Origin: a virus
Reading direction: 5' to 3' (one strand)
Length of the DNA: 45,141 nt
IMG/VR virus record: IMGVR_UViG_3300037089_000136
Span: 1 to 45,141 of that record
This document shows, piece by piece, positions 1 to 45,141 of this stretch. The position numbers were made by a program, and so were the translations under genes. Position 1 is the stretch's first letter. Every line of letters begins with the position of its first letter. The notes under the pieces were generated by a model. It worked only from the letters and a program-made list of their open reading frames with translations. It had not been told where the DNA came from and did not search any database.

Positions 1-11
1 CATGCAAACAC

Positions 12-254
12 TCAACTCCTCGTGGGCGATGGAACCGCGATCCCCGGATTTCCTTGTGCAGCGTTCGACGGTCGTCGAGCCTCTTGACGCAATGGCAAGT
101 ACAGTTGCTCCGTGCGGTAGCGGTCGATGAATTCCAAAAGCGCTTTCCGTCCGATCCAAGCAAGCGAAACGTCATATTTTTGCGCCATTGCGGCGAGCTC
201 ACTGAATTCGGCATCCGTCAGATTCGCGGCGATTCTGTGCTTTGTGGTCGGCAT
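12..254 (-). CDS. small ribbon-helix-helix-like DNA-binding protein
   Basis: An 80-aa protein starting at the ATG at 254 (MPTTKHRIAANLTDAEF). The opening basic strand followed by 'LTDAEFSELAAMAQKYDVS' and 'AWIGRKALLEFIDRY' matches the strand-helix-helix layout of CopG/Arc-type regulators, which bind DNA as dimers. That assignment is by pattern, not by a specific family. An upstream extension to 311 is possible, but the 254 start gives the better RHH N-terminus. The last ~25 residues look disordered. A further minus-strand ATG lies at 3-1, eight bases beyond this stop and preceded by GAGGAG, so another gene probably begins at the window edge. The protein could regulate the cargo genes or be an antitoxin; no toxin is visible inside the window. 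Confidence 0.55.
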   Translation of the reverse strand: MPTTKHRIAANLTDAEFSELAAMAQKYDVSLAWIGRKALLEFIDRYRTEQLYLPLRQEARRPSNAAQGNPGIAVPSPTRS

Positions 255-321
255 CGGTACTTCAGCCTCACTCTGGAACAAAGTGTAACACCTTAATCCA
301 CCTTGTTTCAATCAGACGACC

Positions 322-798
322 TTATCGCCCCACTCGCCTCCACTCCCAAGGCGCAACCGGCTCCGGATCTGCCCACAAGCCCCTCTTCGCCGTCCGTGCC
401 TCGTTCTCCAAATCGCGCAGCACGGTCTCGCGGCGCGCGTATTGCTGGTACCACCAGGCCAACCCGGCGCGGACGATCTCGCGGTTCAGGTTGCGGCCAT
501 CCGGCAGGATGATTTCGGCCACGGTGCGCTTGTAGCGGTCAATGTCCTTCACGCGCACGCTGACGATTTGGCCGAACGCGAGGTCGCCAGTGAACTGCTT
601 GGCTCGTGTCCCGAACGCCTGCTTGGATTCGGGGCAGTCGATTCCCCAGAGCCGAATACGCTCGGCCACGCCGTCGTGCATGACCCGGATTGTGTCGCCA
701 TCGGTGATGCTGACAACCTTGCCGGTAAAGTCCCCGGCGAAGAGGGCGGCGGCGACGGCTGCGAGGAAAAGGAGGCGACGGATCATCGGTAGAATCAT
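322..798 (-). CDS. secreted staphylococcal-nuclease-like (SNase/thermonuclease) protein
   Basis: A 158-aa SNase-fold nuclease that would cut DNA/RNA with Ca2+. From the ATG at 798 there is a signal peptide or membrane anchor (two Arg, then LLFLAAVAAALFAG, residues 7-22). The SNase core follows: D33 and D35 in ITDGDT, R49 and D54 in IRLWGID, E57 in CPES, and R91 in YKRT, corresponding to the catalytic Arg35, Glu43 and Arg87 of S. aureus nuclease with the metal-binding Asp residues. The C-terminus (GLWADPEPVAPWEWRR) is the usual end of this family. The 798 start overlaps an upstream reading frame as ATGA; an ATG at 786 is an alternative. The secretion signal argues for a role outside the cytoplasm, as lysogenic-conversion cargo rather than replication. 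Confidence 0.88.
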   Translation of the reverse strand: MILPMIRRLLFLAAVAAALFAGDFTGKVVSITDGDTIRVMHDGVAERIRLWGIDCPESKQAFGTRAKQFTGDLAFGQIVSVRVKDIDRYKRTVAEIILPDGRNLNREIVRAGLAWWYQQYARRETVLRDLENEARTAKRGLWADPEPVAPWEWRRVGR

Positions 799-1037
799 CG
801 ACACGTACCACGAATCATAGGAAGCCGCCCAGCATCCCCGTTGAAACGGGCGTCTGCTGTCGGCTGCGGACGGGGCGCGGGGACGCAACCGGCGCGCCTA
901 GTCGATCTGGGGCGTTCGGAGCGCTTGGCGGGTCGTTCACTCCGCCGTTCGGAGCGTGGAAGGGATCGACCGCTGCGGGCCGGCAGATCGGCGAGCGCGA
1001 GCACGCCCAAGAGAAGGACCGTCGGAACTCGGTGCAT
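795..1037 (-). CDS. possible small hydrophobic/Arg-Pro-rich protein (uncertain)
   Basis: An 80-aa frame from the ATG at 1037 (or a GTG at 1085) whose TGA overlaps the SNase start as ATGA. It begins with a short hydrophobic run (VPTVLLLGVLALADLP) that could be a signal or membrane segment, then a low-complexity Arg/Ser/Glu stretch repeating RSER three times, then Pro-rich sequence. I recognise no family, and neither start has a convincing Shine-Dalgarno. The only support is the tidy stop-start overlap and the lack of any other gene between Vsr and the SNase. It may be noncoding leader DNA carrying the short repeats noted separately. Confidence 0.22.
   Translation of the reverse strand: MHRVPTVLLLGVLALADLPARSGRSLPRSERRSERPAKRSERPRSTRRAGCVPAPRPQPTADARFNGDAGRLPMIRGTCR
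913..956. repeat. short repeats CGTTCGGAGCG in the Vsr-SNase gap
   Basis: CGTTCGGAGCG occurs at 913-923 and again at 946-956, 33 bp apart (about three helical turns), with a related CGTTCACTCCG at 934-944 between them. They lie upstream of the SNase gene on its coding strand and could be binding sites for a regulator such as the nearby RHH protein. They also encode the RSER repeats of the doubtful small frame, so coding repetition is an alternative explanation. Confidence 0.35.
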
Positions 1038-1094
1038 ACCGAGCAGATCGGCGGACTGCGCTGGTTCCTGTATGGTGGCGCTCACAGAAAGGCG

Positions 1095-1517
1095 TCAGGA
1101 AACCATCCGCTCGCGTGCGATCTTAAGAGCCTCCGCGATCAACCGAGGCGTTGACGCGCGTTGAACCGCGCATTCCCGTATGCGAATCACCTTCCAGCCA
1201 GTCCCCCGCAGCCGCTTTGAAACCAGCCGGTCGCGCCTCCTATTGCCCTCAATCTTCGCGCGCCAGAACTCGACATTGGTTGCAGGAATGCTCCTACATT
1301 TCGTGCATCCGTGCCAGAAACAGCCGTCCACGAAAACTGCCAGCTTCACTCCGGGCCATGCGAAATCCGGCCTACCCTCTACGTGCCAATGCTTCCTGTA
1401 GCCGCGGAGTCCCGCCGACCAAAGGAGTCGGCCAAGGGCAACTTCGGTGGTGCGGTTGCCTCGTGACCGCACTGCCGCCATTATTCTTGATCGGACCTCC
1501 TTGGGTACATTGTCCAT
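1095..1517 (-). CDS. vsr: Vsr-type DNA mismatch endonuclease
   Basis: A 140-aa very-short-patch-repair endonuclease that nicks at T:G mismatches left by deamination of 5-methylcytosine. The start at 1517 is preceded by GGTGAG and gives the family-typical opening (PKEVRSRIMAAVRSR). With this start the residues fall at E. coli Vsr numbering: E25, D51 in GRPDF, and the FVDGCFWHGC block with F67, W68 (intercalating) and H69. The E. coli Thr63-His64 pair is Val-Asp here, a common variant. It lies 54 bp downstream of the m5C methyltransferase, the usual partner. In R-M operons Vsr-fold proteins may also act as the restriction enzyme, so repair and restriction roles are both open. Confidence 0.92.
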   Translation of the reverse strand: MDNVPKEVRSRIMAAVRSRGNRTTEVALGRLLWSAGLRGYRKHWHVEGRPDFAWPGVKLAVFVDGCFWHGCTKCRSIPATNVEFWRAKIEGNRRRDRLVSKRLRGTGWKVIRIRECAVQRASTPRLIAEALKIARERMVS

Positions 1518-1571
1518 AAACTGCTCACCGGCGACCGAATGCACCTCGGTAGTCAAAAGGCGGTATCAGTT

Positions 1572-2663
1572 CTACCGCTTGATCGGCTTGGACGACGCGC
1601 CATGTCTCCGCAGCGCCCGAGCGCATTTTGCCGACGCGATTTTGGCGAAACCGGCAGGGAGGGCATTTCCGACCAGATTGCAGACGTAGTCCATGTACGG
1701 GCAATCAAAAATGTAATCGTCGGGGAATTGCTGGATCGTCGCAGCCTCGCGCACCGAAATCGTAGTGTTGCGGGACGGGTGGCCAAAGCGCCCCTTGCTC
1801 AACGTGGTACAGCCGCCCGTTATGGTCGGGGCAATGCGACCCCACCGCATTCGTCCGTACACGTTGCCGAAACCCTCTTCAGTGTCCTTATGGCAGTCCG
1901 GGCGCATCGCATTCGGCAGTGCAAACCGCTGCTTGCCGGGACGCGCTGCCCGCAGACGATTCATGTTCCTTTCAGTGAGCGTGCGTACTACGTGCCAATC
2001 GTGTTGCCCAGGCCCGCCACGGGCGTTTGCCTGATCCAGGGTTAACGGGCGCGGCATTCGGGCAATTGCATCGCGGACCGTGCACCACGGCAGCAGCCCA
2101 TCTGCTTCCGTCCGAGAATGCGTTGGCTTAGGAAGTTCGATCTTGAAGCCGCGTCCGGCCAGCAATACCAAACGACGTCTATTCTGAGGGACGCCGTAGT
2201 CCGCGAGTTGAAGCACTCCGTACGTCACGCGGTAGTCAGCGTCCTCAAGTCGCTTCACAAATTCGGCGAACAATGGTTTGCCGCGATCGACGAGGCCGGG
2301 TACATTCTCCATCATCACGGCGCGGGGGGTGATTTCCTCGACGAGCCGCGCCATGTCGAGAACGAGCTCGTTTCGCGGGTCGGTCTTCTTCCACTTGCTC
2401 GTCAGGCTTGAAAAGCCCTGGCAGGGGGGGCAACCCACCAGAAAATCGATGCTCCCTCCGGCGATCGTCAGCAGAGCCTTTCCGGTAACCGTTCGGACAT
2501 CTTGCTTGAGGGCATGGACCTCAGGGTGGTTGGCCTTGTACGTGGAGAACGCGTGCGGCTCAATCTCCACGCCAGTAACCACTTTGAATCCAGCCTGCTT
2601 CAGTCCGACCGTCAGACCGCCCGCGCCGGAGAACAAATCTATTGCCACGAGTGGTTTACGCAT
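1572..2663 (-). CDS. DNA (cytosine-5) methyltransferase, cargo R-M type
   Basis: A 363-aa C5 methyltransferase transferring methyl from SAM to cytosine in a specific duplex site. All motifs are visible in order: I (DLFSGAGG), IV with the nucleophilic Cys (GCPPCQGFS), VI (ENVP), VIII (QNRRR), a target-recognition region around residues 195-300, IX (SVREAATIQQFPDDY) and X (VGNALP). The start at 2663 overlaps the end of the upstream ATPase gene by 8 bp; a longer frame to 2711 would run deeper into that gene and has no family similarity. The Dcm-Vsr arrangement and tight coupling to a GHKL ATPase/nuclease gene suggest it protects host DNA as the modification arm of a restriction module. It is distinct from the phage methyltransferase at 11210-12616. 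Confidence 0.93.
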   Translation of the reverse strand: MRKPLVAIDLFSGAGGLTVGLKQAGFKVVTGVEIEPHAFSTYKANHPEVHALKQDVRTVTGKALLTIAGGSIDFLVGCPPCQGFSSLTSKWKKTDPRNELVLDMARLVEEITPRAVMMENVPGLVDRGKPLFAEFVKRLEDADYRVTYGVLQLADYGVPQNRRRLVLLAGRGFKIELPKPTHSRTEADGLLPWCTVRDAIARMPRPLTLDQANARGGPGQHDWHVVRTLTERNMNRLRAARPGKQRFALPNAMRPDCHKDTEEGFGNVYGRMRWGRIAPTITGGCTTLSKGRFGHPSRNTTISVREAATIQQFPDDYIFDCPYMDYVCNLVGNALPAGFAKIASAKCARALRRHGASSKPIKR

Positions 2664-4938
2664 TTGCTTTCTTGCCGATGGCGTTCTTCTTCTGACGGTC
2701 AGCCTCCGCAAGGAAGGCCTCGTGCATCTTTCGCGTCTTCAAAAGGAAGCTCTCCCAGGTTTCGTGGGTCAGTCGTCCGCTGCTGGTAAGTCGCTCGAAG
2801 GCCTGCTTTCCGACGCGCCCGATTGCAAGCCCGTCGCACACAAGGGTTATATGGAAATCAGAATAAGAGTTCTGAAATTCCTGATTTCCCTTCTTACTGA
2901 GGAATTCGCCCATCAGGTCGTTGTAATTGACGATGCGATCCAGTTCTTCGTCTTGCAGCTTGTGCTTGGGCTTCTTGATTTCGATGATCTGTATAACGTT
3001 GTTCTGCGTGCTCATTACAAAGTCGGCCCGCTTTTTGGGATCGCCAAATTCGTCCAGGACGATCGCCTGGCCAGTACGCTGTTCGAAAAACTTGGCGAAT
3101 TCGTGACGCAGTGTTGTAAACGTCTGATTTGCCGTGATGGGCGACCACTGTGGATCGATCAACCAGGGCGAACTCTCGATCAGATTCTGGAAGACCTCCT
3201 CCAGATTGCGTGGATCGTCCTTCAACTTCTCAACCTGCCCGATAACGCGCACGCGGTCGTCCGCGATCCGCCCGAAAGACGCGAGTTCGGCAATCCGAGC
3301 CACACGGAGCACTGCCGTAACGGCGGAAAGAGGGGAGTCCTTTGCGTCCGCAGCCTGGCGCAGTTTTTCATCCAGCGCAACGACCGGCGCCAGCATCAGG
3401 GAAAGCTGAACGAAATTTTCAACGTGCTCCGGATCGTTGATCTCCTCCTCGCGCGCGGTTTGGCCCAGCAGTTTGCCAATGACCATGGCCTGGTGGCGTA
3501 GCCCTTCCTGATCGCCCAAAGGAAACTCCGCCTTCACGCGTTCCTCAAATTTCGCAAGCTCGCGAAATCTATCCCAGGTCTTCTTCTTCATCGGGTCCCG
3601 CGACAGCGTCCCGATTTTCTTGACCACGGCTTGGCCCCACTTCTCAAACTCCTGCCCGAGTTCGTGAGACCACAAAATGTCGCGCCGATCCGTCTGGATC
3701 AGATCCTCGTCGTCATCGAGCCAATCGGCATGGATCTCTCCAACGAGGTAGGATCGAACGCTGTGCTCACCCGTGAATCCCGCTTTTTGATTGAAGATGT
3801 TCGTTTGTGCGGCGATCTTCCCTCGGCAGTAGATACGGACGCCAGCCATTAGGTCGTCCTTGTACGGCTCGCGGGCATATCCGACCCAACCACGCACGGG
3901 GTAAGTGTGGCCGTCGATTGAGAACCCAGCAGACATCCCCGCGATCGGCTTCCCATCCGGGCCGAATCCACGACCGACGATTTCGCCGTTAGATCCGGGC
4001 TGTAGCGTAATTCGCGTGTTGTCCATCAGCACGAGATCGAACTGGCCGACGAGCGCGTTCGCGCCCTCGGCACCTTCCGCCTTGGTGCTATCCTTCAACT
4101 CGATTCGCCAATTGGGAGATTGCACGCCGAAGCGCTGTGCGAGTTGCCGATTGAATTCGTCCATCGTCGGAACTTGCCGGAAAGAGAAGTTCCGGAGAAT
4201 GATTGTCGTGCCAGCTTTCTTCGCCACGGTCCCGTCGAGCTTCCCCGGCTTGGGAATGTAGTCGAAGTCGTTGTCTTGCAGGATTGCCTCCCGGTCGAGC
4301 TTCAAATGGGCGGTCAAATATCCCTTAATCGAGTTGCCAGACGGGTCTTTGCCGTCCGTCTTCTTGCCGCCGCACGATATGATCTCGATCGTCTGGCAAA
4401 TCCCAAAAGGCGCGAGTTTGCCCACGCCCTTTCGTCCCATCACGGCGCGATCATATTTCTTGGAACGATCTCCCCGCTCTTTGTCCGCCCGCCGTTCCCC
4501 GCCGACTACGAGGTAGAACTTGTTCACTTCATCGGGAGTCATTCCGATTCCGTCGTCGACCACCTCGATGGTAAAGCCCTTGTCCTTAACGATGCCTTGG
4601 TGGCGCGTCGCCAAATACTCGCCCATAGGCGCGCGGATCACCACGGAGGTTGCGTCGGCGTCGTAGCTGTTTGCAACCAATTCCGCTATGACTGCGGAGA
4701 CTTTGTCATACAGCTTGACCCCCAGCTTATCCACCGTAAGCCGGGAAATCCGCATCTTATATTTGGGCACACTCTCTCCCTGACGCCGGGGATACCGGCG
4801 CATGAACGGCAAGTTTCTCATTTTATTCCACTTCGCCTCTCGAAAGGAAGCGCCCAAACGATATACTTGCGCGATCACCCTACGCTCAGCCGCAATTGCC
4901 CATCTCACGGCGCGACGAACTTTCTGGGTAGCCCTCAT
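2656..4938 (-). CDS. GHKL (HSP90/MutL/MORC-like) ATPase fused to a PD-(D/E)xK nuclease-like domain
   Basis: A 760-aa protein. The N-terminal half is a GHKL ATPase: N-box ELVANSYDAD (E86, N90, D93), G1 box VDDGIGM (~128-133) and ATP lid GRKGVGK (~168-174). A middle region (~200-500) would be the transducer/S5-like part. The C-terminus has a restriction-nuclease-like signature, RADF (D639) followed by QIIEIKKP (E653-I-K655), the D...ExK pattern of PD-(D/E)xK enzymes, in a context resembling the DUF4263/Shedu type (inference). The ATG at 4938 has AAAGGAG eight bases upstream and overlaps the integrase stop as ATGA. An alternative ATG at 4821 would remove a basic N-terminal extension. Comparative genomics has linked MORC/MutL-type GHKL ATPases with m5C methylases and Vsr in R-M operons. 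I infer the restriction component of such a system. Confidence 0.85.
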   Translation of the reverse strand: MRATQKVRRAVRWAIAAERRVIAQVYRLGASFREAKWNKMRNLPFMRRYPRRQGESVPKYKMRISRLTVDKLGVKLYDKVSAVIAELVANSYDADATSVVIRAPMGEYLATRHQGIVKDKGFTIEVVDDGIGMTPDEVNKFYLVVGGERRADKERGDRSKKYDRAVMGRKGVGKLAPFGICQTIEIISCGGKKTDGKDPSGNSIKGYLTAHLKLDREAILQDNDFDYIPKPGKLDGTVAKKAGTTIILRNFSFRQVPTMDEFNRQLAQRFGVQSPNWRIELKDSTKAEGAEGANALVGQFDLVLMDNTRITLQPGSNGEIVGRGFGPDGKPIAGMSAGFSIDGHTYPVRGWVGYAREPYKDDLMAGVRIYCRGKIAAQTNIFNQKAGFTGEHSVRSYLVGEIHADWLDDDEDLIQTDRRDILWSHELGQEFEKWGQAVVKKIGTLSRDPMKKKTWDRFRELAKFEERVKAEFPLGDQEGLRHQAMVIGKLLGQTAREEEINDPEHVENFVQLSLMLAPVVALDEKLRQAADAKDSPLSAVTAVLRVARIAELASFGRIADDRVRVIGQVEKLKDDPRNLEEVFQNLIESSPWLIDPQWSPITANQTFTTLRHEFAKFFEQRTGQAIVLDEFGDPKKRADFVMSTQNNVIQIIEIKKPKHKLQDEELDRIVNYNDLMGEFLSKKGNQEFQNSYSDFHITLVCDGLAIGRVGKQAFERLTSSGRLTHETWESFLLKTRKMHEAFLAEADRQKKNAIGKKANA

Positions 4939-6359
4939 GCCGCCGACTCCTTTCGCTTGATCTCGACCACCTTGCGGTCCTTGCGCGCCGTCCGCGCGGT
5001 GCGTGCGCGCTCGCGTTGCGCGGCCAGTTCGTCGGACACGGGAGGCTGACTGGCGACCGCCTTGCTAGTACGCGCGGCCTTGGCCCGCTTGTCTTGGATG
5101 AGGCGCGTCAGGTCGTCCTGCCGATTCAGTCCGACGAGAGTGTACTCCTCCGTGATCGCGGTGCTCGCGTGGCCCGCGATCTTGCTCGTCTCGATGCTGC
5201 TGCCGCCAACCTCCTGCCGCCACGTGATGTTGGCGCGGCGCAGGGAGTGCGGTCCAAAGCCAGGGAAGTCGAGGCCACGGTCCTCCTTGGGCGCGCCGTC
5301 CGCACGGATCGACCGCGCCGCCTCCTTGAGAGCCTTCCGGACGCCGGAGTCCCATCGCGGCGCGCCGAGGTCTTCGTCCTGCGGGAAAACCCAATCGTTC
5401 GGTCCCTTGCGTCTAAGGCCCTCGATCCAATCCTTATACCGCTCGGTCAAGCCGCCCAGCGTCAGCGTGCGCTTGCTCTTGGCGGTCTTGGGCACGTCGA
5501 TATCGCCCCGGCAGTGGCGTTGCTCGATCCGGATGATGCCCTTGTCCAGAACGACGTGCTTGATCATCAGGCCGGTGACTTCGGAGATGCGCGTCCCGGT
5601 GTCGAGGCACGTCTCGCAGATTAGGAGGTTTGGCTCCTCCAGTCGCGCCATGACCTGCGCGGTCTGCTCCGGCGAGAGGATGCGCTTCTCGAAGACCTCC
5701 CACTTCTTGGGGAGCTTGACCCACTGGATCGGGTTCGCGTACGAGCGCGGGATGATCTCCCACTCCGTGGCCTTTGTGATCACTCCGCTCATCGCGTTCC
5801 GGATGGCGCACATCGCGTGCCAGGAGGTGCATTCCTCCTGGAGCCAGTCCATGATCGCCTTGGCTTTGAAATCCTTGAGGCGCGTGTCCTTCCACCTGGA
5901 CAGCATGTGGGTAAGGCACCAGTGGTACTTGACCTTAGTGGTGTGCGCGATGAGCGGCCTGCCCGCCGCGATCCGATCGACGTAATCCGTCTTCCACAAC
6001 TCCGCGAGCGGGCCAAAAAGGATGTCGCCGGGTTCCGCGGCTTTGGCTGTGTCCTTGGCCAGGACCGCCGCCTCCGATTTCGTCGGCGCGGCGTTGATCT
6101 CTGCCAGGAATTTGTCGCGCTCCTCGCACGCCTTCTTATGGCTCATCGGCTTCGCCTTGTCCCTGCTCGGGCCAAGCGTCTTGAACGGGCGCGTCGTCTT
6201 GACCGTGCCATCAGGCTGGATCTCATCGAGCCGGTATCGGAAGAACCAGTAATACGACCCGCGATCCTTCCGTTCGTGTACTTCCGGATGCTGCACTCTC
6301 GTCTTCAATTGCCTGCCTCCTGTCAACAGCGTCAGGAGGTTACCCTTGGTGGAGTCCAT
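4935..6359 (-). CDS. tyrosine recombinase / phage integrase
   Basis: A 474-aa site-specific recombinase for phage integration. The N-terminal part (residues ~30-100) carries a basic arm-binding-like region, a SAM-like core-binding domain spans ~110-215, and the catalytic domain ~225-420. The catalytic set is complete: R257 in TGTRISE, a Lys near 294-296, H371-S-L-R374, H397 in AGHAST and Y406 in EEYT. The C-terminal ~65 residues are Arg/Lys/Ala-rich and extend past the usual end. It begins 46 bp after the UvrD-like helicase stop in the same orientation and overlaps the ATPase-nuclease start as ATGA, so it sits inside an operon rather than next to a visible repressor or excisionase. No attP core can be identified from one end alone. 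Confidence 0.95.
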   Translation of the reverse strand: MDSTKGNLLTLLTGGRQLKTRVQHPEVHERKDRGSYYWFFRYRLDEIQPDGTVKTTRPFKTLGPSRDKAKPMSHKKACEERDKFLAEINAAPTKSEAAVLAKDTAKAAEPGDILFGPLAELWKTDYVDRIAAGRPLIAHTTKVKYHWCLTHMLSRWKDTRLKDFKAKAIMDWLQEECTSWHAMCAIRNAMSGVITKATEWEIIPRSYANPIQWVKLPKKWEVFEKRILSPEQTAQVMARLEEPNLLICETCLDTGTRISEVTGLMIKHVVLDKGIIRIEQRHCRGDIDVPKTAKSKRTLTLGGLTERYKDWIEGLRRKGPNDWVFPQDEDLGAPRWDSGVRKALKEAARSIRADGAPKEDRGLDFPGFGPHSLRRANITWRQEVGGSSIETSKIAGHASTAITEEYTLVGLNRQDDLTRLIQDKRAKAARTSKAVASQPPVSDELAAQRERARTARTARKDRKVVEIKRKESAA

Positions 6360-6405
6360 AAAGCAAGTCGCCTATCTTCAGTGATTTACGCGCCAGCCGC
6401 AGGGC

Positions 6406-8103
6406 CTACAACGCGATGCCCAAGGCATCGCGCTGGCAGACGTGCAACTGCTCGTAAGCGCGGGTCGCGCCCACGTAGAACAACCGGACCACGGAGTCCC
6501 GATCCACGCCGCCGCGCCCGTACTCCGCGTCCGCAGCCTGCGAGAGATCCGGAAACAGATACACCACGTCGGCCTGCCCGCCCTTGACGGAGTGGATCGT
6601 GCCGACGACCACCTTGGGCGTCTCCAGCAACGCGGACGGCCCCCGCCTGGCGGCGATGTCGGCGGGATACTTCACGCGCTCTGCGAGGTCGCTGGTGACG
6701 CGCGCCCGCCACCAATCGAGCAGGCCACGATAGTCGCCCTCCCACGCCGCCATGAGCGAGTCGAACGCTGCGGGTTCGAAGATCTCGTCCAGCCGCTCCA
6801 TCGTCGCAGGCTTGCCGAGGTCCGCGTTCTTGAGCTTCGATTTGACGCCGTGGCGCAGGATGCCCTTGGCTTGCAGCACCTCTGCCCACTGCGCCAGATC
6901 GCCGTTCGTCCACGGGTGGTGCTCGCTGCCGAACGACGGATGCGCGACCAGCAGGGAGAGGATGCGGCTGGTCGTCGTGGTGCGCTTGCTGAACAGCCGG
7001 ATCGGGTTCCAGAAGCCGTTGCTCTTGCGGTACGGATTGTGGAACGGGATGCCGTTCTTCCGCAGCACCTGGATCAGCGGGCGAAGCATGAACGAGCAGG
7101 ACGCCAGGAACATCACGGTCTTGCCCGCCGCGAGGTGCTTCTCTGCGTCCTTGAGGATGGCGCAATCGACGTGCTTGTACGTGTCGCGTTCGGTCAGGTA
7201 CGCGCCGGCCGCATCGCGCGGCAGATACTCTTTGGCCTGGCGCCTGGTCACCGTCTTGATCAGGTTCTCTGCGAGCCGGTGGACCGCGCGCGGCACACGG
7301 AAGGACTGCTTGAGGATGATCTTGTGGTCGTCCGGAATGTCCGGGTCGAGGAACGCCTCCGGTGTGGCCCCCGTGAACGAATAGATGGTCTGGTCGTCGT
7401 CGCCCGCCACGATGAAGTACTCTGCGTGCCGCCCCCACCTGCGGACCAGCGACAACTGCATCCGGTTGAGGTCCTGCGCCTCGTCCGCGAAGATGACGGA
7501 CGGGTTCTTCGGCGCGACTCGCACGTCGCGCAGGCACGTCTCGATCAGGTCGGTGAAGTCGAGGAGACCGTTCTCCCGCTTGTACTCCGACCAGAGTGTT
7601 TCGAACTGGATCAACGTCGCGGGCCAGAGAGCCTTGGGGCGCATCAGCCCACGCACGCGCCCCAACTGCCCGAGCAATTCATCGCCGCCCTTCTCCTGGC
7701 CGTCGTCGTCCTCGTCCGACTCCTCGCCTTCGAGCTTCCCCTGCTGCTTCTGCTTCGTGATCGCCAGGGACGGGTGGTCCTTGTTCCACTCGTCCACATG
7801 GGCCTCCGCGATCTCCGGCCCGTTGAGAGCGTGCCAGCAATGCGAGTGGAGCGTACCCACGCGATCCGCGGCAACGGGCAGATCGCGGCCAGCCAACTCC
7901 GCGGCGGCGCCCCGCGAGAAGGAGGTGATCAGGATGTTCTCCGCGCCGTACCTGTCCACCGCGCGCCGGATCTGGCGCGTCAGGTTGGTGGTCTTGCCGG
8001 TGCCGGGGGGCCCGAAAATCCGATACTCGGACGTGACCTCGTTGTCCCGCCGGCCGATCTCGTCCAACGTGCCGGTCGCGCGTTGCTCAGTTGACGGTGT
8101 CAT
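6406..8103 (-). CDS. UvrD/PcrA-like superfamily 1 DNA helicase
   Basis: A 565-aa SF1A helicase. Walker A GPPGTGKTT lies near residue 30, motif Ia-like ITSFSRGAA follows, motif II is FADEAQD, motif III is AGDDDQTIYSF, and the C-terminal motifs are GTIHSVKGGQAD and LFYVGATRA. The ATG at 8103 has GGGAGG nine bases upstream and overlaps the 3' end of the primase gene by 17 bp. A 31-residue upstream extension lies wholly inside the primase gene and is rejected. A charged linker with a Glu/Asp-rich run sits between the early motifs. It probably unwinds DNA for phage replication or recombination together with the adjacent primase. It is shorter than UvrD (~720 aa), as phage versions often are. Confidence 0.92.
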   Translation of the reverse strand: MTPSTEQRATGTLDEIGRRDNEVTSEYRIFGPPGTGKTTNLTRQIRRAVDRYGAENILITSFSRGAAAELAGRDLPVAADRVGTLHSHCWHALNGPEIAEAHVDEWNKDHPSLAITKQKQQGKLEGEESDEDDDGQEKGGDELLGQLGRVRGLMRPKALWPATLIQFETLWSEYKRENGLLDFTDLIETCLRDVRVAPKNPSVIFADEAQDLNRMQLSLVRRWGRHAEYFIVAGDDDQTIYSFTGATPEAFLDPDIPDDHKIILKQSFRVPRAVHRLAENLIKTVTRRQAKEYLPRDAAGAYLTERDTYKHVDCAILKDAEKHLAAGKTVMFLASCSFMLRPLIQVLRKNGIPFHNPYRKSNGFWNPIRLFSKRTTTTSRILSLLVAHPSFGSEHHPWTNGDLAQWAEVLQAKGILRHGVKSKLKNADLGKPATMERLDEIFEPAAFDSLMAAWEGDYRGLLDWWRARVTSDLAERVKYPADIAARRGPSALLETPKVVVGTIHSVKGGQADVVYLFPDLSQAADAEYGRGGVDRDSVVRLFYVGATRAYEQLHVCQRDALGIAL

Positions 8104-9880
8104 GGGTCGTGCCTCCCTCGTTTTGCGGGTACTCCGCAGGATCGAACTCGTTGATCGGCAGCACCCACCGGGACTGGTCCTTGAACTTGGGGCCACGCAC
8201 CCGGATACTCTGCGCGCCGATTGCAGACAGCATCCCGGCGACAGCCTTGACGGAGAGGTTCTGGAAGGTCGTCTTGTTCACGTACACCTGCACGTCGGAC
8301 GCGCAGACGGTGATCTCGCCGTCCCTGACAAGCGGCTTCCTCTGTTCCTGGAGCCTCTGGCCCTCGATGGCCGGGATGAAGTTCGTCTCGGCCAGATAGT
8401 GCTGGAGGTACATCCTGGCCGCGCCCTCCCATTCCATCTCCTCCGTGCCGGTGACGATGATGCAGGCGTCGAGCATGGTCTGCGACAACGCCTCCCATTC
8501 CTTTGCTTTGATCTTCGGGATGATCCTGCCGACCGTGGCGGCGATGGCCGACCGCACCGACTCGTACGCGATGAGCTTGTTGACGTTGGCGAACTCGATC
8601 TTCTGCCCATCTGCCAACTCCATCCGGTACTGAGGCTCCTTGCCGGTGATCTTCACGAGGCGCGTGACCGGGATGGTCAGTGTCTGCGAGATCCGCTCGC
8701 ACAGGAGCGCCTTCTGCACCTCCGGGTCCGGGGGCGCGGCGGGCGCGTCCGGAGGCTTGGTGGTAGTGTCGGTCGCCTCCTGGCTCGCGGGCGCGGCAGG
8801 GGCACCCTGTGGCGCAGCCACGCCGGTCGTGGGCGGCGGGGCAAGCGCGCCCGGACTGACCGGTGCCGCCGCCGCGCTCCCGCCCGTGCGTTGTTCAGCC
8901 TTGGCGATGGTCCTCTGGTAGTAATCCAGCCGATTGCGCGCCTTGAGGTTGTGGGCCTTGCGGTGGTGGCAGATCAGGTCCACGATCTGCTGCTCCGACA
9001 GACCGGCGTCGATGCCGAAGCACGCCAGTGCCAGATCGTACCCGGACCCGCTCTGGTCCTTGAGGTCGTGACGCTGGCGGTTCCACGTGTTGCGGAACTT
9101 CATGTCCTCGCGCATCCACGCGTCGAGCATCTCCTTGGGGATGGTGGCGTTCGGGTCGATCGTAAGAGGCTTGTCCGCGAACCGCTCCTTCCACTCTCGC
9201 GCCGCGCGCTCCTCCTCCTCCGGGTCGGGAATCTGCGCGTCGTTAAGGTACTCCTCGAAGTCGGAGAGGTTGTAGAAGCGATCCGTCTGGTTGAAGACCG
9301 TCACGTCCTTCGGGTTGGCTGCGTCCTTGTGGTTCTGCGTGCCCGCGATCCGGAGGACGCGCGCCAGATCCGAGAGCCGGTCGTACACCCAGCCTTTCGC
9401 CGCCGACTTGAGGCGCAGCATCGTGTGCCAGCGGGCAACCAGGCGCGCAACGTCGGCGCGTTCCTGTTCGGTTTCGATGAGGTGCGGTTCCTTGAGCAGC
9501 CACCAGGCGTGCGCGCCGTTGCCGGTCGCGACGATGATGGTCGGCGGCATGTCCTTGGGCAGGACGGAGAGCGCGTCGGCCAGCGTGGTCGGAAGCGGCT
9601 TGTTGCCGTGCGCTTCCGACTTCAGATCCAGGTCGGTGCCGATGCCGCAGATGCCCGACACCTCCTCCGACTTGCACCGCCGCGCGGGACCGTGGTCCTC
9701 CTTCGAGAGTCCGACGCCGACGTACACGTCGAGATCTTTGGTAGTGGCCGCGGCGAACTCCGCAGCCTTGGTCACGTCGGTGAACCAGTGGGACCGCTTG
9801 TCCTGCAACGTCCAGATGAGGATGTACTGCTCTTCCGGCTTGTACTGCCACAGCAGTTCGAGAAAGGCGCGCGGCGTCAT
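8087..9880 (-). CDS. PrimPol/RepB-type (archaeo-eukaryotic) primase with C-terminal extension
   Basis: A 597-aa protein whose N-terminal ~300 residues read as an AEP-superfamily primase: GTDLDL with metal-binding D83 and D85, GNGAHAWWLL with H124 (the sxH motif), and RLSDLARVLRIAGTQNHK as the conserved Arg/Asn block. A Pro/Ala-rich linker (~390-440) leads to a C-terminal domain of ~150 residues that I cannot assign. The start at 9880 has GAGGAG upstream and overlaps the HD gene as ATGA. The family primes or extends DNA synthesis at phage and plasmid origins. Followed immediately by an SF1 helicase, it forms the likely replication-initiation module. No separate DNA polymerase is visible in the window. 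Confidence 0.82.
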   Translation of the reverse strand: MTPRAFLELLWQYKPEEQYILIWTLQDKRSHWFTDVTKAAEFAAATTKDLDVYVGVGLSKEDHGPARRCKSEEVSGICGIGTDLDLKSEAHGNKPLPTTLADALSVLPKDMPPTIIVATGNGAHAWWLLKEPHLIETEQERADVARLVARWHTMLRLKSAAKGWVYDRLSDLARVLRIAGTQNHKDAANPKDVTVFNQTDRFYNLSDFEEYLNDAQIPDPEEEERAAREWKERFADKPLTIDPNATIPKEMLDAWMREDMKFRNTWNRQRHDLKDQSGSGYDLALACFGIDAGLSEQQIVDLICHHRKAHNLKARNRLDYYQRTIAKAEQRTGGSAAAAPVSPGALAPPPTTGVAAPQGAPAAPASQEATDTTTKPPDAPAAPPDPEVQKALLCERISQTLTIPVTRLVKITGKEPQYRMELADGQKIEFANVNKLIAYESVRSAIAATVGRIIPKIKAKEWEALSQTMLDACIIVTGTEEMEWEGAARMYLQHYLAETNFIPAIEGQRLQEQRKPLVRDGEITVCASDVQVYVNKTTFQNLSVKAVAGMLSAIGAQSIRVRGPKFKDQSRWVLPINEFDPAEYPQNEGGTTHDTVN

Positions 9881-10416
9881 TTCGTCAACTCCTCGAAGCG
9901 ATCCAGGAACATCGACTCCGCGAAGGAGGGCGCCCAGGACGCGATGCGATAGTCGGAGAGCGGTTCGAAGCCGCACTCCAGCCTGATCCAGTCGGGGTCG
10001 TCCATCGTGGTCACGTCGCGGAACTCCGTGGCCAGGAGCCTCTTGTCCGCGATCTTCACGGACAACGGCATCTCCGGCCGGAGGTCGTACCGCGCGCAGA
10101 TCGCAGCCATAAGCAGGTCTTCCGTATCGCGATAGATGGACATCCTCGGGTCGTGCTTGAGCGGAGCGGGCATGTCGCAGATGTACGCCTCGCTCGCGTC
10201 GTGCAGGAGGCCCCACAAGGCGTCCTCGCGTGGCACGTGCTGGCTCACCAGGACGGAGTGCTGCGCCACTGAATAGAACCCCTCGGTGTGGCCCAGGAAC
10301 CGGCACATCTGCGAGAGCGAGTGCGCCACGTCGAAAATGCTGATCTCGTTGGGGCTGGGTTCGAGCGGGTGGACCAGCCGCCCGGTGTACGTCCGGAAAT
10401 AGGGGCGGCGCTTCAC
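9877..10416 (-). CDS. HD-domain phosphohydrolase (YfbR-like)
   Basis: A 179-aa HD hydrolase. FDVAHSLSQMCRFLGH and SVAQHSVLVSQHV supply the first His residues, LLHDASEAYICDMPAPLK is the HD motif with its downstream metal ligands, and KIADKRLLATE fits the last Asp. YfbR-type enzymes dephosphorylate deoxynucleoside monophosphates, and phage copies are thought to tune nucleotide pools. The substrate here is inferred. The likely start is the GTG at 10416, which overlaps the upstream stop as GTGA with GGGAGG five bases before it; a GTG two codons earlier is possible. Confidence 0.85.
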   Translation of the reverse strand: MKRRPYFRTYTGRLVHPLEPSPNEISIFDVAHSLSQMCRFLGHTEGFYSVAQHSVLVSQHVPREDALWGLLHDASEAYICDMPAPLKHDPRMSIYRDTEDLLMAAICARYDLRPEMPLSVKIADKRLLATEFRDVTTMDDPDWIRLECGFEPLSDYRIASWAPSFAESMFLDRFEELTK

Positions 10417-10556
10417 GAGCACCTCCCGGCGCGCCGGAGTTTCCGCACATACTGCTTCACAGCGTCTTCGAGCGTGAACAGCCGCACGCTGCCGAGGCTC
10501 CAGTCCTCACCGACCGGGTTCCCGCCCATCCAAATCGAGATCATCGAGTCTTCCAT
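10413..10556 (-). CDS. small phage protein, unknown function
   Basis: A 47-aa protein (MEDSMISIWMGG...KLRRAGRCS) starting at the ATG at 10556, preceded by AAGGGA at good spacing. It overlaps the 3' end of the upstream gene by 50 bp and ends in a GTGA overlap with the HD gene. A longer frame to 10619 exists but would lie deeper in the neighbour. The C-terminal half (LFTLEDAVKQYVRKLRR) predicts a basic amphipathic helix. No family is recognised. Existence is supported by its Shine-Dalgarno and the stop-start coupling. Confidence 0.55.
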   Translation of the reverse strand: MEDSMISIWMGGNPVGEDWSLGSVRLFTLEDAVKQYVRKLRRAGRCS

Positions 10557-11049
10557 TGCCAGTCCCTTTTTCAACGGTTGAATCTTTCGGATATAGATCC
10601 GCGGCTTCTGCCCTTCCATCGCGTCCCTTCTCCGCGCGCCAGCCGCCGCCAGCCGCGCCGTACCACTGCTCTGCCGTCCGGATGGCGTGTTCCACGTACG
10701 GCGTGGCGAAGTCGCGCCGCCGCCCGTTCGACTTCCTCGATCCCACGAACATCAGCCATCGCTCGCCGTCCTTCACCAGCCAGACCCTCGTGCCGCCGCA
10801 CTCTCCGGCGACGCACGTCGCGTCGGCGGGGATCGCGGGCTTCGCGTCCTGCTGCTTCTCCTCGCGAAGGATGGGCGCGTTCGCCAGCCATCGGTCATAC
10901 GCCACCCACCGCTCGCCGTTCCAGACGGTCAGGGTGGCGTCGTCCATCGGCGCGTCCGGAGAGATCTGGTCAAGCAAGGACGCCTGGCGCTGCGGTTCCG
11001 GGTTCGTCTGCTTCTCGCGGAGGAGGCGCAACGCCTCGCGCCCGTACAT
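10507..11049 (-). CDS. hypothetical phage protein
   Basis: A 180-aa protein from the ATG at 11049, with GGAGG upstream and a one-base TGATG overlap with the preceding zinc-ribbon gene. The middle contains two short beta-rich repeats, 'VWNGERWVAYDRWL' and 'VWLVKDGERWLMFVG', followed by 'DFATPYVEHAIRTAEQWYG'. The last ~50 residues are charged and probably disordered. I do not recognise a family. Its place among replication and methylation genes suggests an accessory early function. Confidence 0.7.
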   Translation of the reverse strand: MYGREALRLLREKQTNPEPQRQASLLDQISPDAPMDDATLTVWNGERWVAYDRWLANAPILREEKQQDAKPAIPADATCVAGECGGTRVWLVKDGERWLMFVGSRKSNGRRRDFATPYVEHAIRTAEQWYGAAGGGWRAEKGRDGRAEAADLYPKDSTVEKGTGNGRLDDLDLDGREPGR

Positions 11050-11213
11050 CACGCAGCCTCCAGTTCGCGGTCGGTGAACCGCGCACCGCATGCGGGGCAG
11101 TCCCACCATTCGTCGTGGAAGATCTCGTACGGCCCGCACTCCAGTCCGTGCGTCTCGATGCTGTCCGCTTCCTGGAACCGTACCTGTGCCTCGCCGCATT
11201 CGGGGCAGATCAT
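11049..11213 (-). CDS. zinc-ribbon small protein
   Basis: A 54-aa protein starting at the ATG at 11213, which overlaps the methyltransferase stop as ATGA and has GGGAGG just upstream. It has two CxxC knuckles, CPEC at residues 3-6 and CPAC near 39-42, with C and H residues between (HGLECGPYEIFHDEWWDC), so it should bind zinc. Proteins of this size and layout are common in phage early operons and usually bind nucleic acid or protein. It is one of four small Cys-rich proteins in this operon. Confidence 0.75.
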   Translation of the reverse strand: MICPECGEAQVRFQEADSIETHGLECGPYEIFHDEWWDCPACGARFTDRELEAA

Positions 11214-12616
11214 GCCGCCTCCCGAAGCACGCGATCCACGTGGTCGATCCGGGCGCCGATCCACCGCATGACCGGCACCGCCATCGAGTTGCCGATGGCT
11301 TTGTAGCGCGGGCCGTCCGGGGTCGCGCCGTAGAGTTTCGCCCGCTCAATCGAGATGCCGAGGTACTCAGCCATCTCGACAATTTCGTAGGGCTTGAGCT
11401 TGATGCTGTAACCGGGGATGAGCGTGTGGTCGTCGGGGAAGCCCTGCAACCGCTCGCACTCGCGCGGGGTAAGCCGCCGCACCGCCACCCAGGACGCCAG
11501 CAGGGGCGCGCCGTCGCCACGTCCGGACGTACCGGACTGCGCCTTGAGCGGAGGCGCCACCACGTCCGGAGCACCGCGCCCGTTGCGCGCATACCGCGCC
11601 TCGAAGACCATCGGCACGGTGTTGCCGCCATCGGTGGACGTGATGGGCGGCGCGACCTCGCGCGGGACGAATCCGTCCTGCCCGCAACCACGGAACGCGA
11701 CCGCCAGTTGGCCCCCGGCGTTGGGGTGCGACTCGTCGTGCCCCATCGCCCGGAGCGTGGGCGACACGTCCTCCGATGCGTCCGCGCCGTAATCCTTGCA
11801 GGAGAACGCGACCGCTAGCGGGATGCCCTTGCCGGAGCCATCCTCCGTGGCGTCGAAGCCCTCGCCACGCAGGGTGTGGGCGACGAGGTTGTGGTACTCA
11901 CTTCCGGACGGCCCGCTGCCCCGCTTGGCCCACTTCGCGCTTACGGAGTGGCCAACAACGGCGGCGGGGAGGATATGACCGGCCTGAGCCTGTTTGGGAT
12001 CGCCGCCACACGTTCCAAGGCTGTTCGCAGTAATGGCGGTAACGATCTCCCCCGTTTTTCGGCGCGGCGCAAGATCCCGGCGCAGGCTTTCGCGCTCAAA
12101 AAGTACCGCAGCGGGAGCCTGCCACCCTCCAAGATGTGCAACAACGAAGACGCGACGACGGCGCTGGGGCACTCCGAAGAACTGAGCGTCCAGAACTCTG
12201 TAAGCGACCCCGTACCCGAGGTCTGCCAGTGTCCGGAGGACGGTGCCAAACGTCCGTCCTCCGTCGATGGACAGCACTCCGGGGACGTTCTCCCAGACGA
12301 CCCATCGCGGTCGAGCGCGAGCAGCCAATCGGAGAAACTCCAGCGTGAGGTTGCCACGCGGGTCATCCAGTCCAAGCCGGTGGCCAGCGAGGGAGAAGGA
12401 CTGGCAAGGGGTTCCTCCCACGAGAACATCAATTGCTCCTGCGGCGGCGGCGTCGATCTGCGTGAAATCGCCAAAGTTCCTCACCTCCGGATAGCGATGC
12501 GCCAGGACCGCGCTCGCGAACTTGTCGATCTCCGCGTACCAGGCCGCGCGCCAGCCAAGAGGGTGCCACGCGACGGTCGCAGCCTCGATGCCCGAGCAGA
12601 CGGAGCCATAGATCAT
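11210..12616 (-). CDS. phage DNA (cytosine-5) methyltransferase
   Basis: A 468-aa C5 methyltransferase. Motif I is GSVCSGIEAAT, motif IV is GGTPCQSFS with the catalytic Cys, VI is WENVPGV, VIII is PQRRRRVF, IX is RRLTPRECERLQGFPDDH and X is YKAIGNSMAVPV. The target-recognition region (~190-400) is long and Gly-rich, as in many phage orphan methylases. The ATG at 12616 overlaps the upstream PAPS-reductase-like gene as ATGA. Such enzymes probably mask phage DNA from host restriction. No cognate restriction gene is adjacent. Its 5' third overlaps a plausible second gene in another frame (11941-12429), and the codons at that point are unusually AT-rich for this gene. Confidence 0.94.
   Translation of the reverse strand: MIYGSVCSGIEAATVAWHPLGWRAAWYAEIDKFASAVLAHRYPEVRNFGDFTQIDAAAAGAIDVLVGGTPCQSFSLAGHRLGLDDPRGNLTLEFLRLAARARPRWVVWENVPGVLSIDGGRTFGTVLRTLADLGYGVAYRVLDAQFFGVPQRRRRVFVVAHLGGWQAPAAVLFERESLRRDLAPRRKTGEIVTAITANSLGTCGGDPKQAQAGHILPAAVVGHSVSAKWAKRGSGPSGSEYHNLVAHTLRGEGFDATEDGSGKGIPLAVAFSCKDYGADASEDVSPTLRAMGHDESHPNAGGQLAVAFRGCGQDGFVPREVAPPITSTDGGNTVPMVFEARYARNGRGAPDVVAPPLKAQSGTSGRGDGAPLLASWVAVRRLTPRECERLQGFPDDHTLIPGYSIKLKPYEIVEMAEYLGISIERAKLYGATPDGPRYKAIGNSMAVPVMRWIGARIDHVDRVLREAA
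11941..12429 (-). CDS. overlapping gene inside the phage m5C methyltransferase (alternative frame)
   Basis: A 162-aa frame (MFSWEEPLASPSPSLATG..., later SAKACAGILRRAEKRG) wholly within the methyltransferase, same strand, different frame. Its ATG at 12429 is preceded by CAGGAG with a six-base spacer, the optimum. In the methyltransferase frame this stretch is GGA GCA ATT GAT GTT, AT-leaning codons in a gene that otherwise prefers G/C third positions, as if the site were kept for a second start. From memory, proteins beginning MF.WEEP and containing ACAGILRRAEKRG are annotated beside or inside many phage cytosine methylase genes. Part of that conservation could be a by-product of methylase conservation. 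Function is unknown; a regulator or partner of the methylase is a guess. Confidence 0.55.
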   Translation of the reverse strand: MFSWEEPLASPSPSLATGLDWMTRVATSRWSFSDWLLALDRDGSSGRTSPECCPSTEDGRLAPSSGHWQTSGTGSLTEFWTLSSSECPSAVVASSLLHILEGGRLPLRYFLSAKACAGILRRAEKRGRSLPPLLRTALERVAAIPNRLRPVISSPPPLLATP

Positions 12617-13467
12617 ACGCCGCACATCCCGATGCACTCGTTGTCCCAGGTGGGATCGAGCAACAACTGGCGGCGGTCCACGCCGTCGAGGTCTGCGCTC
12701 CGAAGCGGAATGCACTCCCGGTAAACGTAGAGTTTCTGATCGAGGCCGCGGTTGACTATGTTGCCGGGAATCCGAAGCGCATCATCGATCTCGACCGCCC
12801 GCGCCCATCCATCCGGGTCCGTGTCCCGCAGGTGCTTCCATTCGGCGTTCGACTTGAACGGGCAGAACACGCAGGCAGAGCGCGGGACAGCGTGCGGCAC
12901 ATTCTCCTGGAGCCAGGCGATGCAGTCCTTGCGCGTCATGCGGCGGTCGAGCAGCGGGAAGACCGGCTGGAACTTCGACTCGCCGGTGATCCACCGTTCG
13001 TAGATCCTGCTGGCGCGGCTTCGCTCGTCAAACGAGATTCCGAAAGCCTGAGTCACCTGGACGCTCTTCGGAATCCGCTGCCTCGGCATCAGCCCGATAA
13101 CCTCGCGCCGGATGTACCTCTCGATCACGCGCACCTTGTACTCGTAGGTGCATTGACGCCGCACGATACCCGACTGCGACCCTTCTTTCGCTGCCGTGTA
13201 TGCCGGGATGGATGCGAACCGCTGCTTCGTGGAGTTCTCGCCGCGCAGGAGGTCGTCGCCCAACCTGCTACCGATGCTCCGAACAATGATCTGCGGTCCT
13301 TTCAAGGACTGGAGCCACGCAAGGTGCCGGTACACTCCCGCAGGTTCCTCGCCCGTGTCTGCAAAGACGGCAACCTCAATCTGCGGCATGATCTCGCCAC
13401 GCATGTAAGCGAGGTACACCCACGTGGACTGAACGCCCGCGCCGAGGTTCAGAACGTGATGGCTCAC
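12613..13467 (-). CDS. PAPS-reductase/PP-loop ATPase family phage protein
   Basis: A 284-aa protein of the phosphoadenosine-phosphosulfate reductase-like N-type ATP pyrophosphatase superfamily. The PP-loop is LNLGAGVQST at residues ~6-15, a variant of SGGxxS; the acceptor region VAVFADTGEEP follows, and a conserved CVFCPF cysteine pair sits near residue 200. It begins at a GTG at 13467 that overlaps the upstream stop as GTGA. Relatives include sulfate-assimilation reductases, DndC of DNA phosphorothioation and tRNA thiolation enzymes. Phage copies are usually next to methylases and of unproven function. Adjacency to the m5C methyltransferase makes nucleic-acid modification a reasonable hypothesis. 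Confidence 0.85.
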   Translation of the reverse strand: MSHHVLNLGAGVQSTWVYLAYMRGEIMPQIEVAVFADTGEEPAGVYRHLAWLQSLKGPQIIVRSIGSRLGDDLLRGENSTKQRFASIPAYTAAKEGSQSGIVRRQCTYEYKVRVIERYIRREVIGLMPRQRIPKSVQVTQAFGISFDERSRASRIYERWITGESKFQPVFPLLDRRMTRKDCIAWLQENVPHAVPRSACVFCPFKSNAEWKHLRDTDPDGWARAVEIDDALRIPGNIVNRGLDQKLYVYRECIPLRSADLDGVDRRQLLLDPTWDNECIGMCGV

Positions 13468-13940
13468 TCGGCACGCCCCGTCCACGGACTCGCAGTCCAC
13501 TTGCACCCGTGGCAACAGGCGCACTCGCGCGGCAAGCCGGAGTCGGCCCACCTATAAACGAACCGCCCACAGGCCGCGCACGTCCACTTCAGGAACGCGC
13601 CAGGAGCCGGGTCAAACGCGGTGCGCAACCGCACCCGCGAGATCGCTTCCTCGCTCGCCTTTACACGCCGCATCCCGTCCTTGCAACGGTGATGCCTCTG
13701 CGTGTGCTCCTTCACCGCCTCCGCCGACCCCAGATGGCGACCACACGCGCCGCATTCGAAGTTGCACGGCCCATCGCCAGCGCGGAAAGCCACTGGAACG
13801 CGCCGGGGCGCAATCGGAACGAGCCGTTCGTAAGGCTCCGACGAATCGCGGAACTCGAAGTAAATGCTCCTGCGCCGCAGCATGACGACCCTTGGGGAAC
13901 GCAAGGCACGGTCGATCCGATCCAACTCGTCCGCGAACAT
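13464..13940 (-). CDS. Cys/His-rich zinc-finger-like protein
   Basis: A 158-aa protein from the ATG at 13940, preceded by AGGAGG and joined to the VRR-NUC gene by a TGATG overlap. It contains a C2H2-like finger (CGACGRHLGSAEAVKEHTQRHH, shown only as spacing C-x2-C-x12-H-x4-H), then WTCAACGRF and ECACCHGC, which make a second Cys4 site. The N-terminal 60 residues form no recognised domain. DNA or RNA binding is likely from the fingers; no family is recognised. Confidence 0.7.
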   Translation of the reverse strand: MFADELDRIDRALRSPRVVMLRRRSIYFEFRDSSEPYERLVPIAPRRVPVAFRAGDGPCNFECGACGRHLGSAEAVKEHTQRHHRCKDGMRRVKASEEAISRVRLRTAFDPAPGAFLKWTCAACGRFVYRWADSGLPRECACCHGCKWTASPWTGRAE

Positions 13941-14359
13941 CACGCAACCTCCTGGTTGAAGTGGCGATGGCCGCAGCGAGGACATCGGTCGGGCGCGTCG
14001 TAACCGCGCCACGTGTAATCCATGCAAGCCGCGCAGGTCCACAGCGGTTCGGCCTGCCGGAGACCGAGGATCATCAACGCCTCCTCCGGGCTGTGCGCCA
14101 CGCCGGCGATCGCCTTGCCGTGGAGCTCCCACTCCTGCAACCGCTGGGACTGAAGCGGCGTCAGGCGCGCGGAGTGATCGTCCGGACGCTTGACCTCGAT
14201 TTCAAAGTGGCGGCCGTTGATGCTGCCATAAAGGTCCGGGTCGCCCGCCACACCCATCGCGGTGCCGTGGCGCTTCCTTACGACGATGCCGGGGAACTGC
14301 CGGAGCGCCGCCATGATCCGGTTGACGACGGTTTTCTCAAGGACCGGCTGCTGTCTCAT
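13940..14359 (-). CDS. VRR-NUC domain nuclease with C-terminal zinc ribbon
   Basis: A 139-aa VRR-NUC (PD-(D/E)xK fold) nuclease. GDPDLYGSI carries the catalytic Asp, FEIEVKRPDD supplies the ExK, and SARLTPLQSQRLQEW is the family's Gln-containing helix. A C-terminal ribbon (CAACM...CPRCGHRH) binds zinc. The ATG at 14359 has GGAGG eight bases upstream and overlaps the stop of the 57-aa gene as ATGA. Small stand-alone phage VRR-NUC proteins are thought to cut branched DNA such as Holliday junctions. Role here is inferred. Confidence 0.9.
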   Translation of the reverse strand: MRQQPVLEKTVVNRIMAALRQFPGIVVRKRHGTAMGVAGDPDLYGSINGRHFEIEVKRPDDHSARLTPLQSQRLQEWELHGKAIAGVAHSPEEALMILGLRQAEPLWTCAACMDYTWRGYDAPDRCPRCGHRHFNQEVA

Positions 14360-14529
14360 GCACGGACCTCCGCGAGCTTCTGCTCCGGCGCAAGCTTCCC
14401 GAACTGGACGGGCGACTCCCGCCGCGCGCCGCACTTCGAGCACGTCTGCACATCGACGTTGCGCTTGCCGTCGAACTCGGGCCACCGTTGCGGGAAGCCC
14501 CAGGAGTGCGAGCACTTGAAGATGCCCAT
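14356..14529 (-). CDS. 57-aa zinc-binding phage protein
   Basis: A short gene from the ATG at 14529 to a TGA that overlaps the VRR-NUC start. The product begins MGIFKCSHSWGFPQRW and continues to a second knuckle CSKCGARRES, so C6/H8 and C30/C33 could chelate one zinc. GGAGG lies ten bases before the start, and the gene begins 2 bp after the preceding stop. Although small, the tight packing and the paired metal ligands support it as real. Function is unknown. Confidence 0.65.
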   Translation of the reverse strand: MGIFKCSHSWGFPQRWPEFDGKRNVDVQTCSKCGARRESPVQFGKLAPEQKLAEVRA

Positions 14530-14531
14530 GA

Positions 14532-15023
14532 CTACTTGCCCTCCGGCTTCCGGTACACGGTGTTCTCGCGCCCGCGCCCCTGCTTCACCACTTCGAGGTC
14601 GCCGCCCTTGGCCATCGAAGAGAGCGCGAGGCTGATACTCGCCTTGCGCTGCTTCTCAAACTCGGGGTGCCGGAGCTTCGGGTTCGACGGCGTGTGCTCG
14701 ATGCTCTTGGTGAACACGTCGTGGACGGTGAACTGGTGGCCAGTACCCATCGCCGCCACGTACTCGCGGACCCGCTGCATCCCGACGTAATGCTTCTCGC
14801 CCGCCGCGCCGCTATTGCCGTTGGGCGGCGGCACGCCGCTCTGCACCGCCAGGCCGACCACCACGTCCTGCATCAACTCCTGGGTAGCCGGGTCTTCGAG
14901 CAGGTAATACATCGACTCCAACTTGCCGATCTTCTGCTCCTCCGCTTCCGCCTGCCGGAGGTACGCGTCCCGCTGTTCCTGGGTCTGCGAGATGCGTTCG
15001 AGGATGTTTTCAAGAACGTCCAC
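14532..15023 (-). CDS. phage protein with N-terminal coiled coil
   Basis: A 163-aa protein starting at a GTG at 15023, preceded by AGGAGG. Residues 1-45 are heptad-rich and strongly charged (ILERISQTQEQRDAYLRQAEAEEQ), predicting a coiled coil. The C-terminal ~75 residues (VHDVFTKSIEH, KASISLALSSMAKGGDLEVVKQG, ENTVYRK) read as a winged-helix-like DNA-binding fold, with the last strands forming the wing. The 5' end overlaps the HhH gene by 14 bp. No named family is recognised. A regulatory or DNA-structuring early function is likely. Confidence 0.75.
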   Translation of the reverse strand: MDVLENILERISQTQEQRDAYLRQAEAEEQKIGKLESMYYLLEDPATQELMQDVVVGLAVQSGVPPPNGNSGAAGEKHYVGMQRVREYVAAMGTGHQFTVHDVFTKSIEHTPSNPKLRHPEFEKQRKASISLALSSMAKGGDLEVVKQGRGRENTVYRKPEGK

Positions 15024-15873
15024 ACGCCACCTCCTGCATCGGGAAGTTCGGCGGCATGATCATGTCGGCATGGCCGAGGATCGAGATCACGTACGGCTTG
15101 GGCGGCGGCGTGCCGGTCGCCAGCGTCCACGCGACGTGGTGGTAGTGGGCCAGGAACAGCTTCACCGCCCAGCGCTTCGCGCGGGCGTGGATGTGGGCGG
15201 GCGGGAGCTTCCCGGCAGCGTACGCCTTGTACGCCTCCGTGTTCTTGCCGATCTTGAACCGCTCCAGTTTGCGCGCGGCCTGGTCAGCCAACTGGCCGGT
15301 GTCGTTGCGCTGCTGTTCGTACTGCTTCCTCTGGATATAGAGTTTCCCGTAGAAGTCGCTCTCGTTACCGGACACCTTCACGAAGGACTCACCGATCTTC
15401 CAGCAGAGCGTCTTGAGTTCCGCGTTCCAGGGGCGTTTTTCGCCCTTCTTCCACTCGACGGTGGGGTCGATGCCCGCGAACCGCCAGATGTGCCCGACCG
15501 TGGCGCTACGGGTGATGTCGATGTGCGCCGCCAGGCCTGCCGAGATGACCGGCCCGATGCCGCAGATCGACTTGGCCCACCGCGCGGCGGGGAGCGCGTC
15601 GGTCCAGGAGTCGAGCGCGCGGAGGATCTGCTTCTCGACCGTGGTGTTCTGGTCGAACAACCACTGAATCACTCCGTGCGGTTCCTCCGACTCCGCGAGG
15701 GCGCGCACCTGATTGCCCGCCGCTTTCCGATACTCCTGCATCGCGTAATAGGCATCGACCAGATACCGGGCCTCATCGACGCTCAAGGTGCTCGCTGCTT
15801 TGACAAGATCGCGGCGCAGACGACGGACAACCTCCGGCGACTCGCTGGCTTCGTTGGTCTGATAGTTCTCCAT
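15010..15873 (-). CDS. Transposase_20 (IS110-like C-terminal domain) helix-hairpin-helix phage protein
   Basis: A 287-aa protein whose centre (ICGIGPVISAGLAAHIDI, ~103-120, then GHIWRFAGIDP) matches the helix-hairpin-helix part of the IS110/IS116/IS902 C-terminal domain. The N-terminal ~95 residues are helical and lack the DEDD RuvC-like domain of true IS110 recombinases. The Ser expected after AGxxP is absent (TVEWKKGEK instead), so I expect it to be catalytically inactive and used for DNA binding. The ATG at 15873 follows AGGAG at unusually short spacing. A GTG start at 16023 would add a 50-residue repetitive extension encoded by the 36-bp repeats. It is probably a domesticated structure-specific DNA-binding protein in the recombination module. 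Confidence 0.75.
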   Translation of the reverse strand: MENYQTNEASESPEVVRRLRRDLVKAASTLSVDEARYLVDAYYAMQEYRKAAGNQVRALAESEEPHGVIQWLFDQNTTVEKQILRALDSWTDALPAARWAKSICGIGPVISAGLAAHIDITRSATVGHIWRFAGIDPTVEWKKGEKRPWNAELKTLCWKIGESFVKVSGNESDFYGKLYIQRKQYEQQRNDTGQLADQAARKLERFKIGKNTEAYKAYAAGKLPPAHIHARAKRWAVKLFLAHYHHVAWTLATGTPPPKPYVISILGHADMIMPPNFPMQEVACGRS

Positions 15874-15892
15874 TTCTCCTGGTTCCCTTCGC

Positions 15893-16018
15893 TGGTGCTT
15901 ACTTACTCGTGCCGTGCTTGGGTCGCTCCTGCATGTTGGTGCTCTCCACGCTTCTGGCTCGCTCGCGCTACATGGTCCTCTCGGGCCTTTTGGCTCGCTC
16001 CCCCGTGATGGTTCTCTC
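15893..16018 (-). repeat. 36-bp imperfect tandem repeats upstream of the HhH gene
   Basis: On the minus strand three units begin with GAGCGA(G/C)CC at 16000, 15964 and 15928, exactly 36 bp apart, and a partial fourth unit (GAGAGAACCATCACG) precedes them. Each unit continues through an Arg/Lys-type AG-rich stretch to a segment containing ACCAT or AACATG. The array fills most of the 236-bp gap between the DUF2303 and HhH genes. It can be read through as an N-terminal extension of the HhH protein (period 12 residues, SEP motif). In another frame it holds an ATG directly followed by TAG and an 11-codon ORF ending TAA. Confidence 0.75.
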
Positions 16019-16109
16019 TTCACGCGTGGCTGGTGCGGCGGGCGCAGGGCTGGCGTTCCTGTCGTTTGAAGGCGAGGCTCCTAACTCCCCGTCCTCCCGC
16101 CGCGCCGAC

Positions 16110-16961
16110 TTACTCGCTGATGCTTCCGGACAGGAGCACCGTCGTCGTCTCGACGCTGATGCGCTCGCGCATCTCCTTGAGCGCGTCCTCGATGTACCGG
16201 TGCGGGCGCACGACCTCGTACCAGAAGGCGACCTTGCCCTCCTGGAGACGCCACCGCAGCCGCACCGGGATGCGGTACGCGGGACCGTTCACGTGGATCG
16301 CGATGCCCAGGACAAACTGCTCGGGGATCTCGATAGTCCCTTTCTGCGCCGTGCCGCGGACCACCTCGTCGTACTGGAACTGGATCTGGCCGTTGTTGAG
16401 GCGCACACCAGACGAGAACTCGACCGACTTCTTGGCCTCGAACGTGAGCGCGACCTGGAGCAATTCCGCGCTGTTCGGTTCCACCACGTCGGGCATGTTT
16501 TCTTCGAGGAAGCGGGCGAAATCGACTTGCGTCATTTGCTTGCGGTTGCTCGCCATCCAGGTTTCAAACTCCACGCTGCGGCGCGGCTTGTATGCGGCGG
16601 TGTGGCCGCACCAGGCGGGCGTCTCGACCTCGTGATAGTCGAGGACGCCGACGAACTCCTCCTCCACGGTGTTGAAGAAGATCCGCGAGACGCCCGCCAG
16701 TTTGAAGGCGTTGACATACGCGATGAACGAGTCGGTGTCATGCAGGAGGACCGACTCCTTGATCCGGAGCGGGCGCGGCAGGAACCGCTCCAGGTCTTCG
16801 ACCTTGTACTCCTTGGGGACGACCGCGAAGACGCCCGCCTTCTCGTCCACGACGGGACTGCGCGGGTCGCCAAGAGCGGCGCCGGCCGCAATCGCGGCCT
16901 GAATGCTTCCGATGCGCTGAGGCTCGGGCTGAACGACGTTACCGTAAGGATCTCGTGCCAT
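16110..16961 (-). CDS. DUF2303 (YfdQ-like) phage protein
   Basis: A 283-aa protein of the DUF2303 family, known from prophages (YfdQ of E. coli CPS-53). Typical features are VVPKEYKVEDLERFLPRP near residue 48, then LLHDTDSFIAYV, VGVLDYH and PAWCGHTAAYKPRRS, and the C-terminal NGPAYRIPVRLRWRLQEGKV. The start is preceded by AAGGAGG. The function has not been established. It sits in recombination/early modules, here directly after a 111-aa partner gene with no intergenic gap. Confidence 0.88.
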   Translation of the reverse strand: MARDPYGNVVQPEPQRIGSIQAAIAAGAALGDPRSPVVDEKAGVFAVVPKEYKVEDLERFLPRPLRIKESVLLHDTDSFIAYVNAFKLAGVSRIFFNTVEEEFVGVLDYHEVETPAWCGHTAAYKPRRSVEFETWMASNRKQMTQVDFARFLEENMPDVVEPNSAELLQVALTFEAKKSVEFSSGVRLNNGQIQFQYDEVVRGTAQKGTIEIPEQFVLGIAIHVNGPAYRIPVRLRWRLQEGKVAFWYEVVRPHRYIEDALKEMRERISVETTTVLLSGSISE

Positions 16962-17297
16962 TTACACCACCTCCTTGAGTTGTTTGGGACTCTGCTCGAT
17001 ATCGACCACGCGCAGCGGGAGAGACTGCTGGCGCGGGTCGCTCCGGACGAGCTTGTTGTCTTCGGTCGCATAAAAGACCGTCATGCCGCGATCCGGTTCG
17101 GGCAGTTTGGTTTTGACCTGCGACTCGACCATCAGCACGTTGTTGGACCCCTTGCTGGCGGGCTTCACGTTGACCGTGAGAGTGATCGAGCCGCTCTTTC
17201 CGGCCGCGCGCACGGCGGCGACGACCTTTTCGAGCGCGTCGGACAGTTCCATGACCGTCGCGCCGTTGTTCATTTGGAGAATCGTGTCGGGGAACAT
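16962..17297 (-). CDS. phage hypothetical protein paired with DUF2303
   Basis: A 111-aa protein from the ATG at 17297 with AAGGAGG upstream. An alternating beta-type region (GSITLTVNVKPAS, NNVLMVESQVKTKLPEPDR, MTVFYATEDNKLVR) follows a helix (ELSDALEKVVAAVRAAG). The stop is immediately followed by the DUF2303 start, and small proteins of this layout commonly precede DUF2303 genes in prophages, so a complex is plausible. No function is known to me. Confidence 0.78.
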   Translation of the reverse strand: MFPDTILQMNNGATVMELSDALEKVVAAVRAAGKSGSITLTVNVKPASKGSNNVLMVESQVKTKLPEPDRGMTVFYATEDNKLVRSDPRQQSLPLRVVDIEQSPKQLKEVV

Positions 17298-17306
17298 CGA
17301 GCCTCC

Positions 17307-18014
17307 TTACTCCGTGGCGGCGCCAGGCGTGACCTGCCCGCAGAAGGTCTGCACAAAGGCGCGCATCTCTTCGGCGCGGGCGATCTCGTCCGCAGAGAGC
17401 TTTCGGACGAACTTCATCACCGCCTTGCCGTACACCTTGCCCTGCGCGTTCTGCGCCTTCTCCAGTTCGATCCGGACCATGTGGTGGTGGTACGGGACGC
17501 CCTGCGTGGTGAGCTTCAGGAAGTACTGGCGCACGGCCTTGAGACTGGTCGGCGGCAGCGACACCACCTCCGGCAGCATCGAGGTGCCGCGCAGCATGAA
17601 CAACTGCTTGCTGGCCTTGCACGCCTGCCCCGCGCCGCCGTCCGGTGCGGACTCGAACTGCGCGAGCGGGCACTTCTCGCACACGCCGCCCGGATCGCCC
17701 TTGCCCGTCTTGCCGTCGATGGACGAGCAATCGGGCGGGATGCTCCCTGCGTCCTTGCTCTTGTAGTACACGCGGGTGTCGCGGGCCAGGACGATAACGC
17801 CATCGATGGCCGGTTCCGTCTTGTCTCCCTCCAAGCCGGGGATCAGCCAAAGCGCCGTGCCCGACGCCACCTTGATCCGCGACAGGTCGAACTCCGTGAT
17901 ACTGGTTCCCTCCGCGCAGTTGACGGCAAACGCCGCCATTACCGCCTGCCGTTCTTCATCCGGCATGGTGAGCGCGAGGGGCGCTGCGTTGGTTCTTACG
18001 AGGTCTTGCGACAT
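17307..18014 (-). CDS. phage early protein with Cys cluster, unknown function
   Basis: A 235-aa protein with AAGGAG before its ATG. The core includes SRIKVASGTALWLIPG, an Asp/Cys-rich loop (PPDCSS, GVCEKCPLAQF, QACKASKQLFMLRG) with four cysteines suited to bind a metal, and SLPPTSLKAVRQYFLKL. I have seen this pattern in phage hypothetical proteins but cannot name the family. The position between SNF2-like helicase and DUF2303 genes and the beta-rich core would fit a single-strand-binding or recombination accessory role, which is only a guess. Confidence 0.75.
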   Translation of the reverse strand: MSQDLVRTNAAPLALTMPDEERQAVMAAFAVNCAEGTSITEFDLSRIKVASGTALWLIPGLEGDKTEPAIDGVIVLARDTRVYYKSKDAGSIPPDCSSIDGKTGKGDPGGVCEKCPLAQFESAPDGGAGQACKASKQLFMLRGTSMLPEVVSLPPTSLKAVRQYFLKLTTQGVPYHHHMVRIELEKAQNAQGKVYGKAVMKFVRKLSADEIARAEEMRAFVQTFCGQVTPGAATE

Positions 18015-18023
18015 AGTTTCTCC

Positions 18024-18467
18024 TTATGCTTTCCGGCTGCTGAGTTTGTGACCGAGGTAAACCTTGAGCGCGCGCCCAAGGGCTTCGGGGAGCGCCGCCC
18101 GAATGTCTTCCGCGCTCGCGACACGCTCTTCGTCCTGCGCGCGGGAGAACACTTCGGAAGCGATCTCCTTGACGAAGCCGCGCAGTTGAGAGTCGTTGTA
18201 GTTCTGCGGGATGAACTGATCGAGTCCCGCCTCCTTGAGCGCCTCCACGACGTGCCACCGATCCTCGACGGGGCTGGCCTGCACGTCCGGAACGAGCTTC
18301 AACGCGCGGCCATCGGCCTCGACCTTGTTGAAGCCAGCGTTGACCATCTCGTTGACGACCAAACGCTCCAGAGCCTTCAAATCCTGTTCAACCTGCTTGA
18401 GTTCGGCGGCGAGGGAGTCCTTGCGCTTTTCGAGGCACACGTACTCCTTCACCTTTGCGGTGTCCAT
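18024..18467 (-). CDS. coiled-coil phage early protein
   Basis: A 147-aa protein. Two ATGs are available: the one at 18473 has AGGAG directly abutting it, while the one at 18467 has AGGAG six bases upstream, so 18467 is preferred. Residues 1-45 form a heptad coiled coil (CLEKRKDSLAAELKQVEQDLKALE), followed by a short beta segment (GRALKLVPDV) and helices. The outline resembles phage Gp157-like and related small early proteins, but I cannot assign it. Ends 9 bp before the next gene. Confidence 0.72.
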   Translation of the reverse strand: MDTAKVKEYVCLEKRKDSLAAELKQVEQDLKALERLVVNEMVNAGFNKVEADGRALKLVPDVQASPVEDRWHVVEALKEAGLDQFIPQNYNDSQLRGFVKEIASEVFSRAQDEERVASAEDIRAALPEALGRALKVYLGHKLSSRKA

Positions 18468-18480
18468 TTGCATCTCCTGG

Positions 18481-20166
18481 TTAGTTCTTGATCTCCGCGA
18501 GGATCGCGTTCACGATGTCCGCGCGCTTTTCGAGGGCGCGCATGATCTTCCCGTCCACCGTGCCTCGCGCGATCAGGTGGATGTGAGTTACAGGCTTCGT
18601 CTGGCCGGGGCGGTGTGTGCGCTTCCGCGCCTGGTCATACTTGCCGAGCGAGTACCCGACCGAGTAAAAGATCGAATAGCGGGCGCGCGTGAAGTCCACG
18701 CCCTCGCTGCCAGCGTCGATCTGGACCGCGAGCACCTGCGCCTCGCCGTCCTGCCAGCGCTTCAGTTCGTCCCGCTTACCGGATAGCTCCATCGAGGTGA
18801 GGCCCATGCCCTCGCACGCCTCGTGGACCGCCATCAGGTCTGCCGTGAACCGGCAGAACACCACCACTGGCTCGTCCTTTCCGATATCCTCCAGCGTGTC
18901 GGCCAGGAGCCTCTGCTTGGCGCTGTCGATGCGATGGATCGTGTGGTCGTCGGTCGGCACGCAGCCGCCCGTGACTTGCTGGAGCCGGAGGAGCTTGACC
19001 ATCGCATTCGCGGCGGTAACTGTTCCGTCCTTCACGCGCGCCACGAAGTCCTCTTCGAGATCCTTGTAGATCCGGGCGGCTTCGCCGGTCAGCACGCAGC
19101 GGTACGTCACGTCCGTGGCTGGCGGGAGGTCGAGTACCTCGTCGCCCACCTTGAACGTGATCCTGCTCATCTGCGCTTCGAGTTGGTCGATGTTCTGGAA
19201 GCCGGTAATCTGCTTCCGCTGGTAGCCGCCCATGACGGCATACTTCGTCCGGAACGCCGTGAAGGACGGGCCAAAGATACTCACGTCCAGGAACCGGAAC
19301 TGCGCGTATATATCCATCGGGCCGTGCGGCATCGGCGTGCCGGTGAGTGCGATCCGGTGGTTGGCGTGCAGCCGCAGGCGCTTAAGGAACAGGGACGCCT
19401 TGCCGCCCGGAGTCTTGATCCTGTGGGCCTCGTCCGCGATGACCAGATCCCACTGGACCTTCTCTGCCCAGGATGCAAACGGGTCGCGCCATGCGGAGTC
19501 GTAATTGATAACCACGATGAACGGTTGCCCGAGCACCTGGGCCAGCCTCATCTTCTCCGCGGCTTCCTCCTGCTTCTTAGCCACGGAGGAGTACTCCTCA
19601 TCGAGCGCGACGATGATCAGCGGGATGCCGACATTCCGCGCAAACTCCATGACCCACACCGGCACCACGCGCAACGGGCAGAAGACGATCGTGCGCCGCG
19701 CCATGAGCCAGAGGACCAGCATGCAGGCCACGAGCGACTTGCCCGTGCCCATGCCCATCGCCAGCAGGATGCCGCGGAGCCCCGCGCGGAAGTGCTCGAT
19801 ACAGAACTTGAACGCCGTCTTCTGGTGCCGCCACGGGTGCCTGAGCATCCCGTCCGGAACCGGCACTTCCGGTTCTGCTGGCGGCTTCATCGGCAGGAAG
19901 GCGGGCAGCGGTTCGGCGGGCGCGGCGGGCGCCTCGGCCTCCGGCTGCGGTTCGGGCGGGACCAGGAGTGCGTCGAACTCCGGCGTCGTGCGCGGGTGCC
20001 GGAGGCGCTTCGAGAGGAGGACTGCGTTCGCGTGGGTCGCCGGCCAGATCCATCTGCGGCTGGCGCCCGCAAACCGGCCACCAAGCCGCCCGACGATCAG
20101 CATGTCGGCAAAGGACGGCAGGACGCGAATCTGCCCGGACTCGACGGTGACGAGGGAACCGCTCAT
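18481..20166 (-). CDS. SNF2/SF2-type DNA helicase or translocase
   Basis: A 561-aa SF2 ATPase. Walker A is MGMGTGKS (~144), motif II is IADEAH, motif III is LTGTP, and the C-terminal RecA domain contains VVVFCRFTADLMAVHE, AGSEGVDFTRA and the SNF2-type motif VI QARKRTHRPGQTK. An N-terminal ~110-residue region with a Pro/Ala/Glu-rich linker precedes the helicase. The ATG at 20166 overlaps the small HTH gene as ATGA. Phage SNF2-like helicases are early genes thought to remodel or unwind DNA during replication or recombination. Confidence 0.93.
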   Translation of the reverse strand: MSGSLVTVESGQIRVLPSFADMLIVGRLGGRFAGASRRWIWPATHANAVLLSKRLRHPRTTPEFDALLVPPEPQPEAEAPAAPAEPLPAFLPMKPPAEPEVPVPDGMLRHPWRHQKTAFKFCIEHFRAGLRGILLAMGMGTGKSLVACMLVLWLMARRTIVFCPLRVVPVWVMEFARNVGIPLIIVALDEEYSSVAKKQEEAAEKMRLAQVLGQPFIVVINYDSAWRDPFASWAEKVQWDLVIADEAHRIKTPGGKASLFLKRLRLHANHRIALTGTPMPHGPMDIYAQFRFLDVSIFGPSFTAFRTKYAVMGGYQRKQITGFQNIDQLEAQMSRITFKVGDEVLDLPPATDVTYRCVLTGEAARIYKDLEEDFVARVKDGTVTAANAMVKLLRLQQVTGGCVPTDDHTIHRIDSAKQRLLADTLEDIGKDEPVVVFCRFTADLMAVHEACEGMGLTSMELSGKRDELKRWQDGEAQVLAVQIDAGSEGVDFTRARYSIFYSVGYSLGKYDQARKRTHRPGQTKPVTHIHLIARGTVDGKIMRALEKRADIVNAILAEIKN

Positions 20167-20369
20167 GCCGCCTGTCCCTTCGCCAGCCCGAGTTGCCGTT
20201 CGGCTTCATCGATCGCCCGCTGGACCACCGCAGACTTCGCATCGCCGTTCCGGACCTTGTACACCATCGACAGGGATCGTCCGGATATCTGCGCCGCCAG
20301 TTCCGGTACGCCGCCGTGCCTGCGCCTGCGCCTGCGTTTGGACGCAGTTTTCCTGTACACCTTGGGCAT
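20163..20369 (-). CDS. small basic helix-turn-helix protein, first gene of the early operon
   Basis: A 68-aa protein. An N-terminal basic patch (KTASKRRRRRRHGG) precedes a helix-turn-helix-like segment (ELAAQISGRSLSMVYKVRNGD, ~22-42; helices around LAAQI and SMVYKV) and a C-terminal helix (AIDEAERQLGLAKG). The ATG at 20369 has GAGAGGA upstream. As the first gene after the control region it could bind the palindrome there as a Cro-like or early regulator. It overlaps the helicase gene as ATGA, so it is co-translated with it. Confidence 0.65.
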   Translation of the reverse strand: MPKVYRKTASKRRRRRRHGGVPELAAQISGRSLSMVYKVRNGDAKSAVVQRAIDEAERQLGLAKGQAA

Positions 20370-20520
20370 GCTGTTCCTCTCGTCGTTTACTTTGGAGACA
20401 CGTCGGGCGTTCGACCCGGCCTATCTGGATTACCGGAGCGCGGTTGGTGGCGCAGGCTGCGCCGCCGTCCGATCTCCATCAAGCACTCTGAAGTGGTTTT
20501 GCGTTTTGAACTACAAGTCG

Positions 20521-20549
20521 AAAGTAATCCTAAGTACCAGGAAGGTCAA
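20521..20549 (-). promoter_or_regulatory. candidate sigma70-type promoter for the early operon
   Basis: On the minus strand TTGACC (20549-20544) is followed after 17 bp by TACTTT (20526-20521). The -35 is near consensus, the -10 weaker. It lies ~150 bp upstream of the HTH gene start at 20369 and would transcribe the early operon leftward. It is the best match in the gap, but I judged it by eye only. Confidence 0.4.
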
Positions 20550-20628
20550 TCGTTGCGCGGGTATGAACATGGCGAATTTGGAGTCAAAGGTCTGATTATT
20601 GGCGAAATATAGTCGCGAAATAAATGCC

Positions 20629-20642
20629 TTTGGAACTCCAAA
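20629..20642. promoter_or_regulatory. perfect palindrome TTTGGA-AC-TCCAAA, candidate operator
   Basis: TTTGGA (20629-20634) and TCCAAA (20637-20642) form a perfect inverted repeat with a two-base centre, typical of a dimeric repressor site. It lies about 80 bp upstream of the candidate promoter. TTTGGAG is repeated at 20391 and 20577, supporting an operator family. The binding protein is unknown; the small HTH protein at 20163-20369 is one candidate. Confidence 0.45.
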
Positions 20643-20668
20643 ATAAAAGGGATCAAAAGTGAGAATTT

Positions 20669-20700
20669 CCGGCGCAGATCGTACCGCGCGTAACTGCCGG
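20669..20700 (-). terminator. weak hairpin after the 20714 gene
   Basis: On the minus strand CCGGCAG and CTGCGCCGG pair with a two-base bulge around a ~16-nt loop, followed by AAATTCTC rather than a clear U-tract. It sits 13 bp past the stop at 20714 and might end late transcription before the early promoter. It does not meet the usual intrinsic-terminator pattern well. Confidence 0.25.
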
Positions 20701-20713
20701 ATACGAAAGGGAG

Positions 20714-21322
20714 TTATCGCGGTCGGACGCGCGATGCGTTGAGGGTGGTTGCGGAGAGGATAAAGCCGGAGAAGTATTTGCGGGGAGGGAAAAGACTGTA
20801 GGGTTGGGACGCCACAATTGCCGCGGCAATCAAACTCTCCGCGCGATACACAGCGTGGAAGAACGACCCGCGATTGAGGGGGCGCGGCGGGTGGAGGATG
20901 CGGTTCACGCGCGGCACGGCCACGCGCCATTCGAGACCGTCCACGTGGTACGCCTCGAAGACAGCCAGTTCGACAGGCCGGTGGGCGAGCACACGCCTGG
21001 CGAGCAGGATGAAGTCTGCGGCATACTCCGCGCGCTTGAATGACGCGACGATGGCGCACCGCCCCTGTGCGTGGCCAACACGCTCGTATTGCACCGCGCC
21101 CGCCGATCCCATCGACGCCTCGCAGTGGTGGTACGAGGTCAGGCAGGCGTGGAAGACGCGCCGGAGGACGCAAACACACGTCCGGTATCCCCGGCGCGTG
21201 CGGATCGCGCCCAAGCCCGCGCAACGGCGGCAGGACGGTTTGGAGAGAGCAACCGGGTTGACGCCGGAGGCTTGGTCGCCCGCTTCAACCTCGCGGGCGA
21301 CCAGAACATCAGACGGGGCCAT
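20714..21322 (-). CDS. Cys-rich phage/Acidobacteria-type protein, possible late regulator
   Basis: A 202-aa protein with AAGGAGG before its ATG. CRRCAGLGAIRT and RTCVCVLRRVFHACLTSYHHC form a Cys/His cluster likely to bind zinc. The second half (YAADFILLARRVLAHR, AYHVDGLEWRVAV, NRGSFFHAVYRAESLIAAA, YSLFPPRKYFSG) looks helical, with a helix-turn-helix-like 'RGSFFHAVYR' segment. I recall similar proteins as conserved hypotheticals in acidobacterial genomes and prophages. Its place between lysis genes and the control region resembles that of phage antiterminators or late activators. Function unproven. Confidence 0.7.
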   Translation of the reverse strand: MAPSDVLVAREVEAGDQASGVNPVALSKPSCRRCAGLGAIRTRRGYRTCVCVLRRVFHACLTSYHHCEASMGSAGAVQYERVGHAQGRCAIVASFKRAEYAADFILLARRVLAHRPVELAVFEAYHVDGLEWRVAVPRVNRILHPPRPLNRGSFFHAVYRAESLIAAAIVASQPYSLFPPRKYFSGFILSATTLNASRVRPR

Positions 21323-21341
21323 AAGCCTCCTTACAACCTGC

Positions 21342-21680
21342 TCACCCCGGTGGATGGCACCGGAGCGCGATGCAGTCCTTGGGGCGGTCCTCGCACCGCT
21401 TCTCTATGTGATCCATGCGCGCCAGCAGGCCGTTCATCTCCCTGCCGAGGCTCGCGCGGATCTCCGCGATCAACTGCGCGCTCACATACTTGCCGTTGAT
21501 CGCGGCCAGCACCTCGTCCTTCCACCCGACGAACTGCTTCACGATGGACACTTCGAGCGCGGACGTGTCGGCCTGCATCTTGGCCTGCATAGCGGCAAGG
21601 CGCAGGCCGACGTACACGTTCACCGCAGCGGAGGACACGGTGATCAAGGAGATCCCAATAGTGATCTCCTGCGGCGTCAC
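21342..21680 (-). CDS. small membrane protein, putative holin or spanin-like
   Basis: A 112-aa protein beginning at a GTG at 21680 that overlaps the preceding stop as GTGA. One N-terminal transmembrane helix (residues ~6-27, IGISLITVSSAAVNVYVGL) is followed by a long amphipathic/coiled region (QADTSALEVSIVKQF, AEIRASLGREMNGLLARMDHIEK) and a Cys-containing tail. One N-terminal anchor plus a coiled extramembrane region fits an i-spanin or a holin-associated protein. It belongs to the putative lysis cluster. Confidence 0.6.
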   Translation of the reverse strand: MTPQEITIGISLITVSSAAVNVYVGLRLAAMQAKMQADTSALEVSIVKQFVGWKDEVLAAINGKYVSAQLIAEIRASLGREMNGLLARMDHIEKRCEDRPKDCIALRCHPPG

Positions 21681-21940
21681 TTCCCCGGCTCCGCGGCCTT
21701 GGTGAAGATGCCGGTCTTGTTGAACACGTCCACGACGCCGTTGATCAGATGCGCGACCGTCTGGACGTGCTCCTCCGGAACCGCTTCGCCCGCGATCTGC
21801 GAGACGGTCTGGATGGTATTCAATGCGACCTGCGCCTTGGTCGATCCGGGCGCGTTGATGCTCTGCTCGACGGCGAGCACGGTGCCCATCACGATCGGCA
21901 GGTACTTGGCGATGAGGGCGATGATGCTGAGTGCGTTCAT
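21677..21940 (-). CDS. small membrane protein, putative holin
   Basis: An 87-aa protein from the ATG at 21940, coupled to the upstream gene by ATGA. Residues ~3-24 (ALSIIALIAKYLPIVMGTVLAVEQ) are a hydrophobic helix; a second, weaker hydrophobic segment lies at HLINGVVDVF. Size, charge distribution and position after the tail fibre genes and next to another membrane protein are compatible with a phage holin. Longer upstream extension to 22117 lies inside the neighbour and is rejected. Confidence 0.6.
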   Translation of the reverse strand: MNALSIIALIAKYLPIVMGTVLAVEQSINAPGSTKAQVALNTIQTVSQIAGEAVPEEHVQTVAHLINGVVDVFNKTGIFTKAAEPGK

Positions 21941-22299
21941 TTGGAGTCTCCTTCGTTGGGTTGGGTCGGGAACAGCGTCTCGACCAGTGGTTGCAGCCAA
22001 CGCCGGTCGGCGTTGGCGCCGTACGAGTCCCACGTCTGGATCGCCGCCTTGATGCGTGCGACTTCCGGATCGGTGAACTCGAAATCCTTGGTGGGGATCG
22101 AGAGCGCGGGGTTCCACACCACGCGCTCCTGGCCCGCGACGATCTCGCGCTTCAACTCGACGGCTTTCTCCTCGTCGGCGTCGAGCGCAATGCGATCCTG
22201 GACGTTCCAGATCGCGCGAATAGAACCCACGTCTGCCCGCTGCGCTCCCATGAGCGCGTGCAGGTTCAGACGCTGGGTGTGGTCCAGCGTCAACTTCAT
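21937..22299 (-). CDS. conserved phage protein, lysis-region, unknown function
   Basis: A 120-aa soluble protein with AAAGGA before its ATG. It begins with KLTLDHTQRLNLHALMGAQRADVGSIRA and contains alternating charged helices (ADEEKAVELKREIV) and SIPTKDFEFTDPEVARIKAAI. Small proteins with this opening are common near phage lysis or tail genes. I know no function. First gene of the leftward lysis cluster; upstream lies a divergent intergenic region. Confidence 0.68.
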   Translation of the reverse strand: MKLTLDHTQRLNLHALMGAQRADVGSIRAIWNVQDRIALDADEEKAVELKREIVAGQERVVWNPALSIPTKDFEFTDPEVARIKAAIQTWDSYGANADRRWLQPLVETLFPTQPNEGDSK

Positions 22300-22316
22300 T
22301 GTTGATGTCCTTTGTG

Positions 22317-22438
22317 ATCAGGTTTAGTGTTGGGTCTGCTTCTGACCTGATTCAGTCGCGCCATCCAGCGTCTCGGTCCAACCTGTCTTCAGCCGCCGAC
22401 GAGAGGGTGCACATCCCCTCTTCATCCTGCGCGACAGG
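22317..22438. other. structured intergenic region with nested inverted repeats
   Basis: The gap between the leftward 22299 gene and the rightward 22473 gene holds ATCAGGT (22317-22323) pairing with ACCTGAT (22345-22351), then CCTGTC (22382-22387) pairing with GACAGG (22433-22438) around an inner AGAGGG (22402-22407)/CCCTCT (22416-22421) hairpin. It could be operator sites for divergent promoters or a structured RNA. No U-tract follows, so it is not a typical terminator. I found no good -35/-10 pair by eye. Confidence 0.35.
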
Positions 22439-22472
22439 CTGTTATCCTGGAGCTGGTTTGAGGTCCCAACCT

Positions 22473-22748
22473 TTGCAGGCCTTACGGCATGTCCTTCGCG
22501 ACTCGAATCGGATCGGCGTCCAGTTCCTCTTCACCGATCTCGATGTGGGGTTGACGTTTTTGGCTGTCGCGGCCACTTCAGGAAGCCTTGAAACCACGAG
22601 CCGAAATTGGAAAAATGCGCGGAAAGCGCATGATGCCGTCCTTCACTTATTGCAGGGCCTCACACCCACCGAAGAAGAACTTCAGTCCATCAATGAGAAA
22701 TTGGCCGCGTTGCGATTAAGGCTCCAAGCAGTCGGTGAAAGATTCTAG
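22473..22748 (+). CDS. plus-strand gene in a minus-strand genome (moron-like), Acidobacteria-type family
   Basis: The only supported rightward gene. The coding core RIGVQFLFTDLDVGLTFLAVA, then SGSLETTSRNWKNARKAHDAVLHLL and EEELQSINEKLAALRLRLQAVG, reads as a compact all-helical protein of ~90 aa. I recall such proteins as a frequent small hypothetical family in Acidobacteriota. No ATG is well placed: a TTG at 22473 with GAGG upstream is my choice, and the frame is open upstream to an ATG at 22299. It converges on the tail fibre stop (19 bp away) and diverges from the lysis cluster. Its orientation and autonomous placement suggest a moron transferred from a host. Confidence 0.62.
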   Translation: MQALRHVLRDSNRIGVQFLFTDLDVGLTFLAVAATSGSLETTSRNWKNARKAHDAVLHLLQGLTPTEEELQSINEKLAALRLRLQAVGERF

Positions 22749-22767
22749 TTGGGCACTGACCTGCTAC

Positions 22768-24909
22768 CTATGGATTGGAGTACAGCAGGATGTAGCCTGC
22801 GGTCACGCCAGCGGGGTTCTTGACCTTGAGCATTCCCGACCATCCAGAGGGACTGCTCGCGCCCACGATCTCCGCGAAGCGATACCCGTTGCCGGTGCCG
22901 CCAGCGATGATCAACTCACCGCCCGCAGTCACCTCGAGGAGCGTGTGGTCCGCGAGCGGAGAGCCAGGCCCGCGCACCTTGAACGGCGACTCGCTGGTGT
23001 CCTTGCCCACCACCAGGAGCGCGCCGCAGGCCACTCCCGCCGCGACCGGCGCGGTTTGGTATCCCCACGTGCGCGCGTATGCCTTCTTCGGATCGTTGCC
23101 CTGCTGGAGGCACGCGCCCCATGCATGGAACGCGAGCCCGGTGGTCCATCCATCCGTGTAATGGCCGATGGCCAACCAGAGCGACGTTGCGCCCCCGGTC
23201 ATCGTGCCGGTCACCTTGAACCGCTGCCACGTGGTCGTGAGCGTCACTGAGGTGGGGCCGACCAGCCACGTGGTCCAGCCGTTGTCGAGGATGCCGAGCG
23301 AGACGGTCATCGTTCCAGACGGAACCTTGAGCCAGACGTAAAACGTGTACTGGCCGTTCGCCACGAGGCCCGCGACGTTCTGCCGGATCAGGCCAGCCCC
23401 GCCACTGGCGGTTACCGTGTCGGCTGTCTGGTTGCCATCGGGCGCGACCACCGTGTTGGCGGTCGCCGTACACGTGCCGCCGTTCTTGTCCCACGTGCCG
23501 ACGCTGAAGTCTTCGGAGTACTTCAGCATGTTCTCGTACGGCCCGCCGACCGTCTGGAACGCGCCGCACTCGACGGACTGGAGATGAGAATCCAGGAACG
23601 CCCACAGGCTGTTGGCGGCGGCGTACGCGAAGTTCGCGCCGCCCGAGCCATCGCGCAGCACCACAGTGCTGGCGGTCGCGGCTGCGGTCGCGTCGGTGAT
23701 CTGCGACGACGTGTGCGTGTGCGAGGACGCAGCCTTGCCCGCGAGGTCCGACACCAAGCCGGTGATGTCTGCCTCGGCGTGCGTGTGCGAGATCGCTGCT
23801 TTGGCCGCGAGGTCCGCTACCAGGCCGGTGATGTTCGCCTCGCTGTGCGTGTGAGAGAGCGCGGCCTTACCCGCCAGATCCGTCGTGAGGCTCGTCACGT
23901 CGGCTTCCGCGTGGACGTGCGCCGGGACGGACGCGAGCGCGACGGTGACGTTCACGCGGTCGCTCACCGGCACGTCCAGGAAGGTCAGGCCGATGTTCGC
24001 GCCTTGGATCAGGTTCAACGCGCGCCGGGTTCCGACCGCCGCGCCGCTATTCTGGATCGTGAACGGCAGCGATCCGGCAGTAATGTCGGACGCGGTGTGT
24101 GTGTGGCTGGGCAGGTCGCCAGCCAGGAGCGACGCGCCAGCCGTGATGCGTCCCTTCTGGTCCACGGTGGTCTTCGTGTACGTGCCGGGAGTGACTGCCG
24201 TGTCCGCGAGCGATACGACGCCACCGGCGACCGCCAGTCCACCGACCACGTCGATCTGGACAATGCCCTTGGCGGCGGTCGTGGCGTCCGGATAAGAGAA
24301 CGCGCCGAAGGTCTGGCCCGCCGCGAAGTCGATAACTGCGTCCATCGCGAGATGGTTGCTGCCGTTGAGCGCGATCCCGAGGTCGCCGGAGTTGTCCTGC
24401 TTACGCCACTTGATCCCGCCAGCGTTGGGCAGGCGCACCAGCCCCGTGCCAGCCTTCGTCCCCGACCCGAATTCGGCGCCGTCCTGGAGGGTCTTCAGGC
24501 CGGTGATGGTGACCGCGCCGTTCTTGAGAACGTAGTTCCGCCCCGCCGCCGTCCCGATCTCGTTCTCGATAGCCAGGACCGCCGACTGGAGGGCGGTGAT
24601 GAAGCCTGCGACCATGTTCGCCTTCACAGCCACGCCGTTGTTGTGGGCGGCGGCTGCGGTCCCGAATGCACCACGCACGCAGCCGGTGAACTGCGCGCCG
24701 GTCTTGGCGGCGTACACGATCAGTTCGTCATCGAGCGAGAGGATACCGTACGTCGCGGCAAACCCTCCGGTCGTGGTCGCGACGGTGATCGCGGAATCGC
24801 CAATCAGCACGGCGACCGTTGCCGTCGTCTCCAGCGGCTTTGTGGAGAACGCATCGACCGGCGAATACAGGCTGGCCGCGCCGTCGATGGCACCAGGATA
24901 ATTAGACAT
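22768..24909 (-). CDS. tail fibre with SHTH repeats
   Basis: A 713-aa tail fibre. The N-terminal ~130 residues probably attach to the tail tip. Residues ~273-405 hold the repeats: SHTHTASDITAG, then units of the form S/A-H-x-H-x-E-A-x-[IV]-T-x-L-x-x-D-L-A-x-K-A-A (about 20 residues each). Closely spaced His-x-His motifs are known to bind metal ions in trimeric fibre shafts of phages such as T4. The C-terminal ~300 residues contain a carbohydrate-binding-like beta-sandwich (NMLKYSEDFSVGTWDKNG...QNVAGLVANGQYTFYVWLK) and would contact the host surface. The ATG at 24909 has GAGGG upstream and overlaps the preceding gene by 8 bp. Confidence 0.88.
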   Translation of the reverse strand: MSNYPGAIDGAASLYSPVDAFSTKPLETTATVAVLIGDSAITVATTTGGFAATYGILSLDDELIVYAAKTGAQFTGCVRGAFGTAAAAHNNGVAVKANMVAGFITALQSAVLAIENEIGTAAGRNYVLKNGAVTITGLKTLQDGAEFGSGTKAGTGLVRLPNAGGIKWRKQDNSGDLGIALNGSNHLAMDAVIDFAAGQTFGAFSYPDATTAAKGIVQIDVVGGLAVAGGVVSLADTAVTPGTYTKTTVDQKGRITAGASLLAGDLPSHTHTASDITAGSLPFTIQNSGAAVGTRRALNLIQGANIGLTFLDVPVSDRVNVTVALASVPAHVHAEADVTSLTTDLAGKAALSHTHSEANITGLVADLAAKAAISHTHAEADITGLVSDLAGKAASSHTHTSSQITDATAAATASTVVLRDGSGGANFAYAAANSLWAFLDSHLQSVECGAFQTVGGPYENMLKYSEDFSVGTWDKNGGTCTATANTVVAPDGNQTADTVTASGGAGLIRQNVAGLVANGQYTFYVWLKVPSGTMTVSLGILDNGWTTWLVGPTSVTLTTTWQRFKVTGTMTGGATSLWLAIGHYTDGWTTGLAFHAWGACLQQGNDPKKAYARTWGYQTAPVAAGVACGALLVVGKDTSESPFKVRGPGSPLADHTLLEVTAGGELIIAGGTGNGYRFAEIVGASSPSGWSGMLKVKNPAGVTAGYILLYSNP

Positions 24910-27900
24910 TGAGCTTGCCCTCGTTGGCCTTGAACCGGTTGAACGCGCCGCCTGCGGGCGCCACCACATCGACGGCCGTGGCCACCTCCACAGCACGCGC
25001 TATGTTCGGCTTGTGGTACAGCGCCGTCGTCGCGGTCGCCTGTACCCACGCCTCCAATGGCACCGCCCTGCTGTTAAGACAGAACTGATCGAACGCCCAG
25101 AAGGACATCGAGTAGAGCTTCGCCTGCTTCCACAATCCGTATGCCTGCGACAGCGGCGGGTCCGGAGGCCCGTACAACCCAGCGAGATACATGCACTCAG
25201 ATGCTGGCCGTCCCAGGGTCTTGTTGGCGTACGACACCGTCTGGCCCATCAGAGTCGCGTTCTTCTGCCAGACGTCGTAATCGAATCCCTCGCACCGGAA
25301 GTACTTGATCCCGTACGAGGAGGTCTTCCACTCGTTGGGCAGGTTGACGTACATCAGCAGACCCCGGTAGGCCGCATTCGGAGACGGCTTCCCCTGGTTC
25401 GCATCGAGAGGCCACAGGCACTCGAAGACCGCAGCCGGGTGGTAGGAGCGAACGTAAGAAATCACGTCCTGGCAGTAAGCCCAGATCCGATCCCGCAGGA
25501 AAGACGCGGTCTCGTTCGGGTGCGCCGGATCGCCAGCCGGATCAGCGGTATTGGAAGTGAACGGCCAAATCTGGTGACCCTTCGCCGTTGCGAATGCGCT
25601 GATCGTTTCCTGGTCATAGAAGGGCATACCGCCCTGCGCGTCGAGAGCGCGGTTGTCGAAGTACCACCACTGCGTCTCACCGAACTGAAGCACCACGGGC
25701 AGGCCCGCCGCCGCGATCTGGTCGGCGCACTCCTTGTACATCTGGCGCAGGTAGTTCCGGACGCGCGTGCCGAAGTGCATCTGGTACGAGGGCACGTCCA
25801 GGAACACGTCATTGCCAGCCGTCACGACGCCGCCCGAATAGCGCAGATACTTGGCGCGCATCGCGGCCGGAGGATTGTAGACTTCCATCGAGAACGCGAA
25901 CGACGCCTTGATGCCCGCCGATTGGAATTGGCCGGCAAGGTCGCGAATCCAATTGCGCGCACCCTCCGTCATGACCGGCGATACAGAATCGAGCAGTTCC
26001 CAATCGCCCTCCGTGCCCGCCACGCCGAGGTGATCGGTGAGCGTCAGCGTCACGGAGTTGGGCGTGCCGACCGCGACGGGGGAGAACGTGTAGCTTGGTG
26101 CCTTGGATTGAATCCGGAGAGTCGTGCTCGACCCGAAGTTATCGTCTGCCCACACGCCAGAGAACATCCCGTTGATGGTTGCGCGCATCTGCGAGACGAT
26201 GGACTGGAGCGTCTCGCCGTAACCGATGGCATGCGATACGGTCGTCCCGCCAATCGAGAGCGACACCACGTTGCCCCCTGCTGGCGTGCCGGAGAACGCG
26301 ACCGTGGCGTACGGATAGGAAGCGCCGGTCCTCTGCCGCTTGTTGTTCCAGAACACACCCATGTACACGTCGGCGTGGCCCTTGAACCCGAGCTTCTGGA
26401 GCTGCCAGAGGTGCCAAGCCGGAGGCTTCTTGTATCCGTGGTCGGTGTCGAAGTCGATGGCGAGCGAGACGTCAGTGTAGGTCTTGGGCGCGTCCGGAAC
26501 GTCCTGCGGGACAAGCGGCCAGAGGTAGTCGAAGTAAAAGTAGTACCCGCTGCTGGCTGCGTTCTTGTCGTACAGAGCGGTGATCGTGACTGCGTGGTTG
26601 CCCGCCGCCACGTTGCCGCGCACCTTCAGATTCGCGATGGTGCCGCCGTACTCGTTCAGATAGAGGTCGTGGTCGCTGGTGACACCGTCCACGGACACCC
26701 GGATCTTGCCGCAGTCCGTGTTGAGGAACGTGCCCACGTAAAGATCGTGCTGCGCCGCCTGAGAATAGGAAAACGCGACCTTCCGCACGTCGCCCGCGTT
26801 GCTGGGGGCCGTCCGTGTCGCGTGTCCCATGCTCCACCACTGCGAAGGCCAACCGACCGTGCCGTATTTGTAGTCCTCCCAAAAGCCGGTGTACTTGCAC
26901 CGCCCATCCGACTCCTCGATCCGCGCCGCCGCGCCGCCAACCTTGAGGCTGGCGTCGCCCGTGATCGCGATGTTCGAGATGGCTGCGCTCCATTCCACAT
27001 CCGAAGAGAACCCGCTCTTTGGCGAGACCTTCTTCATCCGGACGCCAGCCAGCCAGGGCCGTGCCGTCGTGCCTTCGTACCCGCGTTGCACCGTGACCTG
27101 TCCGGTCGCCGTGGCCACTAGCAGCAATCGCTCCTCGTTGGTCGCGTCTCCGATGAAGTACTGCCCGCCCGTAAGTTGAGACACGTCGTCCACAGACCAC
27201 ACCGTCGCCGCCGCATTCACGCCTGCCGTGAGGAAGCACCCGTCCTGCAACTCCGCTTCGGTCGATTCGAACCGTGGCGCGAAGACCATATAAATCTTTC
27301 GGCAGTTGCTCGTCGGAACGCTCGCGCTGTTCTTGTCCGTGAGGGCGTTGAACGGAATGCTGATGTGATACTTCGTGTCGTTGTCGCCGCCCGCGAACTG
27401 GACGCTGGCTCCGTTGCCTTCGGTCCACTGGAAACCCTGGTTGAGGGGGTCCTCAACGCCACCCTTGGTGCGCCCGTGCGCCACGACAATGCGGTCCAGG
27501 TTGCCGAGCTTCCCGTACCGGGACGTGGCGCCCGTTGCTGCCTTGAACGAGAGCTTGATGCCGAGCGAGATGTCGAGGGTGGCCACGATCACACCGGTCT
27601 GGTCTGGACCGAATCGGCCGGCAACCGTGTCGCCGGTCGTGTTGATCAGCGCCATGAGCTTTTGAACGAGGTCGAAATACCTACTCTTTCGGGTCACGTA
27701 CGAACCGGCAGGATGCCCGACCTTCACCAGGCCCACCAGCGTCGCGCCCACGCCAGCCAGCACGATAGTTTCCTCGTTGGTCCCGGTACGTTCTACATAC
27801 ACCGGACAGCCCGCGTAAAAGCCCGTAGTGTCAATGACGGTCATGCTCACGTCGTCTGGAGCAACCGAGGATGTAAGTTGGGTTTCCACGCGGACGTCGG

Positions 27901-28414
27901 TGCTGGTCACCGTGTAACGCGTGTCGCGGAAATACAGCGTGAGCCAATCGATTCCCCCGTCGAAGTTCTCGTCGCCGGTGATGTGGACAACCGCGCTCGC
28001 GGGCGTCTCCGCACCGCTTACCACGGTCGCGTGGTCCAGCAACCGGACCTCGTGGATGTTCGTCCCGCCGCCGACGCCGCATTCGAATGTGAGCGAGTCC
28101 CACGAGACGGACGGATACTTGGCGGCGTCGAGGCGCATCGCACCATCGAGCGTGTGGTCGTACTCGATATCGAACGCCAGGGTGAGGCCGGAGAGATCCG
28201 TGCGCGGCAGGTGCCTCAAGCGCAGGTGGTTGTAGTAATCGTACGCGTTGTACAGGCCGAGGACCGCGAAGTCTTCTGCCGCCTGGAAGATGCCGGAGAT
28301 GGACACACCTGTCGCGGACGCATCGTGGAGCGTCGTCGTGGCGGCGCGACCGGCGAAGCCCTGCGTCTGGAAGTTCCGGCGCGGGTCGAAGATCGCAAGA
28401 GCTTCTGTGGCCAT
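24902..28414 (-). CDS. large tail protein with putative glycoside-hydrolase-like domain
   Basis: A 1170-aa virion protein between the hub and the fibre. The first ~700 residues are beta-rich and include typical tail-module motifs (ERTGTNEETIVLAGVG, GDATNEERLLLVA, QVTVQRGYEGTTA). Residues ~790-1130 look like a TIM-barrel glycosidase: GIKASFAFSMEVYNPP (~840), LPVVLQFGETQWWYFDN (~911), KGHQIWPFTSN, FECLWPLDAN (~998) and SMSFWAFDQF (~1103), with Glu residues at strand ends as candidate catalysts. The enzymatic role is inference. It may degrade host surface polysaccharide. No recognisable Shine-Dalgarno; the gene starts 2 bp after the hub stop and may be coupled to it. Confidence 0.75.
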   Translation of the reverse strand: MATEALAIFDPRRNFQTQGFAGRAATTTLHDASATGVSISGIFQAAEDFAVLGLYNAYDYYNHLRLRHLPRTDLSGLTLAFDIEYDHTLDGAMRLDAAKYPSVSWDSLTFECGVGGGTNIHEVRLLDHATVVSGAETPASAVVHITGDENFDGGIDWLTLYFRDTRYTVTSTDVRVETQLTSSVAPDDVSMTVIDTTGFYAGCPVYVERTGTNEETIVLAGVGATLVGLVKVGHPAGSYVTRKSRYFDLVQKLMALINTTGDTVAGRFGPDQTGVIVATLDISLGIKLSFKAATGATSRYGKLGNLDRIVVAHGRTKGGVEDPLNQGFQWTEGNGASVQFAGGDNDTKYHISIPFNALTDKNSASVPTSNCRKIYMVFAPRFESTEAELQDGCFLTAGVNAAATVWSVDDVSQLTGGQYFIGDATNEERLLLVATATGQVTVQRGYEGTTARPWLAGVRMKKVSPKSGFSSDVEWSAAISNIAITGDASLKVGGAAARIEESDGRCKYTGFWEDYKYGTVGWPSQWWSMGHATRTAPSNAGDVRKVAFSYSQAAQHDLYVGTFLNTDCGKIRVSVDGVTSDHDLYLNEYGGTIANLKVRGNVAAGNHAVTITALYDKNAASSGYYFYFDYLWPLVPQDVPDAPKTYTDVSLAIDFDTDHGYKKPPAWHLWQLQKLGFKGHADVYMGVFWNNKRQRTGASYPYATVAFSGTPAGGNVVSLSIGGTTVSHAIGYGETLQSIVSQMRATINGMFSGVWADDNFGSSTTLRIQSKAPSYTFSPVAVGTPNSVTLTLTDHLGVAGTEGDWELLDSVSPVMTEGARNWIRDLAGQFQSAGIKASFAFSMEVYNPPAAMRAKYLRYSGGVVTAGNDVFLDVPSYQMHFGTRVRNYLRQMYKECADQIAAAGLPVVLQFGETQWWYFDNRALDAQGGMPFYDQETISAFATAKGHQIWPFTSNTADPAGDPAHPNETASFLRDRIWAYCQDVISYVRSYHPAAVFECLWPLDANQGKPSPNAAYRGLLMYVNLPNEWKTSSYGIKYFRCEGFDYDVWQKNATLMGQTVSYANKTLGRPASECMYLAGLYGPPDPPLSQAYGLWKQAKLYSMSFWAFDQFCLNSRAVPLEAWVQATATTALYHKPNIARAVEVATAVDVVAPAGGAFNRFKANEGKLNV

Positions 28415-28416
28415 GT

Positions 28417-31400
28417 TCAGGTCTGAATGACGAGCGTCAGATCGCTACCGGGGTCCGGGCTGGCGACCGCAAGGATATCGAACGCGAGGCTGTCGCCCTC
28501 GTTGAGGATCGTCGTCGGCCAGATCGTCGGACGCACGCTGGCACCGATCAGATGATTCTTCGTGAAGACCGCAGTGAACGTCTGCGCGGCCTGGTTTGCG
28601 GCGGTCACCTCGACGTACTCCTCGTCCGCTGCGCCCAGATTGACGTGAACGAACTCGCCCACATCGAAGCCGAGGCGGGTCGCGCCGTACGACGCGGTCG
28701 TCACCGTCTGGCTGGGACCGGCAGTGATCGCCTGCGTGATGATGATGCCGAAGTCGTTGTAGGGCAAGCGGCGCGTGGCAGGCTTCCCGTAGCCCGCGTC
28801 CACGAGGAAGTCGTATGTGTTCTTGTAGCCACCGGGGAGCTTCTGCGCGATCCCCATGAACTCCAGGTTCTCCCATGTCCCGCCGTCGTCCCGCGAGACT
28901 TTCACGAGGTACGCGCTCTGGCCGTCCGTGGTCGGCGTCTGGACGTACGCATAGATGCACCGGATCGACGCGCTGTCGTGGACGCGCATCGGGATCACCA
29001 CGTTGTCCGCAACCGCGAGCGCGCCGGGGATCTGGAACGTGTAGGCGCCACCGTTGCACGTCCGGTTGCCAGGCATGAAAGGCTCGCTATGGTGGCCCAT
29101 CGGGATCGTGGTGTATAGCCCGTACCCGAAGTTGTTCGCGACGCCGACGACCGCCGCGACGACGCAGACGGAGGGAAGCTTTGCCTCGATCCGCGCCGGG
29201 AGTCCCGGCGTCCGGAAGAATCCCTTCTTGACGCTGTAGGTGAACGTCTTCGAGTCCAGTTTGAAGAACCGGATGCCCGCCGCGTGCGGGCACCGGAGCG
29301 TTTCGAACGATGCATAGCTGGCCGGTTCGCCAGCCCAGTAACGCTGGAACTGGAAGCTGCCGGAGGGGACCACGTCCCCGTCGCTGCCGGGGCCGACGAT
29401 CTGCGCGCACTCGTACGACCGCCTGCCCGCGTTGTTCGGGTCCGCAGCCTCGTCGTTGAACACCACGAAGTCACCCACCTTGAAGACGCGCGCCGTCGCG
29501 GGATTCATCGTACAAGCCACGGTCAACGGATCGGCGTCTTTGCCGACTGCGGCGTCAATGCTGGCCCACAGGTCAACCGCCAACTCGTCCACATAGAACA
29601 GCAACATCGTGACCTCGTGCGCGCTCACGATGTTCATATTCCCTGCGTCGTCTGGAAGCACCTGCATGTCGTCCAGAACGAACGTCCCGTAGTCGGAGAG
29701 CTTCGGCGTACCGATGACGTCGCCGGGAGGTCCGGTGTCGTAAAGGATCTCTTCCGGCACCGGCGTGGGCACCATGTCGGCGGGCTTCGGGCCAGCGACG
29801 AGATCGTACATGCTGTCCGTGGTCGTGCGTCCCTGCACGTCGATGCTGAAGTCCTTGTTCAGCCGCCAGGACGCCAGTCGGAACTCTCCGGACCCACTGG
29901 GCATATCTGCGGTGGTCATCGAGCAGACCATTCCCGGTTCCGTGTTGAGCGCGAGCACCGTGGTCTTGAACCCGATCTGGCGCGCCGCTTTCCACTCCGC
30001 GGCAGACGTGCCACCCAACTCTTCGCGCAGCCTCGTACTCACGATCCGCGCTGCCTGACTCTTGGTGGAAGTGCCGGAGAGGTTGACGCTGGACTTCAGG
30101 AACATCGGACCCGCGCCGCCGCCGATTTGCGTGGCGTGGTCGATATCGTAGACCGCCACGCTGTTGTTCACGAACGCGAAGTCCTGGTCCGCGAAATTGG
30201 CTGTGAGGTGATTGAACGACGGCTTGAGCGGAGCCAGTTGAAGGCTGCGGAACAGGATGTTGCCGTCCGTGAACGCCTCGACCGCGGACGAGTTCTCGCG
30301 GACGCCGATGCGGATCTTGCCGAAGGAGAAGGTGTAATAGCCGAGGCAGTTCATCAGCACTTCCTGGAGCCAGTCCCGGAGTGGCTTCTCCTCCTGGAGC
30401 GTGCCACGGAAGGCGAACTGCGTCTCGCTGCCCACGCCGACCATCTTGGTAACGCTGTCGTTGCAGATCGTGGCAGCGTCGAGCGCGGCTTGCACGTCGA
30501 AGTAGGTCTCTGCGGTGTTCAACTGTGCGGTGGTGGCGTCCGCGCCCAGCCGGAGCCCGCGCGCACGGAGCAGCATGTTGATGGCGATCCAAACCGGATT
30601 GGTGAGCGCAGGTCCGTACGTCCGGACGCCGAGGCTGGTCCACACCCAACCGCGCATGCCCTGCTGGACCGTCGCGATCATCGCGTGGTCGCCAGGCTTC
30701 GAGAGTTGGAGCCCCTTCGAGTCGGACCTGCGGATTACGATGAACGCCGTGCCCGCCGCGAAGTTGTCCTTGTACGTGGAGTTGCCGGAGTAGACCTTGC
30801 GGAAGTCGCCGCCCGTGGTGTTGCCGGATTGGTCGAGTGAGAAGAAGTCGGTCGCTCCAGCCGGGTCGTCGCCCAAGCAGGTCCGGAGGCCGAGGCTATT
30901 GGCCGGAAAGCCGTGGTGCGCCTGCCCGTCGAGCGTGTGGCCCACCAGCGTCTCCGCTGTACCGTCGCCGTCCTTGTCCTCGTAGTGCGTGGGCGTGTAC
31001 GCCACGAGCGGTCCTTCGCCCACGATGCCCAACGCCTCGTAAAAGTCGCTCTCGTCCCGTCCCGCCGCGACCTTGCAATTCACCGGCATGTCGGTGTCGG
31101 TGTACACCTCCGCGAGTACTTGGTCGTAAATCGAATCTGCAACGAGCGACACGCTGGTGATGTTCGACCGGCCAAAGCCCCACACGCCGGTCGAGTTGTC
31201 CTTGATCCGGACGCCTTGCGGTTCGGCCAGGATCGCGCCGTAGTACTTCTTCATCCCGTGCGCGAGGCACCCGTTCGGCGTGTCGTAGTTCTTATCGCAC
31301 TTGCTGGCGTCGGCAGTCGGGAAGTGAACCAGATCGAGCGCGCCGTGGCCAGCGTACGGGCACGCTTGGGAGTTGAACGCCTTCCAGCACGTGCGGGAGA

Positions 31401-32271
31401 TCTTGCGCGTCGGGTAGGGGAGGTTCAGTTCGTATAAGCCGTCCGACGCCGTGATCTTGAACTCCGGACCAGCATCCAGCGACCAGTTGACGATGTCGCC
31501 CTTCCACAGATCCAGCTTGACGCCCTGCCCCACGTGGAACAGCGAGAACGAAATCGCCGCGCGGTACAGGTCCACGTCGTTCGCGAGGTCGCGCATCACA
31601 CGGTCGGCGTTCCCGAACGTGAATGCGGCGTCGTCGGACTCGTTGCCCATGCTCTGCGAGATGCCATCGAAGTCGATCAGGCGTGCTTGGTAGAGTTGCC
31701 CGCCCACCGTGCAACGGCGGTCGGACAGATAGATCGCTGGGTAACCGGCCTGGAGAGGCTGGATCTTGACCAGCGGGATGACCTGTTGGACCTGGGAGAG
31801 CAGAGCGGTCTGCAAACCGCCAGAAGGGAACCGCGTCACCGTCGAGTTGAGCGTGTACGTCGGGTTCCCCGAGGGGATCTCGACCAGCGTCACGCCGACC
31901 GAGCACACCCAATCCGCGACCATCTGCCAGGAGAGAGGCTCGTTGGCGAACCGGCAGGTCGTCGCGGTCGTCCCGTTGCCGTCGTCGTTCGGCGCGTTGT
32001 ACGTGAACGCGCCGAGCGGCCCGTACTTCGACTCCCAGAAGTTCCGGAGCGAGAGGCGTTGGGTGTCGTTCATCCACGTGCGCCGCACGGTGAACCGGCG
32101 CGCGCCGGTGCCCAGCAGGAACCGTTGCTCGATCTTCGCGTTGCCGGTCCCGAACTGGTGGATGGCCACGTCCGGATGGTTGGCGCGCCCGTACGGGTAC
32201 TCGGGGATGATCGGGAACGTGCCGGAGGCTGCGATATCCGGAACGGTGATGTTGCCGATTTGGTCAGGCAT
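28417..32271 (-). CDS. tail tip/central hub protein, fused lambda L-like and J-like modules
   Basis: A 1284-aa baseplate hub. Residues 1-170 resemble minor tail protein N-termini (ASGTFPIIPEYPYGRANHP, then HQFGTGNAKIEQRFLLGTG). Residues ~180-350 match the DUF2163/gpL type (RRCTVGGQLYQARLIDFDG). They carry four cysteines, C295, C304, C325 and C335. The C-x8-C spacing equals that reported for the [4Fe-4S]-binding lambda gpL. The rest (~350-1284) is gpJ-like, beta-rich with fibronectin-like parts. The start at 32271 has no Shine-Dalgarno, and a 147-bp gap with a strong hairpin precedes it. It should form the tail tip that closes the tube and holds the fibres. Confidence 0.85.
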   Translation of the reverse strand: MPDQIGNITVPDIAASGTFPIIPEYPYGRANHPDVAIHQFGTGNAKIEQRFLLGTGARRFTVRRTWMNDTQRLSLRNFWESKYGPLGAFTYNAPNDDGNGTTATTCRFANEPLSWQMVADWVCSVGVTLVEIPSGNPTYTLNSTVTRFPSGGLQTALLSQVQQVIPLVKIQPLQAGYPAIYLSDRRCTVGGQLYQARLIDFDGISQSMGNESDDAAFTFGNADRVMRDLANDVDLYRAAISFSLFHVGQGVKLDLWKGDIVNWSLDAGPEFKITASDGLYELNLPYPTRKISRTCWKAFNSQACPYAGHGALDLVHFPTADASKCDKNYDTPNGCLAHGMKKYYGAILAEPQGVRIKDNSTGVWGFGRSNITSVSLVADSIYDQVLAEVYTDTDMPVNCKVAAGRDESDFYEALGIVGEGPLVAYTPTHYEDKDGDGTAETLVGHTLDGQAHHGFPANSLGLRTCLGDDPAGATDFFSLDQSGNTTGGDFRKVYSGNSTYKDNFAAGTAFIVIRRSDSKGLQLSKPGDHAMIATVQQGMRGWVWTSLGVRTYGPALTNPVWIAINMLLRARGLRLGADATTAQLNTAETYFDVQAALDAATICNDSVTKMVGVGSETQFAFRGTLQEEKPLRDWLQEVLMNCLGYYTFSFGKIRIGVRENSSAVEAFTDGNILFRSLQLAPLKPSFNHLTANFADQDFAFVNNSVAVYDIDHATQIGGGAGPMFLKSSVNLSGTSTKSQAARIVSTRLREELGGTSAAEWKAARQIGFKTTVLALNTEPGMVCSMTTADMPSGSGEFRLASWRLNKDFSIDVQGRTTTDSMYDLVAGPKPADMVPTPVPEEILYDTGPPGDVIGTPKLSDYGTFVLDDMQVLPDDAGNMNIVSAHEVTMLLFYVDELAVDLWASIDAAVGKDADPLTVACTMNPATARVFKVGDFVVFNDEAADPNNAGRRSYECAQIVGPGSDGDVVPSGSFQFQRYWAGEPASYASFETLRCPHAAGIRFFKLDSKTFTYSVKKGFFRTPGLPARIEAKLPSVCVVAAVVGVANNFGYGLYTTIPMGHHSEPFMPGNRTCNGGAYTFQIPGALAVADNVVIPMRVHDSASIRCIYAYVQTPTTDGQSAYLVKVSRDDGGTWENLEFMGIAQKLPGGYKNTYDFLVDAGYGKPATRRLPYNDFGIIITQAITAGPSQTVTTASYGATRLGFDVGEFVHVNLGAADEEYVEVTAANQAAQTFTAVFTKNHLIGASVRPTIWPTTILNEGDSLAFDILAVASPDPGSDLTLVIQT

Positions 32272-32343
32272 TGGTCAAGGAACGCGTTGGTTGGAAGTCG
32301 ATATGGTTGGCTGGCTCACGCGCACAGGGCGCGTTAGGCGCGC

Positions 32344-32385
32344 CGGAGGCCTCCCAGTGGTCGCCAACTACCACCGGAGCCTCCG
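32344..32385 (-). other. long hairpin upstream of the hub gene
   Basis: CGGAGGC (32344-32350) pairs with GCCTCCG (32379-32385), and the inner GTGGT and ACCAC also pair, giving about 16 stacked pairs with small bulges around an 8-nt loop. No U-tract follows on either strand. It lies in the only sizeable gap within the tail operon. Probable roles are an RNA processing or stability element setting the dose of downstream tip proteins, or a weak terminator. Confidence 0.45.
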
Positions 32386-32418
32386 ACGCGACGTGGGCTA
32401 CGCGACGGGGACTGCGGC

Positions 32419-32730
32419 TTAGATCGCGGGCGTGATGCTCAGGTTGCCGCCCGCCGTGTCCTGGATGACTGCGATCTTGTCGGTCGACGCGCAGACGAAA
32501 TACTCCGGCAACTTGGCTGGCAGGAACATCGAGGTCGCCAATGCGGTCGGGTTCGCGCCGAACAGGATGTGGCAGTCCGTGGTCGATACCACGCGCACCA
32601 CGATGCCGCCGACCGCCGCGCTCTGCGCCGAGGCTGCACCGACCGCGACGTTCTGCGTCGTCCCCGGTTTCATGGCGGGGAACGCGCCTCCCGGTACGCC
32701 GCAAACGGCGCTGATCTTTCCTGTCGTCAT
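32419..32730 (-). CDS. small structural tail-region protein
   Basis: A 103-aa protein with AGAGGAG before its ATG. It is beta-rich with strands such as VVRVVSTTDCHILFGANP, MFLPAKLPEYFVCAS and KIAVIQDTAGGNLSI; this pattern is seen in small phage virion proteins. It sits between a tail protein and the hub. I cannot name the family; a tail accessory or decoration role is likely. Confidence 0.7.
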   Translation of the reverse strand: MTTGKISAVCGVPGGAFPAMKPGTTQNVAVGAASAQSAAVGGIVVRVVSTTDCHILFGANPTALATSMFLPAKLPEYFVCASTDKIAVIQDTAGGNLSITPAI

Positions 32731-32742
32731 GATGTTTCTCCT

Positions 32743-33144
32743 CTAAGCCAACTCGATGAGTTCGATCTGCACGTCCGACCTGCCAGGCGTGACCGACTGG
32801 TTCCAGTCCGTGTTGAACCGGACGACGTACCTGCCGGTCACCGCCGCGCCGGTCGGGTCGTACGAGAACTTCGGACTGGCCTCGTACGGGTCGTAAAAGT
32901 AGAACGGTTCGTGCGTGCCGTTCCGCGCGTCATAGAAGCTCCGCAGCGCGGCCAACTGGGTTGGAGTAAGCCGCTTCGTGATGGTCCACTTCTTGCGACT
33001 GGTCGCCGCCTGCGCCGACCGCTGCGACTCGCCGTTCCGGTATTCGTTGTCGATGACGGGGTACTCGCGCGTGTGGACGAACGCGCGGCAGAGGCTGTTG
33101 GGCAGCACCGTGGCGGGTGCGGCGTTTGCGACGCTGCCCGGCAT
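32743..33144 (-). CDS. minor tail protein
   Basis: A 133-aa protein overlapping the tape-measure stop by one base (TAATG). It contains ATSRKKWTITKRLTPTQLAALRSFYDARNG and EPFYFYDPYEASP, a pattern shared by DUF2460-like and GTA-type minor tail proteins and echoed in the hub N-terminus. Proteins at this place help join the tail tube to the tip (distal tail type). The overall layout (tape measure, this protein, hub) supports it. Confidence 0.75.
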   Translation of the reverse strand: MPGSVANAAPATVLPNSLCRAFVHTREYPVIDNEYRNGESQRSAQAATSRKKWTITKRLTPTQLAALRSFYDARNGTHEPFYFYDPYEASPKFSYDPTGAAVTGRYVVRFNTDWNQSVTPGRSDVQIELIELA

Positions 33145-36100
33145 TACGAAGTCACCAGGCCGGGGCTCAATTGGAGGCTGGTCAATTCCCGGCGACCAGC
33201 GTTGGACCGCGCCGCGCTCAACGACGCACTCGCGACCACGCGGGGGTTGTTCGCGATGGCCTGTACCGCCTGCCCCTGGAGCAGGCTGGTGGTCGCAGGA
33301 CCGTCGAGTTGGATCACCACCGGTCCCGCGCCGGAGGCCACACCGCTGCCGATGCTATCCATCGACGGAAGCCCGCCCATGCCGGGGAGCGCCGTGCCGT
33401 TGGAGTATCCGGGCGATTGGAACAGGGAGCCGCCCGACTGCACCAGATCGAGCGAGTGGACCTGTGCGGGCATCCCCTTGGTCTGCTGGCCCGTGCTCAT
33501 GGCGTACAACTGGATCAGGTCACGGATCTGCGCCGTCCGGATCGCCATGTCGAGGTTGCCGCCGTACGATTGCTTCGCGGTGTCCACGATCTGCTGCAAG
33601 AGTGCTTTGTCGGGGATGTCGACTCCGTACAGATCCTTGATCTTCTGGCGCGCCTTCTCGACCGCGCCTTTGATAAACAACCGGACCATGCCCGCCGCGA
33701 AGCCCGCGATCCCGCCGATCAACGCGCCCAGGGGACCGCCGAACTTCGCGCCAATGAGCGCGCCGCCCGCCGTCGTCTCCGCGACGCCGATCTTACCGCC
33801 GCGCCGGAGACCGTCCATCGCCAGGATCGCGCCGCCAGCCAGCATTGCGCCGCCCTTCATCCCGCCGATGCCCTTGGCGTCCGCGAGCTTCGTCATATTG
33901 CCCGCCTCGTCCATGCTCCAACGCTCGGGCTTGAACCCGATGTTGCCGAGGCTCGTGAGCATCTGCTTCCAACCGGCGATGCTCTGTTTGAGGTTGGCCA
34001 GGACGCCGACGCCAGCCTTTGACGTGACGCCACCACTACCGGTACCCGCGCCGCCACCGGCACCGCCCAGGATGATCTGCGCCGCCTGCTGCTGGCTCAT
34101 GCTGCCGCCACCGGGAACAAACGGAGGCGTGCCCCAACCGCCGCCCGCGCCGCCGGGGATCGCGCCGCCACCTGTTCCGCCGAACACCGGCACCGCGCCG
34201 ATGCCCAGCAAGCCACCCAGCCCGCCCAGCATCCCGCCGCTACCGCCAGGCCCGGTCCCGCCACCCGCGAACGTGACCTTCTGGCCGGTGAACATCTGCA
34301 TCAGCATGGCCGCGACGCGCGACGTGACCACGTCCTTGATGGCCGTCAGGAGCGCGGTCTTCAGCGAGTTACCGATGGCCTTCCACACCGACTGCGACTT
34401 GGTGAGGAGCGCATCGAAGACGCCACCAGCCTGCTGTTTGAGCGAGTCGAAGATCTGCCGGTTGTGCTCGCGCACCAACTGCGTGGTCCGGTTGGCTGCG
34501 TTCTCGCGCGCCGCTTGGATCGCGGCGTCGTTGGCCTCCTCGCCCTGGTCGCGGATATCCTGGCGTTGCTGGGTCAACTCCGCGATCCGCGCGGTGATCG
34601 CATCGGCCTTGTAGCCAAGCCGCTTGAGCGTCAACTCCTCCTCCAGCAGCATGCGCGAGGTGTCCATGTCGAACAGACTTTGTTTGACCTCATGGACCTT
34701 CTCCAGGTAATCGATCTCGATGGAAGCCTTCTGCTGCTCGACCGCGATCTTCTGGCCGAGCGTCTGCGCGTCCATGCCCTCGACCTGCCGCAGCCGCGCG
34801 TCTCGCTCGAAGCCCGCCCGCTGTTCCTCGAACGCGTACACGTCCCGCAGGTGATCCAGGTTCTTCTCGGCGATTTGGACGTCGTACTCCAAACGCTTCT
34901 GGTAGCGGTGCGATTCGAACTCCAACGCCTTCTGACGCGCCTCCTCATCGACCTTGACCTGCTCCGCGAGCGTCTTCCTGTTCTCCAGCGCGAAGTGGTC
35001 CTTGAACGCCTGAAACTTCTTCTGTGCCTGATCGATAATGGCGTCCCACGCCGCCTTGGTAAGCGATACCTGATGGGACACGCCCTTGTCGTCCACGAAC
35101 GACGTGCGTCGCGCGATCTCCGTGTTGATCTCCGCGACGTCCTTGGCGTACCCGGTCTTGCCCGCGCCGCCAGCAGCAATCGCCTGGTCTTTGAAGTACC
35201 GCTCGTTCTCGACCTGATGCTTCCGGATCTCCAGTTGGAGTTTGAGCGCCTCCGGGTCGGGCTGGCCCGCGAGGTGGAGTTTGGGCAGGCCCGCGCCGAA
35301 CGGAGTATCCTCCTCGCCGGGGATCGCCTTGCGGCCGGAGATGAGTTCGCGGATCGCGGCGTCGTCCATGCCTCGCTTACGGAGGTCTGCAATCTTGACC
35401 TTGCCCGAGACAACGTCCTTGCGGAGCGCGTCCGTCTCCATCTGCTTATAGCGCGCGTCCATCCCCTCCTTCATGTCGGAGTACTCTTTGTAAATGATCG
35501 CGCCCGCCCCGATGATGCCGCCCGCCAGCAGGAACGCGGGGTTGACTGCCATCGCGAGGTTGAGCGCGCCTTGCGCGAGCGCCCACGCCTTGGTTGCCGC
35601 CGTGATCGTGGCGATGATGCCGACGAGGACGAGCGTGCCCTTCCCGAACTTCTCGATGGCGTCCGTGTGCTCACCGAAGAAGGAAACCATGCCCTTCAGG
35701 AGACCGACCACGAGCATCAACTCGCCTTGGAACGCCTTGCCGACGTCCTCCTTGAGATCCTTCATATCGCGGGAGAGCTTCGCCATCTGACCGTCGAACG
35801 TGCCCGCCGCCTCTGCCGCCGCACCGTGGATGTTCTTCGCGGAGTCCACGATGGCGAGATACCGGACCATCTTGATCTGGTTCTCGTCAAGGGTCTTACC
35901 GTGAAGTTGCGCCTGTAGCCGCGCCACCTCCTCTGCCTTGGCGAGGTCGGGAAAGAGGCTCAGGGACCGGAGGCCCCGGGACTGGCCCGTCTCGATCGCC
36001 AGCATGATCTTCTCGAACGCGTCCGCTGCACTGATCCCTTCCGTGCTTACGGCGGCGGCGTCCTTGGCGATCTTGGCGAGGCTCTGCGCCTTGTCCAGAC

Positions 36101-36518
36101 CGATATCCGCGATGATGAGCTTCTGAACGCTGGTGGTGGCATCCGACGCCGCATAACCCACCTCGCGGATCGCGTCGATTGCCTTTTGCGCGGCGGCTGC
36201 GCCGTCGCCATGCGACTTGGCCAGCGTGCGCGCGATGGCGACCGCGCGGTCGGCATGCGCCGCTTCCTTCGCCGCCTCGACGGTCCACTCCTTCGCGAAT
36301 TCGATTGCCCGCTTGATCGCGTCCGCGAGGAGGTTGCCGGCCAAAGCGCCCTTCGCCATCGAAGCCGTCATACCGTCGATACCCTGCGAGGCGGCACGGG
36401 CCGACTTGGTGGCTGCGGCTTCGATGCCCGAGAGGTTCGCGTTGACGCTCTTGATGGACTGGTTGGCCTTGTCCACCTCCACGGTGACGACCAGTTCGAT
36501 CTGGTTATTGTTTGCCAT
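33144..36518 (-). CDS. tail tape measure protein
   Basis: A 1124-aa protein. The N-terminal ~210 residues are helical (NLSGIEAAATKSARAASQGIDGM), followed by hydrophobic segments (~315-345, AINPAFLLAGGIIGAGAIIY type), a long coiled coil (~470-690) and a Gly/Pro-rich stretch (~745-840). Near 920-960 a second hydrophobic region occurs (GGPLGALIGGIAGFAAGMVRLF). This is the standard layout of siphovirus tape measures, which fix tail length and pass to the host membrane at ejection. It starts 14 bp inside the end of the frameshifted chaperone gene. By the usual ~0.15 nm per residue rule, the tail would be roughly 170 nm. Confidence 0.93.
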   Translation of the reverse strand: MANNNQIELVVTVEVDKANQSIKSVNANLSGIEAAATKSARAASQGIDGMTASMAKGALAGNLLADAIKRAIEFAKEWTVEAAKEAAHADRAVAIARTLAKSHGDGAAAAQKAIDAIREVGYAASDATTSVQKLIIADIGLDKAQSLAKIAKDAAAVSTEGISAADAFEKIMLAIETGQSRGLRSLSLFPDLAKAEEVARLQAQLHGKTLDENQIKMVRYLAIVDSAKNIHGAAAEAAGTFDGQMAKLSRDMKDLKEDVGKAFQGELMLVVGLLKGMVSFFGEHTDAIEKFGKGTLVLVGIIATITAATKAWALAQGALNLAMAVNPAFLLAGGIIGAGAIIYKEYSDMKEGMDARYKQMETDALRKDVVSGKVKIADLRKRGMDDAAIRELISGRKAIPGEEDTPFGAGLPKLHLAGQPDPEALKLQLEIRKHQVENERYFKDQAIAAGGAGKTGYAKDVAEINTEIARRTSFVDDKGVSHQVSLTKAAWDAIIDQAQKKFQAFKDHFALENRKTLAEQVKVDEEARQKALEFESHRYQKRLEYDVQIAEKNLDHLRDVYAFEEQRAGFERDARLRQVEGMDAQTLGQKIAVEQQKASIEIDYLEKVHEVKQSLFDMDTSRMLLEEELTLKRLGYKADAITARIAELTQQRQDIRDQGEEANDAAIQAARENAANRTTQLVREHNRQIFDSLKQQAGGVFDALLTKSQSVWKAIGNSLKTALLTAIKDVVTSRVAAMLMQMFTGQKVTFAGGGTGPGGSGGMLGGLGGLLGIGAVPVFGGTGGGAIPGGAGGGWGTPPFVPGGGSMSQQQAAQIILGGAGGGAGTGSGGVTSKAGVGVLANLKQSIAGWKQMLTSLGNIGFKPERWSMDEAGNMTKLADAKGIGGMKGGAMLAGGAILAMDGLRRGGKIGVAETTAGGALIGAKFGGPLGALIGGIAGFAAGMVRLFIKGAVEKARQKIKDLYGVDIPDKALLQQIVDTAKQSYGGNLDMAIRTAQIRDLIQLYAMSTGQQTKGMPAQVHSLDLVQSGGSLFQSPGYSNGTALPGMGGLPSMDSIGSGVASGAGPVVIQLDGPATTSLLQGQAVQAIANNPRVVASASLSAARSNAGRRELTSLQLSPGLVTS

Positions 36519-36834
36519 GCGCGTTGGTCCGCTCGCGATCCAGCAGGTCCCGTTCGTCGTCCAGGATCAGCATCGTGTAGAACTCATCTGCCCGGACATC
36601 GTCCAGGCCGACATGTATTCCCAGGTTGAGCGCTGCGCGCAGGTCCAGTGCGCGCCGGATGAGCAATCCGGCCTCAGAAGTCTGCGCCGCGTCGAGTTGG
36701 TCTTGGGGGCAGTGGTCGCACCGGCCACCCTCTGGCGCGTCCGGACATAGGCCCGGATCGCACAGGTCGTCGCGCCGGAGCGCCCAGTGGACGAGGTAAC
36801 GCAGGGAGGGCCGTTCCGGCCACTCCCCCGCTAA
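36505..36834 (-). CDS. tail assembly chaperone GT extension, made by -1 frameshift
   Basis: A 109-codon frame with no ATG, GTG or TTG in its first 55 codons, lying just after the chaperone stop and shifted -1 relative to it. The product begins LAGEWPERPSLRYLVHWALR, has a Cys/His cluster (RDDLCDPGLCP, GRCDHCP), then SEAGLLIRRALDLRAALN and DDVRADEFYTMLILDDERD, the latter typical of the C-terminal half of tail chaperones. The TAA at 36505 lies 14 bp inside the tape measure gene. It would be read only as a fusion with the upstream protein through the slip site at 36831-36839. This is the G/GT arrangement of lambda. Confidence 0.8.
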   Translation of the reverse strand, partial: LAGEWPERPSLRYLVHWALRRDDLCDPGLCPDAPEGGRCDHCPQDQLDAAQTSEAGLLIRRALDLRAALNLGIHVGLDDVRADEFYTMLILDDERDLLDRERTNAHGKQ

Positions 36835-36856
36835 AAACTTGCCTCCCGATCCTCCT
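36804..36856 (-). promoter_or_regulatory. programmed -1 ribosomal frameshift signal
   Basis: On the minus strand the chaperone frame ends AGT TTT TAG. Five T (36837-36833) let the Phe tRNA on TTT slip back one base onto TTT with the stop in the A site. Upstream are Shine-Dalgarno-like AGGAGG (36856-36851), 14 nt before, and GGGAGG (36847-36842). Four bases after the slip TTA begins a hairpin (36827-36804): GGGAG-T-GGCC-loop GGAAC-GGCC-CTCCC. Slippery run, upstream SD and downstream stem-loop are the three classical elements, though a P-site slip at a stop codon is less usual than the X XXY YYZ heptamer. Confidence 0.7.
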
Positions 36857-37448
36857 GGAAGGATGCGTCGAGAGCGTCGATGGCGGCTTTGACCGCGATG
36901 GCCTGATGGATGATCGGCACGTCTCCGACGTACCCCTCCGTGGCGTCGAGGAGCCTCTTGTACAGGTCGCCCGCCGCGCGCACGTTGATCGTGAGTTCCT
37001 GCCGGTTGAACGGCAGGTCCAGCACGCGAGCGAAGCCGCGCCGGTACTGGTTCACGTCCTTCGCGGACGGCATCTTGAGGAGGACCTTCGCGGTGGCGCC
37101 CAGCACCCGGAGTGTCACGCGGAAGGAGTCGCCCGCCAGGACAACGTCGTCCACATCGCAGGTGGAGAGTTGCTCGATGACCTTCTGCGCCTCGAACGCA
37201 TCGACTTCAGGTCCCTCCTCGGTGCGGATCTTCGCCAGCATCGCGGCGTCGATATCCTCACCGTTCGGGATCGTCGTCTCAGAGATCCCGCGCCCGAGTT
37301 GCTTCACGATCACCTTGCGGCGGCGCTGGCGTTCGACCCACTCGTCGTCGGACGGGAAGCGGGTCCGGACGGTCTTGACGCCGTCCGGTCCCCGAAGTTG
37401 GATGGCGACCGGCCTGGTCGCGTCAAAAACAGGAGCGTTGCTGTCCAT
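36831..37448 (-). CDS. tail assembly chaperone (G-like)
   Basis: A 205-aa protein between tail tube and tape measure, the position of the chaperone that coats the tape measure during tail assembly. N-terminus VFDATRPVAIQLRGPDGVKTVRTRFPSD (residues ~7-34) is followed by a helical region with Leu/Arg repeats (VLLKMPSAKDVNQYRRGF, FNRQELTINVRAAGDLYKRLLDA). The TAG at 36831 is at the slip site, so ribosomes either stop here or continue in the -1 frame. AAAGGA lies 12 bp before the ATG. Confidence 0.8.
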   Translation of the reverse strand: MDSNAPVFDATRPVAIQLRGPDGVKTVRTRFPSDDEWVERQRRRKVIVKQLGRGISETTIPNGEDIDAAMLAKIRTEEGPEVDAFEAQKVIEQLSTCDVDDVVLAGDSFRVTLRVLGATAKVLLKMPSAKDVNQYRRGFARVLDLPFNRQELTINVRAAGDLYKRLLDATEGYVGDVPIIHQAIAVKAAIDALDASFQEDREASF

Positions 37449-37463
37449 TTGTCGTTTGTTCCT

Positions 37464-38504
37464 TTACTGGCAGATCTGATCTACCGCACACTTGCCGACC
37501 GCCGTCAGAATGCCGTTGGTGACGTGGTACATCGGCAGGCACTCGACTGCGACGGTGAGAATCTGGTCCGTCTCCGCGATCTCAACCACCGAGTAGGTGA
37601 TTTGCTGCCACGTCAACTGGAGCGAGTTGCTCACGTCGTACGCCAGCGTGACGACCGCCGTGCCGGTCGTCTGCGCCTTGAGCTTCGTGTACTCGTCCGA
37701 TCCGTTCATGAACCGCGCGACGAACTTCAGGTTGCCCGCACGGTTGCCGAACTCCAGCCGCCCGCGAATCGCGCCGGTGGTCCCGTCGCCCGCCGTCTGG
37801 AAGCCGGAGCCCGGGAAGAAGCCCGCATCCATCCGGATGTTGTTCTTCCAGCCAGTCTCCAGGGAGACGATGTTCTTGTTGGTCACATAGTCGACGCCGT
37901 TGATCGACAGCGTCAGCGAAGCGGACGGCAGGAGCTTCTCAGCGGTCGCGGCGGGCATCGTGATGCCGGTCGCGGTGTCGATCATCTTGCCGGAGCCGAC
38001 CAGTTCGACGCTGATCTTGCTGTTGGCGCGGCCAGGCCCGGAGCCAACGCTGATCTGGAAGGACTCGATGGCCATCCCGACCGCTTGCCGGTCAACCACC
38101 ACGCCGCCGCCAGGCCGGATCTGCTCGACGTACGAGAGGTACGGCAGGTCTGCGGCGTCCCCAGCGGAGGGGATAAGCGGAGTGCAGGTGTACACGTACG
38201 GCCCCGCGCCGGTCTTGACGACCTTCCCCAAGGCAAAACAGACCGCCCACGCGCCAATCTCCGCGCCCAGATATTTCTCGAGGGTGACACCCACGTCCCA
38301 CGCCGTCTTGAACGTGACGGTCGGGAATTCGTGGCCCTTGCCGTACTCGTCGGCGTCGTTTTCCGTGGCAAGCTTCGGGTTCGCGAGAGAGGCGTTCAAC
38401 TTGCTGAAGCGCCACATATCGGCTGCGACGCTGGCGGTCACAATGTCGGCCTGCTTCTTCTTCCCGAAGCAGACCAGAACTTCCTGTAGCCTAGTCGTGG
38501 ACAT
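37464..38504 (-). CDS. major tail tube protein
   Basis: A 346-aa protein at the tail tube position, with AGGAGG before its ATG. KTAWDVGVTLEKYLGAEIGAWAVCFALGKV, then YVYTCTPL and SVGSGPGRANSKISVELVGSGKM, and in the C-terminal half INGVDYVTNKNIVSLETGW, GRLEFGNRAGNLKFVARFMNGS and LTWQQITYSVVE are typical of siphophage tail tube proteins. The gene overlaps the 51-aa gene by 14 bp. Expected to polymerise as hexamer rings around the tape measure. Confidence 0.88.
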   Translation of the reverse strand: MSTTRLQEVLVCFGKKKQADIVTASVAADMWRFSKLNASLANPKLATENDADEYGKGHEFPTVTFKTAWDVGVTLEKYLGAEIGAWAVCFALGKVVKTGAGPYVYTCTPLIPSAGDAADLPYLSYVEQIRPGGGVVVDRQAVGMAIESFQISVGSGPGRANSKISVELVGSGKMIDTATGITMPAATAEKLLPSASLTLSINGVDYVTNKNIVSLETGWKNNIRMDAGFFPGSGFQTAGDGTTGAIRGRLEFGNRAGNLKFVARFMNGSDEYTKLKAQTTGTAVVTLAYDVSNSLQLTWQQITYSVVEIAETDQILTVAVECLPMYHVTNGILTAVGKCAVDQICQ

Positions 38505-38646
38505 TCGTCGTTACCTCCTCGTTGGACGGCGCGGCGCACTGGCTCCAGCCAGTGACCATGAGCGGCGTCAGTACCTCGGGCGTGGCATCAACTTCCTTCG
38601 GTTCGCCCACTCCGAAAGGCGGCTTCATCCAAACTTTGTCGGGCAT
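38491..38646 (-). CDS. 51-aa phage protein upstream of tail tube gene
   Basis: A small gene from the ATG at 38646 (GGAGA upstream) to a TAG that overlaps the tail tube start by 14 bp. It begins MPDKVWMKPPFGVGEPKEVD, continues TPEVLTPLMVTGWSQC and ends in an acidic tail. Small phage proteins with the pattern 'proline-rich start...leucine...GW' are common near head-tail genes; their function is uncertain. It abuts the tail terminator gene with no gap. Confidence 0.62.
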   Translation of the reverse strand: MPDKVWMKPPFGVGEPKEVDATPEVLTPLMVTGWSQCAAPSNEEVTTNVHD

Positions 38647-39120
38647 TTATTGGTCTCCGATCTCGGTGAACGTAATGGGGACTTCGAAGTAATCCAGGCC
38701 CTCCGCGTCCGTCTGGCGTTGGATCAACGGCAGGTCCATCGGGTGGCAGTCGGGGTGGATCGAGGTATTCAACATCTGCTGCCCTCCGTGCGCTGGTACG
38801 CCCTTCGTGATGAGCCGGAAGATCCGGTAGTACGGAGTGGGCGGGTCGCCATCGACCGTCTCACGCGCCCGGACGAACAGCGTCACCTGATGCTTCCACA
38901 CGTCGAAGCCGCCGAAGGTGCCAGGCCCAGTGCCCTGCCAAGCAGCCATGATCGACGGCGCGGGCATCGAGTGGATCGCGTGCGTGAGGCTGACCTTTTT
39001 CGGGTACTGGTCGTGGTACGCGAAGATCCGGCCTGGGTCGCCAGCCATCTCGACCAGCAGTTCGGGAATGTCTTGCAGGACCGCGACGAGGTTGTCTACC
39101 AGGACGGAGGTGTCAATCAT
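38647..39120 (-). CDS. tail terminator/tail completion protein
   Basis: A 157-aa protein. 'LVDNLVAVLQDIPELLVEMAG', then strands 'HQVTLFVRARET' and 'YYRIFRLITKG' and the closing 'DYFEVPITFTEIGD' resemble tail terminators/minor tail proteins of the gpU/TtpA type, which cap the tail tube. Position right after a gp10-like neck protein and before the tail tube supports this. It overlaps the upstream gene by ATGA. Confidence 0.68.
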   Translation of the reverse strand: MIDTSVLVDNLVAVLQDIPELLVEMAGDPGRIFAYHDQYPKKVSLTHAIHSMPAPSIMAAWQGTGPGTFGGFDVWKHQVTLFVRARETVDGDPPTPYYRIFRLITKGVPAHGGQQMLNTSIHPDCHPMDLPLIQRQTDAEGLDYFEVPITFTEIGDQ

Positions 39121-39569
39121 TGCTTACCGCCAAGGCTGCGTTCGATGACCATCCGCGGCGCGATTTCCGCGAGGAGTTGCTGCGCGGTCTGGTGGACCAC
39201 TTGGCGATTCTTGGGTGAGAAGACTGCCCAGGGCTCGATCTTGCTGGTGATCCACGCCTTGATCCGGTCCTTGCGAGTCGAGTTGCTGGCCTTGGCCTTG
39301 TTTTCGCTCACCGACCGGACCTGGAAGTTCCGGAGCATATTGCCGGTCAACATCAGATCCCGGCGATTGCCCTTGCCCATCTTGGTCTTGCGAATTGCGT
39401 AGTAGCGGGAGAGAGGCTTCGCCGCGCCATCGTTCGGTCCCTGCGCCGCCGCCAGCCGGTTCTTGACGGACGCCAGCCCGACGTTGCCGATCTTGAACAT
39501 CTGCGCCTGCTTGATGTTGAGCCGGTCGAGACGCGCCTCTTTCTTCTGGTAGATCCTGACCGAAGCCAT
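39117..39569 (-). CDS. HK97 gp10-like neck/tail protein
   Basis: A 150-aa basic protein. NIKQAQMFKIGNVGLASVKNRLAAAQGPNDGAAKPL and the later KPLSRYYAIRKTKMGKGNRRDLMLTGNMLRNF match the GTA-type/HK97 gp10 or P2 gpS-like pattern 'S.....A.PLS..Y...K...G....L.LTG.M'. This family acts as tail completion or neck component. Contains many Lys/Arg and ends 'ERSLGGKQ'. It starts 8 bp after the previous gene. Confidence 0.72.
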   Translation of the reverse strand: MASVRIYQKKEARLDRLNIKQAQMFKIGNVGLASVKNRLAAAQGPNDGAAKPLSRYYAIRKTKMGKGNRRDLMLTGNMLRNFQVRSVSENKAKASNSTRKDRIKAWITSKIEPWAVFSPKNRQVVHQTAQQLLAEIAPRMVIERSLGGKQ

Positions 39570-39576
39570 AGGAGCC

Positions 39577-39873
39577 TCACGCCGCCGCGCGCATGGAAAG
39601 CACGATGCCGCCCATCGAGTCGACGTTCACTTCGAATACCGTGTACGTCACGCCGTCAAGGACCACCACGTCCCCATGCTCCGGGTGGGTGGTGAAGTCT
39701 GCCAGGCCAACGAAGAGACGTGCGTACAGGCCCTCGCGGTGACGCTCCTCGTCGGAGTCCTTCATCACGACGCCCATAACGGCGAACGGCGCGTCGGTGC
39801 CCTGCTGGTAGGACACCGCCGTCCCGAACGTCTTGACGCACGCCTTGTTGAGCGCGGCAAATGGATCTGCCAT
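39577..39873 (-). CDS. head-tail joining protein (gpFII/attachment type)
   Basis: A 98-aa protein. The opening MADPFAALNKACVKTFG and following YQQGTDAPFAVMGVVMKDS, HPEHGDVVVLDGVTYTVFEV and C-terminal GGIVLSMRAA reproduce the usual lambda FII-like head-tail joining layout (helix, loop with beta-hairpin, 'V.v.G..Y.V..v..d..G.v.l.L'). It should bind the head completion ring and prepare it for tail docking. The start is 4 bp after the stop of the upstream gene. Confidence 0.8.
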   Translation of the reverse strand: MADPFAALNKACVKTFGTAVSYQQGTDAPFAVMGVVMKDSDEERHREGLYARLFVGLADFTTHPEHGDVVVLDGVTYTVFEVNVDSMGGIVLSMRAAA

Positions 39874-39877
39874 TGGA

Positions 39878-40357
39878 TTAGCTCAGGATGTGGACCCGAT
39901 ACGAGACCTTCACGCGCAGCACAGCGTCGTTGGCTGCGTTGCCGGTGAACTCGCCCGCGCCCATGTTGTGCAGCACGAGCGGCTGGTTCTCGCACCCCGT
40001 CCGCGCGGTGATCGGATCGAGTTTCACCAGGCCGTACGTCACCTGATCCGCAGCCTGATCGATGAAGCCGGTCGTCTCGATGGTCTGCGACACCTGAACG
40101 CCCGCCCCGTTCTGGTATTTGATCGCGAGGTTGGCCGTGGCCTCCACCAGGACGTTCGCGCCAGCCTTGAGTTGCAGGACCGCCGACAAGAACTCCAGCA
40201 CCTTGCCAACGCCAGGCGCGGGTACAAGCGTCTTCGGCGTGGCGCGAACCGCCTTGATCTCGGCGTTCGCCACGAGGACGTCCGCGAACTTGAAGTCCGC
40301 GCCGCCCTGATTCAGCAGAGGTACGACGACCTTGCCCTTAAACTTTTGCGCGCCCAT
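39878..40357 (-). CDS. virion-associated hypothetical protein
   Basis: A 159-aa protein from the ATG at 40357, with AAGGAG at good spacing; the upstream extension to 40522 lies inside the next gene and is rejected. Beta-rich strands (KGKVVVPLLNQ, VLVEATANLAIKYQ, VLRVKVSYRVHIL) suggest a jellyroll-like structural protein. It lies between capsid and neck genes. I cannot name a family; a head surface or fibre-like decoration protein is possible. Confidence 0.66.
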   Translation of the reverse strand: MGAQKFKGKVVVPLLNQGGADFKFADVLVANAEIKAVRATPKTLVPAPGVGKVLEFLSAVLQLKAGANVLVEATANLAIKYQNGAGVQVSQTIETTGFIDQAADQVTYGLVKLDPITARTGCENQPLVLHNMGAGEFTGNAANDAVLRVKVSYRVHILS

Positions 40358-40595
40358 GGGGTTTCTCCTTCCGGTTCTTGGTTTGGGGATTTGCGGAAGG
40401 CTCGACCTGCTCAACCTTCCGCGTTTCGAACAACTGGCGCATGCGCTGCAAGTACAACCGGCGCGGTCCCGGTTCGTCCGGAGGAGACGGCATCGCCTCC
40501 CCCGGTTTGAACCGGACGCCATTGAAGACCGGCAAGCGCGCTGTCGCCAGGAACGAGGCCGAGGGATCGAACCTCGGCAGTGAACGGTAAGCCAT
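40338..40595 (-). CDS. small head-region protein
   Basis: An 85-aa protein with AAGGAGG before the ATG at 40595, overlapping the next gene by 20 bp. It begins MAYRSLPRFDPSASFLATAR and has LPVFNGVRFKPGEAMPSP and RRLYLQRMRQLFETRKVEQ. Phage proteins of 60-100 aa with a C-terminal 'R.LY..R.I' are common between capsid and head-tail joining genes. Role unknown; possibly head completion. Confidence 0.66.
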   Translation of the reverse strand: MAYRSLPRFDPSASFLATARLPVFNGVRFKPGEAMPSPPDEPGPRRLYLQRMRQLFETRKVEQVEPSANPQTKNRKEKPHGRAKV

Positions 40596-40609
40596 CGGAG
40601 CCTCCTTCC

Positions 40610-41599
40610 TTACGCAATCGCCGTGGTGAAGAAGTACCCGAGTTCGGGCGCCACCAGTTTGATGTCGAACGCCATCTCGATCTCCACGATGTCGGACGAG
40701 ATGATCTCCCAGCGATACCGCTTCACACGGTTGCCCTCGTTGCCCGCGCCCAGGTAGCCGGTCCACCCGAAGGTGTACGCAGCAGAAGGCGTGAGCAGGC
40801 CCGGATTCGCGGCCACGTTGCAGAGCAAGGCGCTCTTGGCACCGATGAAGGAGTGCGCTGCGGTGACACCTTCACCTGCGGTGTTTTCGATGGACCCCAT
40901 CACGAGGATGCGGTCGATCTCAAGGATCGCCGCCAAAGCCTCGCGGGTGATCCGCGCGGGACCGCCGTTCGTCTGGCCGTACTTCACGCGGTCCACCAGA
41001 TCAGGGTGGTCCACGAGTTTGAGCCACACCGGTTCGGAGATGACCAGGGTGTTGGCGGGATAGCCGGTGGCCTGCTTGATGGCGAGCTTACCGGAGCGAA
41101 TGTCCTCGATGGGGTTCGATGCGGGATCGTTCCACTGGAGAAACTGGGTGGCGAGCGGGCCTGCGGCGACGCCCGTCATGTCGGTATTCCACTTGCCGGT
41201 CGTGAACAGGTTGGCCGCGAAAATCTTCTCGCGCCGGATCAACGCCTGCTGCGTCAGGAACTCCGTCGCATCGCGGTCGATGTTGAGCACGGCGTCCGCG
41301 TTGCCGCGCAACTGGTCGGGGATCGGCTTGGCTTCGGCCCACACGTCCGCGAAGTAGGTCGGCGTGTTGTCGAGCCGGTAGCCGGAGCTTACGGCCGGAG
41401 TTCCGGGCGCGCGCTTCTGCATCTGGTCGCGGAAGAAGTCGCCGCGATTGTAGACATAGTACCGGTCGCTCTGCTTGCTGACCGGGATAACCGGGCAGAC
41501 CTGCGCTGCAACGAACTGGTCCTGGGCCTGAAGATACGCGATGCTGATCTGCGTCAGCGGCGTATTGACATGAACGTCACCGGGTGTCGGCGTGTACAT
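40610..41599 (-). CDS. major capsid protein (HK97 fold)
   Basis: A 329-aa capsid subunit. N-terminal arm with LTQISIAYLQAQDQFVAAQVCPVIPV, E-loop region (YNRGDFFRDQMQKRAPGTPA), a helix with TEFLTQQALIRREKIFAANLF, and P/A-domain segments (TLVISEPVWLKLVDHPDLVDRVKY, ITREALAAILEIDRILVMGS) agree with capsid proteins of lambda-type siphophages. The start has GAGAGGAG nine bases upstream. It lies 37 bp beyond the U-tract of a strong terminator, an unusual position for a gene needed in hundreds of copies. Confidence 0.9.
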   Translation of the reverse strand: MYTPTPGDVHVNTPLTQISIAYLQAQDQFVAAQVCPVIPVSKQSDRYYVYNRGDFFRDQMQKRAPGTPAVSSGYRLDNTPTYFADVWAEAKPIPDQLRGNADAVLNIDRDATEFLTQQALIRREKIFAANLFTTGKWNTDMTGVAAGPLATQFLQWNDPASNPIEDIRSGKLAIKQATGYPANTLVISEPVWLKLVDHPDLVDRVKYGQTNGGPARITREALAAILEIDRILVMGSIENTAGEGVTAAHSFIGAKSALLCNVAANPGLLTPSAAYTFGWTGYLGAGNEGNRVKRYRWEIISSDIVEIEMAFDIKLVAPELGYFFTTAIA

Positions 41600-41635
41600 A
41601 CGTTTTTACTCTCCTCTCATCTGTTTTGCGGGCAC

Positions 41636-41667
41636 AAAAAAAGCCCCGCGCCCGAAGGCCGGAGCTT
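41636..41667 (-). terminator. intrinsic terminator between decoration and capsid genes
   Basis: On the minus strand AAGCTCCGGCC, loop TTCG, GGCGCGGGGCTT forms an 11-bp stem with one bulged G and a stable tetraloop, followed by seven T. This is a textbook rho-independent terminator for leftward transcription. It lies 24 bp after the decoration gene stop and 37 bp before the capsid start. In the head operon it should cut or attenuate transcription, with the capsid made by read-through or from a separate message. Confidence 0.85.
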
Positions 41668-41691
41668 CCCGTGCCGCCCGCTTGTTGTCTG

Positions 41692-42057
41692 CTACCGCTG
41701 AAGGATCAGCAGAGCCGGGATGATGCTCCCGTCTCCTGCTCCCGCCGCCAGGGCCTTCGCGACGATCTTGCCGGCCGCATGCGTGATGCCCTTGCCGTTG
41801 GCGTCCGTGTCGAGCGACGCACCGTTGGCAACGGCAGCGCCGCACATGATTTTGACCACCATGCCGGGGACCGTGTAGAACGAGCACGGACGACCCTGCG
41901 CGGCGGGCTTGTCCGCAATCACGCCGTCCGCAGCCAGACCAGCGCCGGTCGTCGCCACCTGCCCGTTGGCGTCAATCGAGCCGAAATAGAACTGCTTCGC
42001 GGAGAGGTCTGCGCTCGCCGGGACCGAAATCGCTTGGTTTCCAACTTCGTAAGCCAT
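41692..42057 (-). CDS. capsid decoration-like protein
   Basis: A 121-aa protein between protease/scaffold and capsid, the place of lambda gpD. VGNQAISVPASADLSAKQFYFGSID, then GADGVIADKPA-type loop and GMVVKIMCGAAVANGASL match the DUF2190-like family of capsid decorators. Small, beta-rich and Ala/Gly-rich. AAAGGAG lies 11 bases before the ATG. The stop is followed by the terminator. Confidence 0.78.
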   Translation of the reverse strand: MAYEVGNQAISVPASADLSAKQFYFGSIDANGQVATTGAGLAADGVIADKPAAQGRPCSFYTVPGMVVKIMCGAAVANGASLDTDANGKGITHAAGKIVAKALAAGAGDGSIIPALLILQR

Positions 42058-42095
42058 CTGTTTGTGTCTCCTTTCGTTGTGACTGGATCGCCTGC

Positions 42096-42614
42096 TTAGT
42101 TCGTCCGCACCGTTGCAGACTTCTCTGCGAGGTACTGGTTGTAAAGAGTGGGGTTGAGCTTCATCGCCTCCACGTACGCCGACGCGAACGTGATGTGCTT
42201 GCTGGCGGCGATCTGCGTGGCGGCGGCGTTCAACTGCGCCTCCGCTCCGACCGGCGAGGCGTCCACCTGCGAGTTGATCTGCGTACCCTGCGACTTCGCC
42301 GCCTTCTTCGCGAGCAAAGCCTCGCGCGCCTGCGCCACGGTCATGCGCTTGCCGATGGCTTCGGACAGGAACTCCGGCGTCCCAGCGAGCGTGCAGAGCG
42401 CGGCGATCTCCTCGTGCTCTCCGCGAATCCGCGCTTCGATGGCGGCGGCATCCACGACCGGCGCCGCCGGAGGAGCGGCAACGGGTTCCGGCGCGGCGGG
42501 AGGTGCTGCGACGGGCGCGACCGGAGCCGGTACCTCCACAGCGGGTTGGGTTTGGGCGGGCGCGGCCACAGGAATGGGTGCGTCTGCCGGTTTCGTATCG
42601 GGCGTTTGTGCCAT
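42096..42614 (-). CDS. nested scaffold protein (Nu3-like), internal start
   Basis: The same frame as the protease gene restarted at the ATG at 42614 (MAQTPDTKPADAPIPV) would give a 172-aa protein equal to the linker and scaffold part alone. AAGGAAAGGAAG lies ~8 bases before this ATG, a plausible Shine-Dalgarno. Lambda makes its scaffold Nu3 in exactly this way inside gene C. The helical tail (EAIGKRMTVAQAREALLAKK and after) would assemble the procapsid. Confidence 0.6.
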   Translation of the reverse strand: MAQTPDTKPADAPIPVAAPAQTQPAVEVPAPVAPVAAPPAAPEPVAAPPAAPVVDAAAIEARIRGEHEEIAALCTLAGTPEFLSEAIGKRMTVAQAREALLAKKAAKSQGTQINSQVDASPVGAEAQLNAAATQIAASKHITFASAYVEAMKLNPTLYNQYLAEKSATVRTN

Positions 42615-43571
42615 AGTCGTCTCTTCCTTTCCTTCTGCGATCTGCGCTTCGGCAGACGCCGTCGCGCGAACTTGCCTCGATGCACGAGACGCTTGCGTCA
42701 GCGCGGCGAGTGCATCGTCAAAACTTCCGACCTGATCCGCGAGTCCAGCTTTGATGGCACTCTCGCTCCAGAACAGGCCAGCATCCGTCTTGCGGACGAG
42801 GGCGGCGCTGATGCCACGGTTGCGCGCCACCAGCCCCACAAACATCTCGTACAGCCGGTCCACCTCTCCTTGGAGGTTGGCGCGGGCATCGTCCGACAAC
42901 GGCTGGTGCGACGAGAAGTCGTTCTTGCGCGCGCCAGCATAGACCGCCGTATATTTCCGGCCCATCTTGTCGTCCCACCCGGACTGGTCCATGTGCACCG
43001 CGATCACTCCGACGCTGCCGACGCCGCCCGTCTTGGTAACGAACACGCGTTGGGCGCTCGATGCCAGTGCGTATGCCGCGGAGAACGCCTCGTCGTTGGC
43101 GATGGCGTAACAGGGCTTCTGCTCGCGCACCGCGTACACGTCGTCCGCGAGATCGAACAACCCGCCAACCTCACCGCCAGGCGAGTCCACATCGAGCAGC
43201 ACGCCTCGGATGCCGGGATCGTCGCGGGCGTCCGCGAGCATGGTCCGGATCGTTTCGTAAGACTGGAGGCCCGATTCCGCGTCCATCCAGGACGCCTTCT
43301 TGACCAGCGTGCCCGAGATCGTCAGGACCGCGATGCCGTCCGGTGTGACGGGGTACGCCTTCCGGCCAGACGCCAGCGCGAGATCCTCCTCCTCGCTGTC
43401 GGCAGGTGCAGGGCGCGTCACCGTGACCGGCAGACCATCCACCACGAGGTGCTCGCTCAGGCCGATGCGCGGGCCAATGGCATCCAGGATCACCATCAAC
43501 TTGTCGACCTGGACCATCAGCGGGACGCCGAAGACGCGCGCCGCGAGGTGCGGCAGATAGGTTTGCTTCAC
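42096..43571 (-). CDS. capsid maturation protease of S49 type with C-terminal scaffold
   Basis: A 491-aa protein like lambda gpC. The protease spans ~1-290: GIAVLTISGTLVKK, VLLDVDSPGGEVGG (S49 loop), then NDEAFSAAYALASSAQRVFV with the catalytic Ser and VGSVGVIAVHMD. The Lys of the dyad is expected in the GRKYTAVYAG region. A Pro/Ala/Val linker (~325-370) follows, then a helical scaffold part (AAAIEARIRGEHEEIAALC..., KRMTVAQAREALLAKKA). The GTG at 43571 overlaps the portal stop as GTGA, with AAAGGAG upstream. It cleaves itself and scaffold during capsid maturation. Includes a nested scaffold start at 42614. Confidence 0.9.
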   Translation of the reverse strand: MKQTYLPHLAARVFGVPLMVQVDKLMVILDAIGPRIGLSEHLVVDGLPVTVTRPAPADSEEEDLALASGRKAYPVTPDGIAVLTISGTLVKKASWMDAESGLQSYETIRTMLADARDDPGIRGVLLDVDSPGGEVGGLFDLADDVYAVREQKPCYAIANDEAFSAAYALASSAQRVFVTKTGGVGSVGVIAVHMDQSGWDDKMGRKYTAVYAGARKNDFSSHQPLSDDARANLQGEVDRLYEMFVGLVARNRGISAALVRKTDAGLFWSESAIKAGLADQVGSFDDALAALTQASRASRQVRATASAEAQIAEGKEETTMAQTPDTKPADAPIPVAAPAQTQPAVEVPAPVAPVAAPPAAPEPVAAPPAAPVVDAAAIEARIRGEHEEIAALCTLAGTPEFLSEAIGKRMTVAQAREALLAKKAAKSQGTQINSQVDASPVGAEAQLNAAATQIAASKHITFASAYVEAMKLNPTLYNQYLAEKSATVRTN

Positions 43572-45141
43572 TTGCCCGACTCCTTTCTGGTGCGCTTCTT
43601 GGCTGGCGGCTTGGCCGGAGGTTTCGGTTTCGCGGGAGGCCCGCCCGAAGCACCCGGATCGCCAACGTCCTCCGGGCTGGTCGCCTCCACCTTCTCCGCG
43701 CCGCGCATATCGGTCCTGCGCGGGTCGGAATCGAGGATCAGTTCCAACTCGTCGGCGCGCTCATTGTCCTTCGCGATCTGCTGATCGACCGCCTCCTCGT
43801 CCTCGCCAGTCTCATTGATCGCCATGCTGCGCGACTTGAGGCCCGCCCGGATCGCGATCACCTCGGCCTTCACGTCCTTCTCCGGATCGACCCAAGCCCA
43901 CTTCGGCGTGTGCCACTGCACCGCGAGGTAATCTGCGCGGTTGGCCTGGTAGTCTCGCGCATCCAACTCGCCAGCCAGCACCGCTGCCTCGATGAACGCC
44001 CGCCACACGGGGCGACAGAACTGGAAGATGAACACGCCGTACTGGACCTGCTCGCACAGCCTCCGGAACGACAGGATGCCCGCGCGGATCGAGCTATAGC
44101 TCGTCTGCGACAAGTCGCCGGTCAGCATGTCGTACGGCATCCCCAAGCCAGCGCCGATCCGGAGCAACGTTTGGCGTTCGAACGCCTCGTAGTTGCCGCC
44201 AACGTCGGCGGGGTCGGTGAACTTCACGTCCTCGCCGGGTTCGAGGTCCATCATCGTCCCGGCTTCAAGTTGCGCCACCTGGACACCGGCTTCGGAATCC
44301 GGCGTTGCGCCTCCGGCATCCGTGGCCTGCGCGCTCGTCTGCTCGTTGCCGAAGAACGGGTCCTCCGGGTTCTGCCGGATAATGAACGCCATCATCATGG
44401 CGGCGAACTTCTTCCGGAGCAGTTCGGCGTCGTCGTACTGGTCCAACTCCCACAGCCGCACGAGAGCGTTGGCCAGCCACGGAATGCCGCGGAGTTGACC
44501 GGGGCGCATCGGACGGTACAGGTGCATCACCTCGGCGGCGGGAATCCGCAGCAGGTCGAGGTAGTTCGGGAAGAACAACCGCTCGCCCGGATGCTCCTTG
44601 TAAAAGTAGTAAGCCGTGCGGCGCCCGTCCGGATCGAACTCAATCGAGGCGCGCACGGAGTTGCCCTGCGGCGTCTCCGGAGTGGGGCGCGCGAGGTAGA
44701 ACGGCAACTGCTCTGCCTCCATGACCTGGAGTTGAAGCGGGACCATCAAGCCCCAGTCCAACGCCCGCAGGTGCTTCCGTGCGAAACACTCGCCGCCCTC
44801 GACCATCGACCGGAACGCGAGCGCTTCGAGGCCGTAGAAATCGGTTACGCCAGCCGCATCGCACTCGTTGGCGAACTGCGACCAGAGCTTTTGGACCTTC
44901 TCCTTGGTGGCTTGGTCGGGATGGAGGGACTGCGGCTTGATGCCGTTGCCGATGGCGTTGCAGACCCACTCATCGATCGCCTTCGCCGCCCATCCGTCCT
45001 TGCGCGCCATGTCCCGCGAGCGCGCCACCAACTGGTCCGCGCTTTGATACCACACGGAGTTGACCGCATCGCGAGTCGTGGCCCACGACCCGAGCCTCCG
45101 GCCCGAGGTCGCAGCCTCGTACGGGGACGAACTGGCGCGGG
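43568..45141 (-). CDS. portal protein (lambda family), start beyond the window
   Basis: Most of a lambda-type portal; the reading frame stays open to the window edge (YEAATSGRRLGSWATTRDAVNS precedes WYQSADQLVARSR), so the true start lies upstream. Conserved blocks are RSRDMARKDGWAAKAIDEWV, GGECFARKHLRALDWGLMVPLQLQVMEAEQLP, HPGERLFF, EVMHLYRPMRPGQLRGIPWLANAL and GLGMPYDMLTGDLSQTSYSSIRAGILSFRR, all hallmarks of this family. It forms the dodecameric DNA entry ring. It overlaps the protease gene as GTGA. The terminase genes should lie just beyond the window. Confidence 0.93.
   Translation of the reverse strand, partial: RASSSPYEAATSGRRLGSWATTRDAVNSVWYQSADQLVARSRDMARKDGWAAKAIDEWVCNAIGNGIKPQSLHPDQATKEKVQKLWSQFANECDAAGVTDFYGLEALAFRSMVEGGECFARKHLRALDWGLMVPLQLQVMEAEQLPFYLARPTPETPQGNSVRASIEFDPDGRRTAYYFYKEHPGERLFFPNYLDLLRIPAAEVMHLYRPMRPGQLRGIPWLANALVRLWELDQYDDAELLRKKFAAMMMAFIIRQNPEDPFFGNEQTSAQATDAGGATPDSEAGVQVAQLEAGTMMDLEPGEDVKFTDPADVGGNYEAFERQTLLRIGAGLGMPYDMLTGDLSQTSYSSIRAGILSFRRLCEQVQYGVFIFQFCRPVWRAFIEAAVLAGELDARDYQANRADYLAVQWHTPKWAWVDPEKDVKAEVIAIRAGLKSRSMAINETGEDEEAVDQQIAKDNERADELELILDSDPRRTDMRGAEKVEATSPEDVGDPGASGGPPAKPKPPAKPPAKKRTRKESGK

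Follow-up and report, generated by a model that had tools for sequence, protein, structure and literature searches.

The window, by which we mean the whole 45,141-base virus record analysed here, very probably holds a divergent, paraMORC3/BbrUII-like type II restriction-modification-Vsr operon, which a tailed temperate phage would carry as cargo next to its integrase. The restriction component, R, is a paraMORC3 protein, and the cassette is a divergent example of a family described since 2008, not a new kind of defence system. The original prediction had regarded the fusion of a GHKL ATPase to a nuclease as uncharacterised, a view that was not upheld, as such proteins are already on record as paraMORC3, as the BbrUII/HgiDII family of NCBIfam and as the GHKL-Shedu protein VcSduA. 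What the cassette contributes is a divergent branch of this family that is associated with phages.

Gene organization of the cassette

The presence of portal, head protease, major capsid and tail genes in the window identified its source as a tailed phage. Reading leftwards along the minus strand, the genes were arranged in the order UvrD-like helicase (6406-8196), tyrosine integrase of the phage (4935..6359), R (2656..4770), m5C DNA methylase M (1572..2663), very-short-patch repair endonuclease Vsr (V; 1095..1517) and thermonuclease (322-888). The integrase, which was recognized by PF00589 (E = 2.5e-14) and phrog_1 (E = 6.4e-41), is a neighbour lying outside the R-M module. M (363 aa; PF00145, E = 6.4e-59) starts at ATG 2663 with an 8-base overlap with the R stop (ATGCGTAA), and PCQ, ENV and QNRRR motifs were read from its translation. 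Vsr most likely starts at ATG 1517, its frame being open to TTG 1556; its score of 103.9 bits with TIGR00632 passed the curated cut-off of 97.85 bits, and PF03852 was also matched (E = 3.8e-19). The predicted arrangement of an m5C methylase overlapping R and followed by Vsr was thus confirmed. In another part of the window, positions 12613-13551 encode a phosphoadenosine phosphosulfate reductase-like phage gene (phrog_424, E = 2.5e-35) without a Pfam match at 0.001.

Translational start of R

Judging from comparison with its relatives, R most likely starts at GTG 4770 as a protein of 704 aa, not at ATG 4938, from which the original prediction had derived a 760-aa protein coupled to the integrase. 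The alignment with the NCBIfam model NF050001 begins at residue 60 of the 760-aa frame, and an alignment of 12 relatives placed the onset of homology at residues 57-62. The N-termini of the relatives in loci L014 (MPKYSMKISRL), L020 (MSRYKMTISRL), L015 (MARQYEMQISRM) and L021 (MTPKYAMKISRL) all align with VPKYKMRISRL at GTG 4770, upstream of which GGGAGAG is located. The 56-residue extension yielded no significant homologue in phmmer and tblastn searches and showed a flat, non-coding-like codon-position GC (0.55/0.54/0.59, against 0.61/0.38/0.70 in the rest of R); as the extension is short, this composition test is weak by itself, and the argument is carried by the homology.

The letters ATGA, in which the proposed start overlaps the end of the integrase gene, were indeed found as predicted, with AAAGGAG upstream, and no stop codon interrupts the frame between there and GTG 4770, features that speak for the longer protein. 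Nevertheless, given the starts of the relatives and the properties of the extension, a 760-aa R forming one translational unit with the integrase is highly improbable; the frame is open across this stretch by chance. The two genes are separated by a 164-bp gap (4771..4934, minus strand), the place of the formerly proposed N-terminal extension, and they likewise lie apart by about 214 bp in L020 and 141 bp in L126, as calculated from the coordinates. This gap together with the GTG 4770 start makes translational coupling to the integrase unlikely, although transcripts entering from the integrase side may still cover R. The cassette's own promoter probably lies in this gap; a promoter scan of its minus strand did not find a sigma-70-like site.

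Domain architecture and predicted structure of R

R was collinear from end to end with NF050001, the "BbrUII/HgiDII family restriction enzyme" model (E = 2.7e-73), which was also matched by 60/60 members of a wider alignment of relatives. R.BbrUII and R.HgiDII resemble R in this full-length collinearity and in having an m5C methylase partner; however, the score of 247.6 bits did not reach the curated equivalog cut-off of 550 bits, and R is therefore not an orthologue of these enzymes.

The predicted structure of R (pLDDT 90.9) comprises a GHKL and S5 ATPase module (aa 1-395) and a C-terminal PD-(D/E)xK nuclease domain (about aa 500-704). In the former, HATPase_c_3 was matched with an E-value of 6.5e-16, and the core at aa 7-395 aligned with the ATPase module of MORC3 (Z = 22.9, 294 residues), the best structural matches being MORC3, MORC2 and Hsp90-type ATPases. 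A Foldseek search with the complete model returned mainly ATPase matches; the C-terminal domain was therefore folded separately (pLDDT 87.3), and its structural matches were N.BspD6I (Z = 9.4), Shedu (8.9), E. coli SduA (8.5) and FokI (7.9). Z values near 9 are modest; the top rows all are PD-(D/E)xK restriction nucleases sharing one fold, in agreement with the motif, which supports the PD-(D/E)xK core predicted for this domain. By sequence profile, the C-terminal domain gave weak matches to PDB entries (EndoMS/NucS, 0.03; Shedu, 0.44). A weak SduA_C/Shedu match was also seen at aa 580-661, where PF14082 (SduA_C) scored 24.4 bits with whole R and 26.7 bits with the C-terminal domain, below the Pfam gathering score of 27. 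The suspected relationship to Shedu/DUF4263-type profiles was thus borne out as a resemblance, and not at the level of the gathering score.

Residues E86, N90, D93, D128, G130, G132, D639 and E653 were invariant in 60/60 relatives, K655 was kept in 57/60 and E580 in 52/60. Both the GHKL domain with N-box, DDGIGM and GRKGVGK and the D-x13-E-I-K nuclease signature (D639/E653/K655) noted in the original prediction are therefore present and conserved. On the basis of the MORC/Hsp90-type module, the PD-(D/E)xK fold and these conserved motif residues, R fits the definition of paraMORC3 given by Iyer, Abhiman and Aravind in 2008, namely a protein with a GHKL and S5 module and a C-terminal RE-fold nuclease carrying E-D-ExK (PMC2292703). 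The GHKL families of that paper were found in neighbourhoods with Dcm and Vsr (PMC2292703), and the methylase/Vsr neighbourhood was likewise observed in the window and among the relatives. R is the same as paraMORC3 in architecture and differs in lying beside a phage integrase.

Recurrence of the R-M-Vsr cassette

Scanning viral and genome collections with a single sequence retrieved no relatives of R; with an alignment as the query, they were detected in 149 viral contigs and in at least 548 stretches of genomic DNA. Inspection covered the best 80 of the 149 viral and the best 79 of the at least 548 genomic loci, several of which are near-duplicates. An m5C methylase lay no more than 1 kb from R in 77/80 of the viral and 39/61 of the closer genomic loci, and a Vsr gene was present no further than 2 kb away in 13/80 and 18/61, respectively. 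The trio thus recurs in other genomes as had been anticipated, and the proposal of a restriction-modification-Vsr module built on a GHKL ATPase and a PD-(D/E)xK nuclease is supported and widely recurrent. The order integrase-R-M-Vsr was also observed in L020 (R 53% identical), L126 and L144 (39%); the integrase counts among the relatives are lower bounds, as the integrase profile used is weak.

Closely related cassettes, with R 50-54% identical, ride between phage genes on a lambdoid (L015), a Mu-like (L021) and an integrase-bearing phage (L020). The cassette of L015 is flanked by replication genes on one side and an HNH/antiterminator Q block on the other, that of L021 by a late activator and by spanin/terminase genes, and that of L020 by phage genes on both sides. 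Since the genes that L014-L021 have in common with the window are only R and M, plus Vsr in L020, the cassette moves independently of the window's phage. The carriage of such a fusion by a phage, which had been taken as a further novelty, also has a precedent in a deposited P2-like phage, Escherichia phage PhiR44_1 (PV340563.1), in which a ParaMORC3 is annotated next to Dcm. Its R is 25% identical to that of the window and, in contrast to the window, its R and adjoining m5C methylase genes converge and lie away from the integrase; Vsr was not found at this locus.

Several of the inspected loci deviated from the common arrangement. In Nocardia loci (L100-L105, L108, L113, L117, L121, L124, L125, L127, L143, L150 and L153), R is about 40% identical with D...EIK intact, and no m5C methylase was found within 1 kb of R; the neighbours of R in L100 are RlaP, globin-reductase, DivIVA and phosphoglycerate dehydrogenase genes. 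A distant R (24%) at L035:4955-6853 lies among the structural genes of a virus that is 33-48% identical to the window's phage in these genes, and a methylase was not found near it. In L094, L114, L116, L119 and L147, the methylase and Vsr lie between two oppositely oriented R genes of the family.

Pairing of R and M also varied: methylases of the window type (49-56%) accompany R proteins only 23-27% identical in L024, L038, L045, L046, L062, L158-L161, L167 and L169, while many R proteins at 38-41% identity in L098-L144 pair with methylases at 25-28%. From these identities alone, R and M partners seem to have been exchanged between loci. If such exchange has really taken place, comparing the R-M pairs could reveal the part of R that reads the site. 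A more far-reaching version would make the window's cassette a member of a distinct paraMORC3 subfamily (R 49-62% identical) that occurs in unrelated phages and repeatedly directly downstream of unrelated integrases, in the order integrase-R-M-Vsr (window and L020; L126/L144 at 39%), and whose methylase has been swapped among R classes that differ greatly. Such a cassette, linked to integrases and having interchangeable parts and its own specificity, appears quite improbable to us.

Proposed function

By analogy with the family, M would methylate cytosine at C5 within the recognition site, and R would bind the same site when it is unmethylated, whereupon ATP-driven closure of the R GHKL dimer would lead the C-terminal PD-(D/E)xK domain to cut incoming DNA. 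Vsr would repair the T:G mismatches arising from m5C deamination. Such an operon may guard the lysogen against other phages and stabilize the prophage. Restriction of unmethylated DNA and lysogen protection, both part of the original prediction, as well as cutting, methylation sensitivity, ATP gating, site specificity and an anti-phage effect of R, are what we infer from family knowledge.

Within the family, M.HgiDII methylates GTCGAC (PMC5867850). This site is not transferable to the window, because R scores far below the NF050001 cut-off and M shares only 34% identity with the methylase encoded in L063, a locus whose R does reach that cut-off. GTCGAC occurs 6 times in the window against 23 expected, and other 6-base palindromes were likewise strongly depleted (GGATCC, 0 against 22; CTCGAG, 2 against 26; TGCGCA, 1 against 19). 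As many palindromes are rare, the derivation of a recognition site from this depletion was rejected; the depletion suggests exposure to host restriction.

R could otherwise act alone as a Shedu-like anti-phage nuclease that responds to the structure of phage DNA and not to an unmethylated recognition site, with M and Vsr merely linked to it. The SduA_C resemblance and the Shedu fold match point in this direction, as does VcSduA, a type I-D GHKL-Shedu protein that was experimentally shown to protect against phages and whose E27A (ATPase) and K557A (nuclease) mutants each lose phage defence (PMC12137116). The loss of defence in these two mutants counts equally for the reading of R as a restriction enzyme with an ATPase and a nuclease domain. 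VcSduA shares the GHKL ATPase and PD-(D/E)xK nuclease with R and is likened to it by architecture; unlike the window cassette, it is described in the passages considered with no mention of a cognate methylase or Vsr (PMC12137116). The Nocardia relatives without a linked m5C methylase and the apparent exchangeability of R and M are also in line with a stand-alone nuclease. On the other hand, M overlaps R in the window and m5C methylases accompany nearly all inspected viral relatives, members of the BbrUII/HgiDII family are named restriction enzymes by NCBI, and M.HgiDII methylates GTCGAC. We give this explanation little credence.

Phage cargo or host flank

The 3' side of the integrase gene is the usual attP side, as in lambda and P2. 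It was considered whether R-M-Vsr might represent host or island DNA just past the prophage attachment site, with the integrase as the last phage gene. Consistent with this location, GC changes at the integrase/R border, the left-flank genes have no counterpart in the relatives of the window's phage, and one of these relatives, G004, stops exactly at the integrase stop codon, where it appears trimmed, while another, G001, ends inside the integrase. In addition, the other att site is not visible, as the far end of the window falls within the portal gene, and the cassette could sit beyond attP. Against it stand the related cassettes enclosed by phage genes in three unrelated phages, one of which shows the same integrase-R-M-Vsr order, and the classification of the whole contig as viral. 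We therefore consider a host flank unlikely.

The cassette is more likely phage cargo, a reading based on the precedents in other phages. The drop in GC from the integrase to R, with GC3 values of 0.70 in R and 0.66 in Vsr against 0.80-0.88 in the neighbouring phage genes, is as expected of acquired cargo. An empty site was not found in the relatives of the window's phage, as G001 and G004 carry the helicase and integrase and end at or inside the latter, and a search for a tRNA gene fit to serve as an att site likewise found none. G004 (L218) further contains, just upstream of its terminase, two genes (1115-2689 and 3245-4555) that look from their translations like fusions of a ParB-like domain with a DNA methylase.
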